Below, one piece after another: positions 1-64,000 of a stretch of 64,000 nucleotides of DNA. The notes under the pieces are model-generated. The model was not told the origin of the DNA. It saw nothing but the letters and a program-made list of their open reading frames with translations, and ran no database searches. Source of the DNA: Candidatus Choladousia intestinavium. Lineage in GTDB: Bacteria; Bacillota; Clostridia; Lachnospirales; Lachnospiraceae. Position 1 is the first letter of the stretch. Every line of letters starts with the position of its first letter. Made by a program: the position numbers and the translations under genes. Where the stretch lies: contig DVGK01000061.1 of assembly GCA_018712785.1 (NCBI GenBank), forward strand, positions 1 to 64,000, given 5' to 3'.

Positions 1-47
1 TATTCACAGTACCTTATCTTTGTCATATTCTCCCCTCGCTTTATCCC

Positions 48-605
48 TTATTTTGGATCCGCCTGATTCTCCTCCCGCCTCTTTTCTTCTTTCGTCAGCG
101 AAAGCAGATATCCGGCAGTCTGTTCCATTTCATCCCTGTTGATGCAGTAATAGGTTCTTTTGCCCTGCTTTCTGCAGGAAACAATTCCCGCTTCACACAA
201 AAGCTTCATATGATGAGAAAGGGTGGACTGAGCAATCTCAAGAGATTCGAGGAGTTCAAGGCCGCACCGATCTTTTTCCCTGAGAAGCTCCAGAATCTGA
301 ATCCGGTTTTCATCTCCCAGCACTCTGAATATCTCAGCTCTGGGCCAGCCCTTCTTCTTGATTCTTCCTGGTCTTCCTCCTTTATTTTCATCCGGAATAC
401 CGTCCCTTTTTTCTGTTTTGCTTTCCGGCGCTGCCGGCGTTTCTTCCTGCTTTGCCTTCTCTTTTATTTCTTTTCTCTCCCGTTGTTCCCCGGAAGTCTC
501 TTTTTTATGCTTTTTCTGCTTTCTGGCCGCTTTTTTCTGTTTCTCTTCCTTTTCTTTTTCTTTTAATCCGGCGGCTTTCTTTTTTTCTTTTTTCTTGTCC
601 TTCAA
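48..605 (-). CDS. ArsR-family winged-helix transcriptional regulator with long Lys/Glu-rich N-terminal extension
   Basis: C-terminal half reads IFRVLGDENRIQILELLREKDRCGLELLESLEIAQSTLSHHMKLLCEAGIVSCRKQGKRTYY, typical ArsR HTH; first ~80 aa are K/E/R-rich low complexity. Confidence 0.85.
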   Translation of the reverse strand: MKDKKKEKKKAAGLKEKEKEEKQKKAARKQKKHKKETSGEQRERKEIKEKAKQEETPAAPESKTEKRDGIPDENKGGRPGRIKKKGWPRAEIFRVLGDENRIQILELLREKDRCGLELLESLEIAQSTLSHHMKLLCEAGIVSCRKQGKRTYYCINRDEMEQTAGYLLSLTKEEKRREENQADPK

Positions 606-697
606 TGTGATTCCTCCTGTCTTTGCCGCTCTCCTTAGCAGCTACAGAACAAAGCTCCCCGGGCGTTTCCGGCGTTTTTCGGAAGAAGCTTTCCGGA

Positions 698-2233
698 TCA
701 GTCGTAAACAATCACAGGACTTCCTATAGAAATAGTCTCGTAAATCGTTTTTGCCTGTTCATAAGGAGTATTGACACAACCGTGGGACCCGTTCGTAAGG
801 TAAATCGTTCCGCCGAAATAATACCGGTTCTGCATATCGTGAATCCCTACGTCTCCATTGAAGGGCATCCAGTAATCCACCGGCGATTCATATCCTTCAC
901 CCTCCAGAATCGTGTCCCGCATCTTTGCGTCAATCGCCCAGACGCCTCCTGAGGGAGTCGCGTCTCCCTTATTGGGATTTCCTGTAACTACAGGAGTATC
1001 TACTACTAAGTATCCATTCTCGTAACACCACATCCGCTGCTGGGAAATACAGATCTCCACGTATGTGTAACCGATATCGTCCGTATTCCTGCTCATAGCG
1101 GTATACAGATAAACCGGTTCTCGGGTATCCGTCACTCCGTCTCTGACCCCCTGGATCAGCGCTTCTGCCGTAGCCTCCTGATCCATGCACCATCCGTAAT
1201 CCCCTCCTGACAGGGTAACCATGGTGCCCAGGGAAGTGTAAAATTCTCTCTCGCATCCAAACGTATCGTACTTTGCCGCAAGACTTTCCACATACTCCCG
1301 GATCTTTGTCTCGTCTACCGCGTAGGAGCCATCCTGGTTTTCTACAATCCACTGCTTGATGACCGACCCGTCCACCACTTCTTTCCGGTCGCCGAAGTCA
1401 TACGTAATGCAGGCCCGGGTCAGCTCGTTTAATGCCTTCACATCCTGATTCAGCTTCTCATCATCCCGGTACACTGTGGGATTTCTGTAGCATCCTTCCT
1501 CTTCCAGAGAAATTTTTTCTTTTCCCTGATCCAGCGCCTGGGTCACCGTCTGAATCGTTTTTTCCTGATCCAGCGCAGTCCCCATTACTTCCGGAACCAC
1601 CTCAAAACCCTGGAGCGTGTCGCCTAAATACGCGTTCTGAGGAGAGACTACCTGAGTGATATCAAAGCATTCCAGCTGAAGAAGAGCGGTCCTGGCGCTC
1701 TCTTTATTGTATGTAAAAGATACGGATTCCGTCCCTCTCCCTGGAAGAAGCATCATTACCGGCCACAGGTAAGCCCTCTGCTTCTCCAGCAGTCTGTCGA
1801 TGCTTCCGTCATCTTTAAATTCCAGCTGAATCTGACCGGCCGAGATCTGCTCTGTTTTTCCTTCCCTTTCCTCCAGCTCCAGGGCATAGGAATCCAGCTT
1901 CTTTGAAATTTCCTCCTTGGCCTGAGAAAGAGTCATCTGTCCGCAGTCAATTCCGTATATGACTGTGCTGCCGTAAAAATGAAACGAGAAGTAAACAGCC
2001 GCCGCCGCGTAGGCAAGGCCCAGCGCTCCCAGGAAAAAGAAGAGTACTCTGCGCGTCCTCCTTCGCTTCCACTGGGACAGCCGCTGCTCCAGGGTGACTG
2101 GGCCGCCGGCCGCCTTTCTGCCGGTCGGCTTCTGTGTTCTTTTCCTTTCCGGATTCCGTCTTTTCCCTGACTCCGTGTATCTTCCAGACTCAGGCCTAAG
2201 CCTGCCGATCTTTCTTCCTTCCTCTTCTTCCAT
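698..2233 (-). CDS. L,D-transpeptidase (YkuD domain) with N-terminal TM and putative peptidoglycan-binding domain
   Basis: GIHDMQNRYYFGGTIYLTNGSHGCVNTP catalytic motif (SHGCVN); one TM near the N terminus; ORF open to 2248, ATG at 2233 preferred. Confidence 0.88.
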   Translation of the reverse strand: MEEEEGRKIGRLRPESGRYTESGKRRNPERKRTQKPTGRKAAGGPVTLEQRLSQWKRRRTRRVLFFFLGALGLAYAAAAVYFSFHFYGSTVIYGIDCGQMTLSQAKEEISKKLDSYALELEEREGKTEQISAGQIQLEFKDDGSIDRLLEKQRAYLWPVMMLLPGRGTESVSFTYNKESARTALLQLECFDITQVVSPQNAYLGDTLQGFEVVPEVMGTALDQEKTIQTVTQALDQGKEKISLEEEGCYRNPTVYRDDEKLNQDVKALNELTRACITYDFGDRKEVVDGSVIKQWIVENQDGSYAVDETKIREYVESLAAKYDTFGCEREFYTSLGTMVTLSGGDYGWCMDQEATAEALIQGVRDGVTDTREPVYLYTAMSRNTDDIGYTYVEICISQQRMWCYENGYLVVDTPVVTGNPNKGDATPSGGVWAIDAKMRDTILEGEGYESPVDYWMPFNGDVGIHDMQNRYYFGGTIYLTNGSHGCVNTPYEQAKTIYETISIGSPVIVYD

Positions 2234-2921
2234 ATCCTGCCCCCACAATTTCCACTAACTCCCCAAGATCCGCAATTTCAAAATCTGCCTTGGGCTCACT
2301 CTCCGCCGGCAGACCGTTTCTTAAAAACCAGCAGGTATCAATTCCCGCCTGCTCCCCGCCCCGTATATCCGAGCTTAAAGAATCCCCCACGATGATCGCC
2401 TCTTCCCTTTCAAATCCCGGAATTTTTTCAAAGACTCTCTGAAAATACTCTGGCTGGGGCTTCTGAAAGCCGATTTCCTCAGAAATAAAGAAATCCCTGA
2501 AATACGGCTCAAGTCCGCTCTCCTTCATCCTTCGTCTCTGCGTAAAACCGACGCCGTTTGTCACAAGATATAAGCTGCAGACCTCTGACAGCTTCCTGCA
2601 CACATCCAACGCTCCGGGAATCGTATAGCTCCCTTCACTGAGGGCATTCTGATACGCTTCCTCAAAGCCGTCGAATGACCCTTCCAGCTTCATGGCCCGA
2701 AAGGTTTTCCTGAACCGCCGCTTTAGGATCTCCTGCTTGGAGATCTCCCCTCTCTCAAAGGCGTCCCACAGGCTGTGGTTGATTTGATCGTACGTCTGAA
2801 ACAGCAGCGCGTCCGGCTCTATACCGTATCTGCGGAAGGTTCCGGTAAAGGCCTCCTGTTCTGACTTTTTAAAATCCAAAAGGGTTTCGTCCGCATCCAT
2901 CAGCACAAATTTGTATCGCAT
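2196..2921 (-). CDS. HAD-superfamily hydrolase, YjjG-type noncanonical pyrimidine nucleotidase
   Basis: MRYKFVLMDADETLLDFKKSEQEAF; VGDSLSSDIRGGEQAGIDTCW HAD motifs. Confidence 0.88.
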   Translation of the reverse strand: MRYKFVLMDADETLLDFKKSEQEAFTGTFRRYGIEPDALLFQTYDQINHSLWDAFERGEISKQEILKRRFRKTFRAMKLEGSFDGFEEAYQNALSEGSYTIPGALDVCRKLSEVCSLYLVTNGVGFTQRRRMKESGLEPYFRDFFISEEIGFQKPQPEYFQRVFEKIPGFEREEAIIVGDSLSSDIRGGEQAGIDTCWFLRNGLPAESEPKADFEIADLGELVEIVGAGYGRRGRKKDRQA

Positions 2922-3155
2922 ACCGCTCCTCCTGAAGCTTTTCCCGAAAAACAGGGCATATATTTTCCTTAATTACAGGTAAAATTAATTATATACGATT
3001 TTTCTGACAATAGCAAGAAAGAGTCCTTCATAGAAATCATAACCACAGAATAAACACAATTTCTTCCCTGATTGTACACAGATTTCTCCTACACTATTTC
3101 TGTTAACCCGCCCATTTGGGCAGAATCGAATAAAAAAGCAAGGAGTGTGACGGCT

Positions 3156-4160
3156 TTGATTGAGGTAAATCACCTGGTAAAACGCTACGGAAACACATTG
3201 GCAGTGGACGATCTGTCCTTTACCGTGGAAGAGGGACAGATTTACGGCTTTCTGGGGCCAAACGGCGCCGGAAAAAGCACCACCATGAATATTATGACCG
3301 GATATATCGCCCCTACCTCCGGGGAGGTTTCCATCGACGGCCACAATATCCTGGAGGAACCGGAGGAAGCGCGGAAATGCATCGGCTATCTTCCCGAAAT
3401 TCCGCCTCTCTATACAGATATGACGGTGGAAGAATATCTGGCCTTTGCCGCGGAGCTGAAAAAAATTCCAAAGGGCAAAATCCGCGGCATGATGGACGAA
3501 ATCATGAATATTACCGGACTTCTGGAAATGCGTTCCAGGCTGATTCGGAACCTTTCGAAGGGATACCGGCAGCGTACCGGCCTGGCACAGGCCATTCTTG
3601 GATATCCGAAAATCATCATTCTGGATGAGCCCATGGTAGGACTGGATCCCAAGCAGATCATCGAAATCCGGGATCTGATCCGGGAGCTGGGGAAAAACCA
3701 TACCGTAATTCTCAGCTCCCATATCCTCTCGGAGGTCAGCGCAGTCTGTGATCAGATTATGATTATCTCCCACGGGAAGCTGGCCGCCAATGACACGCCG
3801 GAAAATCTTGAAAAACTGATGGAGGGCTCCAATACGCTGAATCTTACAGTTAAGGGCGATGCTTTGTCTCTGCAGCGGATTTTAAAGCAGACGGAGGGAA
3901 TTCTCTCCTGCTCTGTAACTTCCTCAGAAGAAAAAGAGGCCCTGGACGTCGTTATAAAGACAGAAACCGGCCTGGATCTGCGGGAACAGCTGTTTTATCT
4001 TCTCGCAGATCTGAAAATGCCTATTCTGAGCCTGCAGCAGTCCAGAGTCTCTCTGGAAACAGTATTTCTTGAATTGACAGGAGAGGAACCCTCTGAAAGC
4101 CCGGAAAAGCCCGCCGCCGAGCCGGCTTCTGATTCTGACGAAAGGAGTGAAGATCAGTGA
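3156..4160 (+). CDS. ABC transporter ATP-binding protein (GldA/CcmA-like)
   Basis: Walker A GPNGAGKST, signature LSKGYRQR, Walker B IIILDEP; AAGGAG upstream of a TTG (3156) or GTG (3147) start. Confidence 0.9.
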   Translation: MIEVNHLVKRYGNTLAVDDLSFTVEEGQIYGFLGPNGAGKSTTMNIMTGYIAPTSGEVSIDGHNILEEPEEARKCIGYLPEIPPLYTDMTVEEYLAFAAELKKIPKGKIRGMMDEIMNITGLLEMRSRLIRNLSKGYRQRTGLAQAILGYPKIIILDEPMVGLDPKQIIEIRDLIRELGKNHTVILSSHILSEVSAVCDQIMIISHGKLAANDTPENLEKLMEGSNTLNLTVKGDALSLQRILKQTEGILSCSVTSSEEKEALDVVIKTETGLDLREQLFYLLADLKMPILSLQQSRVSLETVFLELTGEEPSESPEKPAAEPASDSDERSEDQ

Positions 4161-5020
4161 CCGCAATCTATAAAAGGGAAGTAAAAAGCTTCCTGACCTC
4201 CATGATCGGCTACGTATTTATCGCCTTTTTGCTGGCGGTTGCCGGCATTTACTTTTCAGCCTATCATCTCCAGGGCCTTTACACCCAATTTTCCTATACA
4301 CTCCAGGGGATGCTTTTTGTCTTTCTGATCGCCGTTCCTATCCTTTCCATGAGAGTCCTGGCGGAGGAGAGAAAAACCCGTACTGACCAGCTTCTTCTTA
4401 CTTCTCCCGTGTCGGTTTCCGGAATCGTCCTGGGAAAATATCTGGCGCTGGTAACAATTTTTCTGATTCCCGTTTTGATTCTCATGCTGTATCCTTTAAT
4501 TTTAACGCAGTTCGGCACCGTATCTCTGAGAACGGCCTACACAGCCCTGTTTGGATTCTTTCTCCTGGGCTGCAGCTTTCTCTCCATCGGCCTGTTTCTG
4601 TCTTCTGTCACAGAGAGTCAGGTAATCGCCGCAGTACTGACCTTCGCCGTGCTACTGGCCTGCTATTTAAGCCAGGGAATCGCCTCCTTCTTTCCGGAGA
4701 CTGCCGCCGCCTCCTTTTTGGCCTTTCTGCTTTTTGGAGCAGTTCTGGCGCTGGCGCTCTATTATATGACCCGGCACACCCTTCTTTCAGTCATTACCTT
4801 CGCCGCCGTAGATGGCGTTTTTATAGTTCTGTACGTACTGAACAGTTCTCTTTACGAAGGATTGATCCAGAAGCTCTTTGATATTCTGGATATTACCGCG
4901 CTCTTTTACGAATTTTCCAACGGAATCCTGGATCTCACCGGCTTCGTTTACTATCTGTCAATCATTTTTATTTTCCTGTTTCTGACGGTTCAGTCCATTC
5001 AGAAACGGCGCTGGAGTTAG
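4157..5020 (+). CDS. ABC-2 type permease (GldF-like)
   Basis: Six or so hydrophobic segments, RVLAEERKTRTDQLLLTSPVS motif; overlaps the preceding ATPase stop. Confidence 0.85.
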   Translation: MTAIYKREVKSFLTSMIGYVFIAFLLAVAGIYFSAYHLQGLYTQFSYTLQGMLFVFLIAVPILSMRVLAEERKTRTDQLLLTSPVSVSGIVLGKYLALVTIFLIPVLILMLYPLILTQFGTVSLRTAYTALFGFFLLGCSFLSIGLFLSSVTESQVIAAVLTFAVLLACYLSQGIASFFPETAAASFLAFLLFGAVLALALYYMTRHTLLSVITFAAVDGVFIVLYVLNSSLYEGLIQKLFDILDITALFYEFSNGILDLTGFVYYLSIIFIFLFLTVQSIQKRRWS

Positions 5021-5031
5021 GAGGTGCTTCC

Positions 5032-6714
5032 ATGAAATTGAAATTTATAAAATTTCCCAAAAAATCCCAGAAGCCTCTGGACCGGAAACGTCTTCTTCGA
5101 AACGGCTCTTACAGCGCTGTCCTTGCCGCTTTTGTTGTAGCCGGAGCTGTTGTGCTGAATCTGATCGCCGCTGAGATTCCCTCTCAGTACACCAGCCTGG
5201 ACGTCAGCGATGATAAGCTTTATACGCTCACTGAGCAGACAAAGGAACTGGCCGCTTCTCTGACTGAGGATGTTACACTCTATTATATTGTACAGGACAG
5301 CAATCGTGACGATACAGTCTCCCGTCTCCTGGAAAGGTATGACGACCTGTCCTCCCATATTACAGTCGAAGAGCGGGATCCGGTTCTCTATCCAAACTTT
5401 GTCTCTCAGTATACCTCCGACAGCCTGACAGAGAACAGTGTTATTGTTGTATGCGGTGATCAGAGCCGGATCGTAAATTACGAGGATATGTACGAACAGG
5501 AATTTAATTATACTTACTATACGTACGAAACCACTGGCTTTGACGCAGAGGGACAGATCACCAGCGCCATATCCGGCGTCAGCTCAGGGGATCTTCCTAC
5601 TCTCTACGTTCTCACCGGCCATAATGAACTGCAGCTGGATGACACCATGACACGTTCCATTGAAAAAGAAAATATTGCAATTGAAAGTCTGAATCTGATC
5701 ACGGAGGACGCGGTTCCCGAGGACGCCGGATGTCTTTTGATCTACTCGCCCGCTCAGGATCTCTCAGACGCGGAGACTACAAAAATCCTGAACTATCTCA
5801 GGACCGGCGGCAAAGCCGTAATCCTTACGGATTACACCGCCCAGGAAATGCCGAACCTGGCCTCTGTATTGGAATACTACGGCGTCACCCTGGAAGAAGG
5901 AATCGTTCTGGAGGGAGACAGTCAGCACTATGTGCAGCTTCCCTACTATCTGATTCCGGATATCAACAGTACTGATTTTACCTCCGATCTTACAGGAGGA
6001 AGCACCTACGTGCTTATGGCCGCTGCCCAGAGCATCCAGACAGCGGAAGAGCCGCGGGACGGAGTGAGTATCTCCAGTATCCTCACCACCTCCGACGCTT
6101 CCTATTCCAAGGCAGATCCTCAGAATATGAGTACGTATGAAAAGGAAGAGGGTGACACGGAGGGGCCCTTTGATATCGGCGTAGCAATTACGGAAACCGT
6201 AGAACTCACAGATGAGCTTCTGGATGAGGTAAGCGGCAATGTAGAAGAAGCCACTCTTTCCGATGATCTTCCAGTGCTGGAAGAGGAGGAAAGCAGCGGA
6301 GATTCTGAAGAAACCTCCGAAGCATCTGAAGAAGAGGAATCCGAAGAGACTGCAGATGCTTCCGGGGAAGAGGACACTTCGGAAGACAGTGCGGAATCAG
6401 AAGGCGAGACAGAAAACGCGGTAGACCCGGAAACAGCTGAAACGCGAATCGTACTGTTCAGTTCTTCTACCATTCTGGACTCTTCCGCGGATCAGATGGT
6501 TTCCGGTGGAAATTCCACCCTGTTCCTGAACGCGCTGAGCTGGCTGTGCGGAAACGAAACCTCCGTCTCTATTCCGGTAAAAAGTATCTCTACCAGCTAT
6601 CTGACCATCACGGCCGCCAGCAGCAGCTTCTGGAGCATCTTTGTAATCGGTATTCTCCCCGGAGGGTTCCTGGTTACCGGCCTTGCAGTCTGGCTGCACA
6701 GGAGAAAGAAATGA
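5032..6714 (+). CDS. GldG-like ABC transporter auxiliary protein
   Basis: N-terminal TM then YTLTEQTKELAASLTEDVTLYYI..., C-terminal TM; acidic Ser/Glu-rich insert; operon position after permease. Confidence 0.82.
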   Translation: MKLKFIKFPKKSQKPLDRKRLLRNGSYSAVLAAFVVAGAVVLNLIAAEIPSQYTSLDVSDDKLYTLTEQTKELAASLTEDVTLYYIVQDSNRDDTVSRLLERYDDLSSHITVEERDPVLYPNFVSQYTSDSLTENSVIVVCGDQSRIVNYEDMYEQEFNYTYYTYETTGFDAEGQITSAISGVSSGDLPTLYVLTGHNELQLDDTMTRSIEKENIAIESLNLITEDAVPEDAGCLLIYSPAQDLSDAETTKILNYLRTGGKAVILTDYTAQEMPNLASVLEYYGVTLEEGIVLEGDSQHYVQLPYYLIPDINSTDFTSDLTGGSTYVLMAAAQSIQTAEEPRDGVSISSILTTSDASYSKADPQNMSTYEKEEGDTEGPFDIGVAITETVELTDELLDEVSGNVEEATLSDDLPVLEEEESSGDSEETSEASEEEESEETADASGEEDTSEDSAESEGETENAVDPETAETRIVLFSSSTILDSSADQMVSGGNSTLFLNALSWLCGNETSVSIPVKSISTSYLTITAASSSFWSIFVIGILPGGFLVTGLAVWLHRRKK

Positions 6715-6733
6715 GAAAGGAGGCGAGAAGATT

Positions 6734-7864
6734 ATGAAGAAAAAAAGCAGGACCCTGATTCTGGGAGCCTCCTCCCTGGTGATTCTCTCCGGAGCTTATC
6801 TGCTGCTTCGCATATATAACCAAAACGCGCAGGAGGCTGAGCTGGCAGAATCAGCCCAGGAAGAAATTCTTTCATTAGACGAGGATACTCTGGCATCTGT
6901 ATCCTTTGAAATAGATGGTTCTGAGGTAACTTTTTTATATGAGGATGAAGAGTGGAGCCTGGAAAACGACCCGGAATTTCCGGTAGACAGCACGTATCTA
7001 ATGACCACCCTCTCCTATCTGGAGCCTCTGGAAGCAGTCCGGACTCTGGAAGAGGTTACAGATACCGGCGAATACGGAATCGACGAGCCCCAGAATACCA
7101 TCACCCTGACAGATAGCGAGGGGACCGAGACCATTCTCACCATCGGCTCTACCAATATCAGTACCGGAGATGACTATCTGATGCTGAATGACGATTCTTC
7201 CACCATCTATACCATCAACACAAGTCTTCGGGATTCCCTGCATGATGACCTGTATGATTATGCAGAAGGTGAAGAGCTCCCCTATATTCTGTCCTCAGAG
7301 ATCTCAGGCCTTTCTGTAGAAAAAGCGGACGGAAGCTATGAGCTTCTCCTGGAAGACGCTGTCTGGATGGTTCAAGGTGACGGCACGGACGCTGCCTCTG
7401 CTGACCAGGACGCTGTGGACACGGTAATTTCCTCCATTGCCGGCGCCTCCTATGCGGACTACCTGGAATACAACTGTACCTCGCCGGAAGATTACGGCCT
7501 GGATGACCCCGCCGCAGTTCTTACCATCCTCTACGAAGAGGATAGCGAAACCCAGTCAGAATCAGAGGATGCGTCAGAGGAAGCATCCACGGAATCCGAT
7601 TCCAGCGCCTCCGAAAGCGAGGAAGAAACCGAAGCTATAACAGAAGAAGAAGCCGCAGCCGCACAGCTGACTCTGCTAATCGGAAGCACAGGCGAGAATG
7701 GAGATTACTACGTACAGCAGGATGGCTCCACAGAAGTACACACCATTTCTTATGATACGCTCAGCCCTCTTCTTGAGAAAACCGGGGAGGATTTTGAAGA
7801 AACATCCGAGTCGGAGACAGAAACAGTATCAGAGGAAGAAACGGAAGCTGCAGAGGAAACATAA
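6734..7864 (+). CDS. DUF4340-domain exported protein with acidic Ser/Glu/Thr-rich insert and tail
   Basis: YGIDEPQNTITLTDSEGTETILTIGSTN and YGLDDPAAVLTILYE repeats typical of DUF4340; RBS-like AAAGGAGGCGAG before ATG 6734. Confidence 0.8.
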   Translation: MKKKSRTLILGASSLVILSGAYLLLRIYNQNAQEAELAESAQEEILSLDEDTLASVSFEIDGSEVTFLYEDEEWSLENDPEFPVDSTYLMTTLSYLEPLEAVRTLEEVTDTGEYGIDEPQNTITLTDSEGTETILTIGSTNISTGDDYLMLNDDSSTIYTINTSLRDSLHDDLYDYAEGEELPYILSSEISGLSVEKADGSYELLLEDAVWMVQGDGTDAASADQDAVDTVISSIAGASYADYLEYNCTSPEDYGLDDPAAVLTILYEEDSETQSESEDASEEASTESDSSASESEEETEAITEEEAAAAQLTLLIGSTGENGDYYVQQDGSTEVHTISYDTLSPLLEKTGEDFEETSESETETVSEEETEAAEET

Positions 7865-7922
7865 ACTGGCTCTGAGCCATAAACTGAACCAGAGTGTATA
7901 TTTTTTGCCCTTCCCATGGATC

Positions 7923-7967
7923 AGCCCGCCCTGCATACGCTTCCGGCGTAATGCGAAAGGGCGGGCT
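7923..7967 (+). terminator. Probable rho-independent terminator of Gld-like operon
   Basis: AGCCCGCCCT ... AGGGCGGGCT 10-bp perfect stem followed by TTTCC. Confidence 0.6.
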
Positions 7968-8033
7968 TTCCACACTTTTGCAACGGGACAAATGACACAG
8001 CGGATAGGCGAATCGTGTCATTTTCTCAGCCAT

Positions 8034-8129
8034 TTATTTAATTTGAAATAACGATAGCCGAAGGTACTGCTCCCCTTTCTCCCAATCTGCTATTGTAAAA
8101 ATACGTACCTCTGTTTTCTTTTCTTTCAT
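8034..8129 (-). pseudogene. Truncated DUF2812 N-terminal remnant
   Basis: Hand translation MKEKKTEVRIFTIADWEKGEQYLRLSLFQIK*; resembles the start of DUF2812 proteins (FxTIADxEKEExYLR) then stops. Confidence 0.5.
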
Positions 8130-8130
8130 T

Positions 8131-8343
8131 TCAGCGCACCTCCGTCATGTTCCGAAATAAGCGCTCAATCCGCTTCATCTCCAGTGCCGGAACATCTCTG
8201 CCCAAGTCCGTAATGCAGTAAATTTTCCGCTTTTCTTCTTCCCTGAGAAAACGGATGAGTCCATCTTTTTCCATCTTGGACAGACTTCCGTACATGGTTC
8301 CGGGGCTGATTCGGATTTCACCGTTGGTCAGTTCTCCCCCCAT
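8131..8343 (-). pseudogene. N-terminally truncated PadR-family regulator remnant
   Basis: LTNGEIRISPGTMYGSLSKMEKDGLIRFLREEEKRKIYCITDLGR is the second half of a PadR winged helix; first ~30 residues absent. Confidence 0.6.
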
Positions 8344-9262
8344 ATCTATTGATAATTTCCGCTACACTCCCCAGATACATCCTCCCGAACAGGTTCAGAT
8401 GATTCAGGAGATGGTATAAATGATAGAGATCTCTTCGCTGAAGGTACCCTTCCTTGTCAATAGGGTTGATTTCATGATACGCATCGTAAAATCTCCGAGG
8501 CAGACCGCCGAAAAGCTGTGTCATTGCCAGATCCGCCTCAAAATCTCCCACATAAGCCGCCGGGTCGATGAGCCACGCCTTACCGTCCGGACCGGTCAGA
8601 ATATTCCCGCTCCACAAATCTCCATGAAGGAGAGATGGAAATTCCGGTTCTCTAAGCCAGAACTCCAACCGCTCCAAAATCCGCCAGGCCTTTTTCCTCA
8701 AGGAAGGCCCCAGGACTTCTTCTGCCATAGTAAGCTGCGGCAGCAGACGGCATTCCCTGTAAAACTCTATCCACTTCTTCTTTGGCGAATTCTTCTGAGG
8801 GCTGGCGCCTATATAGTTGTCTTCTGTGAATCCATATTTTCCCTCTGTATTTTCTGCTTTCACAAATGAGCCGCACGCCGCCCTGTGCATTTTGGCCAGC
8901 TGATGGCCAAATGTTTCCCAATACGAGGAAACCGCAGGAGCGCTCTCCAGATATTCCAGCATTAAAAAAGCAATTCCTTTTCCCTGATCTGTCCCCACTC
9001 CCAGAAGTTCGGGAACTCCTATTTTTCCTGAAAACCCCAGCGCCATAAGGCTGTCTGCCTCTGTAAGGAAAAAGTCTGCCCTGTTGAGGGAATTCGTCTT
9101 TACAAAAATCTGTTCTCCGTTGGAAAGTCTTACCCTGTACGCATCGTTAATGTCTCCTCCGTGTACTCGCTCCCTGCTGGCCATCCGTACACTGTTTCCA
9201 AAAACATCCCCTACTGCCTGGTCCAGCGAACCGTAGATATCTTTTAAATTCTCTCTCCTCAT
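8318..9262 (-). CDS. Fructosamine kinase family protein
   Basis: LLHGDLWSGNILTGPDGKAWLIDPAAYVGDFEADLAMTQLFGG, kinase-fold motifs typical of fructosamine/ketosamine-3-kinase. Confidence 0.88.
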   Translation of the reverse strand: MRRENLKDIYGSLDQAVGDVFGNSVRMASRERVHGGDINDAYRVRLSNGEQIFVKTNSLNRADFFLTEADSLMALGFSGKIGVPELLGVGTDQGKGIAFLMLEYLESAPAVSSYWETFGHQLAKMHRAACGSFVKAENTEGKYGFTEDNYIGASPQKNSPKKKWIEFYRECRLLPQLTMAEEVLGPSLRKKAWRILERLEFWLREPEFPSLLHGDLWSGNILTGPDGKAWLIDPAAYVGDFEADLAMTQLFGGLPRRFYDAYHEINPIDKEGYLQRRDLYHLYHLLNHLNLFGRMYLGSVAEIINRYGGRTDQR

Positions 9263-9493
9263 CCTTTTCTCAGGCCCTTTGGCCCGCCTCCTGATAGAAT
9301 CCCTTTATTTTTTTATCTATGATTTTATCACATTCCGGCTTTTGATTCCAGGCGCTTCTCCCTTACCTCTTTTTCAGGTTCTTCCGGCTTCCTTCCTTCA
9401 GTTACAGCCCCAAACTTATTCTTGTTCTTCTTCACTTTTCATGTTACCATAGAAAAAACTGTGACAGCCTGCAGCTGTCATCAAGGAGGCCAT

Positions 9494-9874
9494 ATGGAAG
9501 AAAAAATCCTGCTGTTTTTTAATCAAAAGCCAGCTGCTCTTGATCTGTATCTGGCCCTTGAGAGACAGATCCTTGCAGAAATTGACAATGTTTCCATAAA
9601 GGTTCAGAAAACACAGATTTCCTTTTATAATAGGCATATGTTTGCCTGCGCTTCTCTGGCGAAAACCCGAAAGGCTAAAGATCTGCCGGATCCGTACCTG
9701 ACTGTGACTTTTGGACTGGAACGAAAGGTTGAATCTCCCCGAATCGATATAGCCACTGAGCCATACCCCAGGCGCTGGACGCACCATGTGGTAATCGCCT
9801 CTCCGGAAGAAATCGATGAAGAGCTTATGGGATGGATCCGGGAAGCCAGCGTCTTTTCCGAGAAAAAGAGATAA
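9494..9874 (+). CDS. DUF5655-like hypothetical protein
   Basis: MEEKILLFFNQKPAALDLYLALERQI...; AAGGAGG before ATG 9494. Confidence 0.65.
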   Translation: MEEKILLFFNQKPAALDLYLALERQILAEIDNVSIKVQKTQISFYNRHMFACASLAKTRKAKDLPDPYLTVTFGLERKVESPRIDIATEPYPRRWTHHVVIASPEEIDEELMGWIREASVFSEKKR

Positions 9875-9916
9875 TAACAGAATAAGAATAAAAAGAAATA
9901 AAGGAGGTCTCATCCC

Positions 9917-10714
9917 ATGGCATTGCTGAATATAAATTTTCTTTCTCAGTCTCTGTGCCGGATCACTACGGTGCAGATGTTTATTCCCAATGATCTGAAC
10001 CCGGAGGAGCGCAGGGAAAACTTACACTATAATCGCCCCCTGAAGGTATTATATCTTCTTCATGGCTACAGCGGTAACTATACCGACTGGATCCAGGGAA
10101 CAGCGATCTGCAATCTGGCTAAAAAATACAATTTCGCAGTGGTCTGTCCCTCCGGAGACAATAGCTTTTACTTTGATCAGGAAATGACAGGCGGTAAATA
10201 TCGAACCTTTGTGGGTGAAGAGCTCCCTTCCTATATAAGCAAAGTCTTCGGTTTCTCTTCCAGAAGAGAAGATACCTTTATCGGCGGTCTTTCTATGGGC
10301 GGTTTCGGCGCCGTTTGTACTGCATTAAAATACCCGGAGACCTTTTCCAAGGCCATAGGTTTTTCTTCAGCTTTCGTAATTAATGAGATCCTGATGAACG
10401 GAAAACGGGTAACATCCACAGAAACGAACCAGGCCTTCCAAGATCATATTTATGGCCCTCTGGAAAAGCTGAAAAAAAGTGAAAAAAATCCCGCGGCTCT
10501 GCTTTCCGGACTTTTAGAAAAAGGGAAACCGGTGCCGGATCTGTACCTGGCCTGCGGCACAGAAGACTATCTGCTGGAAAACAACCGGGAATTCCGGGAT
10601 TTTCTGAAGCTCCATAATGTTCCCCTTGTATACGTGGAGTTTCCCGGTGAACATAATTGGGATTTCTGGAACCGGGCCCTTGAGCCTGCGGTGAAGTGGA
10701 TGATGGAAGGGTAA
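9917..10714 (+). CDS. Alpha/beta-hydrolase esterase (tributyrin esterase/esterase D-like)
   Basis: LLHGYSGNYTDW oxyanion region, GGLSMGGFGA nucleophile elbow, GEHNWDFW His region. Confidence 0.88.
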   Translation: MALLNINFLSQSLCRITTVQMFIPNDLNPEERRENLHYNRPLKVLYLLHGYSGNYTDWIQGTAICNLAKKYNFAVVCPSGDNSFYFDQEMTGGKYRTFVGEELPSYISKVFGFSSRREDTFIGGLSMGGFGAVCTALKYPETFSKAIGFSSAFVINEILMNGKRVTSTETNQAFQDHIYGPLEKLKKSEKNPAALLSGLLEKGKPVPDLYLACGTEDYLLENNREFRDFLKLHNVPLVYVEFPGEHNWDFWNRALEPAVKWMMEG

Positions 10715-10756
10715 AACAATAGAACAGATACAACCATAAAAAAGGAGGAATCATCC

Positions 10757-11554
10757 ATGGCTCTCATAGAAGTAAACTATCTATCACAGGCTTTAAGCAA
10801 AATCACAGCCCTTCAGGTATTCATTCCCAATGACCTGAATCCTGCGGAACAGGAGGGAATCCCCTATTACGGCCGGGAAACGCGCGTGCTTTATCTGCTT
10901 CACGGCTACAGCGGGAACCAGACCGACTGGATCCAGGGAACGACCATCTGCAATCTGGCCAAAAAATATAATTTTGCTGTGGTATGCCCAGCCGGAGACA
11001 ACAGTTTCTATCTGGATCAGGAAATGACAGGCGGTAAATATGCCACTTTTGTAGGCGAAGAGCTTCCTGCCTATATGGAACAGCTTTTTCATTTTTCGGG
11101 AAAACGGGAAGATACGTATATCGGCGGCTTCTCCATGGGCGGCTTTGGGGCGGTTCACACGGCTCTCAGATACAACCGGAAATTCGGAAAGGTCATGGCC
11201 TTTTCTTCCGCCTTTATCATCAATGAGATTATAAAGACCGGCTCTAAGACAACCGGCTCCCTTACAAACCGTCCTTATCAGGAGCACATCTTCGGTCCGG
11301 GAGAAAGCCTGAAGACCAGCGAAAAAAATCCGGAATACCTTCTCTGCCGTCTTCTGGAGAAAAAAGAAATTCTTCCAGAGTTCTATCTTGCCTGCGGAAC
11401 AGAGGATACGCTGCTGCCCCACAACCGGGAATTCCGGGATTTTCTAAAGGAAAAAAAGGTTCCGGCCATATACACAGAATCCCCCGGAGGCCACAGCTGG
11501 GACTTCTGGAACCGGGCCCTTGAGCCTGCGGTGAAGTGGATGATGGAAGATTAA
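10757..11554 (+). CDS. Alpha/beta-hydrolase esterase, tandem paralogue of the preceding gene
   Basis: LLHGYSGNQTDWIQGTTICNLAKKYNFAVVCPAGDNSF; GGFSMGGFGA; near-identical C terminus RALEPAVKWMMED. Confidence 0.88.
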   Translation: MALIEVNYLSQALSKITALQVFIPNDLNPAEQEGIPYYGRETRVLYLLHGYSGNQTDWIQGTTICNLAKKYNFAVVCPAGDNSFYLDQEMTGGKYATFVGEELPAYMEQLFHFSGKREDTYIGGFSMGGFGAVHTALRYNRKFGKVMAFSSAFIINEIIKTGSKTTGSLTNRPYQEHIFGPGESLKTSEKNPEYLLCRLLEKKEILPEFYLACGTEDTLLPHNREFRDFLKEKKVPAIYTESPGGHSWDFWNRALEPAVKWMMED

Positions 11555-11568
11555 ATTTGAAATTTTAA

Positions 11569-11608
11569 GAGGGTACTCCTTTCCTATATTTGCAGGAAAA
11601 GCACCCTC
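11569..11608 (+). terminator. Probable intrinsic terminator after tandem esterases
   Basis: GAGGGTactcCTTTCCT...AGGAAAAGcACCCTC imperfect stem-loop 15 nt after the stop codon. Confidence 0.6.
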
Positions 11609-11674
11609 GTGTTATCAAAATTTATAAAATACAGTCAAAGGTCGTACCAAGAGCAGTATAGCGCTCCATACATA

Positions 11675-12961
11675 TTAACCCTTCCTCCTGTTTCCCTCCT
11701 TTTTGAGGAAGCGTTCCTTCCCGCAGATATCAGGAAGAAGGATGCTGGCTGCCGCCATAACAAAAACAGACAGGCTTCTGTATGTAAACATACTGTGAAT
11801 TATCGAATGATTTTGGGTACATGCATACCAGATAAAAGGATAGAGAGCAACGCAGCCGATCAGCAGGGAAGTCACCCATTTTTCCGGCCGTATCCTCTTT
11901 ATAATGAGAACAGCTGCCTCTGCGATGAGAAGAGTCACAAACACATGGCGGAGACTGCTCTGTGAAAAATAATTCCAAAGTACCCGATATACCTCCGGCA
12001 AAGTAACCGTTACCCCGTTTCCAATATCACTGCCCGAGCGCACCAATATTTTAGAAATCCCTTTCTGTATATGATTTTCTCCGGTAAACACCGTTGCGAG
12101 TATCCATTTCGACGCCCACATTCCGCCATAACCAATACACCACAGCACAGAATACTGTAAAAGTCTCCGAATCCCTTCCAGAACCTTCCGATAGTCGCTT
12201 AGCGCAAAGCAAAGAATCAGCGGAAAAGACAGAGTAACCACCGGATAAGTCAGAAAATCCATATAACTTGTAAGCATGCCGACACACAAAAAAAATAAAT
12301 ATAGATGCTCCCTGAAACATGATTTTTCCCAGAAAGACAGCAACACAATCACTGCTGCCATCATCATATGATAGGAGGTTGAGTTTTGCAAGGAAGACGA
12401 AACCGTTATAGGATTCAGGAATGCAATAGCCAAAACAAACGGTGCAAGATATTCGATAACTCTTCTCCGATACATCAGAATGGCTATTATTACAAATTCA
12501 GCAAGAATCACAAAAAGGTTAAGCTGACGAATTTCTGTCAGGTTCAAAAATAAAAGCAACGGCTTCAAAATCACCATATACCCATGCCAGTAGCGAGAAT
12601 AGGAATGCAAATTCCGTTGGCTCTCCTTCAAAGGCAATCCACAGTTCTGACAGGAAACAGCTTTCGATTGATTTTTCACAAAAACGCGGTAACTATTGGC
12701 CGCTTTCTCTATGATATCTTCCTCTCCGTCATAAGCTGCAGACAGCAGCATAATCGCATCGGTATAATTGTCCAATTTCGTACTTTCATCTCCTGGCAAC
12801 AGCTGATAATAATCTCCTTCCTGCTCAAGCGTTTCTCCAGACTCTCTGACATGCAGACATACCCGCTCTGTCGGCAGGACATAAACAGCACAGATCAGCA
12901 GAAATCCCCCGAGAACCATAAGTAAAAATGTCAATCCAATCTTTACGACAACTCTTCGCAT
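11675..12961 (-). CDS. Multi-pass membrane protein, hypothetical (possible glycosyltransferase-type envelope protein)
   Basis: 428-aa open frame with about ten hydrophobic segments; no family recognised with certainty. Confidence 0.65.
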   Translation of the reverse strand: MRRVVVKIGLTFLLMVLGGFLLICAVYVLPTERVCLHVRESGETLEQEGDYYQLLPGDESTKLDNYTDAIMLLSAAYDGEEDIIEKAANSYRVFVKNQSKAVSCQNCGLPLKESQRNLHSYSRYWHGYMVILKPLLLFLNLTEIRQLNLFVILAEFVIIAILMYRRRVIEYLAPFVLAIAFLNPITVSSSLQNSTSYHMMMAAVIVLLSFWEKSCFREHLYLFFLCVGMLTSYMDFLTYPVVTLSFPLILCFALSDYRKVLEGIRRLLQYSVLWCIGYGGMWASKWILATVFTGENHIQKGISKILVRSGSDIGNGVTVTLPEVYRVLWNYFSQSSLRHVFVTLLIAEAAVLIIKRIRPEKWVTSLLIGCVALYPFIWYACTQNHSIIHSMFTYRSLSVFVMAAASILLPDICGKERFLKKEGNRRKG

Positions 12962-12997
12962 AGCGCTACTTCCTTCCTCTTATCAGTTTAGCAACCC

Positions 12998-14146
12998 TTA
13001 CTCTCCAAAGAGCGCTGCAGCTTCCTCCATATTTTTTATGACGTCTACCTTAAAGGGACATCTTCTCACACAGGCGCCGCACGCGATACACTGGGATGCC
13101 TTATGGGAAAGAGCGGCATAATGTTCCCGAACCGTTTCCGGCACATGCCCCTGAGCCTTTGCCAGATTCAGAAACTTTGTGACATCCGCCACATTGATTC
13201 CCTTGGGACAGGGGGCGCAGTGGCCGCAGTACATACAATGGCCTTCCCAGCTGATCTTCGGGAAATCCGCGAAAGCGCCCGCATAGTCTTTTTCCTCATC
13301 TGAAGCGTTCTCATAGGCAGCGCTGGCCTGAAGCTCTTCCGCGGTATGCGCTCCTGACAGGACTGTAGCTACCCCCGGTCTTGTCAGAGCATAATGGAGG
13401 CACTGGCAGACGGTAAGGGCCTTCCCTGCCGGGGACAGTTTCTCATCCAGAAGATCGCCGCCTCCGAAGGCCTTCATAACGGTAATTCCCACGCCCAGGT
13501 TCTGACAGACCTCATACAGCCGTTCCCGATCCGGATCCATATTCACCAGATGCGACGCATAGGCGCTTTCTGCCCAGAGAGCATCCACATCTTCTCCGGC
13601 AGGCTGCAGATCGTAGCATGGATTCACGCTGAACATCAGCACCTGAATCAGTCCGCTCTCCACCGCGGCCAGGGCCGCCTGCGGATTGTGGCTGGAAAGA
13701 CCGATGCAGCCGATTTTGCCCGTTCTTTTTAATTCCTGGACATACTTCATCACTTCCCCGTTCTTTACTTCCTCCCAGTCCTTCAGAGAATCCACATAAT
13801 GGATCATGCCTACTTCGATAAAATCAGTCTCCAGACGTTCCAGCAGATCCTGAAATCCTTCTTTTACCTCCTGAATCTTTCTGGTGCGCTTGTACTGTCC
13901 ATGTTCCCAGATGGTACACAGATGAGCCTGGAGAACAAACTTCTCTCTCCGCCCCCGCAGCGCTTTTCCAAGACCGCTGCGGGCATCGGGATCGGAAGTA
14001 TAAAGGTCAACGTAATTCACGCCCAGGGACTCCGCCGCGTCGATCAGCTCCCTGGCCCGCTCCTCTTTCCCTTCCACAAAGCCTTCGCACCCCAAACCGA
14101 TTTCACTGACTGTAAGACCGGTATTGCCTAATTTTCTGTAATTCAT
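12998..14146 (-). CDS. Aldo/keto reductase with C-terminal 2x[4Fe-4S] ferredoxin domain
   Basis: MNYRKLGNTGLTVSEIGLGCEGF; CMYCGHCAPCPKGI and CIACGACVRRCPF; GGAGG before ATG 14146. Confidence 0.9.
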   Translation of the reverse strand: MNYRKLGNTGLTVSEIGLGCEGFVEGKEERARELIDAAESLGVNYVDLYTSDPDARSGLGKALRGRREKFVLQAHLCTIWEHGQYKRTRKIQEVKEGFQDLLERLETDFIEVGMIHYVDSLKDWEEVKNGEVMKYVQELKRTGKIGCIGLSSHNPQAALAAVESGLIQVLMFSVNPCYDLQPAGEDVDALWAESAYASHLVNMDPDRERLYEVCQNLGVGITVMKAFGGGDLLDEKLSPAGKALTVCQCLHYALTRPGVATVLSGAHTAEELQASAAYENASDEEKDYAGAFADFPKISWEGHCMYCGHCAPCPKGINVADVTKFLNLAKAQGHVPETVREHYAALSHKASQCIACGACVRRCPFKVDVIKNMEEAAALFGE

Positions 14147-14316
14147 TCTCGGTTCCTCCTCCATTTCAACGGAAACCTCAGCCAAGCAGAGGCCCCCTAT
14201 TTTCCGGCATTCACAGATTCTATTTTAGCATACTTACGTTTCTTTGTCATCGCAGCTGTTCATCCCGGTAAACTTTCCTGCCGCTGTCCGGCTCTCTTTA
14301 AACGGCTCAAAAAATT

Positions 14317-16503
14317 CTATTTCTTGTGCCCATCCGGACTCGTTTCAAATTCCAGCCTCAGTTTATAAGCTATTCTGCAGTACCGTTCCCTTACAAGCTT
14401 TTCTGCCTGTTCCTGAGAGGTAAGGATCCCGTCTATGTAATAGAAGCCGCTGCGGGAACGTTCTTTTTCCGTCTGAGTATGGATCTCCTCCTCTGTCAGC
14501 TCCTCCGTTTTCCGCTCCAGAACGCGGGCAAAAAATTTTAAATCCGGAGCTTTTCTTTTTTCTCTGTAAAATACCTCCCGAACCGCCTCCGCAAGGCGCC
14601 CGGCTTCCTCGCCAAGATCCTCCTGCTCCTTCCTGCTTATTACCCTTGAAAACCAGCTCTCTTTTACACCGGTGGGAATACAGTCCAAATCCCAGGCTTC
14701 TTTTTCCTTTCTCTCCAACTCTTCCCAGAGCTTTTCATTCAGCTGCGCAAAGCTTCCCGGTTTTTCGGGAACCTTTTCTCCCTGCTCTCTCAGAATCTGG
14801 CGAAAAACTGCTTTCTGCGCATTGGGGGAAATCTCCCTCCGACCGGTCAGAAGCTCTCCTGCCTGAGAACATCTTTCCAGAATCTCCTTTTTCAGCATTC
14901 CCTCCGGGGATACAAATTTTTCTTTCAGCTTCTCCAGGATCTCCTTCCTGTCCTTCCTGTCCAGAGATTCCAGTTTTAAATATTTTCTGAAAAGGGAACC
15001 TGGTTCTGCGCATTCAAAATATACAAGATACAGCATGAGAAGGAACTCTACATGAAGGCTCCTGTCCCAGGAAGAAGCCCGGACCTTTTCCCAGGCTGGC
15101 TTGTACGCCAGCTCTTCCCCCTGACTTCCTGCTGCCGCCGCTCTGAACCCCGCCGCCCTGAGAATTCTTTCCGGATTTCTCTCCAACAGATCTCTCACCC
15201 GGATTTCCTCCGCGGCCTCCCAAAAAAGCCTCTGTGAAAAGGTTTGCCGCAAACCATTTCTGTACGCTCCGCTTAAACCTTCCTCCCGGATTACACGATC
15301 ATAAAAGGCTTCAAAAAGCAGAGAGAGGAAGTCCGCACTTTTCTCCTCCGATACCTGCGCCGTGAAGAAACCTTCCGCAAAAACCCGGAAGTTCCTGTCT
15401 CTCTCCTGTTGATCTTCATTTTCCAGAATAAAAATATTCAGAAATTTCTCAAGCCACAGGGATTCCCCCTGCCCTTCCGTCTCCAAAAAAAATTCCACCC
15501 ATACGGGGACGCAGAGAGCCAACACCTTTCCGTCCGACTCATCGGAATTTTTTCCAGCCGCATGCAGGGTATAAAGAAACGTCCATGCGAGCTTTTCACA
15601 TTTCTGGAATCCCGGAAAGTTTTTCTCCCGCTCCAGGCGCCGGGCATCATTTAAAATCTCCTGAAAAAATCTGGTTCTTTCCGGAACCTCTCCTTCCGCC
15701 GCCATTCGCTCTGCCGTCAGGAGGTAAAATTCCGCTCCGTCCTCCTTTCCGCCCAGAGGAACCCCAAAAAGCTTCTGTAGATTTTCTGCTGTTCTCTGAA
15801 AGCCAAAAGTCTTTGCCATCTCACAAAAGCAGGCTCCCAGCTGTCCTCTTATTTCAGGATAGCCGCCTGCTCTCAGTTCACCCAGAGATTCGCAGATCTT
15901 CCGGCTTTCCCTGTCCTTTCCATCATGGACAGCCTCTTTCAGTCCCCAAAGCAGCTTTTCTGCCTCCGGCAAAGCTCTCTGCCCTGACGCTCCTTTCCGC
16001 CTGCAGCGAGACTCTACAAGGGCCCTGCACGCTTCCGGGCTTTCTGCCAGCTCAAGCAGCTCTCTTACTCTCCGGAAATTCAGGAAAAAGGACGCGGCTG
16101 CCAGAGCAGTCATGGCATTGGCCGTGCTCACCGCCTCGTTCAGCGCCAAAAGAAAAACGGCGGCCGCCAGAAATCCCGCAGCTTCTCTCCCGTACTTTCT
16201 GAAATTCCACGGCGACTCTTTAAAAAGGAGAAGCTCCGAAAACGAAAAACCGTAATACGTTTCTTTCGGACTTCCGGAAATCCAGGCAGATAAGAGCATT
16301 GAAACTATCTGGAGCAAAAATACGGCCCCGCCAAGAGCCGTCATATAGAATTCTGAGACATGAATCAAAAACCGGCCGCTGCCTCTTACAGCCAGATCCA
16401 GCAGGATCCCGGCTCCCAGCAGGACTGCCGCGGCTCTCTGCCATCCTGTTTTTTTCAGAATTTCTCCCTGTGCTTCCATCTCTTCTCTCCTGTGCTTTAA
16501 CAT
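14317..16503 (-). CDS. Large hypothetical protein with N-terminal TM segments and long Glu-rich cytoplasmic region
   Basis: 728-aa uninterrupted ORF; hydrophobic N-terminal ~140 aa then charged helical sequence. Confidence 0.65.
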   Translation of the reverse strand: MLKHRREEMEAQGEILKKTGWQRAAAVLLGAGILLDLAVRGSGRFLIHVSEFYMTALGGAVFLLQIVSMLLSAWISGSPKETYYGFSFSELLLFKESPWNFRKYGREAAGFLAAAVFLLALNEAVSTANAMTALAAASFFLNFRRVRELLELAESPEACRALVESRCRRKGASGQRALPEAEKLLWGLKEAVHDGKDRESRKICESLGELRAGGYPEIRGQLGACFCEMAKTFGFQRTAENLQKLFGVPLGGKEDGAEFYLLTAERMAAEGEVPERTRFFQEILNDARRLEREKNFPGFQKCEKLAWTFLYTLHAAGKNSDESDGKVLALCVPVWVEFFLETEGQGESLWLEKFLNIFILENEDQQERDRNFRVFAEGFFTAQVSEEKSADFLSLLFEAFYDRVIREEGLSGAYRNGLRQTFSQRLFWEAAEEIRVRDLLERNPERILRAAGFRAAAAGSQGEELAYKPAWEKVRASSWDRSLHVEFLLMLYLVYFECAEPGSLFRKYLKLESLDRKDRKEILEKLKEKFVSPEGMLKKEILERCSQAGELLTGRREISPNAQKAVFRQILREQGEKVPEKPGSFAQLNEKLWEELERKEKEAWDLDCIPTGVKESWFSRVISRKEQEDLGEEAGRLAEAVREVFYREKRKAPDLKFFARVLERKTEELTEEEIHTQTEKERSRSGFYYIDGILTSQEQAEKLVRERYCRIAYKLRLEFETSPDGHKK

Positions 16504-16574
16504 ATGGCTCTGTTTAACAGCCTTCTCTTTTTATAATCCACATTACCTACGCTCATACTTCACGCAGGACGCCT

Positions 16575-17642
16575 TTACTCTTCTCCGGCTTCCAGTTTTC
16601 GTATGACTCTGCAGGGATTTCCCACTGCCACCGTGCCGGCCGGAACATCCTTCGTCACCACGCTTCCGGCTCCGATCACAGCGCCGTCTCCTACAGAAAC
16701 ACCCGGCAGAAGAACCGCCCCTGCTCCGATCCACACATTTTTTCCTATTTTCACCGGATGATTGAGCTGAAGTCCCCTGTTTCGCAGCGCCGGATCCAGA
16801 GGATGGGCGCCTGTAGCGATGGTAACATTAGGCCCGATCATAGTGCCGTCTCCGATATAGATATCCGTATCGTCCACAAGAGTCAGGTTAAAGTTCGCGT
16901 AAACCCGGTTTCCCAGATGTACGTGACGTCCTCCCCAGTTGGCATGAAGAGGCGGTTCTACATAACAGTCCTCTCCGATTTCCTGAAACATTTCTTTCAG
17001 CAGCTCTTGGCGCCGCTCTGTCTCGGAGGGCCTTGTGTGGTTATAATCATACTGCAGCTCCAGCCCTTTCTGCTGTCTTTTAAGCATATAGGGATCGCCC
17101 GGATCGTACAGCTCCCCGCTTCTCAGCAGGGCCTCCTCCAGAGTCACCCAAACCTCCTTGGCGATTTCCTCAGCAGTTTTTCCGTCTGTATTTACCAGAA
17201 AATCTGCGGCATGGCTGTATTTTTCTCTCCGTTCCTCCATGAGCTGCGCAATATGCTGCAGATCCATCTTTCCTGCCAGCACCGGCCTGCCCTGGTCGGT
17301 CCGGATTCTGTCATAGACGGTTCCTGGAGCGGCGCAGAGCCATACGATCTTTCCTTTTGCCCGCATAGCCTGTACATTGCTCTCCCGCAGCGGAACGCCG
17401 CCCCCGCAGGAAATCACCGTACGCCTCCCCGTCTCCAGCCCCTTTAAGAACCCGGTCTCCAGCTCTCTGAAATAAGGTTCTCCGTAAATCTGAAAAATCT
17501 CAGGGATCGTCTTTCCTTCTCTCTTCTCAATCTCCTGATCCATTTCAATAAGATCTGTGTTGTACATCTTTTTCAGTGCCAGGGAAACCGTGGTCTTCCC
17601 CGCGCCCATAAATCCGATTAAAAAAATATTTTCTCCCGCCAT
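16575..17642 (-). CDS. Fused shikimate kinase - maltose/galactoside O-acetyltransferase-like (LbH) protein
   Basis: MAGENIFLIGFMGAGKTTVSLALKK (Walker A), ISCGGGVPLR, DQGRPVLAGK, then GELYDPGDPYMLKRQQKGLELQYDYNHTRP...NVTIATGAHPLDPALRNRG...VGNPCRVIRKL; ATG at 17642 avoids overlap with the foldase gene. Confidence 0.85.
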   Translation of the reverse strand: MAGENIFLIGFMGAGKTTVSLALKKMYNTDLIEMDQEIEKREGKTIPEIFQIYGEPYFRELETGFLKGLETGRRTVISCGGGVPLRESNVQAMRAKGKIVWLCAAPGTVYDRIRTDQGRPVLAGKMDLQHIAQLMEERREKYSHAADFLVNTDGKTAEEIAKEVWVTLEEALLRSGELYDPGDPYMLKRQQKGLELQYDYNHTRPSETERRQELLKEMFQEIGEDCYVEPPLHANWGGRHVHLGNRVYANFNLTLVDDTDIYIGDGTMIGPNVTIATGAHPLDPALRNRGLQLNHPVKIGKNVWIGAGAVLLPGVSVGDGAVIGAGSVVTKDVPAGTVAVGNPCRVIRKLEAGEE

Positions 17643-17799
17643 GCTCTTCTCTCTCCTGTTAAAACAAAACTGCTGCTTTTGAATAGACTGTAAAAAGGAG
17701 CCGACGCATCCTGCCATAGCCAGCCGTTTTGCGTCAGCTCCTGTCACCATCCGGCAGCATCCCTGCTGGAAGTATCTTTCTATTTGTCTCTGAAAAGCG

Positions 17800-19383
17800 T
17801 TACTCTTCTGTTTCTGTATCCGCCTCAGAAGCCTCCTGGCTCCCGGCTGCTTCTTCCTCTGTCTCTGATTCAGCAGCTCCCTCAGATTCTGTATCCGTCT
17901 CTGTCTCCGCGTTTTCTTCAGAAGCGCTTTCCGTCCCCGCTTCGGATGCGCCTTCGGTTCCTGCTTCAGTGACAGCCTCTGTAGAAGCCTCCGTTTCCAC
18001 ATACTGCTCCAGAGAGAAGTCAAAGGTAATATCTGCCAGGACTCCGGAATCCGTTTCTATGTCGCTCTCTTCCTGCCACTCCGTATACAGTTCGGAGATC
18101 TGATCCTGCCTTCTCTGCTCTACGATTCTGTCCTTCTCAGAATCCGTAGCTTCCCGGTCAAGCTGTGTCTCCAAGTATACCACGTAGTAACCGCTGTCTG
18201 TCTCTACAGGCTCCTCTACCAGCGTGCCGTCTGCCAGACCGTCGGTAGCGTCCAGAAGCTCTTCCTGTCCCCCGTTTGACTCGCCGAAGGTCATAGTCGA
18301 ACAGGTTGCGTCCGGATCCACCTCCTGGGAAGCAGTCTCAAAATCTTCGCCTTCCTGAATCCTTTCGATCAGCTCCACTGCCTTGTCGTAAGCCTTCGCT
18401 TTGGCGGCCGCCGTCTCCGGATCCTCAGTCTCGGTTTCTGTCTCAGTCTCAGTTTCTTCTTCAGTTTCTGCGGCTTCCTCTGTCACTGCCTCCGTATCTT
18501 CCTCTGAAGCGTCCTCCGCGGCCTCTTCCGTTACAGCCTCAGATGCAGCTTCTGTCTCATCCTCTTCTGCGGACTGAGTAGCGGCGGCATCCTCGTTCTC
18601 CTCCAGAGAAGCGGTCTGCGCCTCTGTAGAGACTTCCGTCTCCGTCTCTGAAGCAGCTTCTGTCTCCGCCTCCGAAGCGGCCTCTGTCTCCTCTGAGGCT
18701 TCTGTTTCCTGGGCTCCTTCGCTTGCAGCCTCTGTATCTGCCTCGCTGGCTGCCTCTGAAGCGGCCTCGCTGTCTCCTTCCGTCTCGCTTTCCCCTTCGG
18801 TCTCCTCTTCCGTCACAGGAGTAAACAGTGTATACTGAATCCTCCTCTGAGCAGCTTCCTCATCGGACACCTCCGTATCCACGTCGGCAGACATTGCCTC
18901 CTCCATCTTATCCTGGATGACAACCAGCTCCAGATACCGTTCTACGGTAGCCTGATCCGCTCCTATCAGATCCAGGACTTCCTGGTCGTTGTCCTCCAGG
19001 AAAGTGGAAGCAGCTTCTGTAATGGACGCCTCATCCTCCTCAGTCAGAGAAACACCGTACTCATCCATCTTCTGCTCCGCCAGAACCGCATCCGTAAGCT
19101 GGGAAGCCATGCTTTCTACCAGAGACTCTCCCAGTGTAACGCCGTTTCCGTAGAGATCCTGGTTAAAGGCGTTCGTCATTCCATACGCCTGATATAAGCT
19201 CTCGTACTGAGCCTGGGCATACCGTGTGGCGAACCTTAAAAGGCCGGCTGATATGGTATCGTCATTCACTGTCACAGCCGCAGCCTCCGCGTTAAATTCT
19301 TCTCTTGAGCAGCCGGAAAGTCCTGCCAGAACAAGGCCTGCGCTCAGGCCGATCACCGCTGCCTTCTTCCACCCTGTGTTCAT
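17800..19383 (-). CDS. SurA/PrsA-like peptidyl-prolyl isomerase lipoprotein (foldase) with large acidic insert and tail
   Basis: Lipobox LAGLSGC; SurA-N-like helical region; parvulin-like ...RIQEGEDFETASQEVDPD...; extended SEA/TEA/EAASEAETEA tracts. Confidence 0.8.
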   Translation of the reverse strand: MNTGWKKAAVIGLSAGLVLAGLSGCSREEFNAEAAAVTVNDDTISAGLLRFATRYAQAQYESLYQAYGMTNAFNQDLYGNGVTLGESLVESMASQLTDAVLAEQKMDEYGVSLTEEDEASITEAASTFLEDNDQEVLDLIGADQATVERYLELVVIQDKMEEAMSADVDTEVSDEEAAQRRIQYTLFTPVTEEETEGESETEGDSEAASEAASEADTEAASEGAQETEASEETEAASEAETEAASETETEVSTEAQTASLEENEDAAATQSAEEDETEAASEAVTEEAAEDASEEDTEAVTEEAAETEEETETETETETEDPETAAAKAKAYDKAVELIERIQEGEDFETASQEVDPDATCSTMTFGESNGGQEELLDATDGLADGTLVEEPVETDSGYYVVYLETQLDREATDSEKDRIVEQRRQDQISELYTEWQEESDIETDSGVLADITFDFSLEQYVETEASTEAVTEAGTEGASEAGTESASEENAETETDTESEGAAESETEEEAAGSQEASEADTETEE

Positions 19384-19583
19384 TTCATTCCTCCTGATTC
19401 TGCCTCAGTGACAGTCCGCCGCATAAAAGTGAAGTTTTCCCCCTTCTGCGGGAATTTCTGTTTCCTGAGGTTATCTTCTTCCAGGCATCCTTTTCCCGGA
19501 TGCCGTCATCGTTTCATTATAATCTTTTTTTCTCTGTGCCGCAATCTTTTTTCGCAGATTTTCAAAGATTCACAGAAAATTCA

Positions 19584-22500
19584 TTAAGAACTTTCCAGCA
19601 CATGGAAGTCTTCCAGCAGTTCTCCCACAAGGGCCAGGATATCCACCGTGTCATTCTTCTTTTTTCTCAGTTCCTTATACAGAAAATAAGGAGGCGTATC
19701 CATCACAAATTTCAGTTCTCCCTTATACTTCTTTAAAAGACCATCCATGGCCTGCGTATTGATCTGCGCTTTCTCATACATGACAAACCAAAGCTCATTC
19801 CCCTTCTGGTTCAGCTCTGTAATATACAGCCTGTGGGCTTCCGCCTTCAGCCTTGCCACTGTCAGAAGGTTCTGCACCGGCTTCGGCGTCTCTCCGAACC
19901 GGTCCAGAAGCTCCTCCAGCATATCCTCATATTCATCCTGGTTCCGGATTCCCGCAATTCTCTTGTATACGTCCAGCTTCTGCATTTCATTTCGGATATA
20001 AGAGTCGGGAATATAAGCGTCCACATCCAGATCCACCGCCGTCTCATAATCCTCCTGGCCCGTTGAGGTCCCCTGAATCTCTTTTACCGATTCATTCAGA
20101 AGCTTGCAGTAAAGATCATACCCTACAGCCTCCATATGGCCGTGCTGCTCGCTGCCCAGAAGATTTCCGGCTCCCCGGATTTCCAGATCCCGCATGGCGA
20201 TCTTAAATCCGCTTCCGAGCTCCGTAAATTCCCGGATAGCGGAAAGACGCTTCTCCGCCACCTCTCTGAGCATTTTATTGCGCCGGTACATCAGGAAGGC
20301 GTAGGCGGTGCGGTTGGATCTTCCCACCCGGCCCCGGAGCTGATACAGCTGGGACAGGCCCATGGTATCCGCATCGTGAATAATCATGGTGTTCACATTA
20401 GAAATATCCAGCCCTGTCTCAATAATGGTGGTAGACACCAGCACCTCAATTTCTCCGTTAATGAACTCGTACATAATCTTCTCAAGCTCCCGCTCTTTCA
20501 TCTGCCCGTGGGCAAAGGCAACCCGGGCCTGGGGAACCAGATCCGCGATCTTATTGGTCATCTCCACAATGGTGTTTACCCGGTTGTACACATAATACAC
20601 TTGGCCGCCTCTGGAAAGCTCCCGGCTGATGGCCTCCCGGACCATCTCTTCATTATACTCCATCACATACGTCTGGATGGGAACTCTCTCCTGGGGAGCT
20701 TCCTCCAGAACGCTCATATCCCGGATACCGATCAGGCTCATATGCAGGGTTCTGGGAATGGGAGTGGCGGTAAGGGTCAGCACATCTACATCTTTTTTCA
20801 TCTGTTTGATCTTCTCCTTATGGGTCACCCCAAAACGCTGTTCCTCATCGATAATGAGAAGTCCCAGATCCTTAAACTCCACGTCTTTGGAAAGAATACG
20901 GTGGGTACCCACTACAATATCCACCAGTCCCTTTTTCAAATCTGTCACGGTCTTTTTCTGCTCCGCAGCGCTTCTGAACCGGCACATAAGGTCAACTCGC
21001 ACCGGAAAATCCTTCATTCTCTGGACGAAGGTATTATAGTGCTGCTGAGCAAGAATGGTGGTGGGCACCAGATAGGCCACCTGCTTTCCGTCCTGCACCG
21101 CCTTAAAAGCGGCGCGGATGGCGATTTCTGTCTTTCCGTAGCCCACATCCCCGCAGACCAGCCGGTCCATGATCTTGCTGCTCTGCATGTCCTGTTTTAC
21201 AGCCTCTATGGCCTGAAGCTGATCCTCCGTCTCCTCAAAAGGAAACATTTCCTCGAATTCTTTCTGCCACACGGTATCCTGACTGTATACAAAGCCCTCG
21301 GTTCTCCGACGGATCGCATAGAGATCCACCAGTTCCTGGGCAATGATCCGCACCGCGCTGCGAACCCTGGTCTTTGTCCTGTTCCACTCCTGGGTTCCCA
21401 GCTTGTTCAGCTTCGGAGCCTTCGCGTCCCCATCCGCATATTTCTGAATCACATCCAGCTGAGTGGCCGGCACATAGAGATTACTTCCCCCGGCATATTC
21501 GATTTTCATGTAGTCCTTGGTAACCCGGTCAACTTCAACCTTCTCAATTCCCCGGTACACACCCAGACCGTGATTCTCATGAACCACATAGTCGCCTACA
21601 GAAAGGTCATTGAAGCTGTTGATACTGGTTCCCTCATACCGCCTCTGTTTTTTCCTTTTCTTTTTTTCTTTTCCAAATATATCGCTTTCCGCGATAATCA
21701 CAAACTTAATCAGAGGATACTCATATCCTCTGCCCGCGTTTCCGTAAGTAATCAGAATTTCTCCGGGCTGAACCTCACGAAGGGGATCTTCCGTGTAATA
21801 GCTGGTCAGCCCCTCCTCCAGAAGGTCTCCTGCCAGCCTGTTTCCCCTGGTTCTGGAAGCGGACAGAAGAATCACCCGGTATCCTTCTTTTTTCCACCGC
21901 TTCAGATCATGAACCAGATATTCAAAGCTATTGTTATAGGGATTTACAGAACGGACCGTAAGACTGTACTTTCCGGTTACCATCCAGGGAGACCTGGCAT
22001 TCTCCAGGGTGCAAAGCCCCACTGCCCTTCCCGCGCACATACGGGCCGCCGCCTCCTGACTGGAAAACAGCAGCTTCGTCTGTCCCGGCAGGACATACCC
22101 CTTTTCCAGCCGGTGTTCCATACTTTCCCTGAATTCCAGCTCAACCGCCTGGGCCGATTCCAGAATCCGGTTGGGTTCATCCAGAAACAGCAGTGTTTTT
22201 TCCGTCGGAAAGCAGTCCAGAAAGCTTTCCTTTTTTTCTGTAAAATAATCAATGAGCCCTTCCGCAGACAGTGGAACGGAAAACTCTTCCAGCTCGTCCC
22301 GGATACTCTCCATCAGATCCCGGATTCTGGAAAGCTCCTCTCTCTTCCCTTCTTTTTTGAAAAAAGCTTCCGCCTTCCCGGCTTCCTTTTCAATCCGTTC
22401 CAAAGCCCTTCTCCGATCTTTCTGGTCGGGAATCAGCTCAGCTGCGGGGTACAGCAGGACAGATTCCAAATTTTCAATAGAGCGCTGGCTTTCCACGTCA

Positions 22501-23111
22501 AAGCTCCGGATAGAATCCACCTCATCGCCCCACAGCTCGATTCTCACAGGGTTTTCCTCTGTAAGAGGGAAAATATCCAGGATTCCACCCCGAATGGCAA
22601 ACTGTCCCGGCCCCTCTACCTGTCCCATGCGCTCATACCCCATACGCACCAGGTCCCGCTTCAGCTTTTCCAGATCCAGAACGCTTTCCATGTCTACCTT
22701 TACGATCTGCTCTTTCCACCGTTTAAAAGGCACCAGGTAATTCATACAGGCTGCCGCAGTGGTCACAACCGTCACTTCTTCCCCTTCATTCAGAGCCTTC
22801 AGTACCTGAACCCTCTGCTGCTCCAGAAGATTTCCATGTATATCCGCCTGAAAAAAAATTAAATCTTTGGCCGGAAAGTACAGAACATTCCGGTCAAAGA
22901 AAGAATAATTTTCATAAAGTTCTTTTGCTCGCAAATCACTGTAGGTGACAATCAGCCGGTACGGAAAGTTTTCTCCGGCGCAGTAAATAAAATGGGGCTT
23001 CTGGGCGTCAATGCATCCAGTCACCTGAAGCATGCCCTTTCCCCTGACAAGCTTTTCCCGTATCTCCTCAAATTCTCCCAGCTCATGCATGGGTGTTATA
23101 AATGCTTTCAT
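19584..23111 (-). CDS. mfd: Transcription-repair coupling factor
   Basis: 1175 aa; VGDYVVHENHGLGVYRGIEKVEVD (CarD-like), GDVGYGKTEIAIRAAFKAVQDGKQVAYLVPTTILAQQHY, LGSEQHGHMEAVGYDLY. Confidence 0.97.
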   Translation of the reverse strand: MKAFITPMHELGEFEEIREKLVRGKGMLQVTGCIDAQKPHFIYCAGENFPYRLIVTYSDLRAKELYENYSFFDRNVLYFPAKDLIFFQADIHGNLLEQQRVQVLKALNEGEEVTVVTTAAACMNYLVPFKRWKEQIVKVDMESVLDLEKLKRDLVRMGYERMGQVEGPGQFAIRGGILDIFPLTEENPVRIELWGDEVDSIRSFDVESQRSIENLESVLLYPAAELIPDQKDRRRALERIEKEAGKAEAFFKKEGKREELSRIRDLMESIRDELEEFSVPLSAEGLIDYFTEKKESFLDCFPTEKTLLFLDEPNRILESAQAVELEFRESMEHRLEKGYVLPGQTKLLFSSQEAAARMCAGRAVGLCTLENARSPWMVTGKYSLTVRSVNPYNNSFEYLVHDLKRWKKEGYRVILLSASRTRGNRLAGDLLEEGLTSYYTEDPLREVQPGEILITYGNAGRGYEYPLIKFVIIAESDIFGKEKKKRKKQRRYEGTSINSFNDLSVGDYVVHENHGLGVYRGIEKVEVDRVTKDYMKIEYAGGSNLYVPATQLDVIQKYADGDAKAPKLNKLGTQEWNRTKTRVRSAVRIIAQELVDLYAIRRRTEGFVYSQDTVWQKEFEEMFPFEETEDQLQAIEAVKQDMQSSKIMDRLVCGDVGYGKTEIAIRAAFKAVQDGKQVAYLVPTTILAQQHYNTFVQRMKDFPVRVDLMCRFRSAAEQKKTVTDLKKGLVDIVVGTHRILSKDVEFKDLGLLIIDEEQRFGVTHKEKIKQMKKDVDVLTLTATPIPRTLHMSLIGIRDMSVLEEAPQERVPIQTYVMEYNEEMVREAISRELSRGGQVYYVYNRVNTIVEMTNKIADLVPQARVAFAHGQMKERELEKIMYEFINGEIEVLVSTTIIETGLDISNVNTMIIHDADTMGLSQLYQLRGRVGRSNRTAYAFLMYRRNKMLREVAEKRLSAIREFTELGSGFKIAMRDLEIRGAGNLLGSEQHGHMEAVGYDLYCKLLNESVKEIQGTSTGQEDYETAVDLDVDAYIPDSYIRNEMQKLDVYKRIAGIRNQDEYEDMLEELLDRFGETPKPVQNLLTVARLKAEAHRLYITELNQKGNELWFVMYEKAQINTQAMDGLLKKYKGELKFVMDTPPYFLYKELRKKKNDTVDILALVGELLEDFHVLESS

Positions 23112-23126
23112 GCAGCCGAATTCCTT

Positions 23127-23708
23127 TCAGGACGTTGTCTTGGTTTTTATGTTAAATTCATTCATAACCCGTTCCGGATCCTCATAAAGAAGCCTGGCCG
23201 CTGCCTGGGCCGCCCGCTCAAAGGCCTCCTCCATCTCCGGCCAGGTCTCTTTTTCAAAATGGCTTAAAACGTAGTCCGCCAGATCGTAGCCCGGCGGCTT
23301 TTCTCCCACTCCGATCTTTATCCGCAGGAAGCTTTGAGTACCCAGATGGGCAATGATGCTTTTGAGCCCGTTGTGCCCCCCGGCGCTTCCTTTTTTTCTG
23401 ACCCGAAGCTGCCCCGGCGCCAAGCTGATATCATCATAAAGAACGATCAGCTCTTCCTCCGGGTCGATTTTATAAAAGTCGCATGCTGCCCGTATACTCT
23501 CTCCGCTCAGGTTCATATACGTCTGCGGCTGCAGAAGGAGAACCTTCTGTCCCTCTATGACCCCCGTTCCGCACAGGGCCTGAAATTTCTTTGTGCTGAT
23601 GGAAATCCTGTACTTCTCTCCCAGCCGCTCCACTGCCTCAAATCCGGCATTATGGCGCGTATGGGCGTATCTGAGTCCGGGATTTCCCAGTCCTGCTATT
23701 ATATACAT
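23127..23708 (-). CDS. pth: Peptidyl-tRNA hydrolase
   Basis: MYIIAGLGNPGLRYAHTRHNAGFEAVERL; GSAGGHNGLKSIIAHLGTQSFLRIKIGVG. Confidence 0.97.
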   Translation of the reverse strand: MYIIAGLGNPGLRYAHTRHNAGFEAVERLGEKYRISISTKKFQALCGTGVIEGQKVLLLQPQTYMNLSGESIRAACDFYKIDPEEELIVLYDDISLAPGQLRVRKKGSAGGHNGLKSIIAHLGTQSFLRIKIGVGEKPPGYDLADYVLSHFEKETWPEMEEAFERAAQAAARLLYEDPERVMNEFNIKTKTTS

Positions 23709-25069
23709 GTCAGTTTCTCCACTACTTTCTCAAAATGCATGAAATGAGAAGCTTTCACAAGAATCGTGTCCTTTTCCTGCAGAAGCCCCGGCAGCTGCTT
23801 CAGCAGCTCCTGCAGCTGCGGAAAGCACACCACTTCCATAGAGGGATTGGAGCTGCGTATACCCTCTGCCAGACTGGCGCAAAGGGGCCCTGTACAGACG
23901 CACAGATCCAGCGCGAGGGTTCCTGCGTACTCTCCCACCTGACGGTGCAGCTCCTTTTCCTCAGGGCCAAGTTCTCCCATATCCCCCAGGACAGCCACCT
24001 TTCGTTCCACTCCATCCTGCAGCACCTCCAGAGAGGCCTTCATGGAGGCCGGATTCGCATTGTAGCAGTCGTCAATAATCGTAAAATGCTCCGTCTCAAT
24101 AATATGGAACCGCCCGCTTACCGGCTGCAGGCTCTCAATCCCCCTGCGAATCTCCTCCGGACTCAGGCCGTAGACCAGCCCTGCCGCCGTTCCGGCCAGG
24201 GCGTTATACACCATATGAAGGCCGGGCATGGGGATCTTTACATCAAAGGAGAGACCCGAACCGTGAATCCTGCAGGAAATGCCCTTGAGCCCTCTCTTGC
24301 GGATGTGATCCGCATAGATCTGATTTTCTCCGTCTAATCCGAAAAATACAGGCCGTATGCCCTTTACCTCCTGAATCTCAGAAAGCTTATCATCATCTCC
24401 GTTGAGAATCACATGGCCGTCTTCCTTCAAAAAATCGAAAATCTCGGATTTGGCCCGCAGCACTCCGTCCCGGTCACCCAGAAATTCCAGGTGGCAGGCA
24501 CCGATATTCGTAATAATACAGGTATCCGGCTTCGCGATTTCAGCCAGTCTGTGCATCTCGCCAAAATTGCTGATTCCCATCTCAAGAACTGCCATCTCAT
24601 CCTCATCCCGCAGACGGAACACAGTCAGAGGCAGCCCCAGCTCATTATTAAAATTCCCCAGAGTCTTAAGAGTTCTGTATTTCTGGGAAAGCACCGCCCA
24701 CACCATCTCCTTCGTGCTGGTTTTTCCCACGCTTCCGGTAATGCCCACCACCGGAATCTGAAGCTGCTCCAGATAATATTTTGCCAGAGCCTTCAAAGCC
24801 TCCAGGGTAGACTCTACCTGGATATAGTTTCCCCGCATCTGAGGAAGCTCATGCTCTGAGATTACGCAGAGAGCCTCCTTTTCAAACACCGATGGTATAA
24901 AATCATGCCCGTCAGCCCTTTCCCCCTTTATAGCGGCGAAAAGGCAGCCTGGCCGGGCCTTCCGGCTGTCTGTGGTGATCTCTGTGATCTCTTTTGCTCT
25001 GTCTTCCTCTCTTCCCCGGTAAATCCCTTTGCAGGCCTGAGCCATGCGTTCCAGCGTCATATTTTTCAT
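23699..25069 (-). CDS. murF: UDP-N-acetylmuramoyl-tripeptide--D-alanyl-D-alanine ligase
   Basis: VVGITGSVGKTSTKEMVWAVLSQKYRTLKTLGNFNNELGLPLT; DDCYNANPASMKASLEVL. Confidence 0.96.
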   Translation of the reverse strand: MKNMTLERMAQACKGIYRGREEDRAKEITEITTDSRKARPGCLFAAIKGERADGHDFIPSVFEKEALCVISEHELPQMRGNYIQVESTLEALKALAKYYLEQLQIPVVGITGSVGKTSTKEMVWAVLSQKYRTLKTLGNFNNELGLPLTVFRLRDEDEMAVLEMGISNFGEMHRLAEIAKPDTCIITNIGACHLEFLGDRDGVLRAKSEIFDFLKEDGHVILNGDDDKLSEIQEVKGIRPVFFGLDGENQIYADHIRKRGLKGISCRIHGSGLSFDVKIPMPGLHMVYNALAGTAAGLVYGLSPEEIRRGIESLQPVSGRFHIIETEHFTIIDDCYNANPASMKASLEVLQDGVERKVAVLGDMGELGPEEKELHRQVGEYAGTLALDLCVCTGPLCASLAEGIRSSNPSMEVVCFPQLQELLKQLPGLLQEKDTILVKASHFMHFEKVVEKLTCI

Positions 25070-25120
25070 AATCTGTTCCCTTTCCTGATAGATCCTTATC
25101 GTAAGCTCCTGCGGCTGCTT

Positions 25121-26800
25121 TTATTCAATGATATAGATCTGGCCCTCTTCTCCCACGGCAGACGAACCGCTTCCGCTCTGCGAAGTCTCGCCGCCTGAAG
25201 CCAAGGAGCCTGTGCCGCTCTCTCCTCCTTCAAGAATCACAATGTCTCCCTGATTTCCCTGATTCTGCGTACCGGAGGAAGCCTCTGTCTGTCCTGCTTC
25301 TGTTTGGAGAGCCTGGCTCTGGGCCTGGGTTTCGCTCTGGGCCTGTCCCTCTGTCTGGATCTGGGTGCTGCCGCCGGAGACGGAGTATTCCCCATATCCG
25401 TAATTTATGCCAGAGCTGTAGCATACCACCGGAGTCCCCACATCTATATTTTCGTAGATCACCGCCGCCTGCGCCGAGGGTGTGTTAATGCAGCCGTGGG
25501 AGCCTCCGTACTGGTATATGGTGCCTCCATAGACGCTTCTCCAGGAATCCGCATCGTGAATCCCCACTCCCCCATAGAAGGGCATCCAGTAATCCACGGG
25601 TGTCTTATAATCTTCTCCTGTAAGAATGGCGTTCTTTTCCTTGCCTACAATACAGAAGATCCCCTCCGGAGAGCCCATACCGGCGCTGGTATTGCCTGTC
25701 ACCACAGCAGTTTCCACCAGAAGGCTTCCGTCTTTATAGTACCACATTCTCTGGTTTGTATAATCAATCTCCACATAGGTATCGCCAATATCATTTTCTC
25801 CTCTTGTTACAGCTCCCTCCAGGTAAACAGGGGAACGCTCCGCGGATTCTCCGGCCATCAGAAGCTGATAAAGTGCTTCCGTCTCACTTTCCCGGTCCAT
25901 CTGCCAGCCGTAGGTAACCGCCTCCACGTATACGGTCTCCCCATTGGAGGTGACGAAGGGCTGGGAGGTACCGATCGTATCATAAGTGTCCGCCAGCTGG
26001 TTCACCCAGGCAGCCACCGCCTCCCGGTCAAAAACCGGCTGTTTGTTCTCATCCAGAGAAAGCCAGCTTGAGGTCGTCTCCTTATCCAGGGTTACGGTGA
26101 CGTCTCCTCCCATCTGATAAGTGACTGTGATATTGGAATACTGATTCATCACTGCCGCCTCTGCTCTCAGTGCGCCGTCGTCTGCGTGTACCGAAGGCGT
26201 CAGGTAGCACCCGGATTCGGACAGATTCACCGTTTCCTGGTTCTGGTCAATGGCCGCCTCCAGAGTCTCTATCACCTTATCCCGGTTCAGTTGATTTCCT
26301 TCCACCTCCGGAACGATCCCGTAAGTCCCATCCTCCTGACGGGCCAGATAGGCATCCTGCGGCGCGGTCACCTGATCCGCCTGCATGCAGGAAAGGCTGT
26401 CTACCGCCTGTTCCAGCAGCGTCCGGTCATACGTAAAGGAAGTCTCCATTGTATACTCTGTATCTCCCCGGAAAAGCGCGGGAAGCCAGGCGAAAAAGTT
26501 CTGTCTCTCCAGAAACTCTTCTGTCTCTCCTCCTGAGACATACTGATAGCCGATGGCACTGCCCTGAATCGTTTCCTGATTTCCCTCCTTGGTCAGAAGG
26601 GTCATTTGATAATCCTCCACCTGGCCGGCGATCATCTCTTCCGCCGCCTCCACTGTTAGATCCGAGACATCCAGGCCGTTTATATACGTATGCTCAAAGA
26701 AATGATCTACATAGTGCATTCCGATCCCGATGTAAATCCCTCCGGCTGCGATGAATAAAAGAATCACAACCGTCAAAATAATTCCTGTGCCTTTTTTCAT
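25121..26800 (-). CDS. L,D-transpeptidase (YkuD) with putative PG-binding domain and Gln/Ser/Thr/Gly-rich tail
   Basis: VGIHDADSWRSVYGGTIYQYGGSHGCINTPSAQA; paralogue of the 698-2233 gene. Confidence 0.9.
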   Translation of the reverse strand: MKKGTGIILTVVILLFIAAGGIYIGIGMHYVDHFFEHTYINGLDVSDLTVEAAEEMIAGQVEDYQMTLLTKEGNQETIQGSAIGYQYVSGGETEEFLERQNFFAWLPALFRGDTEYTMETSFTYDRTLLEQAVDSLSCMQADQVTAPQDAYLARQEDGTYGIVPEVEGNQLNRDKVIETLEAAIDQNQETVNLSESGCYLTPSVHADDGALRAEAAVMNQYSNITVTYQMGGDVTVTLDKETTSSWLSLDENKQPVFDREAVAAWVNQLADTYDTIGTSQPFVTSNGETVYVEAVTYGWQMDRESETEALYQLLMAGESAERSPVYLEGAVTRGENDIGDTYVEIDYTNQRMWYYKDGSLLVETAVVTGNTSAGMGSPEGIFCIVGKEKNAILTGEDYKTPVDYWMPFYGGVGIHDADSWRSVYGGTIYQYGGSHGCINTPSAQAAVIYENIDVGTPVVCYSSGINYGYGEYSVSGGSTQIQTEGQAQSETQAQSQALQTEAGQTEASSGTQNQGNQGDIVILEGGESGTGSLASGGETSQSGSGSSAVGEEGQIYIIE

Positions 26801-26961
26801 ATGTATCCTGTCTCCTCCACCGTTACTTTTCTCGCTGCCGGTCACCCTTCAAGCGGCAGCTCTGACTCGCTGTTCACAGGAACAGACAAATTCCGCGCCC
26901 CGCAGGCATAGTATGAATCCTATTATATCCTGCCCGCAGGGAAACAGAAAGAAAACGCTGG

Positions 26962-29076
26962 TTAAGACTCTCTTGTATCTTTCTTAAAATTTACCAGTAC
27001 AATACCTCCAAAGGCGCCCATGGGAATGCGGACCTCCCCCGCCTCCACGGGGATCAAAGCCGTTTCTTCAGTATATCCGCTCTTGTCCGAATAGAAAATC
27101 CTCCTTAAAGCTCCCCTCTTCTCCACGCCTGTCTCCCAGACCGTGAAGCGCAGCTCCTTGTCGTGGTCATTATTATTGAACGCCACAATCACCTGGCATT
27201 CCTCACTGAACCTGCCGTATGCCAGGCAGTTGTAATCCGCGCGGAGGAATCGCAGGGAACCGTGGGTCAGAACCGGATATGCCTTGTGCATCCGGATGGC
27301 GGCCTTGTGAAATTCCAGCATAACAGGATCCTCCCGTCCCCAGGGATACGTCCGCCGGTTATCCGGATCCGTAAATCCGCAGACTCCCGCCTCGTCCCCA
27401 TAGTATACTGTGGGCGCTCCCGGCCAGGTCATCTGCATAATCACTGCCTCTCTCATTACCGCCGGTTCCACGCCCTCAGAGGCCGCCGCATGTCCCAGGG
27501 ATTCCACACGCCCCACTTTGTGGTTCGTCCTGGTCAAAAACCTGGAATGGTCATGGTTGGAGAGTTCATTCATCGCCGTCAGAAGAGACGGTGCCAGAAA
27601 GCTGCCCATGTGATACCGCATGGCTCCGATAAAGCTCTCCGCGTTTCCTAAAAGTCCCGGCTGGAAATCGTCACTGTGCTTCTCCATTCCGGTAAAAAAC
27701 CAGGTCAGGGGTTCCATAAAGGCATCGTAATTCATGACCGTATCCCACTGATCTCCGTGAAGCCAGGAAGCCGCATCTCCGTAATGCTCCGCCAGGATAA
27801 TGGCGTTAGGATTTGCCTTCTTTACCGCCTTCCGGAATTTTTTCCAGAAGGTATGATTGTACTCACTGGAAAAGCCCAGATCCGCCGCCACGTCCAGTCT
27901 CCAGCCGTCTGCGTTGTAGGGCGGCGAAACCCATTTGGCCGCTATATTCAGAATATATTCCTCCAGCTTTGGAGAATCTTCATAATTCAGCTTGGGAAGC
28001 GTATCATGCCCCCACCAGCCTTCGTAAAAGGAGTTGTACGGCCACTCATGCTCGTTATAAAACTTAAAAAAGCTTCGGTAGGGACTGTCCGCGGAAATAT
28101 AAGCCCCTTTCTCATAGTTGGACTGCTTCTCATAGATCTGTTCCCGGTCCATCCATTTATTAAAAGAGCCGCAGTGGTTCAGGACACCGTCCAGAATCAC
28201 CTTCATGCCCCTTCTGTGAAGCTCCTCCACCAGCTCCGCAAAAAACTGGTTGCTGGCCTCAAGGTTCCTGGGATCCGTAACTCTCGTAATATATTTGGTG
28301 GCATGCTTATTGTCATTGTCCCATTCATGGAGAAGCCGCCCCTCCTCATAAACAATTTTTCCAAAATGAGGGTCAATATAATCATAATCCTGAATATCAT
28401 ATTTATGATTCGACGGTGAGACAAAAAGAGGATTGAAAAAGATCACTTCCACCCCCAGTTCCTGAAGGTAGTCCAGTTTATCCATAACTCCCTGAAGATC
28501 TCCCCCGTAGAATTCCCGGACGCCCATATAAGCAGGAAGCTTATACCAGTCCCGTACCCGGGCGGTTCCCTCTCCGATATAGATATATTCCCGATCCTCT
28601 ACATCGTTGGTGGGGTCTCCGTTATAAAATCTCTCTGTAAAGATCTGATACATTACGGCTCCTTTGGCCCAGTCCGGTGTGGAAAATCCCGGAACCACAC
28701 AGAAAGCGTTGCTCTCCTGCAGATCCTGTGAAACGCCGGATTTATTATAAAACAGCCGCAGCTTTCCTGTCTGAACCTCAAAATAGTAATAAATCGGTTT
28801 TTCTCCGGCTACGATCTCAGTTGTATAATAGTCGAATTCACCCTCGCTTTTTTCCAGCCGCATCAGATTCTTTACTGTACCGCTGATAAAGAAGACAAAA
28901 TCCACGTTGTCCTTTGCTGTCCTGAACCGGATTTTGATCGTATCTCCTGTTTTCGGTTCCATAGGACAGACGTAGTTCCTCGTCTCATCCGAAAACAGGG
29001 CCCGCGTGTTAAGAACCGGGCGCATAAATGTAATATATCGCTGTGTTTGTGTCAAATATTTAAAGTTCTGTTCCAT
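26962..29076 (-). CDS. Alpha-amylase family glycoside hydrolase (neopullulanase/cyclomaltodextrinase-like, GH13)
   Basis: KVILDGVLNHCGSFN, DGWRLDVAADLG, NAIILAEHYGD, LSNHDHSRFLTRT GH13 motifs. Confidence 0.92.
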   Translation of the reverse strand: MEQNFKYLTQTQRYITFMRPVLNTRALFSDETRNYVCPMEPKTGDTIKIRFRTAKDNVDFVFFISGTVKNLMRLEKSEGEFDYYTTEIVAGEKPIYYYFEVQTGKLRLFYNKSGVSQDLQESNAFCVVPGFSTPDWAKGAVMYQIFTERFYNGDPTNDVEDREYIYIGEGTARVRDWYKLPAYMGVREFYGGDLQGVMDKLDYLQELGVEVIFFNPLFVSPSNHKYDIQDYDYIDPHFGKIVYEEGRLLHEWDNDNKHATKYITRVTDPRNLEASNQFFAELVEELHRRGMKVILDGVLNHCGSFNKWMDREQIYEKQSNYEKGAYISADSPYRSFFKFYNEHEWPYNSFYEGWWGHDTLPKLNYEDSPKLEEYILNIAAKWVSPPYNADGWRLDVAADLGFSSEYNHTFWKKFRKAVKKANPNAIILAEHYGDAASWLHGDQWDTVMNYDAFMEPLTWFFTGMEKHSDDFQPGLLGNAESFIGAMRYHMGSFLAPSLLTAMNELSNHDHSRFLTRTNHKVGRVESLGHAAASEGVEPAVMREAVIMQMTWPGAPTVYYGDEAGVCGFTDPDNRRTYPWGREDPVMLEFHKAAIRMHKAYPVLTHGSLRFLRADYNCLAYGRFSEECQVIVAFNNNDHDKELRFTVWETGVEKRGALRRIFYSDKSGYTEETALIPVEAGEVRIPMGAFGGIVLVNFKKDTRES

Positions 29077-29151
29077 TCTTACCTCCGCTGCTATTCAAAA
29101 CGGCATATCTCAGATCCCTCCCGGGAGGGCTGCATACAGTCTTTCTCTTCA

Positions 29152-29204
29152 TTTTATACTAAATTTGCTCTGAATACAACTTTTATACTAAATTTGCTCT
29201 AAAT
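29152..29204. repeat. Two direct copies of TTTTATACTAAATTTGCTCT(G/A)AAT, 29-bp period
   Basis: Copies at 29152-29175 and 29181-29204, differing by one base over 24 bp; upstream of the amylase gene. Confidence 0.85.
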
Positions 29205-29250
29205 GCAGCCTGTTTCCGGTTTCTGCTCACGCCGCCTTTTTCTCCACACG

Positions 29251-29282
29251 AAAACAGCCGGCTGCAATCAGCCGGCTGTTTT
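29251..29282. terminator. Strong hairpin, probably terminator downstream of ftsH
   Basis: AAAACAGCCGGCTG-CAAT-CAGCCGGCTGTTTT perfect 14-bp stem with flanking A/T runs on both strands. Confidence 0.75.
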
Positions 29283-29481
29283 GGAGAAGGTATTTCTTCT
29301 AATGGGGTGTAGCAAAAACTATATAATGTATTGGGGGGTTTTACGATTATTATTATAGCATCGGTCCCAAAATAAGTGTGCATAAACTTCACAAAAATGA
29401 GGTTGCTTTTTTGTGCAGATTGACATCCCACTCTTTTTACCCCGGTTTTCGGCTCCGTCATTTCACCGAATTGTGAGGATT

Positions 29482-31290
29482 CTATGAGAAAAGAGCTTCG
29501 AACTCCATACGGCCAATCTTCTCTTTTTCAATCAGAAGGGCCGCGCAGGCATGGAGAACGCTTTCATTATCCCGCAGAAGCCTTTTTGCCTCCTGATAAG
29601 CGCCGTCAATAATATTCTTCACTTCCTGGTCGATAACAGAAGCCACCTCTTCCCCGTAAGCTCTTGTATGGGCCAGATCTCTTCCGATAAAGACCTCGTC
29701 CCCGTCCGCGTCATAATTAATCAGGCCTACCTTTTCAGACATCCCGTACTTTGTCACCATCGCTCTGGCAATGGAGGTGGCCTGCTTAATATCCTGGGAA
29801 GCGCCGGTAGTCACGTCTCCTATCACCAGCTCCTCAGCCACCCGGCCTCCAAGGCTCACTACGATATTCTGAAGCATCTGGCCCTTGGTGTTAAACATCT
29901 CATCCTTCTCCGGAAGTGGCATGGTGTAACCTGCCGCTCCGCGGCCCGTGGGGATAATGGAAATCGTATGCACCGGTCCCACGTCAGGAAGAAGATGGAA
30001 TAAAATGGCATGGCCGGACTCATGATAAGCAGTGATCTTCTTTTCTTTGTCAGAAATCACCCGGCTCTTCTTCTCCGCGCCGATTCCAACCTTTACAAAA
30101 GCTCGGTTAATATCCTCCTGCTTCAGGTAAGCCCGCTGATCTTTGGCTGCGATGATAGCAGCCTCGTTCATCAGGTTTTCCAGATCCGCACCTGTAAAGC
30201 CCGCGGTGGTTCTGGCCACCTCTTCCAGATTTACATTGTCAGCCAGCGGCTTTCCCTTAGAATGAACCTTCAGAATCTCTTCCCGGCCCTTTACGTCCGG
30301 CCGTCCCACCGCGACAGACCGGTCGAAACGCCCCGGTCTTAAAATAGCGGGATCCAGAATATCCACCCGGTTGGTAGCCGCCATAACGATAATGCCTTCA
30401 TTTACACCGAAGCCGTCCATCTCCACCAGAAGCTGATTCAGCGTCTGCTCCCGCTCATCATGACCGCCTCCCATGCCGGTGCCTCTTCTTCTGGCCACCG
30501 CGTCAATCTCGTCAATAAACACAATGCAGGGCTGATGTTTTTTGGCCTCTTCAAAGAGATCCCGGACTCTGGACGCGCCTACGCCCACAAACATCTCCAC
30601 AAAATCCGAACCCGAAATGCTGAAAAAAGGAACCCCGGCTTCACCGGCGATGGCCTTGGCCAGCAGGGTTTTCCCCGTTCCCGGAGGGCCGACCAGAAGA
30701 ACTCCCTTGGGAATTCTGGCTCCTACCTGAATGAATTTCTGAGGATCCTTCAGGAAATCCACGATTTCCTCCAGCTCTTCTTTCTCTTCCTGCAGTCCGG
30801 CCACATCCTTAAAGGTAACCCGCTTGGCATCTGGCGTAATCATCCTGGCCCGGGTTTTCCCGAAGTTCATCATCTTGGCGTTGCCGCCTCCGGCCTGCCG
30901 GTTCATCATCATAAAGACGATCACCACCGCAGCTCCTACCACCAGGGTGGGGAGGAATACAGTGAGGAAGACACTGTCCCTTCTTACGCTCTCCATATTC
31001 GTCTCTATAGCCGAATATTCCATGAGCCGGTCCTGTTCTTCTTTCACATCCGCCACATTTACGTATTTCACATCCCCGTCTGTGAGAACCACCCGCAGCG
31101 TTCCGGTAGGCACCTCCTGATTGGGCGTAATATCCACCCGAACCACCTCTCCGTTCGTTAAGGCGTCCTCGTACTCCTTCTGGTTCCAGGTCTGGCTTGC
31201 CTCCAAACCGCCTCTGAAGGTCATCAGAAGCAGAAGAATGATCACCCCGATCACCAGATAAAAACCAAGTCCTTTGGCATTTCTGTTCAA
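29482..31290 (-). CDS. ftsH: ATP-dependent zinc metalloprotease FtsH
   Basis: [53 protein letters not shown] zinc motif. Confidence 0.97.
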
Positions 31291-31333
31291 TTTTGAATCT
31301 CCTTTCCAGCAGACAGTCCTCTGTCCGGCTCTC

Positions 31334-31864
31334 TCATTCGCCTACGAATTCCACTATGCCCACAAAGGGAAGATTTCTGTATTTCTGCGCATAGTCCAGG
31401 CCGTAGCCAACAACGAATTCGTCCGGTATATTAAAGCAGGTATAATCCACCTCCACAGATGTGACCCGGCGCTCCGGTTTATCCAGAAGCGTACACAGCT
31501 TCAGACTCCGGGGATTCCTCTTCCCCAGAATTTCCATAAGATAGCTGAGGGTCCGCCCGGAGTCCACGATATCCTCCACAATCAGCACATCCTTCCCATC
31601 CAGAGGCTCATCCAGATCCTTGATGATCTTCACAACTCCGCTAGATTTCGTATCGCTTCCATAGCTGCTCACAGACATAAAGTCCATAGTCACGGGCACT
31701 GTAATCCTCTTGGCCAGTTCACACATAAAAAAAACACTGCCCTTGAGCACACAGATTAAATGAACCTCCCGGCCCGCGTAATCTTCACTGATCTGCTTCG
31801 CGACTTCCGCGATCCTGGCGTTTATCTCCTGCTCCTGCAGAAAAATCCTGACCTTTTCTCTCAT
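31334..31864 (-). CDS. hpt: Hypoxanthine phosphoribosyltransferase
   Basis: [40 protein letters not shown] motif. Confidence 0.95.
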
Positions 31865-33294
31865 GTTGCTTCCTCCTCAATCTGTATTTTCAGCACTCTG
31901 TATGTATTCTCTCTCACCTTCGCGGCCTCGCTGATCCGGTATCCTACGACCCAGAGAACATGGCTCCCCTGGGCAACCAGCCAAATCCGATCCCTCTGGT
32001 CTCTGGGAATCTTCAGATCAATCAGATAATCCTTCAGCTTTTTCCTGCCTCCGGACTCATTTACCACCAGATAGTCCCCCGTCCTGCGGGTGCGCAGACA
32101 GAGATTTTGATCTATTGTATCACATGCAAGCCATTTCGTATACTTTTTTTCTTCCAGAATTTTCTCCGGCGCAGTCTCGCCCCGGACCGGAAAGTCTACC
32201 TGCACCTTCATTCCCTGAAAATGCTTCACTCCCGCTTCCGCCAGCAGAAGCTCCTCCGTGTTCTTCCGGCTGCCCTCTGCCAAAGCCGGCGCCTTTCTAA
32301 AACGGACAGAGTCCTTTTCCCTGACCGCCCTTCCCTCGCCCGGAAAAAAGCATTCCCTGCCGCACGGAAGCTTCGTAAGCCTCTCCAGGGCTTCCAGATG
32401 TACGCTTCCCACATCTGTAAGACCGCCGGTACACTTCTTAACGCATCTGCGCAGAAGCTCTTTTTGTATCAGCTCCGGCTGCTGAAAAAAAGGCAGGAGC
32501 TTAAGCACCCAGGACTGCCCGCCCTGCCTCATCTCCGGGACGATACACTTTTCTTCCGCCAGGTCAGTCTGCACCTGCAGGTACTCCCAGACCTCCTGCA
32601 GCCTAAGGGCCGCCTGGGCAATATGCCGGGATGCCCGGGAATTCACCTGGCTTTCCAGCGCAGGCAGTATCCCAAGCCGGATTCTGTTTCTGGTATACTC
32701 CGTCTCCAGATTCGTCCGGTCCGTGCGCCATCCGATTCCTCTTTCCTCCAAAATCCTCTCGATCTCTTCCCTTGACAGAAAAAGAAGGGGACGTATAATC
32801 CTTCCCTGTACCGGTCGGATTCCTCCAAGGCCCTTCAGCCCGCTTCCCCTGGCCAGTCTGAAAAGGACGGTCTCCGCCTGGTCCCCCTGGTTGTGGGCCA
32901 CCGCCACCCTGTCTCCCTGCCAGAGCTTTCTTTCTTTCTCAAAGATCTCATACCGGACCTTGCGCCCCGCCTCCTCCAGGGAGATTTTTTCTTCCGCAGC
33001 GATTTTCTCCACTTTACAGTGTACCACCCTGCAGGGAATTTCCCACTCCCTGCAAAGTCCGTCTACCCACCGGGCGTCTCCCAGGCTCTCTTCACCCCGG
33101 ATTCCATGTTCCACATGAATGACTTTTAGGGAAAACGGAACCTGCTTTCTGTATTCCTTCAGCGCGTACAGAAGGCAGACCGAATCCGCCCCTCCAGACA
33201 CGCCGGCCAAAAGGCGCATTCCCGGGTGAATCATTTTGTATTCCTCAATGGTCTTAAAAATTCTCTCCAGTTCCTTCTTCCGCATCATATCCAT
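31861..33294 (-). CDS. tilS: tRNA(Ile)-lysidine synthase
   Basis: RLLAGVSGGADSVCLLYAL (SGGxDS PP-loop); VIHVEHGIRGEES; overlaps hpt start. Confidence 0.95.
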   Translation of the reverse strand: MDMMRKKELERIFKTIEEYKMIHPGMRLLAGVSGGADSVCLLYALKEYRKQVPFSLKVIHVEHGIRGEESLGDARWVDGLCREWEIPCRVVHCKVEKIAAEEKISLEEAGRKVRYEIFEKERKLWQGDRVAVAHNQGDQAETVLFRLARGSGLKGLGGIRPVQGRIIRPLLFLSREEIERILEERGIGWRTDRTNLETEYTRNRIRLGILPALESQVNSRASRHIAQAALRLQEVWEYLQVQTDLAEEKCIVPEMRQGGQSWVLKLLPFFQQPELIQKELLRRCVKKCTGGLTDVGSVHLEALERLTKLPCGRECFFPGEGRAVREKDSVRFRKAPALAEGSRKNTEELLLAEAGVKHFQGMKVQVDFPVRGETAPEKILEEKKYTKWLACDTIDQNLCLRTRRTGDYLVVNESGGRKKLKDYLIDLKIPRDQRDRIWLVAQGSHVLWVVGYRISEAAKVRENTYRVLKIQIEEEAT

Positions 33295-33314
33295 GAATTT
33301 CCGAATCTATTCCT

Positions 33315-34796
33315 TTATTTCTCCCAAATCGTACCCACCAGAACGGTCATATCGTCCCTGGCCTGAAGCTTCTGCATCAGATATACCCGTTCCATCAGCC
33401 GTCTGGCATACTCTTTCGCGTTCTGGCAGGCGGCCTTCCTTATAACCTCCTTCATGCCTTCTTCCCCCTCCTCCTGGGAGAAGGCCTCCAGCACCCCGTC
33501 TGTCACCATAATCACCGTATCTCCCGGAGAAAGCTGTCGATGGACGCATTCATAATCCGCCTGCTGCATCACACCCGGAGGATAGGCGCTGGAATGAATC
33601 ACTTCAATCTCCTCACCGTGGCACAGAAAGGTGTCCGCCGCCCCTGATTTCATCAAATCACATTTTGCATTATACAGATCTATCATACATAAATCAATGG
33701 TAGAATACATCTGTTCCCGGTTCTGCAGAAGCATACAGGAATTAATCATCCGCACTGCCGTCTCCTGGGGAAAACCGGCTTCAAGGAACTGCTCAAGCAG
33801 CTCAATCACTTTTTCGCTTTCCCGGCATGCCCCGACTCCTGAACCCATGCCGTCCGCCAGGCTCATAACTACCTTTCCTGTTTCCTTCTGCAGCAGAGCG
33901 TAATTATCCCCGGACACCAGCTCCCCGGCCTTGGTGATCCTGGAAACGCCGCAGAACATCTGATATCTGGTATCCGGCACGAAATGGAAATTCGCATACT
34001 CCGGCAGCACCGCGCCGTGGCAGTTCCAGGATGGACACATCTTCTTCTGACAGCAATCCGAGAGAATCTCGCCCACTGTCCTGGCGGAAACACAAGATTT
34101 ACCTGTGCTTCTCAGAGTCAGATAAATCTCCGGCCTCTCCCCGTCGAAAAGAAATACCCGTATATTCCCCAGCTGGATGCCAAGATACTTGAATTCACGG
34201 CGAAGCTTTTTCCAAAGCTCCTGCTCAAGCTTCGGGACTCCCACGAATCCGTCTGCCAGCCGTCCAAGGAGCTCCGCCGTCCGGCACACCTGTTCCCCGG
34301 CAGCCGCCCTCTGCTCCAGCATCCGGTTTTTCCAAAGCAGCTCTCTTCTGGCTTCTTCATATTCCCGAGTCAAAGCTTCCGCTCCGTAATCCGGCTGAAT
34401 ACATGTCCCCTTCCAGGTCCGAATCAGTTTTTCCGAAACCTGTCCGCTCTCCTCCAGTTCACAGATCATCTCATAGAAAACGCGCCCTGTCTGAAAGTAA
34501 TGCTCTCCCCAGCATTCTTCCTCCCTTGAACAGTTCCGGCACAGTCTCTCCTGCACCTGCCGGAACATTTCTTCCAGCTCTCTGTCCCCCAGACGCTCTT
34601 TCTGGCACGGCAGCTCCTGAAAAAGTCTGGCCAGCCCTTCAAAAGCCTCCGCGTATCTTAGGATCTGTTCCTGCTCCGGAAGAGGATATACATCCCGGAT
34701 CCCATATTTCCCCGTTTTCTCTCTTTTCTGTATTTCCTTTCTCCCTGCCAGGAAGTTCTCCCGTATCTGCGAAATCGCGGTGAATAATTCACTCAT
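33315..34796 (-). CDS. SpoIIE-family PP2C phosphatase without membrane domain
   Basis: SLADGMGSGVGACRESEKVIELLEQFL...DTVIMVTDGVLEAF...ARDDMTVLVGTIWEK; Cys-containing central region ERLCRNCSREEECWGEHY; adjacent to tilS-hpt-ftsH as in the classic spoIIE locus; no TM segments in the ORF. Confidence 0.82.
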   Translation of the reverse strand: MSELFTAISQIRENFLAGRKEIQKREKTGKYGIRDVYPLPEQEQILRYAEAFEGLARLFQELPCQKERLGDRELEEMFRQVQERLCRNCSREEECWGEHYFQTGRVFYEMICELEESGQVSEKLIRTWKGTCIQPDYGAEALTREYEEARRELLWKNRMLEQRAAAGEQVCRTAELLGRLADGFVGVPKLEQELWKKLRREFKYLGIQLGNIRVFLFDGERPEIYLTLRSTGKSCVSARTVGEILSDCCQKKMCPSWNCHGAVLPEYANFHFVPDTRYQMFCGVSRITKAGELVSGDNYALLQKETGKVVMSLADGMGSGVGACRESEKVIELLEQFLEAGFPQETAVRMINSCMLLQNREQMYSTIDLCMIDLYNAKCDLMKSGAADTFLCHGEEIEVIHSSAYPPGVMQQADYECVHRQLSPGDTVIMVTDGVLEAFSQEEGEEGMKEVIRKAACQNAKEYARRLMERVYLMQKLQARDDMTVLVGTIWEK

Positions 34797-34907
34797 GTTC
34801 TGACCTCCCCTGCCCGTCTGCCCCGCCTCCCCGGCAGACAATCCGCTGTACGCATCCGTATAAGCAGCAGCATCAATTATACCACTTTTCCCCCGCAGTT
34901 TCTGTCA

Positions 34908-34958
34908 AAACATGGAGCCCGGACAAGCCGTTTCACGGCCAGTCCAGGCTCCATGTTT
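34908..34958 (-). terminator. Probable terminator downstream of divIC
   Basis: AAACATGGAGCC...GGCTCCATGTTT 12-bp outer stem plus inner pairing, immediately after the divIC stop on minus strand. Confidence 0.65.
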
Positions 34959-34992
34959 CTTCTTGGATTCGCGCCCTGTCTTCCGGGGCCCT

Positions 34993-35298
34993 TTATTCTT
35001 CCGCCTTAAAGATAATCTCATCTTCATAGACAAGTCCCAGTTTATCTCTGGCGACCTTCTCAATAAACTCTGTGGAGTTCACGTAGTCCTTCAGATTCTC
35101 AATCTCTTCCGCCCGTATCTCCTGATCCTTGAGCTCCTGCTCCAGCTCTTCCTTTCTCTCTGTGTACTGCTGATTCTTCCGAATCAGATTTTGACTCTGT
35201 ACCAGAAGGGCAATCAGGAGCACCATCACCACAAAGGCAATCCCCATCATCCCCCTGCGGTTGCTCTTACTGGCTCTTCTTTTTCTTCTCTGTCTCAT
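34993..35298 (-). CDS. divIC: Septum formation initiator family protein (DivIC/FtsB-like)
   Basis: TM then coiled coil QNLIRKNQQYTERKEELEQELKDQE...YVNSTEFIEKVARDKLGLVYEDEIIF. Confidence 0.88.
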   Translation of the reverse strand: MRQRRKRRASKSNRRGMMGIAFVVMVLLIALLVQSQNLIRKNQQYTERKEELEQELKDQEIRAEEIENLKDYVNSTEFIEKVARDKLGLVYEDEIIFKAEE

Positions 35299-35764
35299 TT
35301 ATACTACCCCGTTTATCTCTTTTGTTCTTTTCTTTTTTTATTTTACCCCTTTTTTTCCTTAAATTCAATTCTTTTACAAGAAAATTCTCCAGCAGTATCT
35401 TTTTTGCCAGCTTTTTCGTCAGGCGTCCGGCCTTTTTTCCTGTCTCCACCGCAAGCTGAAGTGCTTTTCCCAGAACAAAGACCACCCAGCGGCTTACTGT
35501 TTTATGATAGAAAAAAGCGCCCAGAAAAATCCCGGCCGCCACGTAGCCCCGGATCACCCCGTCCGTTCCTGAAAAAACAAGGCAGAAGGTGAGAAAACCT
35601 GCTGTCATCCAGAAAAAAAAGTCCTCCAGAGAGAGCAGAACAATCCCGTGTGGAATCGCTCTGCGCAGAGAACGAAAGAGATCGTAGAACAGAGCCAGAG
35701 AAGCGCCGTGGAGAACAGAGAGCAGAAAAAGCCAGATCTCCTGACGGATCACGCTGCTCATCAT
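35267..35764 (-). CDS. yabQ: Spore cortex biosynthesis protein YabQ
   Basis: Four TM, FYDLFRSLRRAIPHGIVLLSLEDFFFWMTAGFLTF; between yabP and divIC. Confidence 0.87.
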   Translation of the reverse strand: MMSSVIRQEIWLFLLSVLHGASLALFYDLFRSLRRAIPHGIVLLSLEDFFFWMTAGFLTFCLVFSGTDGVIRGYVAAGIFLGAFFYHKTVSRWVVFVLGKALQLAVETGKKAGRLTKKLAKKILLENFLVKELNLRKKRGKIKKEKNKRDKRGSINETEKKKKSQ

Positions 35765-36039
35765 TGAAGAAGCCTCTTTATAAGGCTGCCCTTCTTAGCC
35801 GGACTGCTTCCCTGATAGCTGAAGCTGTCCGCCGCTCCCGTCAGCTCCACTTCTCCTTTATCCAGATCCAGCCGGCCAATATGCAGCTCCTTCCCTTTGA
35901 TCGACAGCATTCCCTGTTCTGTATCCAGAAGCACGCCGGAGTCATCGAAGGAAACCACCTCTGTCACGCCTGTGATGCTTCCCTGTTTTCTGTCTTTCCA
36001 CAGAATACTGTGGGGCTTAATGCTTTTCTTTTCTTCCAT
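35761..36039 (-). CDS. yabP: Sporulation protein YabP
   Basis: HSILWKDRKQGSITGVTEVVSFDDSGVLLDTEQGMLSIKGKELHIGRLDLDKGEVELTG. Confidence 0.9.
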   Translation of the reverse strand: MEEKKSIKPHSILWKDRKQGSITGVTEVVSFDDSGVLLDTEQGMLSIKGKELHIGRLDLDKGEVELTGAADSFSYQGSSPAKKGSLIKRLLQ

Positions 36040-36124
36040 ACGCCTACCGGAACCGTATATTTTCTATTATTCTATGTCCCCTTCCGCTTTCCTATGACTG
36101 CGGCAGAGAATTCGCCGCCGCCAT

Positions 36125-36364
36125 CTATAAATACCGGTACATTTCAGCGGCCGCCTCCTTCTTCACCGTTTCCTGCACAGACAACACCTCTACCCGCACG
36201 GCTTTTCCTCCAAACTGAATCTCTATGGTATCCCCCGGCTTTACAGACAGAGAAGCCTTGGCCTCTTTTCCATTCACCAGGACTCTTCCCGCGTCGCAGG
36301 CCTCGTTCGCCACTGTCCTGCGCTTAATGAGCCGGGATACCTTTAAATATTTGTCAAGACGCAT
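36125..36364 (-). CDS. S4-domain RNA-binding protein (RqcP/YabO-like)
   Basis: MRLDKYLKVSRLIKRRTVANEACDAGRVLVNGKEAKASLSVKPGDTIEI. Confidence 0.9.
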   Translation of the reverse strand: MRLDKYLKVSRLIKRRTVANEACDAGRVLVNGKEAKASLSVKPGDTIEIQFGGKAVRVEVLSVQETVKKEAAAEMYRYL

Positions 36365-36425
36365 TTTTCCCTCCAAACCACAGAAAGTACCTTCTGCCGG
36401 CTTTCTGTTCTCAATCAACTTAAAA

Positions 36426-36450
36426 GAGAATCCTGGAAAGCAGGATTCTC
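36426..36450 (-). terminator. Terminator of hup
   Basis: GAGAATCCTG-gaaag-CAGGATTCTC 10-bp perfect stem; followed by TTTTAAG on minus strand. Confidence 0.7.
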
Positions 36451-36463
36451 AGTTCTTCTGTCC

Positions 36464-36739
36464 TTATTCGTTTACTAAATCCTTCAGTGCCTTTCCGGCT
36501 TTAAACTTCGGAGTCTTAGAAGCCGCGATCACCATGGTCTCGCCTGTCTGAGGATTTCTTCCCTCTCTGGCTGCTCTCTCGGATGTCTCAAACGTTCCGA
36601 AGCCTACCAGCTGAACCTTCTCACCGTTCTTTAACTGTTCTGCAACGACATCTACAAATGCCTTCAGCGCCTTTTCCGCGTCTTTCTTGGATAATTCTGT
36701 CTTCTCTGCGATTGCAGCAATTAATTCTGTCTTGTTCAT
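36464..36739 (-). CDS. hup: HU family DNA-binding protein
   Basis: [32 protein letters not shown]...[22 protein letters not shown]. Confidence 0.97.
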
Positions 36740-36866
36740 GGCTAAATTCCTCCTCTGGATTTATTTCTATCCTTATTCATCTTTTAGCAGATTTCCTGCC
36801 GCTGTGAACCTATTTTCTCATTCAAATAAGCCCTGGTATTATTTATATAATGCCGCAGGTCTTTTG

Positions 36867-37376
36867 TCAAGGAATTTCCGAAGAAGATCGCTTCAGGTTC
36901 TCAATTACCTGGAGCGCCGCCCTGGAAAAAGCCTGTTTTTCCAGTTTTTCCCAGCCGGTAGGCTTCCCGGCCTTCTCCGCCCGCTTGATCTCTTCCCACT
37001 GTCCCGGGACTTCCTCCGGCAAGGAGGAACCGCTGCCGAATACATGGGGATGCCTCCGAATCATCTTCCGGGAAATGCCTTCGATTACATTCTCAATCGT
37101 AAATAATCCTTCCTCCTCCGCGATCTGGGAAAGCAGCACCACCTGAAGCAGTACATCCCCCAGCTCCTCGCAGAGATTCTCCGGATTTCCCGTAGCCTTA
37201 TACAGATCAATCCCGGCAACCGCTTCCGTCATCTCATTGATCATGCAGGGCTTCAGACTTTCCATGGTCTGGGCTCTGTCCCAGGGGCAGCCGTCTCTGC
37301 CCCTGAGCCTTGCCACAATTTCTCTGAATTTATCAAACTCTGAAATCCGCGTTTCCGATTCATGTCTCTGGTTCAT
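36867..37376 (-). CDS. mazG: MazG-family nucleotide pyrophosphohydrolase
   Basis: LRGRDGCPWDRAQTMESLKPCMINEMTEAVAGID...ENLCEELGDVLLQVVLLSQIAEEEG. Confidence 0.93.
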   Translation of the reverse strand: MNQRHESETRISEFDKFREIVARLRGRDGCPWDRAQTMESLKPCMINEMTEAVAGIDLYKATGNPENLCEELGDVLLQVVLLSQIAEEEGLFTIENVIEGISRKMIRRHPHVFGSGSSLPEEVPGQWEEIKRAEKAGKPTGWEKLEKQAFSRAALQVIENLKRSSSEIP

Positions 37377-39112
37377 TACAGCATCCTGTTAATCATTTCA
37401 AGAACCTGCGCTCCCAGAGCCTCAGATTTCGCATCCGCATCCTCCAGGGAGGTTCCTTTGATTCCATAGTAGAATTTTACCTTGGGCTCTGTACCGGAGG
37501 GTCTTACACAAAGCCATGCATCGTCCGTCAGATCATAGTAAAGCACGTTGGATGAGGGAAGACCGGTAGGCTTCACCTCTCCGGTGTCTGTATTCCGGAT
37601 CGTGTCCGCTTTGTAATCCCTTACAGCGGTCACAGTATAATCTCCGATCTTGGCCGGAGGATTCTTCCGGAGAGTATCCATGATCTCCTGAATCTTCTGG
37701 AGTCCTTCGATTCCCTTCAGGGTAATGGACTTAATATCATCCTTATAGTAGCCGTATCTCTCATAGAGCTCAATCATGGCATCCCACAGGGTTTTTCCCT
37801 GAGCCTTATAGAAGGCGGCTGCCTCTGCCAGAGCCATGGAGGCTACGATGGCGTCTTTATCGCGGGCGTGCGTGCCAATGAGACATCCATAGCTTTCCTC
37901 AAATCCGAAAAGATATGTGCCCTTCCCGCTCTTTTCAAAATTCAGGATCTGCTGTCCGATATACTTAAATCCTGTAAGCACCTCGATTAAGCCTGTCCCG
38001 TAGTATTTCGCGATGGCGTCTGCCATATTGGTGGTTACAATCGTCTTAATCAGCACTCCGTCCTCAGGAAGCCCCTGAAGCGCTTTCTTCTGGCCGATCT
38101 CATAGTCTGCCAGAAGGCATCCGGACATATTTCCGGTCAGAGTATGGTATTCTCCCGTCCTACTGTCCTTCACTCTCACACCCAGACGGTCTGCGTCCGG
38201 ATCCGTGGCCAGCACCAGATCCGCGTCGATCTCCTTTGCCAGCTTCAGCCCCAGTTCAAAAGCTTCGTCCGCTTCCGGGTTCGGATAGCTTACTGTGGGG
38301 AAATCTCCGTCAGGAAGTTCCTGCTCCTTTACTACATGCACGTTCTCGAATCCAAGCTCGGAGAGAACCCGTCTCACCGGAATATTTCCGGTTCCGTGGA
38401 GGGGTGTGTATACAATATTCAGATTCTTGCTCTCAGCAGCGATGGCCTCCGGATGAAGCACCAGGCTCTTCAGCTCTCCGATAAAAGCATCATCCACTTT
38501 GTCCCCGATCACTTCATACAGCCCTGCTTCTATGGCCGCGGCCTTATCCATGGTTTTCGCCGCCGTATATCCCGGCACCTTCTTCACCTCGGCCATAATT
38601 CCCGTATCGTGAGGCGGAGTAATCTGAGCGCCGTCCTCCCAGTATACCTTATAGCCATTGTATTCCGGCGGATTATGGCTGGCTGTAATATTAATGCCTG
38701 CCGTGCAGCCAAGCATACGAACCGCGAAAGAAAGCTCCGGCGTGGGGCGAAGGGATTCAAATACATACGCCTTAATTCCGTTGGCTGCCAGGCAAAGAGC
38801 CGCAAAATCCGCGAACTCCGGCGACATGTGCCTGGAATCATAGGCAATCGCCACTCCCCGATCCTTCCTGCCCAAGGAGAGAATGTAATTGGCCAGTCCC
38901 TGGGTGGCTCTCTGCACCACATACTGGTTCATCCGGTTCGTGCCCGCGCCGATAATCCCTCTCAGGCCCGCGGTTCCAAACTCCAGCTCCGTGTAAAACC
39001 GTTCCCGGATCTCTCCTTCATCCTCAGCGATCCCCCGAAGCTCCTCTTTGGTGGCCTCGTCAAAATACGGATCCTCCAGCCATTCTTCGTACGCTTTCCT
39101 ATAGTTCTCCAT
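37376..39112 (-). CDS. Phosphoglucomutase/phosphomannomutase
   Basis: TAGINITASHNPPEYNGYKVYWEDGAQI; DPDADRLGVRVKD; VRPSGTEPKVKFY. Confidence 0.95.
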   Translation of the reverse strand: MENYRKAYEEWLEDPYFDEATKEELRGIAEDEGEIRERFYTELEFGTAGLRGIIGAGTNRMNQYVVQRATQGLANYILSLGRKDRGVAIAYDSRHMSPEFADFAALCLAANGIKAYVFESLRPTPELSFAVRMLGCTAGINITASHNPPEYNGYKVYWEDGAQITPPHDTGIMAEVKKVPGYTAAKTMDKAAAIEAGLYEVIGDKVDDAFIGELKSLVLHPEAIAAESKNLNIVYTPLHGTGNIPVRRVLSELGFENVHVVKEQELPDGDFPTVSYPNPEADEAFELGLKLAKEIDADLVLATDPDADRLGVRVKDSRTGEYHTLTGNMSGCLLADYEIGQKKALQGLPEDGVLIKTIVTTNMADAIAKYYGTGLIEVLTGFKYIGQQILNFEKSGKGTYLFGFEESYGCLIGTHARDKDAIVASMALAEAAAFYKAQGKTLWDAMIELYERYGYYKDDIKSITLKGIEGLQKIQEIMDTLRKNPPAKIGDYTVTAVRDYKADTIRNTDTGEVKPTGLPSSNVLYYDLTDDAWLCVRPSGTEPKVKFYYGIKGTSLEDADAKSEALGAQVLEMINRML

Positions 39113-39215
39113 TTTTCACCCTCCTGTTACGTGTTTTATCAACGATATAGGTAATTATATACTATCCAGTGAAAAAAGAAAACCGCAATTCCCGTATTTC
39201 AGTAAAAATTTGTCA

Positions 39216-40394
39216 TCAGTGATGGAACAGGCGGATTCCCGTAAACGCCATGGCCATTCCGTATTTATTGCAGGTATCGATCACATCCTGGTCTCTCACA
39301 GAACCTCCCGGCTGGGCGATATAGCACACGCCGCTCTTGCGGGCTCTCTCAATGTTGTCGCTGAAGGGGAAGAAAGCGTCGGAGCCCAGCGTCACCTCTG
39401 TCATCCCGGAAAGCCATTCCTTTTTCTCTTCTTCTGTAAATACATCCGGCTTCCTGGTAAAGACCTTTTCCCAGGCGCCGTCTGCCAGGACGTCCATATA
39501 CTCCGCTCCGATATATACATCAATGGCATTGTCCCTTTCCGCCCGGGTAATATTCTCCGCGAAGGGAAGCTCCATCACCTTTGGGCACTGACGCAGATAC
39601 CAGTTGTCCGCTTTCTGCCCTGCCAGACGGGTGCAGTGGACTCTGGACTGCTGGCCGGCTCCGATTCCGATGGCCTGTCCGTCCTTTACATAGCATACAG
39701 AATTAGACTGGGTATACTTCAGCGTAATCAGGGCAATCTTAAGATCCCGGAGGGCTTCGGAAGAAACCTCTTTCTTCTCCGTGACAAAGTTAGAAAGGAG
39801 GGCGTCATCAATTTTCAGATCCTGGCGTCCCTGCTCAAAGGTGATTCCGTACACCTGCTTGTGCTCCAGGGCCTCCGGCACATAAGCCTCATCAATCTGG
39901 ATTACGTTATAATTTCCTTTCTTCTTCTGCTTCAGGAGCTCCAGAGCTTCCTCTGTATAGCCGGGAGCAATCACGCCGTCGGAAACCTCGCGTTTAATCA
40001 GCATGGCCGTATCCCTGTCGCACACATCGGACAGAGCGATAAAATCTCCGAAGGAAGACATTCTGTCAGCCCCTCTGGCTCTGGCGTAAGCGCAGGCCAG
40101 GGGAGAAAGCTCTCCCAGATCGTCCACCCAGTAAATCTTCGCCAGTGTCTCAGTAAGAGGAAGTCCCACTGCCGCCCCCGCCGGTGAAACGTGTTTGAAA
40201 GAAGTAGCTGCCGGAAGCCCCGTTGCCTCTTTCAGCTCTTTTACAAGCTGCCAGCCGTTAAATGCGTCGAGAAAATTAATATATCCCGGCTTTCCGGAGA
40301 GAACCTTGATAGGAAGCTCGCTTCCATCCGCCATATAAATGCGGGAAGGCTTCTGATTGGGATTGCATCCATATTTTAACTGTAATTCTTTCAT
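39216..40394 (-). CDS. Stand-alone phosphoribosylaminoimidazolecarboxamide formyltransferase (PurH C-terminal-domain homologue)
   Basis: MKELQLKYGCNPNQKPSR..., TSFKHVSPAGAAVG, TLKYTQSNSVCYVKDGQAIGIGAGQQSRVHCTRLA, GSDAFFPFSDNIERA. Confidence 0.92.
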   Translation of the reverse strand: MKELQLKYGCNPNQKPSRIYMADGSELPIKVLSGKPGYINFLDAFNGWQLVKELKEATGLPAATSFKHVSPAGAAVGLPLTETLAKIYWVDDLGELSPLACAYARARGADRMSSFGDFIALSDVCDRDTAMLIKREVSDGVIAPGYTEEALELLKQKKKGNYNVIQIDEAYVPEALEHKQVYGITFEQGRQDLKIDDALLSNFVTEKKEVSSEALRDLKIALITLKYTQSNSVCYVKDGQAIGIGAGQQSRVHCTRLAGQKADNWYLRQCPKVMELPFAENITRAERDNAIDVYIGAEYMDVLADGAWEKVFTRKPDVFTEEEKKEWLSGMTEVTLGSDAFFPFSDNIERARKSGVCYIAQPGGSVRDQDVIDTCNKYGMAMAFTGIRLFHH

Positions 40395-40407
40395 TCCTGT
40401 TCTCCTC

Positions 40408-41121
40408 TCACTGATTCTTATTCACGATCTTCGTTTCACAATCTCCTGATGCCAGGTCGATATATCTCACAAACAGAGAAACCTTATTTTCTTCATTCAG
40501 GCTTTCCCAGAGCATTTTCGTAAAGTCCCCGCAGTCATCCGGAATATCCACAAGCTTCGGCTCCCCCTCAAAGCTTGGAAGGGGATTGCCGTCTCCCTGA
40601 TAGGTATGGATAAAGCGCCCTTCGCCGGGCTGGGGAGCATCATAGGAGAATGTATACCGCAAACACTCGTCCGGATTGCCGTTGCTGCTTTTCAGAATCG
40701 ACATTTCATAGGAGCACGCTCCATTTTCCACTGTAAGCACTGCGGAAATCCTGGGCGTATAGTTGGGAGCGTCCGGCTCAAATTTCCGGCTTTCAAGAGA
40801 GCCGGCAAAGCTTTTTCCCTGGCTCACCCCTTCATATACGGTATCCGTCTGATCTCCATTGGTCACAATGGTCTGATTGCCCAGAACGCGAACCGGGGCA
40901 TAGATAATCAGGCTCGGGTCTGTCAGCTTGGAGGGGTCGTAGGCCTGGGTCCGGATTCCCTGTCCATCCTCTACGAATATACGGTTTCTGCTGTTCTCGC
41001 TTCTCCCCATAATGAAATATGCCGCCACAGCCTTCCTGCCATCCCTGCTTCTTCCGATCACAATCCCTCTTCCCGGATAGCTGATTTCCTGCAGTTCCTT
41101 TTCCAAAGAAATTTTGTTCAT
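40408..41121 (-). CDS. IMP cyclohydrolase, PurO-like family
   Basis: LEKELQEISYPGRGIVIGRSRDGRKAVAAYFIMGRSENSRNRIF...YDPSKLTDPSLIIYAPVRVLGNQTIVTNGDQTDTV; adjacent to AICARFT; ATG at 41121. Confidence 0.85.
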   Translation of the reverse strand: MNKISLEKELQEISYPGRGIVIGRSRDGRKAVAAYFIMGRSENSRNRIFVEDGQGIRTQAYDPSKLTDPSLIIYAPVRVLGNQTIVTNGDQTDTVYEGVSQGKSFAGSLESRKFEPDAPNYTPRISAVLTVENGACSYEMSILKSSNGNPDECLRYTFSYDAPQPGEGRFIHTYQGDGNPLPSFEGEPKLVDIPDDCGDFTKMLWESLNEENKVSLFVRYIDLASGDCETKIVNKNQ

Positions 41122-41389
41122 CTGCACTTCTCCTTTCCTTTCCGCGCCATTTCTTCTCGCCCTGAAGGCTGTTTTTCTGACAATAGCAAAAAAGACCAGC
41201 CTCCGGACACTCTCTTTTGCCCAGACGGTCGGCCTCTCACATTCTGCACTTCCTGTGGTCATTTCCACTTCCGTCAGTCATGCAGCTGTCTACACCATAT
41301 CATTCTTTTTGTAAAAAATCAATCCCTAATTTTACCGCTGATGCCATTCCTTGCAGCCTCGCGGAATCCTTTGGCGGTAAAATCCGGTC

Positions 41390-41839
41390 TCAAAAAATCC
41401 ACATGCTCCACAGCAGAACTGCCATCATACAGGTCAGCGCAGCCGCAGGCCCTTTCCTCCGGTCCATTTCAAAGGCCAGAAGCCCCATACACGGAAGAAT
41501 CAGCAGAGCCGCCGGGGTCAGGCTTCCGCCCCTTCCCTGATAATAGCAGATCCAGGCTGCGTAATATCCGCATCCGCATGCCAGCGCGAAACCATCCCTC
41601 CAATTCAGCTCTCTCTTTTCCCCCGCATATCCTCTGTTTTTTAAAAGAGAGACTGTCAAAAAGCACAGAAGGCCGAGAATCAGCGTGCCCGCTTCCAGTA
41701 TTGCGCCGTGATTCTGTTCACTCAGAGCAGCTGCCGAAGCCGTCGCCGCCAGCCAGAGAAGAACCGGAGCCAAAAACAGAAGCCCGAGAACGCATCCCCA
41801 TAGATCAAATTCCCACGTGTATTTTTTGTTCCATCCCAT
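41390..41839 (-). CDS. Small multi-pass membrane protein, hypothetical
   Basis: 149 aa with 4-5 hydrophobic segments. Confidence 0.5.
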   Translation of the reverse strand: MGWNKKYTWEFDLWGCVLGLLFLAPVLLWLAATASAAALSEQNHGAILEAGTLILGLLCFLTVSLLKNRGYAGEKRELNWRDGFALACGCGYYAAWICYYQGRGGSLTPAALLILPCMGLLAFEMDRRKGPAAALTCMMAVLLWSMWIF

Positions 41840-42089
41840 ACTTCCTGTTCACCCTTTCATCCGTATACGGATCCTCTGCCCGCGAGTGTGTCAGCACATG
41901 AATTTCCCGCGGCAGTACAGCCGGCAGGCGGATAAGTAAAGCTGTGCAGATTTGCCTGCCGCAGCTCGTTTATCCTCCTGCCGCCGAGGAACCGCTCTGT
42001 ATTTTCAGTAGTATAGGACAATTTTTTCTCCGGTGAAATCTGTTTTCTGTGAAAAACAGATAAAATCCCGGTAAAAATCATGAGATATG

Positions 42090-43742
42090 TCAGATCATCC
42101 GGTACCTCTGCAGACAGGCCAGAATCTCCTGGGCGCGCACTGCCGCCGGGGCGCCGGCTCCGTAATTTCTGGGAACCATGGAAAGCAGCCCGTCTTTTCG
42201 GATCTTCTCTTCTGCCAGAGCTGCCAGCTCCGCGGCCGTCCGCTTTCCGTTGGCCGCCCGCTCTAAAAGCCAGGGTATAATGTAAGCCAGGGCCGCCGTC
42301 TGAGTCTCGTCCACGATCTGCTCCAGATATCTTAGATCCACTTCTGTCTTGTCAAAGCTTAAGGTGTCCCATCCATGAACCCGGGCCTTCTCAATTCGCC
42401 GGGCGGTAACCGGCTTCTTTACCCAGGTCCGTTTTTCCGCCTTGCCCTCTGTCACTTCTTCCGCCAGAGCACGGGCCTTCTCTGTCACATCCTTTGCCAC
42501 ATAGCAGTCCATCTGAATCACTGTATCCGCCACAGACAGATAAGCTCCTGAGCTTCCCGCCACCAGTACGGTAGAGATGCCCAGATCCTGATACAGGCTG
42601 CGGATAAAGCGGATAAAAGGAGTAATTGGCTCCTTTTTATCCTCCACCAGCCGGGCCATCCGGTCATCCCGGACCATAAAGTTGGTAGCGGATGTGTCCT
42701 CATCAATCAAAAGCACCCGGCTGCCGCTGGCCAGAGCCTCCACCGTGTTGGCTGCCTGAGAGGTGCTGCCGCTGGCATTCTCCGTCACAAAATTTCTGGT
42801 ATCTGTGCCGCTGGGGAGATTGCTGATGAACATGGAAATATCCACCTGATGGATGCATCTTCCCTCTTCTGCCCGAAGCTTGAAGGCTGTCTCATCGGTA
42901 ATGACATATTCCCGTCCATCTCCCTGGATGTGGTTGTATACGCCCCGCTCCACAGCCTTCAGGAGGGTAGATTTCCCGTGATAGCCTCCTCCTACGATCA
43001 CCGTTATGCCCTTTTTTATCCCCATGCCTCTTAAGGGTCCCCGGTGAGGCAGATTCAAGGTCACCGCCGTACTCTCCGGGCTCTTAAAGGGAACCGCGCC
43101 CTTCATGGGTCTCTGGGAAATCCCGCTCTCTCTTGGCAGAACAGAACCGTCCGCCACGAAAGCGGCCAGCCCCTGCTTTTTTAACTCTTCCCGGATATAC
43201 TGCTGGTCGTCCGCCAGGGCAATGATCCCGTCCAGCTCCTTTTTCATCCCAGGCCCGAAGACAAAGGTCCTCCTGGCCGCCTCCGGAAGAAAGCCAAATA
43301 AAATCTGTTCCAGTTCTCCTGCGGCAATGGTTCTTCCATAGGCAGGGAAGCCCACTTCCAGACGCGCCTCCACTGTCCCGTCAGACAGAAGCACCGCTGT
43401 GCGCTCCAGCACCTCCTGCCCGGTCCGGCAGGCCGTAACCATTCCGCTCTTTCCGGAACCTCTGCGCTCCTGCCCTCCGCTTCTTAAATTTCTGTGAAGC
43501 CGCCGCAGAAGATAGTCTTCCGCGGCCATTTTCCTGTGGCGGCTTGCAAAATATTCCTCCGGAATGCTGTTTTTGTACAGCAGCCGCACCCTGGAGGGAG
43601 TGGCGAAGGGATCCCCCTGCACATGGTCGATGCACAGTATGTACGTTCCGAAATTATATTCCCCCTCCAGTATCTTATAGGCTTTATATCCTTTATGGTC
43701 GATCTGTTTCAGCTGTCTTTTTAATTCATCCTGGGTCTTCAT
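42090..43742 (-). CDS. ABC-class P-loop ATPase
   Basis: IVGGGYHGKSTLLKAVERGVYNHIQGDGREYVIT; GSRVLLIDEDTSATNFMVRD; VLVAGSSGAYLSVADTVIQMD; stand-alone, no permease. Confidence 0.88.
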   Translation of the reverse strand: MKTQDELKRQLKQIDHKGYKAYKILEGEYNFGTYILCIDHVQGDPFATPSRVRLLYKNSIPEEYFASRHRKMAAEDYLLRRLHRNLRSGGQERRGSGKSGMVTACRTGQEVLERTAVLLSDGTVEARLEVGFPAYGRTIAAGELEQILFGFLPEAARRTFVFGPGMKKELDGIIALADDQQYIREELKKQGLAAFVADGSVLPRESGISQRPMKGAVPFKSPESTAVTLNLPHRGPLRGMGIKKGITVIVGGGYHGKSTLLKAVERGVYNHIQGDGREYVITDETAFKLRAEEGRCIHQVDISMFISNLPSGTDTRNFVTENASGSTSQAANTVEALASGSRVLLIDEDTSATNFMVRDDRMARLVEDKKEPITPFIRFIRSLYQDLGISTVLVAGSSGAYLSVADTVIQMDCYVAKDVTEKARALAEEVTEGKAEKRTWVKKPVTARRIEKARVHGWDTLSFDKTEVDLRYLEQIVDETQTAALAYIIPWLLERAANGKRTAAELAALAEEKIRKDGLLSMVPRNYGAGAPAAVRAQEILACLQRYRMI

Positions 43743-43788
43743 ACTCTTTCCGTCCTTCTATTCCTTCCGTCCTTTCCTTTCCGGGCTG

Positions 43789-44751
43789 TCAGCTTCCCCA
43801 CTCCCGGCGAATCCGGTCCAAAAGCTCCATTACATACAGGGTATGCTTATGGGGCATCTCCGGGCATTCCAGTCTGCCCTCCTCCAGAGCGCGCTTACAG
43901 GAAAGCACCTCGTATTCGTAGCCTGTGATCTGTTCCGGCCGCTCAATGGTTTCTACCAGACGGTACTCATTGTCATAAATCCGGAACCGCTCAAAATTAT
44001 TGATATTGTCTACCTCCAGGTAGCCCTCGGTGCCGTAAATCACGCCCCGGCGTTCTGTCACAGCCTGCATAGTGGAAAACAGCCCCGCAGAAACACCGCC
44101 TGGATAGATAAAATTCAGAAATTCCTGTTTGTCTACGCCCGTGTCATGGCGAACCATGGAGGTGGAAATCTCCTGAATCTCATCGCCCAAAACCCAGGTG
44201 GCAAAATTGATGGTATATACCCCAAGATCCAGCAGCGCCCCTCCGGCCAGCTCCGGCCGTATCATTCGCTCTACCTGCATCAGGGAATACCCCAGGTTTG
44301 CCGTAAGTCCCACAATCTTCCCGATTCTTCCCTGTGTCAGAAGCTCTTTCAGCTTAAAGGACATGGGCATATACCGTACCCACATGGCTTCCGTGATAAA
44401 GACTCCCTTCTCGGCAGCCAGCCGAATCAGCGCTTTTGCCTCTGCTGCGTTTTCTGTAAAGGCCTTCTCGCACAGCACCGGCCTTCCGTGCTCAATGCAA
44501 AGCTTCGCGTGCTGATAGTGATGGGAATGGGGCGTTGCCACATAGATCAAATCCACATTTTCATCTGCCGCCAGATCCTCGTAGCTTCCGTATGCTCTCT
44601 CGGCTCCGTATGTATCCGCGAACTTTCTTGCTTTTTCATAGCTTCTGGCGGCCACCGCGTACAGGGTTACCTCCTCCATCTCTCTCACTGTGCCTGCCAT
44701 AGTTGCCGCGATTCCTCCGGCTCCCAAAATACCTAACCTTAACTTCTCCAT
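43789..44751 (-). CDS. Gfo/Idh/MocA family oxidoreductase
   Basis: LRLGILGAGGIAATMAGTVREM; DLIYVATPHSHHYQHAKLCIEHGRPVLCEKAFT. Confidence 0.93.
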   Translation of the reverse strand: MEKLRLGILGAGGIAATMAGTVREMEEVTLYAVAARSYEKARKFADTYGAERAYGSYEDLAADENVDLIYVATPHSHHYQHAKLCIEHGRPVLCEKAFTENAAEAKALIRLAAEKGVFITEAMWVRYMPMSFKLKELLTQGRIGKIVGLTANLGYSLMQVERMIRPELAGGALLDLGVYTINFATWVLGDEIQEISTSMVRHDTGVDKQEFLNFIYPGGVSAGLFSTMQAVTERRGVIYGTEGYLEVDNINNFERFRIYDNEYRLVETIERPEQITGYEYEVLSCKRALEEGRLECPEMPHKHTLYVMELLDRIRREWGS

Positions 44752-44848
44752 CTTATATCCTCCCGAATACTGTCATTGACTACTACTGGAAAGTCTAACG
44801 TATATTTTCAAGAAATGCAAGATAAAAAGGGGCAGGCGTGTCAGCACA

Positions 44849-45271
44849 CTAACCTTTCCCCCATCTCATAAAAAAAAGATACAGACTTCCCGCCGTCTTC
44901 CCTGCCGCCAGAGAAAGAACCAGAAGCACAGTTCCTTTCGTGATTCCAAGTCTCCGGCTGAATACCGGAAATACGTTGGCCAGTTCGGCCAGAGCCAGAA
45001 TCCATCCGCCCACAAAGGTTCCCATAAACAGTCCGCAGATCCCCAGGCCCGCCGCCCCTAAAGGCAGCTTTAGCTTTGGAAACAGTGTCATGCCGGTGCC
45101 CCAGAGGGCTCCCAGAAGGATAGCCTTTTCATACAGAGAAATTCTGTCGGCGGTCCGTGAGATGCCCGCGAATCTGACAATAATTTCCAGTCCGGTCATC
45201 AAAGCCACCACTCCTCCGGAAATCAGCACTCCGGAAGAGAGGCCGATTACAGCAAGCAGTACATTTCCCAC
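44849..45271 (-). CDS. spoVAB: Stage V sporulation protein AB
   Basis: Membrane protein LSSGVLISGGVVALMTGLEIIVRFAGISRTA...VFSRRLGITKG; directly follows spoVAA. Confidence 0.85.
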   Translation of the reverse strand: MGNVLLAVIGLSSGVLISGGVVALMTGLEIIVRFAGISRTADRISLYEKAILLGALWGTGMTLFPKLKLPLGAAGLGICGLFMGTFVGGWILALAELANVFPVFSRRLGITKGTVLLVLSLAAGKTAGSLYLFFMRWGKG

Positions 45272-45273
45272 GT

Positions 45274-45906
45274 TCAGCCCTCCTGTCCTTTTCCTTTCAT
45301 TTCTCTTCCCTCCGCCTCAATCAGGGTTGTATCCACTTCATCCTCATACGTCCTCATCTCCACTTCCAGAGGCGACGGGTCTGTGGTCCGCTTCTTTCTG
45401 GAGAAATGGTTAAAATATACTAAAATTCCGATCCCGACTCCCAGCGAGTACGTAACTTCCAATACTGTAAAGCCATCTGACGCTTCTCCCGTAAACTGCC
45501 TGTAAAGCTGGCCAAAAAGATTTGTAATGCCGATATCATTATTAAAAGCCATAATGGAAAAAGCAGCTCCGAAAAAAGACAGGAAGCTGACCAGCACGGT
45601 TTTGCACCAGCTCCATGCTTCTGAAGTCTTTTTTGTCTTTTCCATAGTCAGAATAAAGTCGGACTCTCCCAGATTGCACACTTCCAGACCCGGCAGCTCC
45701 TGCTGGACTGTCTCTATGACGTCCGTTACAGAAAAAACGTATCTTCCGGGGCCCCGGATTTCACTGGTGGGAAGCTTAATGGTTTTCGCCCGGTTTTCCA
45801 CGGTCTTCTCCCGGCAGAGAACCGTGGCCACATCCTTCAGGCTTACCGGAGTGCTGTGGATGCGGATATTTCTGTCTATCTTCAGGTACAGCGTCTCATC
45901 TTTCAT
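45274..45906 (-). CDS. spoVAA: Stage V sporulation protein AA
   Basis: MKDETLYLKIDRNIRIHSTPVSLKDVATVLC...IMAFNNDIGITNLFGQLYRQFTG...YSLGVGIGILVYFNHFSRKK; start at 45906. Confidence 0.87.
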   Translation of the reverse strand: MKDETLYLKIDRNIRIHSTPVSLKDVATVLCREKTVENRAKTIKLPTSEIRGPGRYVFSVTDVIETVQQELPGLEVCNLGESDFILTMEKTKKTSEAWSWCKTVLVSFLSFFGAAFSIMAFNNDIGITNLFGQLYRQFTGEASDGFTVLEVTYSLGVGIGILVYFNHFSRKKRTTDPSPLEVEMRTYEDEVDTTLIEAEGREMKGKGQEG

Positions 45907-46054
45907 TCCATCCTGCCTCCTCATACCGCACCAGTACAGCGTCGTCCGCCGGCCGGGCAGGTTCTCTGACGAAATACCAGGCCGCTCCGGCCAGGAGAAC
46001 CGCAAGGAGCAAAAGGAGAATGCATTTCGCCATTCTATTCCGGTTCAGAATCAT
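45896..46054 (-). CDS. Unlisted 52-aa single-TM small protein, overlapping the spoVAA start
   Basis: Hand translation MILNRNRMAKCILLLLLAVLLAGAAWYFVREPARPADDAVLVRYEEAGWNER*; AAGGG-type RBS; stop overlaps spoVAA ATG. Confidence 0.55.
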   Translation of the reverse strand: MILNRNRMAKCILLLLLAVLLAGAAWYFVREPARPADDAVLVRYEEAGWNER

Positions 46055-46170
46055 CACACCCTTTCTGCTTCTTAGTGTGACCCTTTTTCTCCCTGTTTAT
46101 CCCTCAGAATCCGGAAAATTCAGAATTTGAAAAAGACTGCCGCAGTGTTCCTGCCGCACGCGCATCAAAA

Positions 46171-46198
46171 GGCCTGTACCGCCGCTGCAGTACAGGCC
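46171..46198 (-). terminator. Probable terminator of ldh
   Basis: GGCCTGTAC...GTACAGGCC 9-bp stem followed by TTTTG on minus strand. Confidence 0.65.
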
Positions 46199-46248
46199 CT
46201 TCAAAATTACAGACATATTGTATTCCGTTTTTCATCTGCAGGATATCT

Positions 46249-46327
46249 GAATATCCCGGTAAAATTTCAGTGCTGCGGATTACCTCTGAATATCCGCAAT
46301 TAGATTTCGATGCTGCGGATTACCTCT
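46249..46327 (-). repeat. Imperfect ~40-bp tandem duplication covering the ldh 3' end and the downstream sequence
   Basis: Minus strand: AGAGGTAATCCGCAGCATCGAAATCTAATTGCGGATATTC then AGAGGTAATCCGCAGCACTGAAATTTTACCGGGATATTC. Confidence 0.85.
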
Positions 46328-47250
46328 TTCAAAGAGTCCGCGCTTGCTTTCAGTTTCGCGATCTCCTCATCCGTCAGCTTCACATCCAGCTTGCCCTGCA
46401 CACCGTTGGGGCCTACCAGAGTAAGAACGCTCACACATACGTCATCAATGCCATACTCGCCGTGCAGCATGGAAGAAACCGTCATAACGGAATCAGAAGA
46501 AGCCATCAGTGTAGCACAAAGCTGGCATACGGAGGCAGATACCGCATAGAAGGTAGCGCCCTTTCTGGAAATAATCTGTCCGCCTGATTTGTGTACATAT
46601 TCGGTCATAGCCTCCTTGTCAAGGGGCGCGAATTCCTTTCCGTGCTTTTTCATCAGCTCAGGATAGTCATCTAAAGACGCGCCTGAAACGTCCGCGCAGG
46701 ACCAGGGAATAAAGGAAGTATCGCCATGCTCTCCAAACACATACGCGTGAATGTTCTTCTGAGCAATATCATAATGCTCGGACAGTCCGTAGCGGAGACG
46801 TGCCGTATCCAGGATTGTACCGGAACCAACGATCCGATTCTCCGGAATACCAGAGGTCTTGATAAATACATATGTCATAATATCTACAGGATTTGCAACG
46901 ATTACATACAGAGCCTCGGGAGCAACCGCTGTAATCTGAGGCGTAATGCTCTTCAGAATGTTTACGTTGGTCTGCGTCAGTTCAATTCTGGTCTGACCCG
47001 GCTTACGAGCGATACCGGAGGTAATGATTACAATGTCAGAACCCTTCGCGTCCTCATAATCGCCTGCGATGATAGAAATAGGAGTTCTGAAAAATGTACC
47101 CTGGGCGATATCCATAACCTCGCCTAATACTTTTTCTTTGTTAATATCGATCAAAACGATCTCTGATACGGAGTTGTCTTCCATTGCCAGTGTATACGCA
47201 ATTGTAGAACCAACACTTCCAGCTCCGATAATAGTAATTTTTCTGCCCAT
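46300..47250 (-). CDS. ldh: L-lactate dehydrogenase
   Basis: MGRKITIIGAGSVGSTIAYTLAM; GSGTILDTARLRYGLSEHY; VFGEHGDTSFIPWS; AAGGAGG before ATG 47250. Confidence 0.95.
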   Translation of the reverse strand: MGRKITIIGAGSVGSTIAYTLAMEDNSVSEIVLIDINKEKVLGEVMDIAQGTFFRTPISIIAGDYEDAKGSDIVIITSGIARKPGQTRIELTQTNVNILKSITPQITAVAPEALYVIVANPVDIMTYVFIKTSGIPENRIVGSGTILDTARLRYGLSEHYDIAQKNIHAYVFGEHGDTSFIPWSCADVSGASLDDYPELMKKHGKEFAPLDKEAMTEYVHKSGGQIISRKGATFYAVSASVCQLCATLMASSDSVMTVSSMLHGEYGIDDVCVSVLTLVGPNGVQGKLDVKLTDEEIAKLKASADSLKEVIRSIEI

Positions 47251-47293
47251 GTCTCTAGTCCTCCTTGACTTTAGTAAACTAACATTTTTCACT

Positions 47294-47331
47294 TTGTGAT
47301 TAATTTAACAACTTTTTCAGCAAATTGTCAA
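47294..47331 (-). promoter_or_regulatory. ldh promoter with overlapping Rex-like operator
   Basis: Minus strand: TTGACA (47326-47331) -17 bp- TTAAAT (47303-47308); TTGTTAAATTAATCACAA (47294-47311) resembles Rex box TTGTxAANNNNTTxACAA. Confidence 0.65.
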
Positions 47332-47417
47332 CCCCTATTCAGCATTTTTCTTAAGTTTTACATATCGTTTTCAGATTCAGGCTGTAAATATTGTCGGAAC
47401 TTCTGCTGTTTCCTTCC

Positions 47418-48146
47418 TCACTCTCCTGCATGCCGCAGTTTTCTGAGAATCCTTTTCTCCGCCCTGGAAACCTGAACCTGGGTCATGCCCAGGCGCTTCG
47501 CCACCTGAATCTGGGTCTGATCCTGGAAATACCTGAGGCGGATAATCTCCTGCTCCCGCTCGTCCAGAAGATTTAAAAGCTGGTTCAAAAGCATTCTGTT
47601 CAGGAGCTCCTCATTTCTGTCCTTCTTGTCCGGCAGACGGTCGGCCAGCAGAACCGGCGTCCCGTCCCCGCTGTAGATGGTCTGGCTCAGGGACTCTACC
47701 TCCGATACAGCTTCCATAGCCAGCACCAGCTCCTCCGGACAGAGTCCGGCTCTGCTGGCAATCTCTTCCACTGTAGCTTCCGAGCCTTTTTCCTTCTCAA
47801 TGGCTTCCCTGGCTCTGCTCGCCTTGGCCGCTGCCTCCTTATGCAGGCGGCTGACCTTAATCATTCCGTCATCCCGGAGAAACCGTCTGATTTCGCCGGT
47901 AATCATAGGAACCGCGTAAGTGGAAAAGCATACGCCAAAGGATGTATCAAAATGGTCAATGGCCTTCAGAAGCCCGATGCATCCAAGCTGTATCAGATCT
48001 TCCTTTTCGCAGCCCCTTCCCCGGAACCGGCGCACCACCGCGAATACAAGGCCCATGTTTTCTTCTACCAACTGTTCTCTGGCTTTTTTATCCCCTTCGT
48101 GTACCTGTTTAATTAACGCAAGGGTATGCTCCATCCGCCAGACCAC
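47418..48146 (-). CDS. sigF: RNA polymerase sporulation sigma factor SigF
   Basis: LVEENMGLVFAVVRRFRGRGCEKEDLIQLGCIGLLKAIDHFDTSFGVCFSTYAVPMITGEIRRFLRDDGMIKVSR; follows spoIIAB. Confidence 0.95.
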   Translation of the reverse strand: MVWRMEHTLALIKQVHEGDKKAREQLVEENMGLVFAVVRRFRGRGCEKEDLIQLGCIGLLKAIDHFDTSFGVCFSTYAVPMITGEIRRFLRDDGMIKVSRLHKEAAAKASRAREAIEKEKGSEATVEEIASRAGLCPEELVLAMEAVSEVESLSQTIYSGDGTPVLLADRLPDKKDRNEELLNRMLLNQLLNLLDEREQEIIRLRYFQDQTQIQVAKRLGMTQVQVSRAEKRILRKLRHAGE

Positions 48147-48586
48147 TACCTTTCAAATTTATTTTCCCGTCCGATCTGCCTGGTCATCGTTACGCAGGTG
48201 CCCTTCCCGACTTCCGAATCCACCTTCAGGGTATCCATAAACGCTTCCATAAACGCGAATCCCATACCGGCCCGGTCGCATTCTTCTTTCGTAGTAAACA
48301 TGGGTTCCATAGCTTTTGGGATATCTTCGATTCCCTTTCCCGTATCCAGGACCTTTACTTCCAGGGTCTGCCCCGTAATTCTGCATTCAACCACCACTTT
48401 TTTTACTGCTCCCTCATACCCATGGATGATGGCGTTTGTCACGGCCTCAGACACAGCCGTTTTTACGTCCGCCACCTCTTCCAGAGTGGGATTGAGCTGT
48501 GTCATAAAGGCTGCCACAGCCACCCGGACAAACCCTTCATTGCAGGAGCGGCTGTCAAACTCCAGTCTCATCTCATTTTGCTGCAT
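48146..48586 (-). CDS. spoIIAB: Anti-sigma F factor
   Basis: NEMRLEFDSRSCNEGFVRVAVAAFMTQLNPTLEEVADVKTAVSEAVTNAIIHGY; HATPase motifs. Confidence 0.95.
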   Translation of the reverse strand: MQQNEMRLEFDSRSCNEGFVRVAVAAFMTQLNPTLEEVADVKTAVSEAVTNAIIHGYEGAVKKVVVECRITGQTLEVKVLDTGKGIEDIPKAMEPMFTTKEECDRAGMGFAFMEAFMDTLKVDSEVGKGTCVTMTRQIGRENKFER

Positions 48587-48599
48587 GTATCTCTCCCCC

Positions 48600-48935
48600 T
48601 TATAATAAATTTAAGCGCTGCGGCATACCTTCATAAATGTCGATCACTTTATATACCCCCGATAGGGTCAGTATTCTGCGCATTCTTTCATTGACTCGGA
48701 CAGCGATAACCGTTCCACCCATAAAGCGCATGGTTTTATATCTCCCCATAATCATCCCGACTCCGGAGCTGTCCATAAAATCCGTCTGTTCAAAATCAAA
48801 CACCATACGCCGGATGTTTTTTCTTCGCAGAATCCGGTCTGCCTCATACTGTATTCCCTCTGCATTATGATGATCGATCTCCGCCGGAAGGTGAATGGTA
48901 AGGGTGGTCCCGGCAATCTCAAATGGCTGTCTCAT
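48600..48935 (-). CDS. spoIIAA: Anti-sigma F factor antagonist
   Basis: LTIHLPAEIDHHNAEGIQYEADRIL...MVFDFEQTDFMDSSGVGMIMGRYK STAS domain. Confidence 0.95.
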   Translation of the reverse strand: MRQPFEIAGTTLTIHLPAEIDHHNAEGIQYEADRILRRKNIRRMVFDFEQTDFMDSSGVGMIMGRYKTMRFMGGTVIAVRVNERMRRILTLSGVYKVIDIYEGMPQRLNLL

Positions 48936-49116
48936 AATTCTGTTCCCCCTTAGATTAAAAATTTGTCATCGTTCTCTCCCGAAAATCTTTTTATACCGAA
49001 CAACAGAAAGCACGCTCTGCAGACGTTTTATTGTCATGTATAAAAAAACAGAGAGCGCACGGTTTCTTTTGCCGCGCACCCCCTGCTCCGGGGTTTTTCA
49101 CCTGTATCTCCCGCTT

Positions 49117-50706
49117 CTAATAGATTGTAATGGCGTTTCCGTCACCTGTATTCGCAGTTTCCGCGCCGGACGTATCGGTGCCGGAAGCGTTCGTCTCGCT
49201 CTGTCCTGTGCTCTGGCCGCCGGTTCCCTCCGCGTTCTGTCCCGTAGCGGCATCGCCCAGTCCGCTGATGTCCGCCGCACCTGTAACATCCTGCTGGGTC
49301 CCTGAGGTATCTCCTACAATGTAAGACTGTACCTCTGCCGCCCGATCCGGGTAGTATGTAATAAACTGATTAAAAATTGTGTCAGACTGATCGTAATTCC
49401 CCAGATTATAATACGCGAACCCCAGATAAAACAGCGCCTGAGCGTAATTGGAATTCTCTCGGTTCGGGTCCGCGTCCACCGCCTGCTGAAGCTGAGTTGC
49501 CGCTGTGGAGTAATCTCCGTTGGCATATGCCTGGGTTCCTGCCGTATAGTACTCATTGAAAAGACTGCTCTGCACCGCCCCGCTTAAGCTGTCATAAAGG
49601 GTCTTCGCGTTCCCCTCAAAGTCATCAGCGTTCAGAGAGGTAATCATACTGGCCGCTGTAGACTGATCTCCGCTGATGTACAGATTCGCGATAGCCAGCA
49701 GGTCATCGTAGCTCTGCACCTGGCTGCTGGCATCCTCCTGCTCCTGCTGGGCCGACTCCACCTGCTGCAGATATCCGTCGATCTCTTCCTCCAGCTCCTG
49801 TACTCTGGCTGACTCCGAAGCAAGCTTCGTATTGGCGTCTGTCACCTGCTGGTTGGCCTGGTCGTTTACTGCCTGTCGGTTGGCCGGCACTACCAGAAAC
49901 CATACAATGGCGCCGCCCAGAAGAAGCCCCAGAATAATATTAATAAAAGTGGCTATGGTGGAGCTGTCCCGGAAAGTAGTGGGCTGAATAATCATCTCCG
50001 TTCCGCTCATATACCGCAGAGTTCCGGAAATTCCTCTTTCTTCCTGCTCCCGCTCGTACTTTTTATGGCGCCGGCTCAGATTCGTACTCTTCCCCGTAAC
50101 CTCCTCGATTTCCTGCAGATACCGCAGGGTGGTGGTATTCGTGGTGTCGATCTGCGCCGTTTTTTTCAAAAGACGTCTGGCCCGCTCATACTCCTGCCGT
50201 TTCATGTAGAGAAGCGCCAGAAGCTGATACGCCTTCACCAGCTTGGGATTCTGGCTGATTACTTTCTTCAACTGGATAATGGCCATATCCTCGTTATCTT
50301 CTCTGCAGTACATGACAGACTGATTGTACTTGCGGATGGTCTGGTTCATTACATCCAGCCTGTTTTTGTTGGACTGAAGCATGTCGATATAGTGATCTGC
50401 CAGGTTGTCTTCTGATTTCATATTTTTGCTGACTACCCACTCACAAAGAGCGCTGACCGCCTCTCCGATTTCAAAATAGCACAGCCCCAGCAGATTTCTG
50501 GCGTCAATATTTTCTTTGTTGAACTTCAGACTCCTCTTCAGACAGGCAATGGCCCCGTCCATATCCCGAATCTTCGCTTTCTCCAGGCCCTGATTGTACA
50601 GCAGATTGGAAATCCGCATAATGCGCTTCTGGATCGTTATATCCGCGCCGCATCCGGGACAGTAATCAATGGCAGCAAGAGGGGTATTGCAGTAAACACA
50701 TCTCAT
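49117..50706 (-). CDS. Zinc-ribbon / TPR / single-TM / coiled-coil / TPR protein
   Basis: CVYCNTPLAAIDYCPGC; TPRs ~40-200; TM IATFINIILGLLLGGAIVWFLVV; coiled coil; second TPR pair; Gly/Ser/Thr/Ala tail. Confidence 0.75.
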   Translation of the reverse strand: MRCVYCNTPLAAIDYCPGCGADITIQKRIMRISNLLYNQGLEKAKIRDMDGAIACLKRSLKFNKENIDARNLLGLCYFEIGEAVSALCEWVVSKNMKSEDNLADHYIDMLQSNKNRLDVMNQTIRKYNQSVMYCREDNEDMAIIQLKKVISQNPKLVKAYQLLALLYMKRQEYERARRLLKKTAQIDTTNTTTLRYLQEIEEVTGKSTNLSRRHKKYEREQEERGISGTLRYMSGTEMIIQPTTFRDSSTIATFINIILGLLLGGAIVWFLVVPANRQAVNDQANQQVTDANTKLASESARVQELEEEIDGYLQQVESAQQEQEDASSQVQSYDDLLAIANLYISGDQSTAASMITSLNADDFEGNAKTLYDSLSGAVQSSLFNEYYTAGTQAYANGDYSTAATQLQQAVDADPNRENSNYAQALFYLGFAYYNLGNYDQSDTIFNQFITYYPDRAAEVQSYIVGDTSGTQQDVTGAADISGLGDAATGQNAEGTGGQSTGQSETNASGTDTSGAETANTGDGNAITIY

Positions 50707-50714
50707 CCTATCCC

Positions 50715-50861
50715 CTACTTTCTGTTCTTCCGTTCTTCTTTCAGCATTTCCTTCAGTATATCTGTTACGTCTGTAAGATCCCGGCTGTAAATGGCATCCT
50801 CCGCCTCATTTACATCCATACTGGGATGGTATTTCTTTAATTCCTCTTCATAATTAATCAT
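50715..50861 (-). CDS. Small acidic hypothetical protein (48 aa)
   Basis: MINYEEELKKYHPSMDVNEAEDAIYSRDLTDVTDILKEMLKEERKNRK; GGAGGAGAGG RBS upstream; between folC and TPR gene. Confidence 0.55.
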   Translation of the reverse strand: MINYEEELKKYHPSMDVNEAEDAIYSRDLTDVTDILKEMLKEERKNRK

Positions 50862-50962
50862 CTGTACCTCTCCTCCTGCCCTTTTTCTCCTAAGGGCTGC
50901 TGCAGTCAGCCGCGCGTCCAATACCTCTGCCGCCATGCCGCAGCCGGCCGGACTGCCGCGGA

Positions 50963-52285
50963 TTACTCTCCCCGGCGCATCTTAAGAAGCACGGATTTAA
51001 TCTCTCCCACCAGATACAGAGAGCCTGCACAGAACAGCATACTCTCCCCCCGCTGCTTAAGCGCCTTCTTAAATGCTTTTTCTACATCCGTCTCCACGTA
51101 TACCGGAGCCTTAGTATGCCTGGAAAATTCCCTGCCAAGTTTGGCGGCCGGTACCTGTCGGTAGCCTCCCACCTCCGTAACGACTACAAAGGAGAGATCC
51201 ACCGCCTGGCAGACAGTCTCGATCATTTTCTCATGTTCTTTGTCCGATACAGCGGAAAATAAAAGGGAAACCGGCATACGTTCCCGGACGCTTTTCACTG
51301 TATGGATCAGTTCCCGGATCCCATCCTCATTGTGGGCTCCGTCCAGGACAACCCCCGGCAGCACCGTCTCCATCCGTCCGGCCCAACGGGTATTCAGGAT
51401 TCCCGCAGCTGCGGTCTCATCCGAGATCTCCTTTTCCGGATCCAGAGCCCGCAGAGCGGTCAGGGCCAGCGTACTGTTTACCACCTGGTACTCTGCCAGA
51501 TAAGGTACGGTTACCCGCATACGCTCATAATACCTGTTATTAAGAATAAAATCAATGCTTTTATCCGTTTTTGAACAGATTCGCCACATGGATGCGTCGC
51601 AGGCATGCTGAGGGGCATGCTTCTTTTGGGCCTCCTGCCGGATGACTGCGGCTGTCGCCTCATTTCTGGCATCATAGACCACTGGGACTCCCTCTTTAAT
51701 AATTCCCGCCTTCTCCCAGGCAATCTTCTCCAGTGTGTTGCCCAGATATTCCATATGATCCATCCCGATGGTGGTAATCACAGTGACGGCCGGATGTTCC
51801 ACCAGATTTGTGGCATCCAGCCTTCCTCCAAGTCCCGTCTCAAGCACCAGGTATTCCACCCTGGCTTCTCTGAAAAGAAGCAGACCTACTGCAAAAAGAA
51901 GCTCAAAATAGGCCGGATGGTAAAACCCGTCCTTCTCCATCTCGTCCACCGCGCGTTTAACCCTGGCAAAAGCACCGGCAAAGGCCTCTCTTCCCACCTG
52001 TTCTCCCTGAATCACAATCCGTTCCGTAATCTCGACCAGATGGGGTGACGTAAACAGCCCTGTCTTTTTTCCGGCCCGCGTCAGAATTGATGCCAGAAAG
52101 GCGCAGACAGAGCCTTTTCCGTTGGTTCCCGCCACATGGATGACTTTCATTTCTCTCTGGGGATAACCCAGCCGCTTTAAAAGCTCCCAGGTATTCTCCG
52201 GTTTATTTTTCTTGGCAAACTTTGGAATTGACTCTATATACTCTACAGCTTGCTCATAAGTAAATTTATCTGTCTGTGTCTCCAT
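50963..52285 (-). CDS. folC: Folylpolyglutamate synthase/dihydrofolate synthase
   Basis: KVIHVAGTNGKGSVCAFLASIL; TGLFTSPHLVEITERI; VLDGAHNEDGIREL. Confidence 0.95.
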   Translation of the reverse strand: METQTDKFTYEQAVEYIESIPKFAKKNKPENTWELLKRLGYPQREMKVIHVAGTNGKGSVCAFLASILTRAGKKTGLFTSPHLVEITERIVIQGEQVGREAFAGAFARVKRAVDEMEKDGFYHPAYFELLFAVGLLLFREARVEYLVLETGLGGRLDATNLVEHPAVTVITTIGMDHMEYLGNTLEKIAWEKAGIIKEGVPVVYDARNEATAAVIRQEAQKKHAPQHACDASMWRICSKTDKSIDFILNNRYYERMRVTVPYLAEYQVVNSTLALTALRALDPEKEISDETAAAGILNTRWAGRMETVLPGVVLDGAHNEDGIRELIHTVKSVRERMPVSLLFSAVSDKEHEKMIETVCQAVDLSFVVVTEVGGYRQVPAAKLGREFSRHTKAPVYVETDVEKAFKKALKQRGESMLFCAGSLYLVGEIKSVLLKMRRGE

Positions 52286-52653
52286 ATTTCCTCCCTGCGA
52301 ATACCGCCTGTCCTGGTTAAATTCCCCGCGGCAATCAGCGGGGTATAAGCGCCAGAGTTTTCCTATCCCGCAGCCGGAAAAGGCAGCCCGGACTGCGGCC
52401 GTCCAGCTCCCTGCCGGCTGGAATAAGCCGGCGCGGCATTCTGCTGTACAATAACAAATAGCATTTTTAGACTCCCAGCTGATATACTATACCACAGAGC
52501 CTTCACCTTTCAAGCAGTTTTTTTCGCAAAATCCGCCCCTTTTCTTTTTCCGGACGTCTGACGTCCTTCTGCCTGGAGCTTTTTGCCGTTGGCTTCCCGG
52601 AATTTCCAATCCCTTATGAAATCCTTAATATTGCGTATCATTGTTTGTTTTTA

Positions 52654-52682
52654 TGGACAGTTTCGGAGAGCTATGATATAAT
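52654..52682 (+). promoter_or_regulatory. Sigma-A-type promoter for the 52730 gene
   Basis: TGGACA (52654-52659), 17-bp spacer, TGA-TATAAT extended -10 (52677-52682). Confidence 0.65.
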
Positions 52683-52729
52683 TACAGTGATTTTAAATCA
52701 TTTTACCTACAGAAAGGAATTGGGGAATT

Positions 52730-53824
52730 ATGAAAAAGAAACTGTTAGTTGGACTCTTATCACTTGGAATGATTTCGCTTCTCAGCGGATTTGACAGCGC
52801 TCAGACGGCTGATTCTGTTCTGGACAGCATGCAGCAGGCTTCTGCTGAAGCAGACAACATGAGCATGGAGATGGCCATGAATCTGGATCTGGGCGTTGAT
52901 GTAGGAGACGGCACCACCACCTCCACCATCGCGGTTGCCATGGACGGCGGCTTCAAGGTAGACTATATCCTCAGCCCCCTCTCCATGATGATGGACGGCT
53001 CTTTCTCCATGTCAGCCATGGGCCAGAATCAGGATATGTCCATGACCATGTACATGGTGACCAATGAGGACGGCCAGGTAGACTCCTACGTTTACACAGA
53101 GGATTCCACCACAGGTGAATCCGGCTGGACGCACAGCTCCGCAGATATGGGCATGGATCTTGACGCTCTCATGGAAATGCAGAGCAGCATCACAGCCGCT
53201 GACTATGCGGAGTGGGGCCTTACCTTTGAGCTGGCTCCGGAAGCTGCGGATGTAAACGGAACAGAATGCTATCTCTTAACTACCTCCATTGATTCCACTA
53301 CTCTGTCCACGATGATCGATAAAGTAGCGGAACTCAGCGGAGAAGCGATTTCTGACGAAGATATGGCTACCATTGATCAGGGGCTTGCTTTCCTGGATGG
53401 TCTTGTGATGAATATTGAGTATTATGTAGATACGGCTACTTATCTTCCCATCCAGATGCATATGGATTTCGACGGCACCGACCTCAGCGCCATCAATTCT
53501 CTGATCGCCGCTTCCATGGGCGACGCTGCAGAGGGTACTACGGTAGCCGTAAATCTTAATAACCTCTCCATTGACGCCACTATGAGCTATGGAGATGTTG
53601 CTGAGATTACCGTTCCTCAGGAGGCCATTGACAATGCGGTAGAAGCAGATGAGACAGAAAGCCTGGCAACCTATGAGGATGTCATTTCCGGTACAACAGA
53701 TGAAACAGCTGCCGCAGAGACCACAGCAGAAACGGCTGCAGAAACTGAGACGGCTGCTACTGAAGCCGCAGCAACTGAGACTGCCGCTTCTGAGACAACA
53801 GCTACAGAGGTTGTGGTCGAGTAA
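52730..53824 (+). CDS. Exported Met-rich DUF6612-like hypothetical protein with Thr/Ala/Glu-rich tail
   Basis: Signal peptide MKKKLLVGLLSLGMISLLSGF; MSMEMAMNLDL... strands; tail TAAAETTAETAAETETAATEAAATETAASETTATE. Confidence 0.7.
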   Translation: MKKKLLVGLLSLGMISLLSGFDSAQTADSVLDSMQQASAEADNMSMEMAMNLDLGVDVGDGTTTSTIAVAMDGGFKVDYILSPLSMMMDGSFSMSAMGQNQDMSMTMYMVTNEDGQVDSYVYTEDSTTGESGWTHSSADMGMDLDALMEMQSSITAADYAEWGLTFELAPEAADVNGTECYLLTTSIDSTTLSTMIDKVAELSGEAISDEDMATIDQGLAFLDGLVMNIEYYVDTATYLPIQMHMDFDGTDLSAINSLIAASMGDAAEGTTVAVNLNNLSIDATMSYGDVAEITVPQEAIDNAVEADETESLATYEDVISGTTDETAAAETTAETAAETETAATEAAATETAASETTATEVVVE

Positions 53825-53935
53825 AGAATAGAAAGCACACTTGGCAAACCTTCTGTTGTTATAGCTCAAATACTACCCCACAAGCGCGGGAATAGAGCTT
53901 CGTCTCGTTAAAAACAGAATTCTTTTACATGAACT

Positions 53936-53965
53936 GCCGCACAGTTTCTTCCGAAGCTGTGCGGT
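53936..53965 (+). terminator. Probable terminator of the 52730 gene
   Basis: TGCCGCACAG...CTGTGCGGTA stem followed by AAATTTATCTTTT. Confidence 0.6.
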
Positions 53966-54004
53966 AAAATTTATCTTTTCAGTATCATCATTTGGAGTTT
54001 AAAA

Positions 54005-55195
54005 ATGGCCGCAGTCCTTCTTTCACCTTTTTATCTTTTATTAAACTATTACCTGCTGCGCCGGATGCTTCTCTGGTTCTCCACTTTGAACGAATTCCTG
54101 GGACGCGTTTGGTTTGTGGCGCCTTTTACCCTTCTGTTTCTTCTGCTGGTGTTCTCACCTCTGGCAGCCGCCTTTACAAAAGGCAGAGCAAAGGCCGTTG
54201 CCCAGCGAATCTGCAATTACTGGCTGGGAATTCTGATGTATTTACTGATCTTTTTGCTGCTGGCCGATCTGGCAGCTCTGATCTTTCGCCTTTTTCGCCA
54301 TCAGCCTGTATTTTCAAATCCCTCCAGAGGCGTGATTCGAATCGGAGGCGGGATTGTGTTTCTGGCCGTTCTCTCTTTTTCCGGATATGGAATTTTCCAC
54401 GCCAGACACTTAAAGACGGTCCATTACCAGATCTCTCTCTCTAAAAAATCTCCCCTGCCTTCGCTGAAGATCGCCCTGGCCGCCGATTTTCACCTGGGTT
54501 ATAACACCGGCAGAAATCAGATGCAGCGCCTGGTCAGAAAAATCAACAAAATGCATCCGGATCTCATTGTGTTTGCCGGAGATATTTTTGACAATGACTT
54601 TGATGCCATCCCGCATCCGGATCGATTAATCCATGCCTTTCAGGAGCTGAAAAGTACGTACGGCACCTATGCCTGCTGGGGGAATCATGATATCTCTGAA
54701 GTGATTCTGGCTGGCTTTACATTTTCTTCCGGAAAATCTCCCCATACCAGCGATCCCCGGATGAACGCCTTTTTAAAATCCTCAGGCATCCGTCTTCTGG
54801 AGGATGAGACGCTTCTGATTGACGACGCTTTTTACCTCGCCGGCCGCCTGGACGCTTCCTGTCAGGAAAAAAGCGGAATCATCCGGCTTACGCCCACAGA
54901 ACTTCTCTCTTCCCTGAAAAAAGAAAAGCCGGTGATCATCATAGATCACCAGCCTTCTCAGTTAAAAGAATTGTCAGAGGCAGGCGCCGATCTGGTCCTC
55001 TCCGGCCACACCCATGACGGCCAGCTTTTCCCCGGGAATCTTACCACCAGAATCGGCTGGGAAAACTCCCGTGGGCTCCTTACCAAGGGGAAAATGACCA
55101 GCATCGTCACCTCCGGCGCAGGCGTCTGGGGCCCCGCCATGAGGGTCGGTACCTGCAGTGAGGTAGTGGAGATTACAGTGAAATTTCTGCCGTAA
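54005..55195 (+). CDS. Membrane-anchored metallophosphoesterase
   Basis: IALAADFHLGYNTGRNQM; VFAGDIFDNDFDAI; CWGNHDISE; VLSGHTHDGQLFPG. Confidence 0.92.
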   Translation: MAAVLLSPFYLLLNYYLLRRMLLWFSTLNEFLGRVWFVAPFTLLFLLLVFSPLAAAFTKGRAKAVAQRICNYWLGILMYLLIFLLLADLAALIFRLFRHQPVFSNPSRGVIRIGGGIVFLAVLSFSGYGIFHARHLKTVHYQISLSKKSPLPSLKIALAADFHLGYNTGRNQMQRLVRKINKMHPDLIVFAGDIFDNDFDAIPHPDRLIHAFQELKSTYGTYACWGNHDISEVILAGFTFSSGKSPHTSDPRMNAFLKSSGIRLLEDETLLIDDAFYLAGRLDASCQEKSGIIRLTPTELLSSLKKEKPVIIIDHQPSQLKELSEAGADLVLSGHTHDGQLFPGNLTTRIGWENSRGLLTKGKMTSIVTSGAGVWGPAMRVGTCSEVVEITVKFLP

Positions 55196-55196
55196 C

Positions 55197-56723
55197 CTAA
55201 CCAACATACTTCACAAACCGTAGGAAAGCTTCCCGGCCCTCCGGGGTATTCTTATATACTCCGGCATCCTCCAGTACCTTTTCAAATACAAGGCCCACTT
55301 CCTCCTGGAGAATTTCTTCAACCGTGTCTTCCTGGAAAGTGCCGTACTTCTGTCTCAGCTCATCTGCCCAGTCCGCATGTTTATCCAGGATCTCATCTCC
55401 GCGGATCTGCCCTCCGGTTACAAGGGCTTCTGCCAGAAGTTCCAGCTCGTTTTTCAATCGGGCAGGAAGTACCGCCAGCCCCATCACTTCAATCAGACCG
55501 ATATTTTCTTTCTTAATATGGTGCAGTTCCTTGTGAGGATGATAAACCCCCAGAGGATGCTCTTCGGTAGTAATATTATTTCTGAGAACCAAATCCAGCT
55601 CATACAGCTCCCCTCTTCGTCTGGCAATGGGGGTAATGGTATTGTGAGGCTCACCCTCTGTCTCGGCATAGATAAAAGCCGCCTCATCTGTGTACCCTCT
55701 CCAGGCCATAAGAATCTTGTCCGCCAGATCGGAAAGCCGCCCCGGATCCCCGCCGCTGATGCGGATCACGGACATGGGCCAGCGAACGATTCCCGCTTTT
55801 ATGTCCTCATAGCCCTTAAAGGTGATCTCCGTCTCCACAGGAGCCTTTGCCATGGCGAATTCATAGCAGCCCCCCTGAAAATGATCATGGCTTAAAATCG
55901 AACCGCCCACAATGGGAAGATCCGCATTAGACCCCACAAAATAATGAGGGAACTGCCCTACAAAGTCCAGAAGCTTGTCAAAGGTTGCCTTTTCAATCTT
56001 CATAGGCACATGCTGCGTATTAAACACAATGCAGTGCTCATTATAATATACATAAGGGGAATACTGGAATCTCCAGGGACTGTTGTTAATCGTCACGGGA
56101 ATAATCCTGTGATTTCCTCTGGCCGGATGGTTCAGTCTTCCGGCATACCCCTCATTCTCCATGCAGAGAAGACATTTTGGATAAGAAGTCTGCTTCGCAA
56201 GCTTCGCTGCCGCAATTGCTTTGGGATCTTTCTCCGGTTTTGAAAGGTTGATGGTAATGTCCAAATCCCCGTATTTTGTTTTTGTAACCCACTTTTTATC
56301 CTTTGCGATCCTGTACCGCCGTATGTAATCTGTATCCTGACTGAATCTGTAATAAAAATCCGTGGCCTTCTTAGGGGATTCCTGATACAGCTCCTGGAAT
56401 TTTCTGATAATATTGGAGGGACGGTCCACCAGAAGAGCCATCATCTTTGTGTCAAAGAGATCTCTGTAGCCTACCGTATTTTCTTCCATAAGCCCTGTCT
56501 CATAAGCAAAATCACAGATCTCGCCCAGAGTCTCTTCCAGACTGTCCACCAGCTCTCTTTTTCCTCCCTCATAGGAACAGATGGCAGCTTCTGCCTCTTC
56601 TTCCAGACTGTCCAGATGAAGGGCCTCCAGGATACGGTTTGCCGTATAAATCGCGTCTTCCTTCTCAATCAGTCCCGTGGAAAGGCCGTACTGCACCAAT
56701 TTTACTATACTGTTCTGAATCAT
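55197..56723 (-). CDS. galT: UDP-glucose--hexose-1-phosphate uridylyltransferase
   Basis: QTSYPKCLLCMENEGYAGRLNHPARGNHRIIPVTIN; GGSILSHDHFQGGCYEFAMAKAP; AGGAGG before ATG 56723. Confidence 0.95.
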   Translation of the reverse strand: MIQNSIVKLVQYGLSTGLIEKEDAIYTANRILEALHLDSLEEEAEAAICSYEGGKRELVDSLEETLGEICDFAYETGLMEENTVGYRDLFDTKMMALLVDRPSNIIRKFQELYQESPKKATDFYYRFSQDTDYIRRYRIAKDKKWVTKTKYGDLDITINLSKPEKDPKAIAAAKLAKQTSYPKCLLCMENEGYAGRLNHPARGNHRIIPVTINNSPWRFQYSPYVYYNEHCIVFNTQHVPMKIEKATFDKLLDFVGQFPHYFVGSNADLPIVGGSILSHDHFQGGCYEFAMAKAPVETEITFKGYEDIKAGIVRWPMSVIRISGGDPGRLSDLADKILMAWRGYTDEAAFIYAETEGEPHNTITPIARRRGELYELDLVLRNNITTEEHPLGVYHPHKELHHIKKENIGLIEVMGLAVLPARLKNELELLAEALVTGGQIRGDEILDKHADWADELRQKYGTFQEDTVEEILQEEVGLVFEKVLEDAGVYKNTPEGREAFLRFVKYVG

Positions 56724-56811
56724 CTTTTCCTCCTCCTGACGCGCCTGCCGCGTCATCAAGGTAGATTTGGAAGTTTCCTTCCAAACTTTCCTTCCGCTTC
56801 CGGTTCACTGT

Positions 56812-57981
56812 TTACAGCTTCTGGGGCCCGTCTCCAATGGAAACCACATAGAAATCTGCTGCGTAACCGATTTTTTCTTTATACACCTTTCCTACATTTT
56901 CTTTGAAATCCGGAATAAACGCGTCTTTCACAATGCTTACCGTACAGCCTCCGAATCCAGCCCCCGTCATTCTGGAGCCGATCACGCCCTCCTGCTTCCA
57001 TGCTTCCTCCACAAGAGTATCCAGCTCCACACCGGTTACTTCGTAATCATCCCTAAGAGAAACGTGAGAGTCGTTCATAAGCTTTCCAAAGGTGTCGATT
57101 TCATTGTTTTTCAGTGCCTCAACCGCTTTTACAGTCCGCTGATTCTCATATACCGCATGGCGAGCCCGGCGTACCCGAACCGGATCTTTGATGGCATCCT
57201 TGTGAGCTTCAAATTCCTCTTCTGTCAGCTCACCCAAAGACTGGATGCCGCAGACGGTCTGAAGCTCTCTCAGTGCTTCCTCGCACTCGCTTCTGCGCTC
57301 ATTGTATTTGGAATCTGCCAGCCCCCGCTTTTTGTTGCTGCAGGCGATGACAATCTGCGCTCCCTCCAGATGAATGGGCGCATACTCATATTCCAGTGTG
57401 GCTGTATCCAGGAAAATCGCGTGATCCTTTTTGCCCATGGCAATGGCAAACTGATCCATAATCCCGCAGTTTACTCCATTGAAATTCCGTTCTGAATACT
57501 GGCCGATAAGAGCCAGATCCTGATTGGATACCTGAAATCCGTACAGTTCCCGGAGAATCGCCCCTGTAAGCACTTCAAGAGAAGCGGAGGAAGAAAGGCC
57601 GGAGCCGTTGGGAATATTTCCGAAAATAGCCAGATCAAGCCCCTGCTCCATCTTCATTCCTCTTCCGGCAAAGGCCCACATAACTCCCTTGGGATAGTTA
57701 GTCCATCCTGCCTCCTTCATAGGCGTCAGAGAATCCAGATCGGATTCGATCACTCCCAGATGATCAAAATTGGCCGAATAGAACCGCAGCTTCCGGTCCT
57801 TCCTCTTTCGAACCGCTCCGTAAGTCCCTATGGTAAGGGCGCATGGGAAAACGTGTCCCCCATTATAATCTGTATGTTCGCCGATGAGATTCACTCTGCC
57901 CGGAGCGAAAAAGACTTCCGCTCCCGCAGCGTCCCCAAAGGCTTTCTCAAAATAGTCCAGCATCTGCTGCTTCATATACAA
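56812..57981 (-). CDS. galK: Galactokinase
   Basis: FFAPGRVNLIGEHTDYNGGHVFPCAL; NGSGLSSSASLEV; MTGAGFGGCTVSIV. Confidence 0.97.
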   Translation of the reverse strand: MYMKQQMLDYFEKAFGDAAGAEVFFAPGRVNLIGEHTDYNGGHVFPCALTIGTYGAVRKRKDRKLRFYSANFDHLGVIESDLDSLTPMKEAGWTNYPKGVMWAFAGRGMKMEQGLDLAIFGNIPNGSGLSSSASLEVLTGAILRELYGFQVSNQDLALIGQYSERNFNGVNCGIMDQFAIAMGKKDHAIFLDTATLEYEYAPIHLEGAQIVIACSNKKRGLADSKYNERRSECEEALRELQTVCGIQSLGELTEEEFEAHKDAIKDPVRVRRARHAVYENQRTVKAVEALKNNEIDTFGKLMNDSHVSLRDDYEVTGVELDTLVEEAWKQEGVIGSRMTGAGFGGCTVSIVKDAFIPDFKENVGKVYKEKIGYAADFYVVSIGDGPQKL

Positions 57982-58118
57982 AACCTCCCTCTTAGTTTAT
58001 TCATAATATTCAGGCAGTAACCCGGTCTCTGCATGTGTTTCTCTGCCTGCGGCAGCCGGGCATCCGTCCGCAGCCCTGTCAGCTGTATTTTCGGCTGCCG
58101 GCTTAGACCGGATGAACA

Positions 58119-58162
58119 TTCCGCTTTTGGCAGACAGGTCAAGCAGTCTGCCGAAAGCGGAA
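58119..58162. terminator. Hairpin downstream of lacZ; terminator uncertain (no clear U-tract)
   Basis: TTCCGCTTTtGGCAGAC...GTCTGCCgAAAGCGGAA ~16-bp stem. Confidence 0.45.
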
Positions 58163-58213
58163 CTGTTATGCTAAAATTGTACCATACAGGTATGGTCAAA
58201 ACAAGCGGAAAAC

Positions 58214-61270
<3,057 letters not shown>

Positions 61271-62554
61271 TTATTTTTTATTCAAAGCCGCCTGCGCATT
61301 CGCCAGCGCTTCATCTAATTCGGTTCCATCCAGCACGGCATTCACTGCCTCCGCCAGCGCATCCGCACCTTCATAATATGCTGTGCCTGTTTCTGCTGTC
61401 TTTTCAATTTCAAGCGATTTTTCTGAATACTCCAGAATCTTTGACAGGGCCGCTCCATCACTGGAAACAGCCAGTGTCTCTTCATACACGCCGCTTTGAA
61501 CGGCCGGTTCATATGCCGCGGCAACTGCCGTTAAGGGAATCAGCGTTCCATAAAGTTCCTGACTGCCGCCAAAGGTAGATGCCAGAAAGTCTACGGCTGT
61601 CCCTGTATCTCCGTCCTCAATCACCATCCAGCTGGTTCCTCCGTTTCCCGCGTAATTTCCCGCGCTTTCCACATTCTCCAGAGCCGGAAGATTGGTAACG
61701 CCCCACTTCCCTTCCTGTTCTTCTGCCTGCCCAAAGGAAGCCAGAATCCCCGAAGTATTTACACAGCCAAGCACATTTCCCTGGATAAGCTCTTCCACAT
61801 ACAGATCGTACTCATCCCACGCCTCAATTTCCCTCAGCACGCCGGAATCAACCAGAGACACATATGTACGGACAGCTTCTTTCAGCACATCATTGTCCGC
61901 AAGATTCAGATTTCCCTTTTCATCAAAAAGGCTTCCGCCTGCAGACTGCACCATGGCCAGAATCAGTCCCGGATCCCCTTTTACCCAGGAGAGAAGGGGG
62001 GTTCCGTTTTCTGCCAGAATCCTTTCCCCGATTGCCTGAAGCTCTCCCCAGGTAATATCTGTAAAGTCCTGGGCCGTATACCCCAGTTCTTCCAGCAGAT
62101 CCGTCCGGTAGCAGGCGATCATTCCTCCCTGCTCAAACGGTACTCCGTAGTTCTTCTCCTGGCTTGTGGAAAACTCCACTGCCCCCTGCTCAAAGTCCGA
62201 AAACAGAATTCCGGAATCTGTCAGATCCGTAAAAAGTTCCGGGGCTTCTGTCAAATACTTTTGAATCCCATAATTCTGCATCAGCAGCAGATCCGGCAGC
62301 CCATCCGTTTCTCCGGTCTTTGCCGCCTGGTCTAATGCTTCTCGTATCTCATTCCAGGAAACCTCCACAGTCTCCATCTGAAATTCCGGATGTGTTTCCC
62401 CATAGAGCTCTGCTGCCTGTCCCAATGCCTGAAAATTTACGTCCGGATTCCAGCACCAGACATTAAGCCGCTCTTCTTCCTGCGCCATGACTGCCGGGCA
62501 CACAGAGCCCGCTGCTATAGCCAGAATCAGAATTTTCCATGTTATTCTTTTCAT
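61271..62554 (-). CDS. Extracellular sugar-binding protein (ABC-type solute-binding family)
   Basis: Signal peptide MKRITWKILILAIAAGSVCPAVMAQEE; LNVWCWNPDVNFQALGQAAELYGETHPEFQMETVEVSWNEI; MQSAGGSLFDEKGN. Confidence 0.85.
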   Translation of the reverse strand: MKRITWKILILAIAAGSVCPAVMAQEEERLNVWCWNPDVNFQALGQAAELYGETHPEFQMETVEVSWNEIREALDQAAKTGETDGLPDLLLMQNYGIQKYLTEAPELFTDLTDSGILFSDFEQGAVEFSTSQEKNYGVPFEQGGMIACYRTDLLEELGYTAQDFTDITWGELQAIGERILAENGTPLLSWVKGDPGLILAMVQSAGGSLFDEKGNLNLADNDVLKEAVRTYVSLVDSGVLREIEAWDEYDLYVEELIQGNVLGCVNTSGILASFGQAEEQEGKWGVTNLPALENVESAGNYAGNGGTSWMVIEDGDTGTAVDFLASTFGGSQELYGTLIPLTAVAAAYEPAVQSGVYEETLAVSSDGAALSKILEYSEKSLEIEKTAETGTAYYEGADALAEAVNAVLDGTELDEALANAQAALNKK

Positions 62555-62573
62555 TCTTCTGCTCCTTTCATAC

Positions 62574-62596
62574 AACAGTTCTGTGCACGAACTGTT
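62574..62596. promoter_or_regulatory. Inverted repeat in the leader of the solute-binding gene
   Basis: AACAGTTC-tgtgcac-GAACTGTT, perfect 8-bp arms, just upstream of the RBS. Confidence 0.4.
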
Positions 62597-62704
62597 CTCT
62601 TTCTTATCAACGCCCCCTCACTGTCATTTATGGGGCTATTGTATCACCAGTTTCCATCCTATGTGAGCATATTCAATCACAGACTTCGCAAATTCGATCA
62701 CTTT

Positions 62705-63664
62705 CTATTCCCATCCATCATAGTATTCAATTCTGTACTGTGAAAGCCTTCCCTGATAATTTTCCGGCGACTTTTTCCATTCCCTGGGCGTCACTCCCAG
62801 AACCCGCCGAAAATTTCTGTTGAAGGTGGAGACACTGACAAATCCTGACTGAGCTGCCGTAGCCGCTATGGATTCCTCAGTCTGCTTCATCCGCTGGCAG
62901 GCCCTTTCAATTCGTATATAATTCACATAATCCATAGGCGACATTCCCATAGACTGAGCAAATAATCTCCGAAGATGGGATTCGCTTACATGGCAGGCCT
63001 CCGCCAGATCCTCTGCCCGAATTTCATGCATATAATGAAGACTCACATATTCAAAGGCTCTGGAAAGATGCTGCATTCCCGCTGTCTCCCGCAGACCGTT
63101 TTCCTCCCCCGCGGGATTTTCTTTGCTGTTTCTTGAAATCTCCACCAAAAGCGCTCCCAGAAGCCCCCGCACTGCCTCCTGATATCTCTCCTTTTTTTCA
63201 TCCATTTCCTGAAGAATCATCACAACCAGACGGTACAGTTCCGGCGCTTCCTCTCTGCTTTTGCAGAAAGCGCCCCGGGAACAGCGGGATAAAATCCACT
63301 CGCTCAGCCGCCGATCCTGTCCATACAACTCTTCCACAATCTTCTGTACGTCCAGAAACAGGAACTCCCACCTGCTGACTTCTCCTCCCGGGCTTAAAGT
63401 AGTGTGCGGAAACTTCCCCGGGATCACAGAAATCATTCCTCCGCAGAACGGGTATTTTTTCTCCTCCAGAACCAGTTCCCCAGTTCCCTCATAGCAGCAT
63501 CCGATTTCCATCAAATTATGAAAATGAAGGTCTGTTACTAATTTCTGGTTCCGGTCAAAGCCATAGGACTGATTCCACTGCTCCCCCAGCAAAGCCAGCA
63601 CCGGTTCCCCATAAGGAATTTCGTAATAGCGAAATTCCATCTGTTTTTTCTTTTTGTTTCCCAT
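62705..63664 (-). CDS. AraC-family transcriptional regulator
   Basis: Cupin-like N terminus; C-terminal VSLHYMHEIRAEDLAEACHVSESHLRRLFAQSMGMSPMDYVNYIRIERACQRMKQ...FNRNFRRVLGVTPREWKKS. Confidence 0.93.
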   Translation of the reverse strand: MGNKKKKQMEFRYYEIPYGEPVLALLGEQWNQSYGFDRNQKLVTDLHFHNLMEIGCCYEGTGELVLEEKKYPFCGGMISVIPGKFPHTTLSPGGEVSRWEFLFLDVQKIVEELYGQDRRLSEWILSRCSRGAFCKSREEAPELYRLVVMILQEMDEKKERYQEAVRGLLGALLVEISRNSKENPAGEENGLRETAGMQHLSRAFEYVSLHYMHEIRAEDLAEACHVSESHLRRLFAQSMGMSPMDYVNYIRIERACQRMKQTEESIAATAAQSGFVSVSTFNRNFRRVLGVTPREWKKSPENYQGRLSQYRIEYYDGWE

Positions 63665-63986
63665 CCGTCCCTCATTCCCTTATATACAAAAATTCTGCCC
63701 ATCCAGAAGCGCCTGCCCTTGGGGGAGCAGGCATTCCGTACCGCAGTTTCTCTGTTATCTGCGCAGATCTGAGTGAACAGTGCCCAGTTGCCAGCAAAAT
63801 AGTTACAATTTTTCTGTTATATTATAGACTTTTTCCGTCATTTCTGCTATTCTTTTACAAAGAGTTTATACAATGTCTCTGCCGGATTGCTACTGATCAC
63901 TCCGCTTACAGCAACAGTCAAAAACTAACTGTACCCTTCGGTTTCCAGCAGGCAGGAGAATAAAAAGATGATACAGGAGGACACAA

Positions 63987-64000
63987 ATGAGTGAGGTAAA
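63987..64000 (+). CDS. Start of a gene truncated by the window edge
   Basis: ACAGGAGGACACAA then ATGAGTGAGGTAAA; open to the end. Confidence 0.4.

Follow-up and report, generated by a model that had tools for sequence, protein, structure and literature searches.

Can σF be activated in the correct compartment by a SpoIIE that has no membrane domain? SpoIIE is the model case of septum position being turned into a cell-type decision. As generally accepted, the mechanism depends on three things: the membrane domain of SpoIIE, the protein's passage from the divisome to polar DivIVA, and its proteolysis via an N-terminal tag. The question is raised by a gene in the window, that is, the whole stretch of 64,000 nucleotides analysed here. 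The original prediction held that a SpoIIE-like gene at the usual locus encodes only ~490 aa, comprising a Cys-containing central region and a PP2C domain behind a hydrophilic start, that the membrane domain is missing, and that, if this is the only such phosphatase, compartment-specific σF activation must proceed without SpoIIE membrane anchoring. The gene and its parts are as follows.

33315..34796, (-) strand: spoIIE, membrane-domain-free form, 493 aa (ORF, Pfam and NCBIfam matches, hydropathy)
34803..34808, (-) strand: perfect Shine-Dalgarno sequence GGAGGT, 6 nt before the spoIIE ATG (sequence)
34671..34796, (-) strand: residues 1-42, hydrophilic stub (MSELFTAISQIRENFLAGRKEIQ...) (alignment with relatives)
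33972..34670, (-) strand: residues 43-275, region II, with a long helix (135-185) and the invariant Gln169 (Pfam, alignment, model)
33318..33971, (-) strand: residues 276-493, PP2C phosphatase domain, the C-terminal 218 residues (Pfam, catalytic residues)
33645..33647, (-) strand: codon of Ser384, equivalent of B. subtilis V697 (alignment)

The ORF is complete, starting from an ATG at 34796 on the minus strand, and its GGAGG-spacer-ATG start is common to nearly all congeners. Residues 17-294 match positions 330-605 of 605 in the Pfam model SpoIIE_N (2.5e-25), and residues 307-487 match the SpoIIE PP2C domain (3.5e-31). The NCBIfam model TIGR02865 (spore_II_E) is matched at positions 313-763 of 764 with 331.7 bits (E 7.9e-99). 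The equivalog cut-off of 490.8 bits is not reached because the N-terminal 312 model positions (41% of the model), which hold the 10-helix membrane domain, are absent. A confident AlphaFold model of the protein (pLDDT 81.5) found its best PDB fold matches in the B. subtilis SpoIIE entries 5UCG and 5MQH. In that organism, region II is regulatory and serves in oligomerisation and FtsZ binding. No TM segment was detected in the window protein by Kyte-Doolittle hydropathy, the best N-terminal 19-residue mean being 0.11. A TM domain concealed 5' of the gene by a frameshift was rejected, since upstream of the ATG the frame continues for only 36 codons, which are hydrophilic and include no hydrophobic stretch; nor could any frame in the 196 bases separating divIC from the spoIIE start encode the missing ~300 residues. 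The predicted architecture therefore held, including the Cys-containing region, but the CxxC...CW motif of this region also occurs in other Lachnospiraceae SpoIIE forms, so it is not special to the membrane-free variant; it is present in B. subtilis SpoIIE as well.

The gene lies in the usual order yabP-yabQ-divIC-spoIIE-tilS-hpt-ftsH, with the following neighbours.

35761..36039, (-) strand: yabP (locus order and conservation)
35267..35764, (-) strand: yabQ (Pfam, NCBIfam)
34993..35298, (-) strand: divIC, the usual upstream neighbour (Pfam, locus comparison)
31861..33294, (-) strand: tilS (ORF, locus comparison)
31334..31864, (-) strand: hpt (HPRT) (ORF, locus comparison)
29482..31290, (-) strand: ftsH (ORF, locus comparison)

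Among 96 membrane-free loci, 89 have DivIC on the upstream side and 90 have TilS on the downstream side, the same arrangement as in anchored forms. The possibility that would have refuted the prediction, a general or stress-type PP2C of the RsbU or Stp1 kind, was not borne out. Rival PP2C models score far lower on the protein (Stp1 25.1 bits and SiaA 25.9 bits versus 331.7 bits for spore_II_E), and the gene tree, the locus and region II all place it in SpoIIE.

A search of the window genome (G000; 2.97 Mb, a 160-contig draft, 90% complete) for a second SpoIIE with TM helices returned one TIGR02865 match only. The remaining PF07228 matches, two other PP2C proteins (L002 and L003), were rejected as candidates. 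L002 is a Stp1/PrpC-type phosphatase beside a PrkC-like kinase. At L003 (C83:311-2560), an unrelated PP2C with an N-terminal TM helix precedes a trypsin-like protease whose C-terminus is FHA-like, in what appears to be a small signalling cassette. The draft state of this genome is the one point in favour of an assembly or annotation artefact, or of a missed full-length second copy, an explanation that we consider all but excluded. The congener G152 (99% complete) also has one SpoIIE, membrane-free, and no membrane domain was found elsewhere in the genus, so the incompleteness of the window genome is unlikely to hide a second copy. All 30 SpoIIEs read in the window genus (the window and 29 other loci; 47 species) were membrane-free, and the form also occurs in isolates from other genera, including a closed genome (L236). 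Two congeners (G227 and G230) yielded background PP2C matches only, and a third (G203) yielded no more than a fragment at the start of a contig; the remaining genus genomes, with frames of 430-604 aa, lie outside the 30 that were individually read. Furthermore, a profile built from 12 SpoIIE membrane domains found nothing in G000 or G152 and, across the 47 genus genomes, only three weak partial matches at noise level. The domain has therefore not moved into another gene, and there is no hydrophobic upstream extension of the frame either.

What remains of the N-terminus in the genus is a stub with a median length of 42 aa, down to 10-17 aa in several congeners. Residues 1-42 of the window protein align with the single TM helix of its nearest relatives (M.EFIIAVLIVS.LW); compared with L035, the start motif is similar, with hydrophilic MSELFTAISQIRENF in the window against TM-type MSEFIIAVLIVSLLW. 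An amphipathic membrane-binding helix as a substitute for the lost anchor was rejected, as hydrophobic moments were not above those of shuffled stubs (window p 0.24), and the congeners keeping only 10-17 stub residues speak against it too.

The predicted presence of the σF partners at 47.4-48.9 kb also held.

48600..48935, (-) strand: spoIIAA, the substrate side, with the MDSSGVG phosphorylation motif (TIGR02886, 103 bits, slightly below the cut-off)
48146..48586, (-) strand: spoIIAB (TIGR01925, above the cut-off)
47418..48146, (-) strand: sigF (NCBIfam)

The sporulation gene spoIVA was found in both the window genome and G152, and it is carried by 56 (95%) of the 59 genomes whose SpoIIE is membrane-free, so this form accompanies sporulation genes. 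SpoIIR, the σF-made signal that triggers σE, is encoded in 44 of 47 congeners. Two complete-looking SpoIIR matches occur in the window genome (C119:2066-2440 and C72:3804-4199). The window spoIIE is under strong purifying selection: compared with a sister species whose protein is 90% identical, dN/dS is 0.06 overall, with 0.03 for PP2C, 0.07 for region II and 0.34 for the N-terminal stub. The equivalents of D610, D628, G629 and D746 were invariant in 240 of 240 SpoIIEs compared, and that of D795 in all but one; the catalytic centre of the window protein, with all five conserved, is intact. These results bear on the rival view that the lineage has ceased to sporulate and that its spoIIE is a decaying remnant. 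In its favour, the membrane-free form falls below the NCBIfam equivalog cut-off, its N-terminus is eroding, and some Lachnospiraceae have no spoIIE. Against it stand the low dN/dS, the full set of catalytic residues and the presence of spoIVA, spoIIR, spoIIAA, spoIIAB and sigF, and we regard it as very unlikely. Since the only SpoIIE is membrane-free, the organism, if it sporulates, would have to activate σF with no membrane domain on SpoIIE; the last part of the original prediction is supported under that condition, although a membrane tether through another protein is not excluded. That the window protein is a soluble σF phosphatase appears very likely, its activity on SpoIIAA-P being inferred in the absence of biochemical or sporulation data.

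Beyond what had been predicted, the membrane-free trait proved to be family-wide, and DivIVA was missing too. In 200 Lachnospiraceae genomes we read 131 SpoIIE loci, which fell into four forms: an N-terminus of ~320 aa with 8-10 TM helices (29), one of mostly ~163 aa with 2-5 TM helices (26), one of ~45 aa with a single TM helix (17, several Blautia among them), and one of mostly 6-60 aa without any TM helix (59). TM helices were counted by hydropathy (19-residue windows, threshold 1.5), which undercounts weak helices, and the counts are sensitive to hydropathy thresholds and to Pfam sensitivity. Mapped on an unrooted tree built from the C-terminal part that all forms share, the 0-TM state requires 11 changes, at least 6 of them forced by strongly supported branches, versus 43 for shuffled labels. 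On this gene tree, the membrane domain was lost repeatedly within the family; as the tree has no root, the direction is read as loss because full-length proteins are the norm in B. subtilis and other Clostridia. The window SpoIIE and its congener group with the single-TM SpoIIE L077 (SH-aLRT 99), and the window genus is nested inside a single-TM clade. Carriers of a membrane-free SpoIIE include Faecalicatena contorta, Faecalicatena orotica, Mediterraneibacter glycyrrhizinilyticus, Muricomes intestini, Sellimonas caecigallum, Extibacter muris and Hespellia stercorisuis.

Outside the family, in a class-wide sample, essentially all of the ~150 strongest matches begin near model position 1 in ORFs of ~750-930 aa. 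Nearly all of the 32 weaker matches checked were also in ORFs of >700 aa, with one genus showing a ~500-aa form and one gene being split. In another family (f16), SpoIIE-like proteins of ~500 aa (L278 and L279, in G294 and G257) are encoded directly after an EF-Tu-like gene, off the usual spoIIE locus. L271 (G310, another family) and L027 (G097, C20:848-3128, Lachnospiraceae) each have SpoIIE divided between two overlapping ORFs, the membrane half in one and region II with PP2C in the other; these are frameshifts or natural split genes. Only 6 of the 200 Lachnospiraceae genomes pass the 490.8-bit TIGR02865 cut-off, and 167 have a match, some of these weak and to other PP2C proteins. With 131 SpoIIE loci read, automatic annotation will therefore under-call SpoIIE and, with it, sporulation potential.

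In Bacillus, DivIVA anchors SpoIIE and holds it at the cell pole. None of the 47 congeners had a DivIVA match over the cut-off, the weak matches sitting in large frames of 690-860 aa, and a residual DivIVA anchor for the membrane-free SpoIIE is thereby rejected. In the wider family, a clear DivIVA (E below 1e-15) was found in only 44 of 200 genomes. Where it is present, as in G054, the gene order is yggS-sepF-ylmH-divIVA-aroB; in G000, G152, G220, G207, G142 and G102, aroB directly follows ylmH (yggS-sepF-ylmH-aroB), and the two leave no space for a gene between them. Loci without divIVA in this arrangement, from the window genus and some relatives, are L286 (contig C125 of the window genome), L282, L285, L287, L281 and L280, to be compared with L283. 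SepF is encoded in the window genome. DivIVA was present in 22 of 29 genomes with full-length SpoIIE versus 12 of 102 with reduced forms (a strong overall association, Fisher p 7e-11). In independent sister comparisons, however, the two losses did not coincide (0.3 pairs the same way and 0.6 the opposite way, of 6), so the association reflects co-occurrence at the clade level and coupling is not proven. With exceptions both ways, a single coupled event is unsupported, and the two losses fall in overlapping, non-identical lineages.

Switch residues offer a further rival explanation. The window protein has Ser at the V697 equivalent, as do all 29 further congeners that were read; in membrane-free or reduced SpoIIEs of other lineages, Ala is frequent there. 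Changes V697A and V697F lock B. subtilis SpoIIE in an active state (PMC4714977, PMC5468089). V697A leaves the B. subtilis enzyme deregulated and abolishes compartment specificity. A soluble SpoIIE might be unlocalised altogether; forespore specificity would then rest on other levers, namely a retuned switch, the small volume of the forespore, proteolysis, or gene dosage once the septum has formed. The small residues at this position are in keeping with such a scheme, as is the retention of the switch-contact residue Q483 as Gln169 in the window protein. Against it, the V697A phenotype in B. subtilis is destruction of specificity, and the association between a small residue and reduced TM was not significant once relatedness was allowed for (independent pairs ~3 to 0.2 in favour, median p 0.25). 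Compensation at this position hence remains suggestive only. Close spoIIA-spoIIE linkage is not general across the window genus, which likewise counts against this rival, and conserved linkage as an explanation was rejected. Overall, an unlocalised enzyme remains a possibility. Further, the K356 equivalent is Gln and the T353 equivalent is Glu in the window protein. The mapping of K356, T353 and Q483 relies on a B. subtilis sequence that fits eight residue numbers given in publications and, over its C-terminal half, a PDB chain.

The reading that we favour as likely overall is that this gene encodes the sole SpoIIE and a true ortholog, whose membrane domain was reduced stepwise to leave a soluble phosphatase acting on the σF pathway and possibly captured at the division ring. 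Its shown parts are the single copy, the usual locus, the intact catalytic centre, purifying selection, the genus-wide and repeated family loss, and the absence of DivIVA from the genus. In this proposal, the membrane domain would have eroded in steps from 10 TM helices to ~4-5, to 1 and to 0, and the soluble PP2C would dephosphorylate SpoIIAA-P and so free σF. In line with this, a soluble B. subtilis SpoIIE fragment (320-827) dephosphorylates SpoIIAA-P in vitro (PMC4714977). With no membrane anchor and no DivIVA, only protein contacts are left to place the enzyme, if it is placed at all; the simplest would be those between region II and FtsZ, and region II of B. subtilis does mediate oligomerisation and FtsZ interaction (PMC8192124, PMC3517971). 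Such contacts with the FtsZ ring may bring soluble SpoIIE to the polar division site, where SepF, a membrane-binding FtsZ partner, could still tether the ring to the membrane. SpoIIE would then be switched on at the ring by oligomerising, replacing both membrane anchoring and the hand-over to DivIVA at the pole, possibly with an adjustment of the activity switch at the V697 position (Ser in the window genus).

The capture step is the least secure, and without localisation data we hold the inference to be no better than evenly balanced. In B. subtilis, deleting region I or swapping it for two MalF helices gives septa like those of a spoIIE null (PMC8192124); region II therefore does not suffice for recruitment on its own in that species. 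K356 is needed in that organism for oligomerisation and association with DivIVA, and the Gln at its equivalent possibly counts against recruitment or oligomerisation through region II, subject to the mapping noted above. A set of even shorter 0-TM SpoIIEs, mostly ~370-430 aa and in at least two separate clades, has the first ~100 residues of region II short or strongly diverged (L083, L094, L103, L105, L108-L111, L115, L117, L119, L123-L126, L128 and L130-L133). This second set weakens region-II recruitment as a universal model.

Alternatively, an unidentified membrane protein, for instance one from the divisome or the sporulation machinery, may stand in for the TM domain and tether soluble SpoIIE to the membrane of the septum or forespore. 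The conservation of the cytoplasmic half is compatible with such a tether, and the split genes in L271/G310 and L027/G097 imply that the two halves may act in trans. Against it, no membrane-half homologue rose above noise anywhere in the genus, the known polar partner DivIVA is absent, and the spoIIE locus has no new conserved membrane gene, its neighbours being those of anchored forms. This tether cannot be dismissed, and we rank it as possible.

Under the favoured reading of a soluble, sole SpoIIE, the window organism and its sampled congeners would have to choose the spore compartment by a non-textbook route, provided that they sporulate; both sporulation and localisation are inferred. A bolder reading is that several gut Lachnospiraceae lineages independently dismantled both the SpoIIE membrane domain and DivIVA, yet keep forespore-specific σF through a cytosolic phosphatase with a retuned switch. 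We do not quite lean towards it; if true, sporulation's first cell-fate decision would be solved here in a different way. In any case, an entire gut genus has neither the membrane domain nor DivIVA, the first two elements of the accepted SpoIIE mechanism, and loss of the membrane domain has occurred repeatedly in one of the gut's commonest spore-forming families. Cultured members with 10, 4-5, 1 or 0 TM helices, with or without DivIVA, represent natural experiments that may separate the needed from the dispensable parts. At a practical level, curated full-length models with the 490.8-bit cut-off miss SpoIIE in most Lachnospiraceae.

Our search of the open literature (subscription papers were outside the scope) turned up no report of a SpoIIE lacking the membrane domain, or of Lachnospiraceae having lost DivIVA. 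Galperin 2012 listed spoIIE for all spore-formers without discussing the membrane domain. The window protein resembles B. subtilis SpoIIE in its locus, region II, PP2C domain, catalytic residues and Q483, and the SpoIIAA, SpoIIAB and sigF partners are present. It differs from that 827-aa protein, whose region I has 10 TM helices, in having no region I, in the absence of DivIVA from the genome, and in the Ser, Gln and Glu at the V697, K356 and T353 positions. The full-length SpoIIEs of other Clostridia and some Lachnospiraceae (L004-L018) belong to the same family and, where flanks were read, occupy the same locus, but they keep ~320 N-terminal residues with 8-10 TM helices, whereas the window protein has a 42-residue hydrophilic stub. 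The single-TM SpoIIEs of Blautia and of the window genus's nearest relatives (L077, L031 and L019), the nearest ones being 39-47% identical in the alignment, have an N-terminus of equal length (~45 aa) and a similar start motif; theirs is a TM helix, while that of the window protein is hydrophilic. RsbU/RsbP and Stp1-type PP2Cs share the PP2C fold, but they lack region II and lie at different loci. By descent, locus, region II and catalytic domain, the window protein is a SpoIIE that fails the membrane-domain criterion, and it represents a new architecture in a known family.
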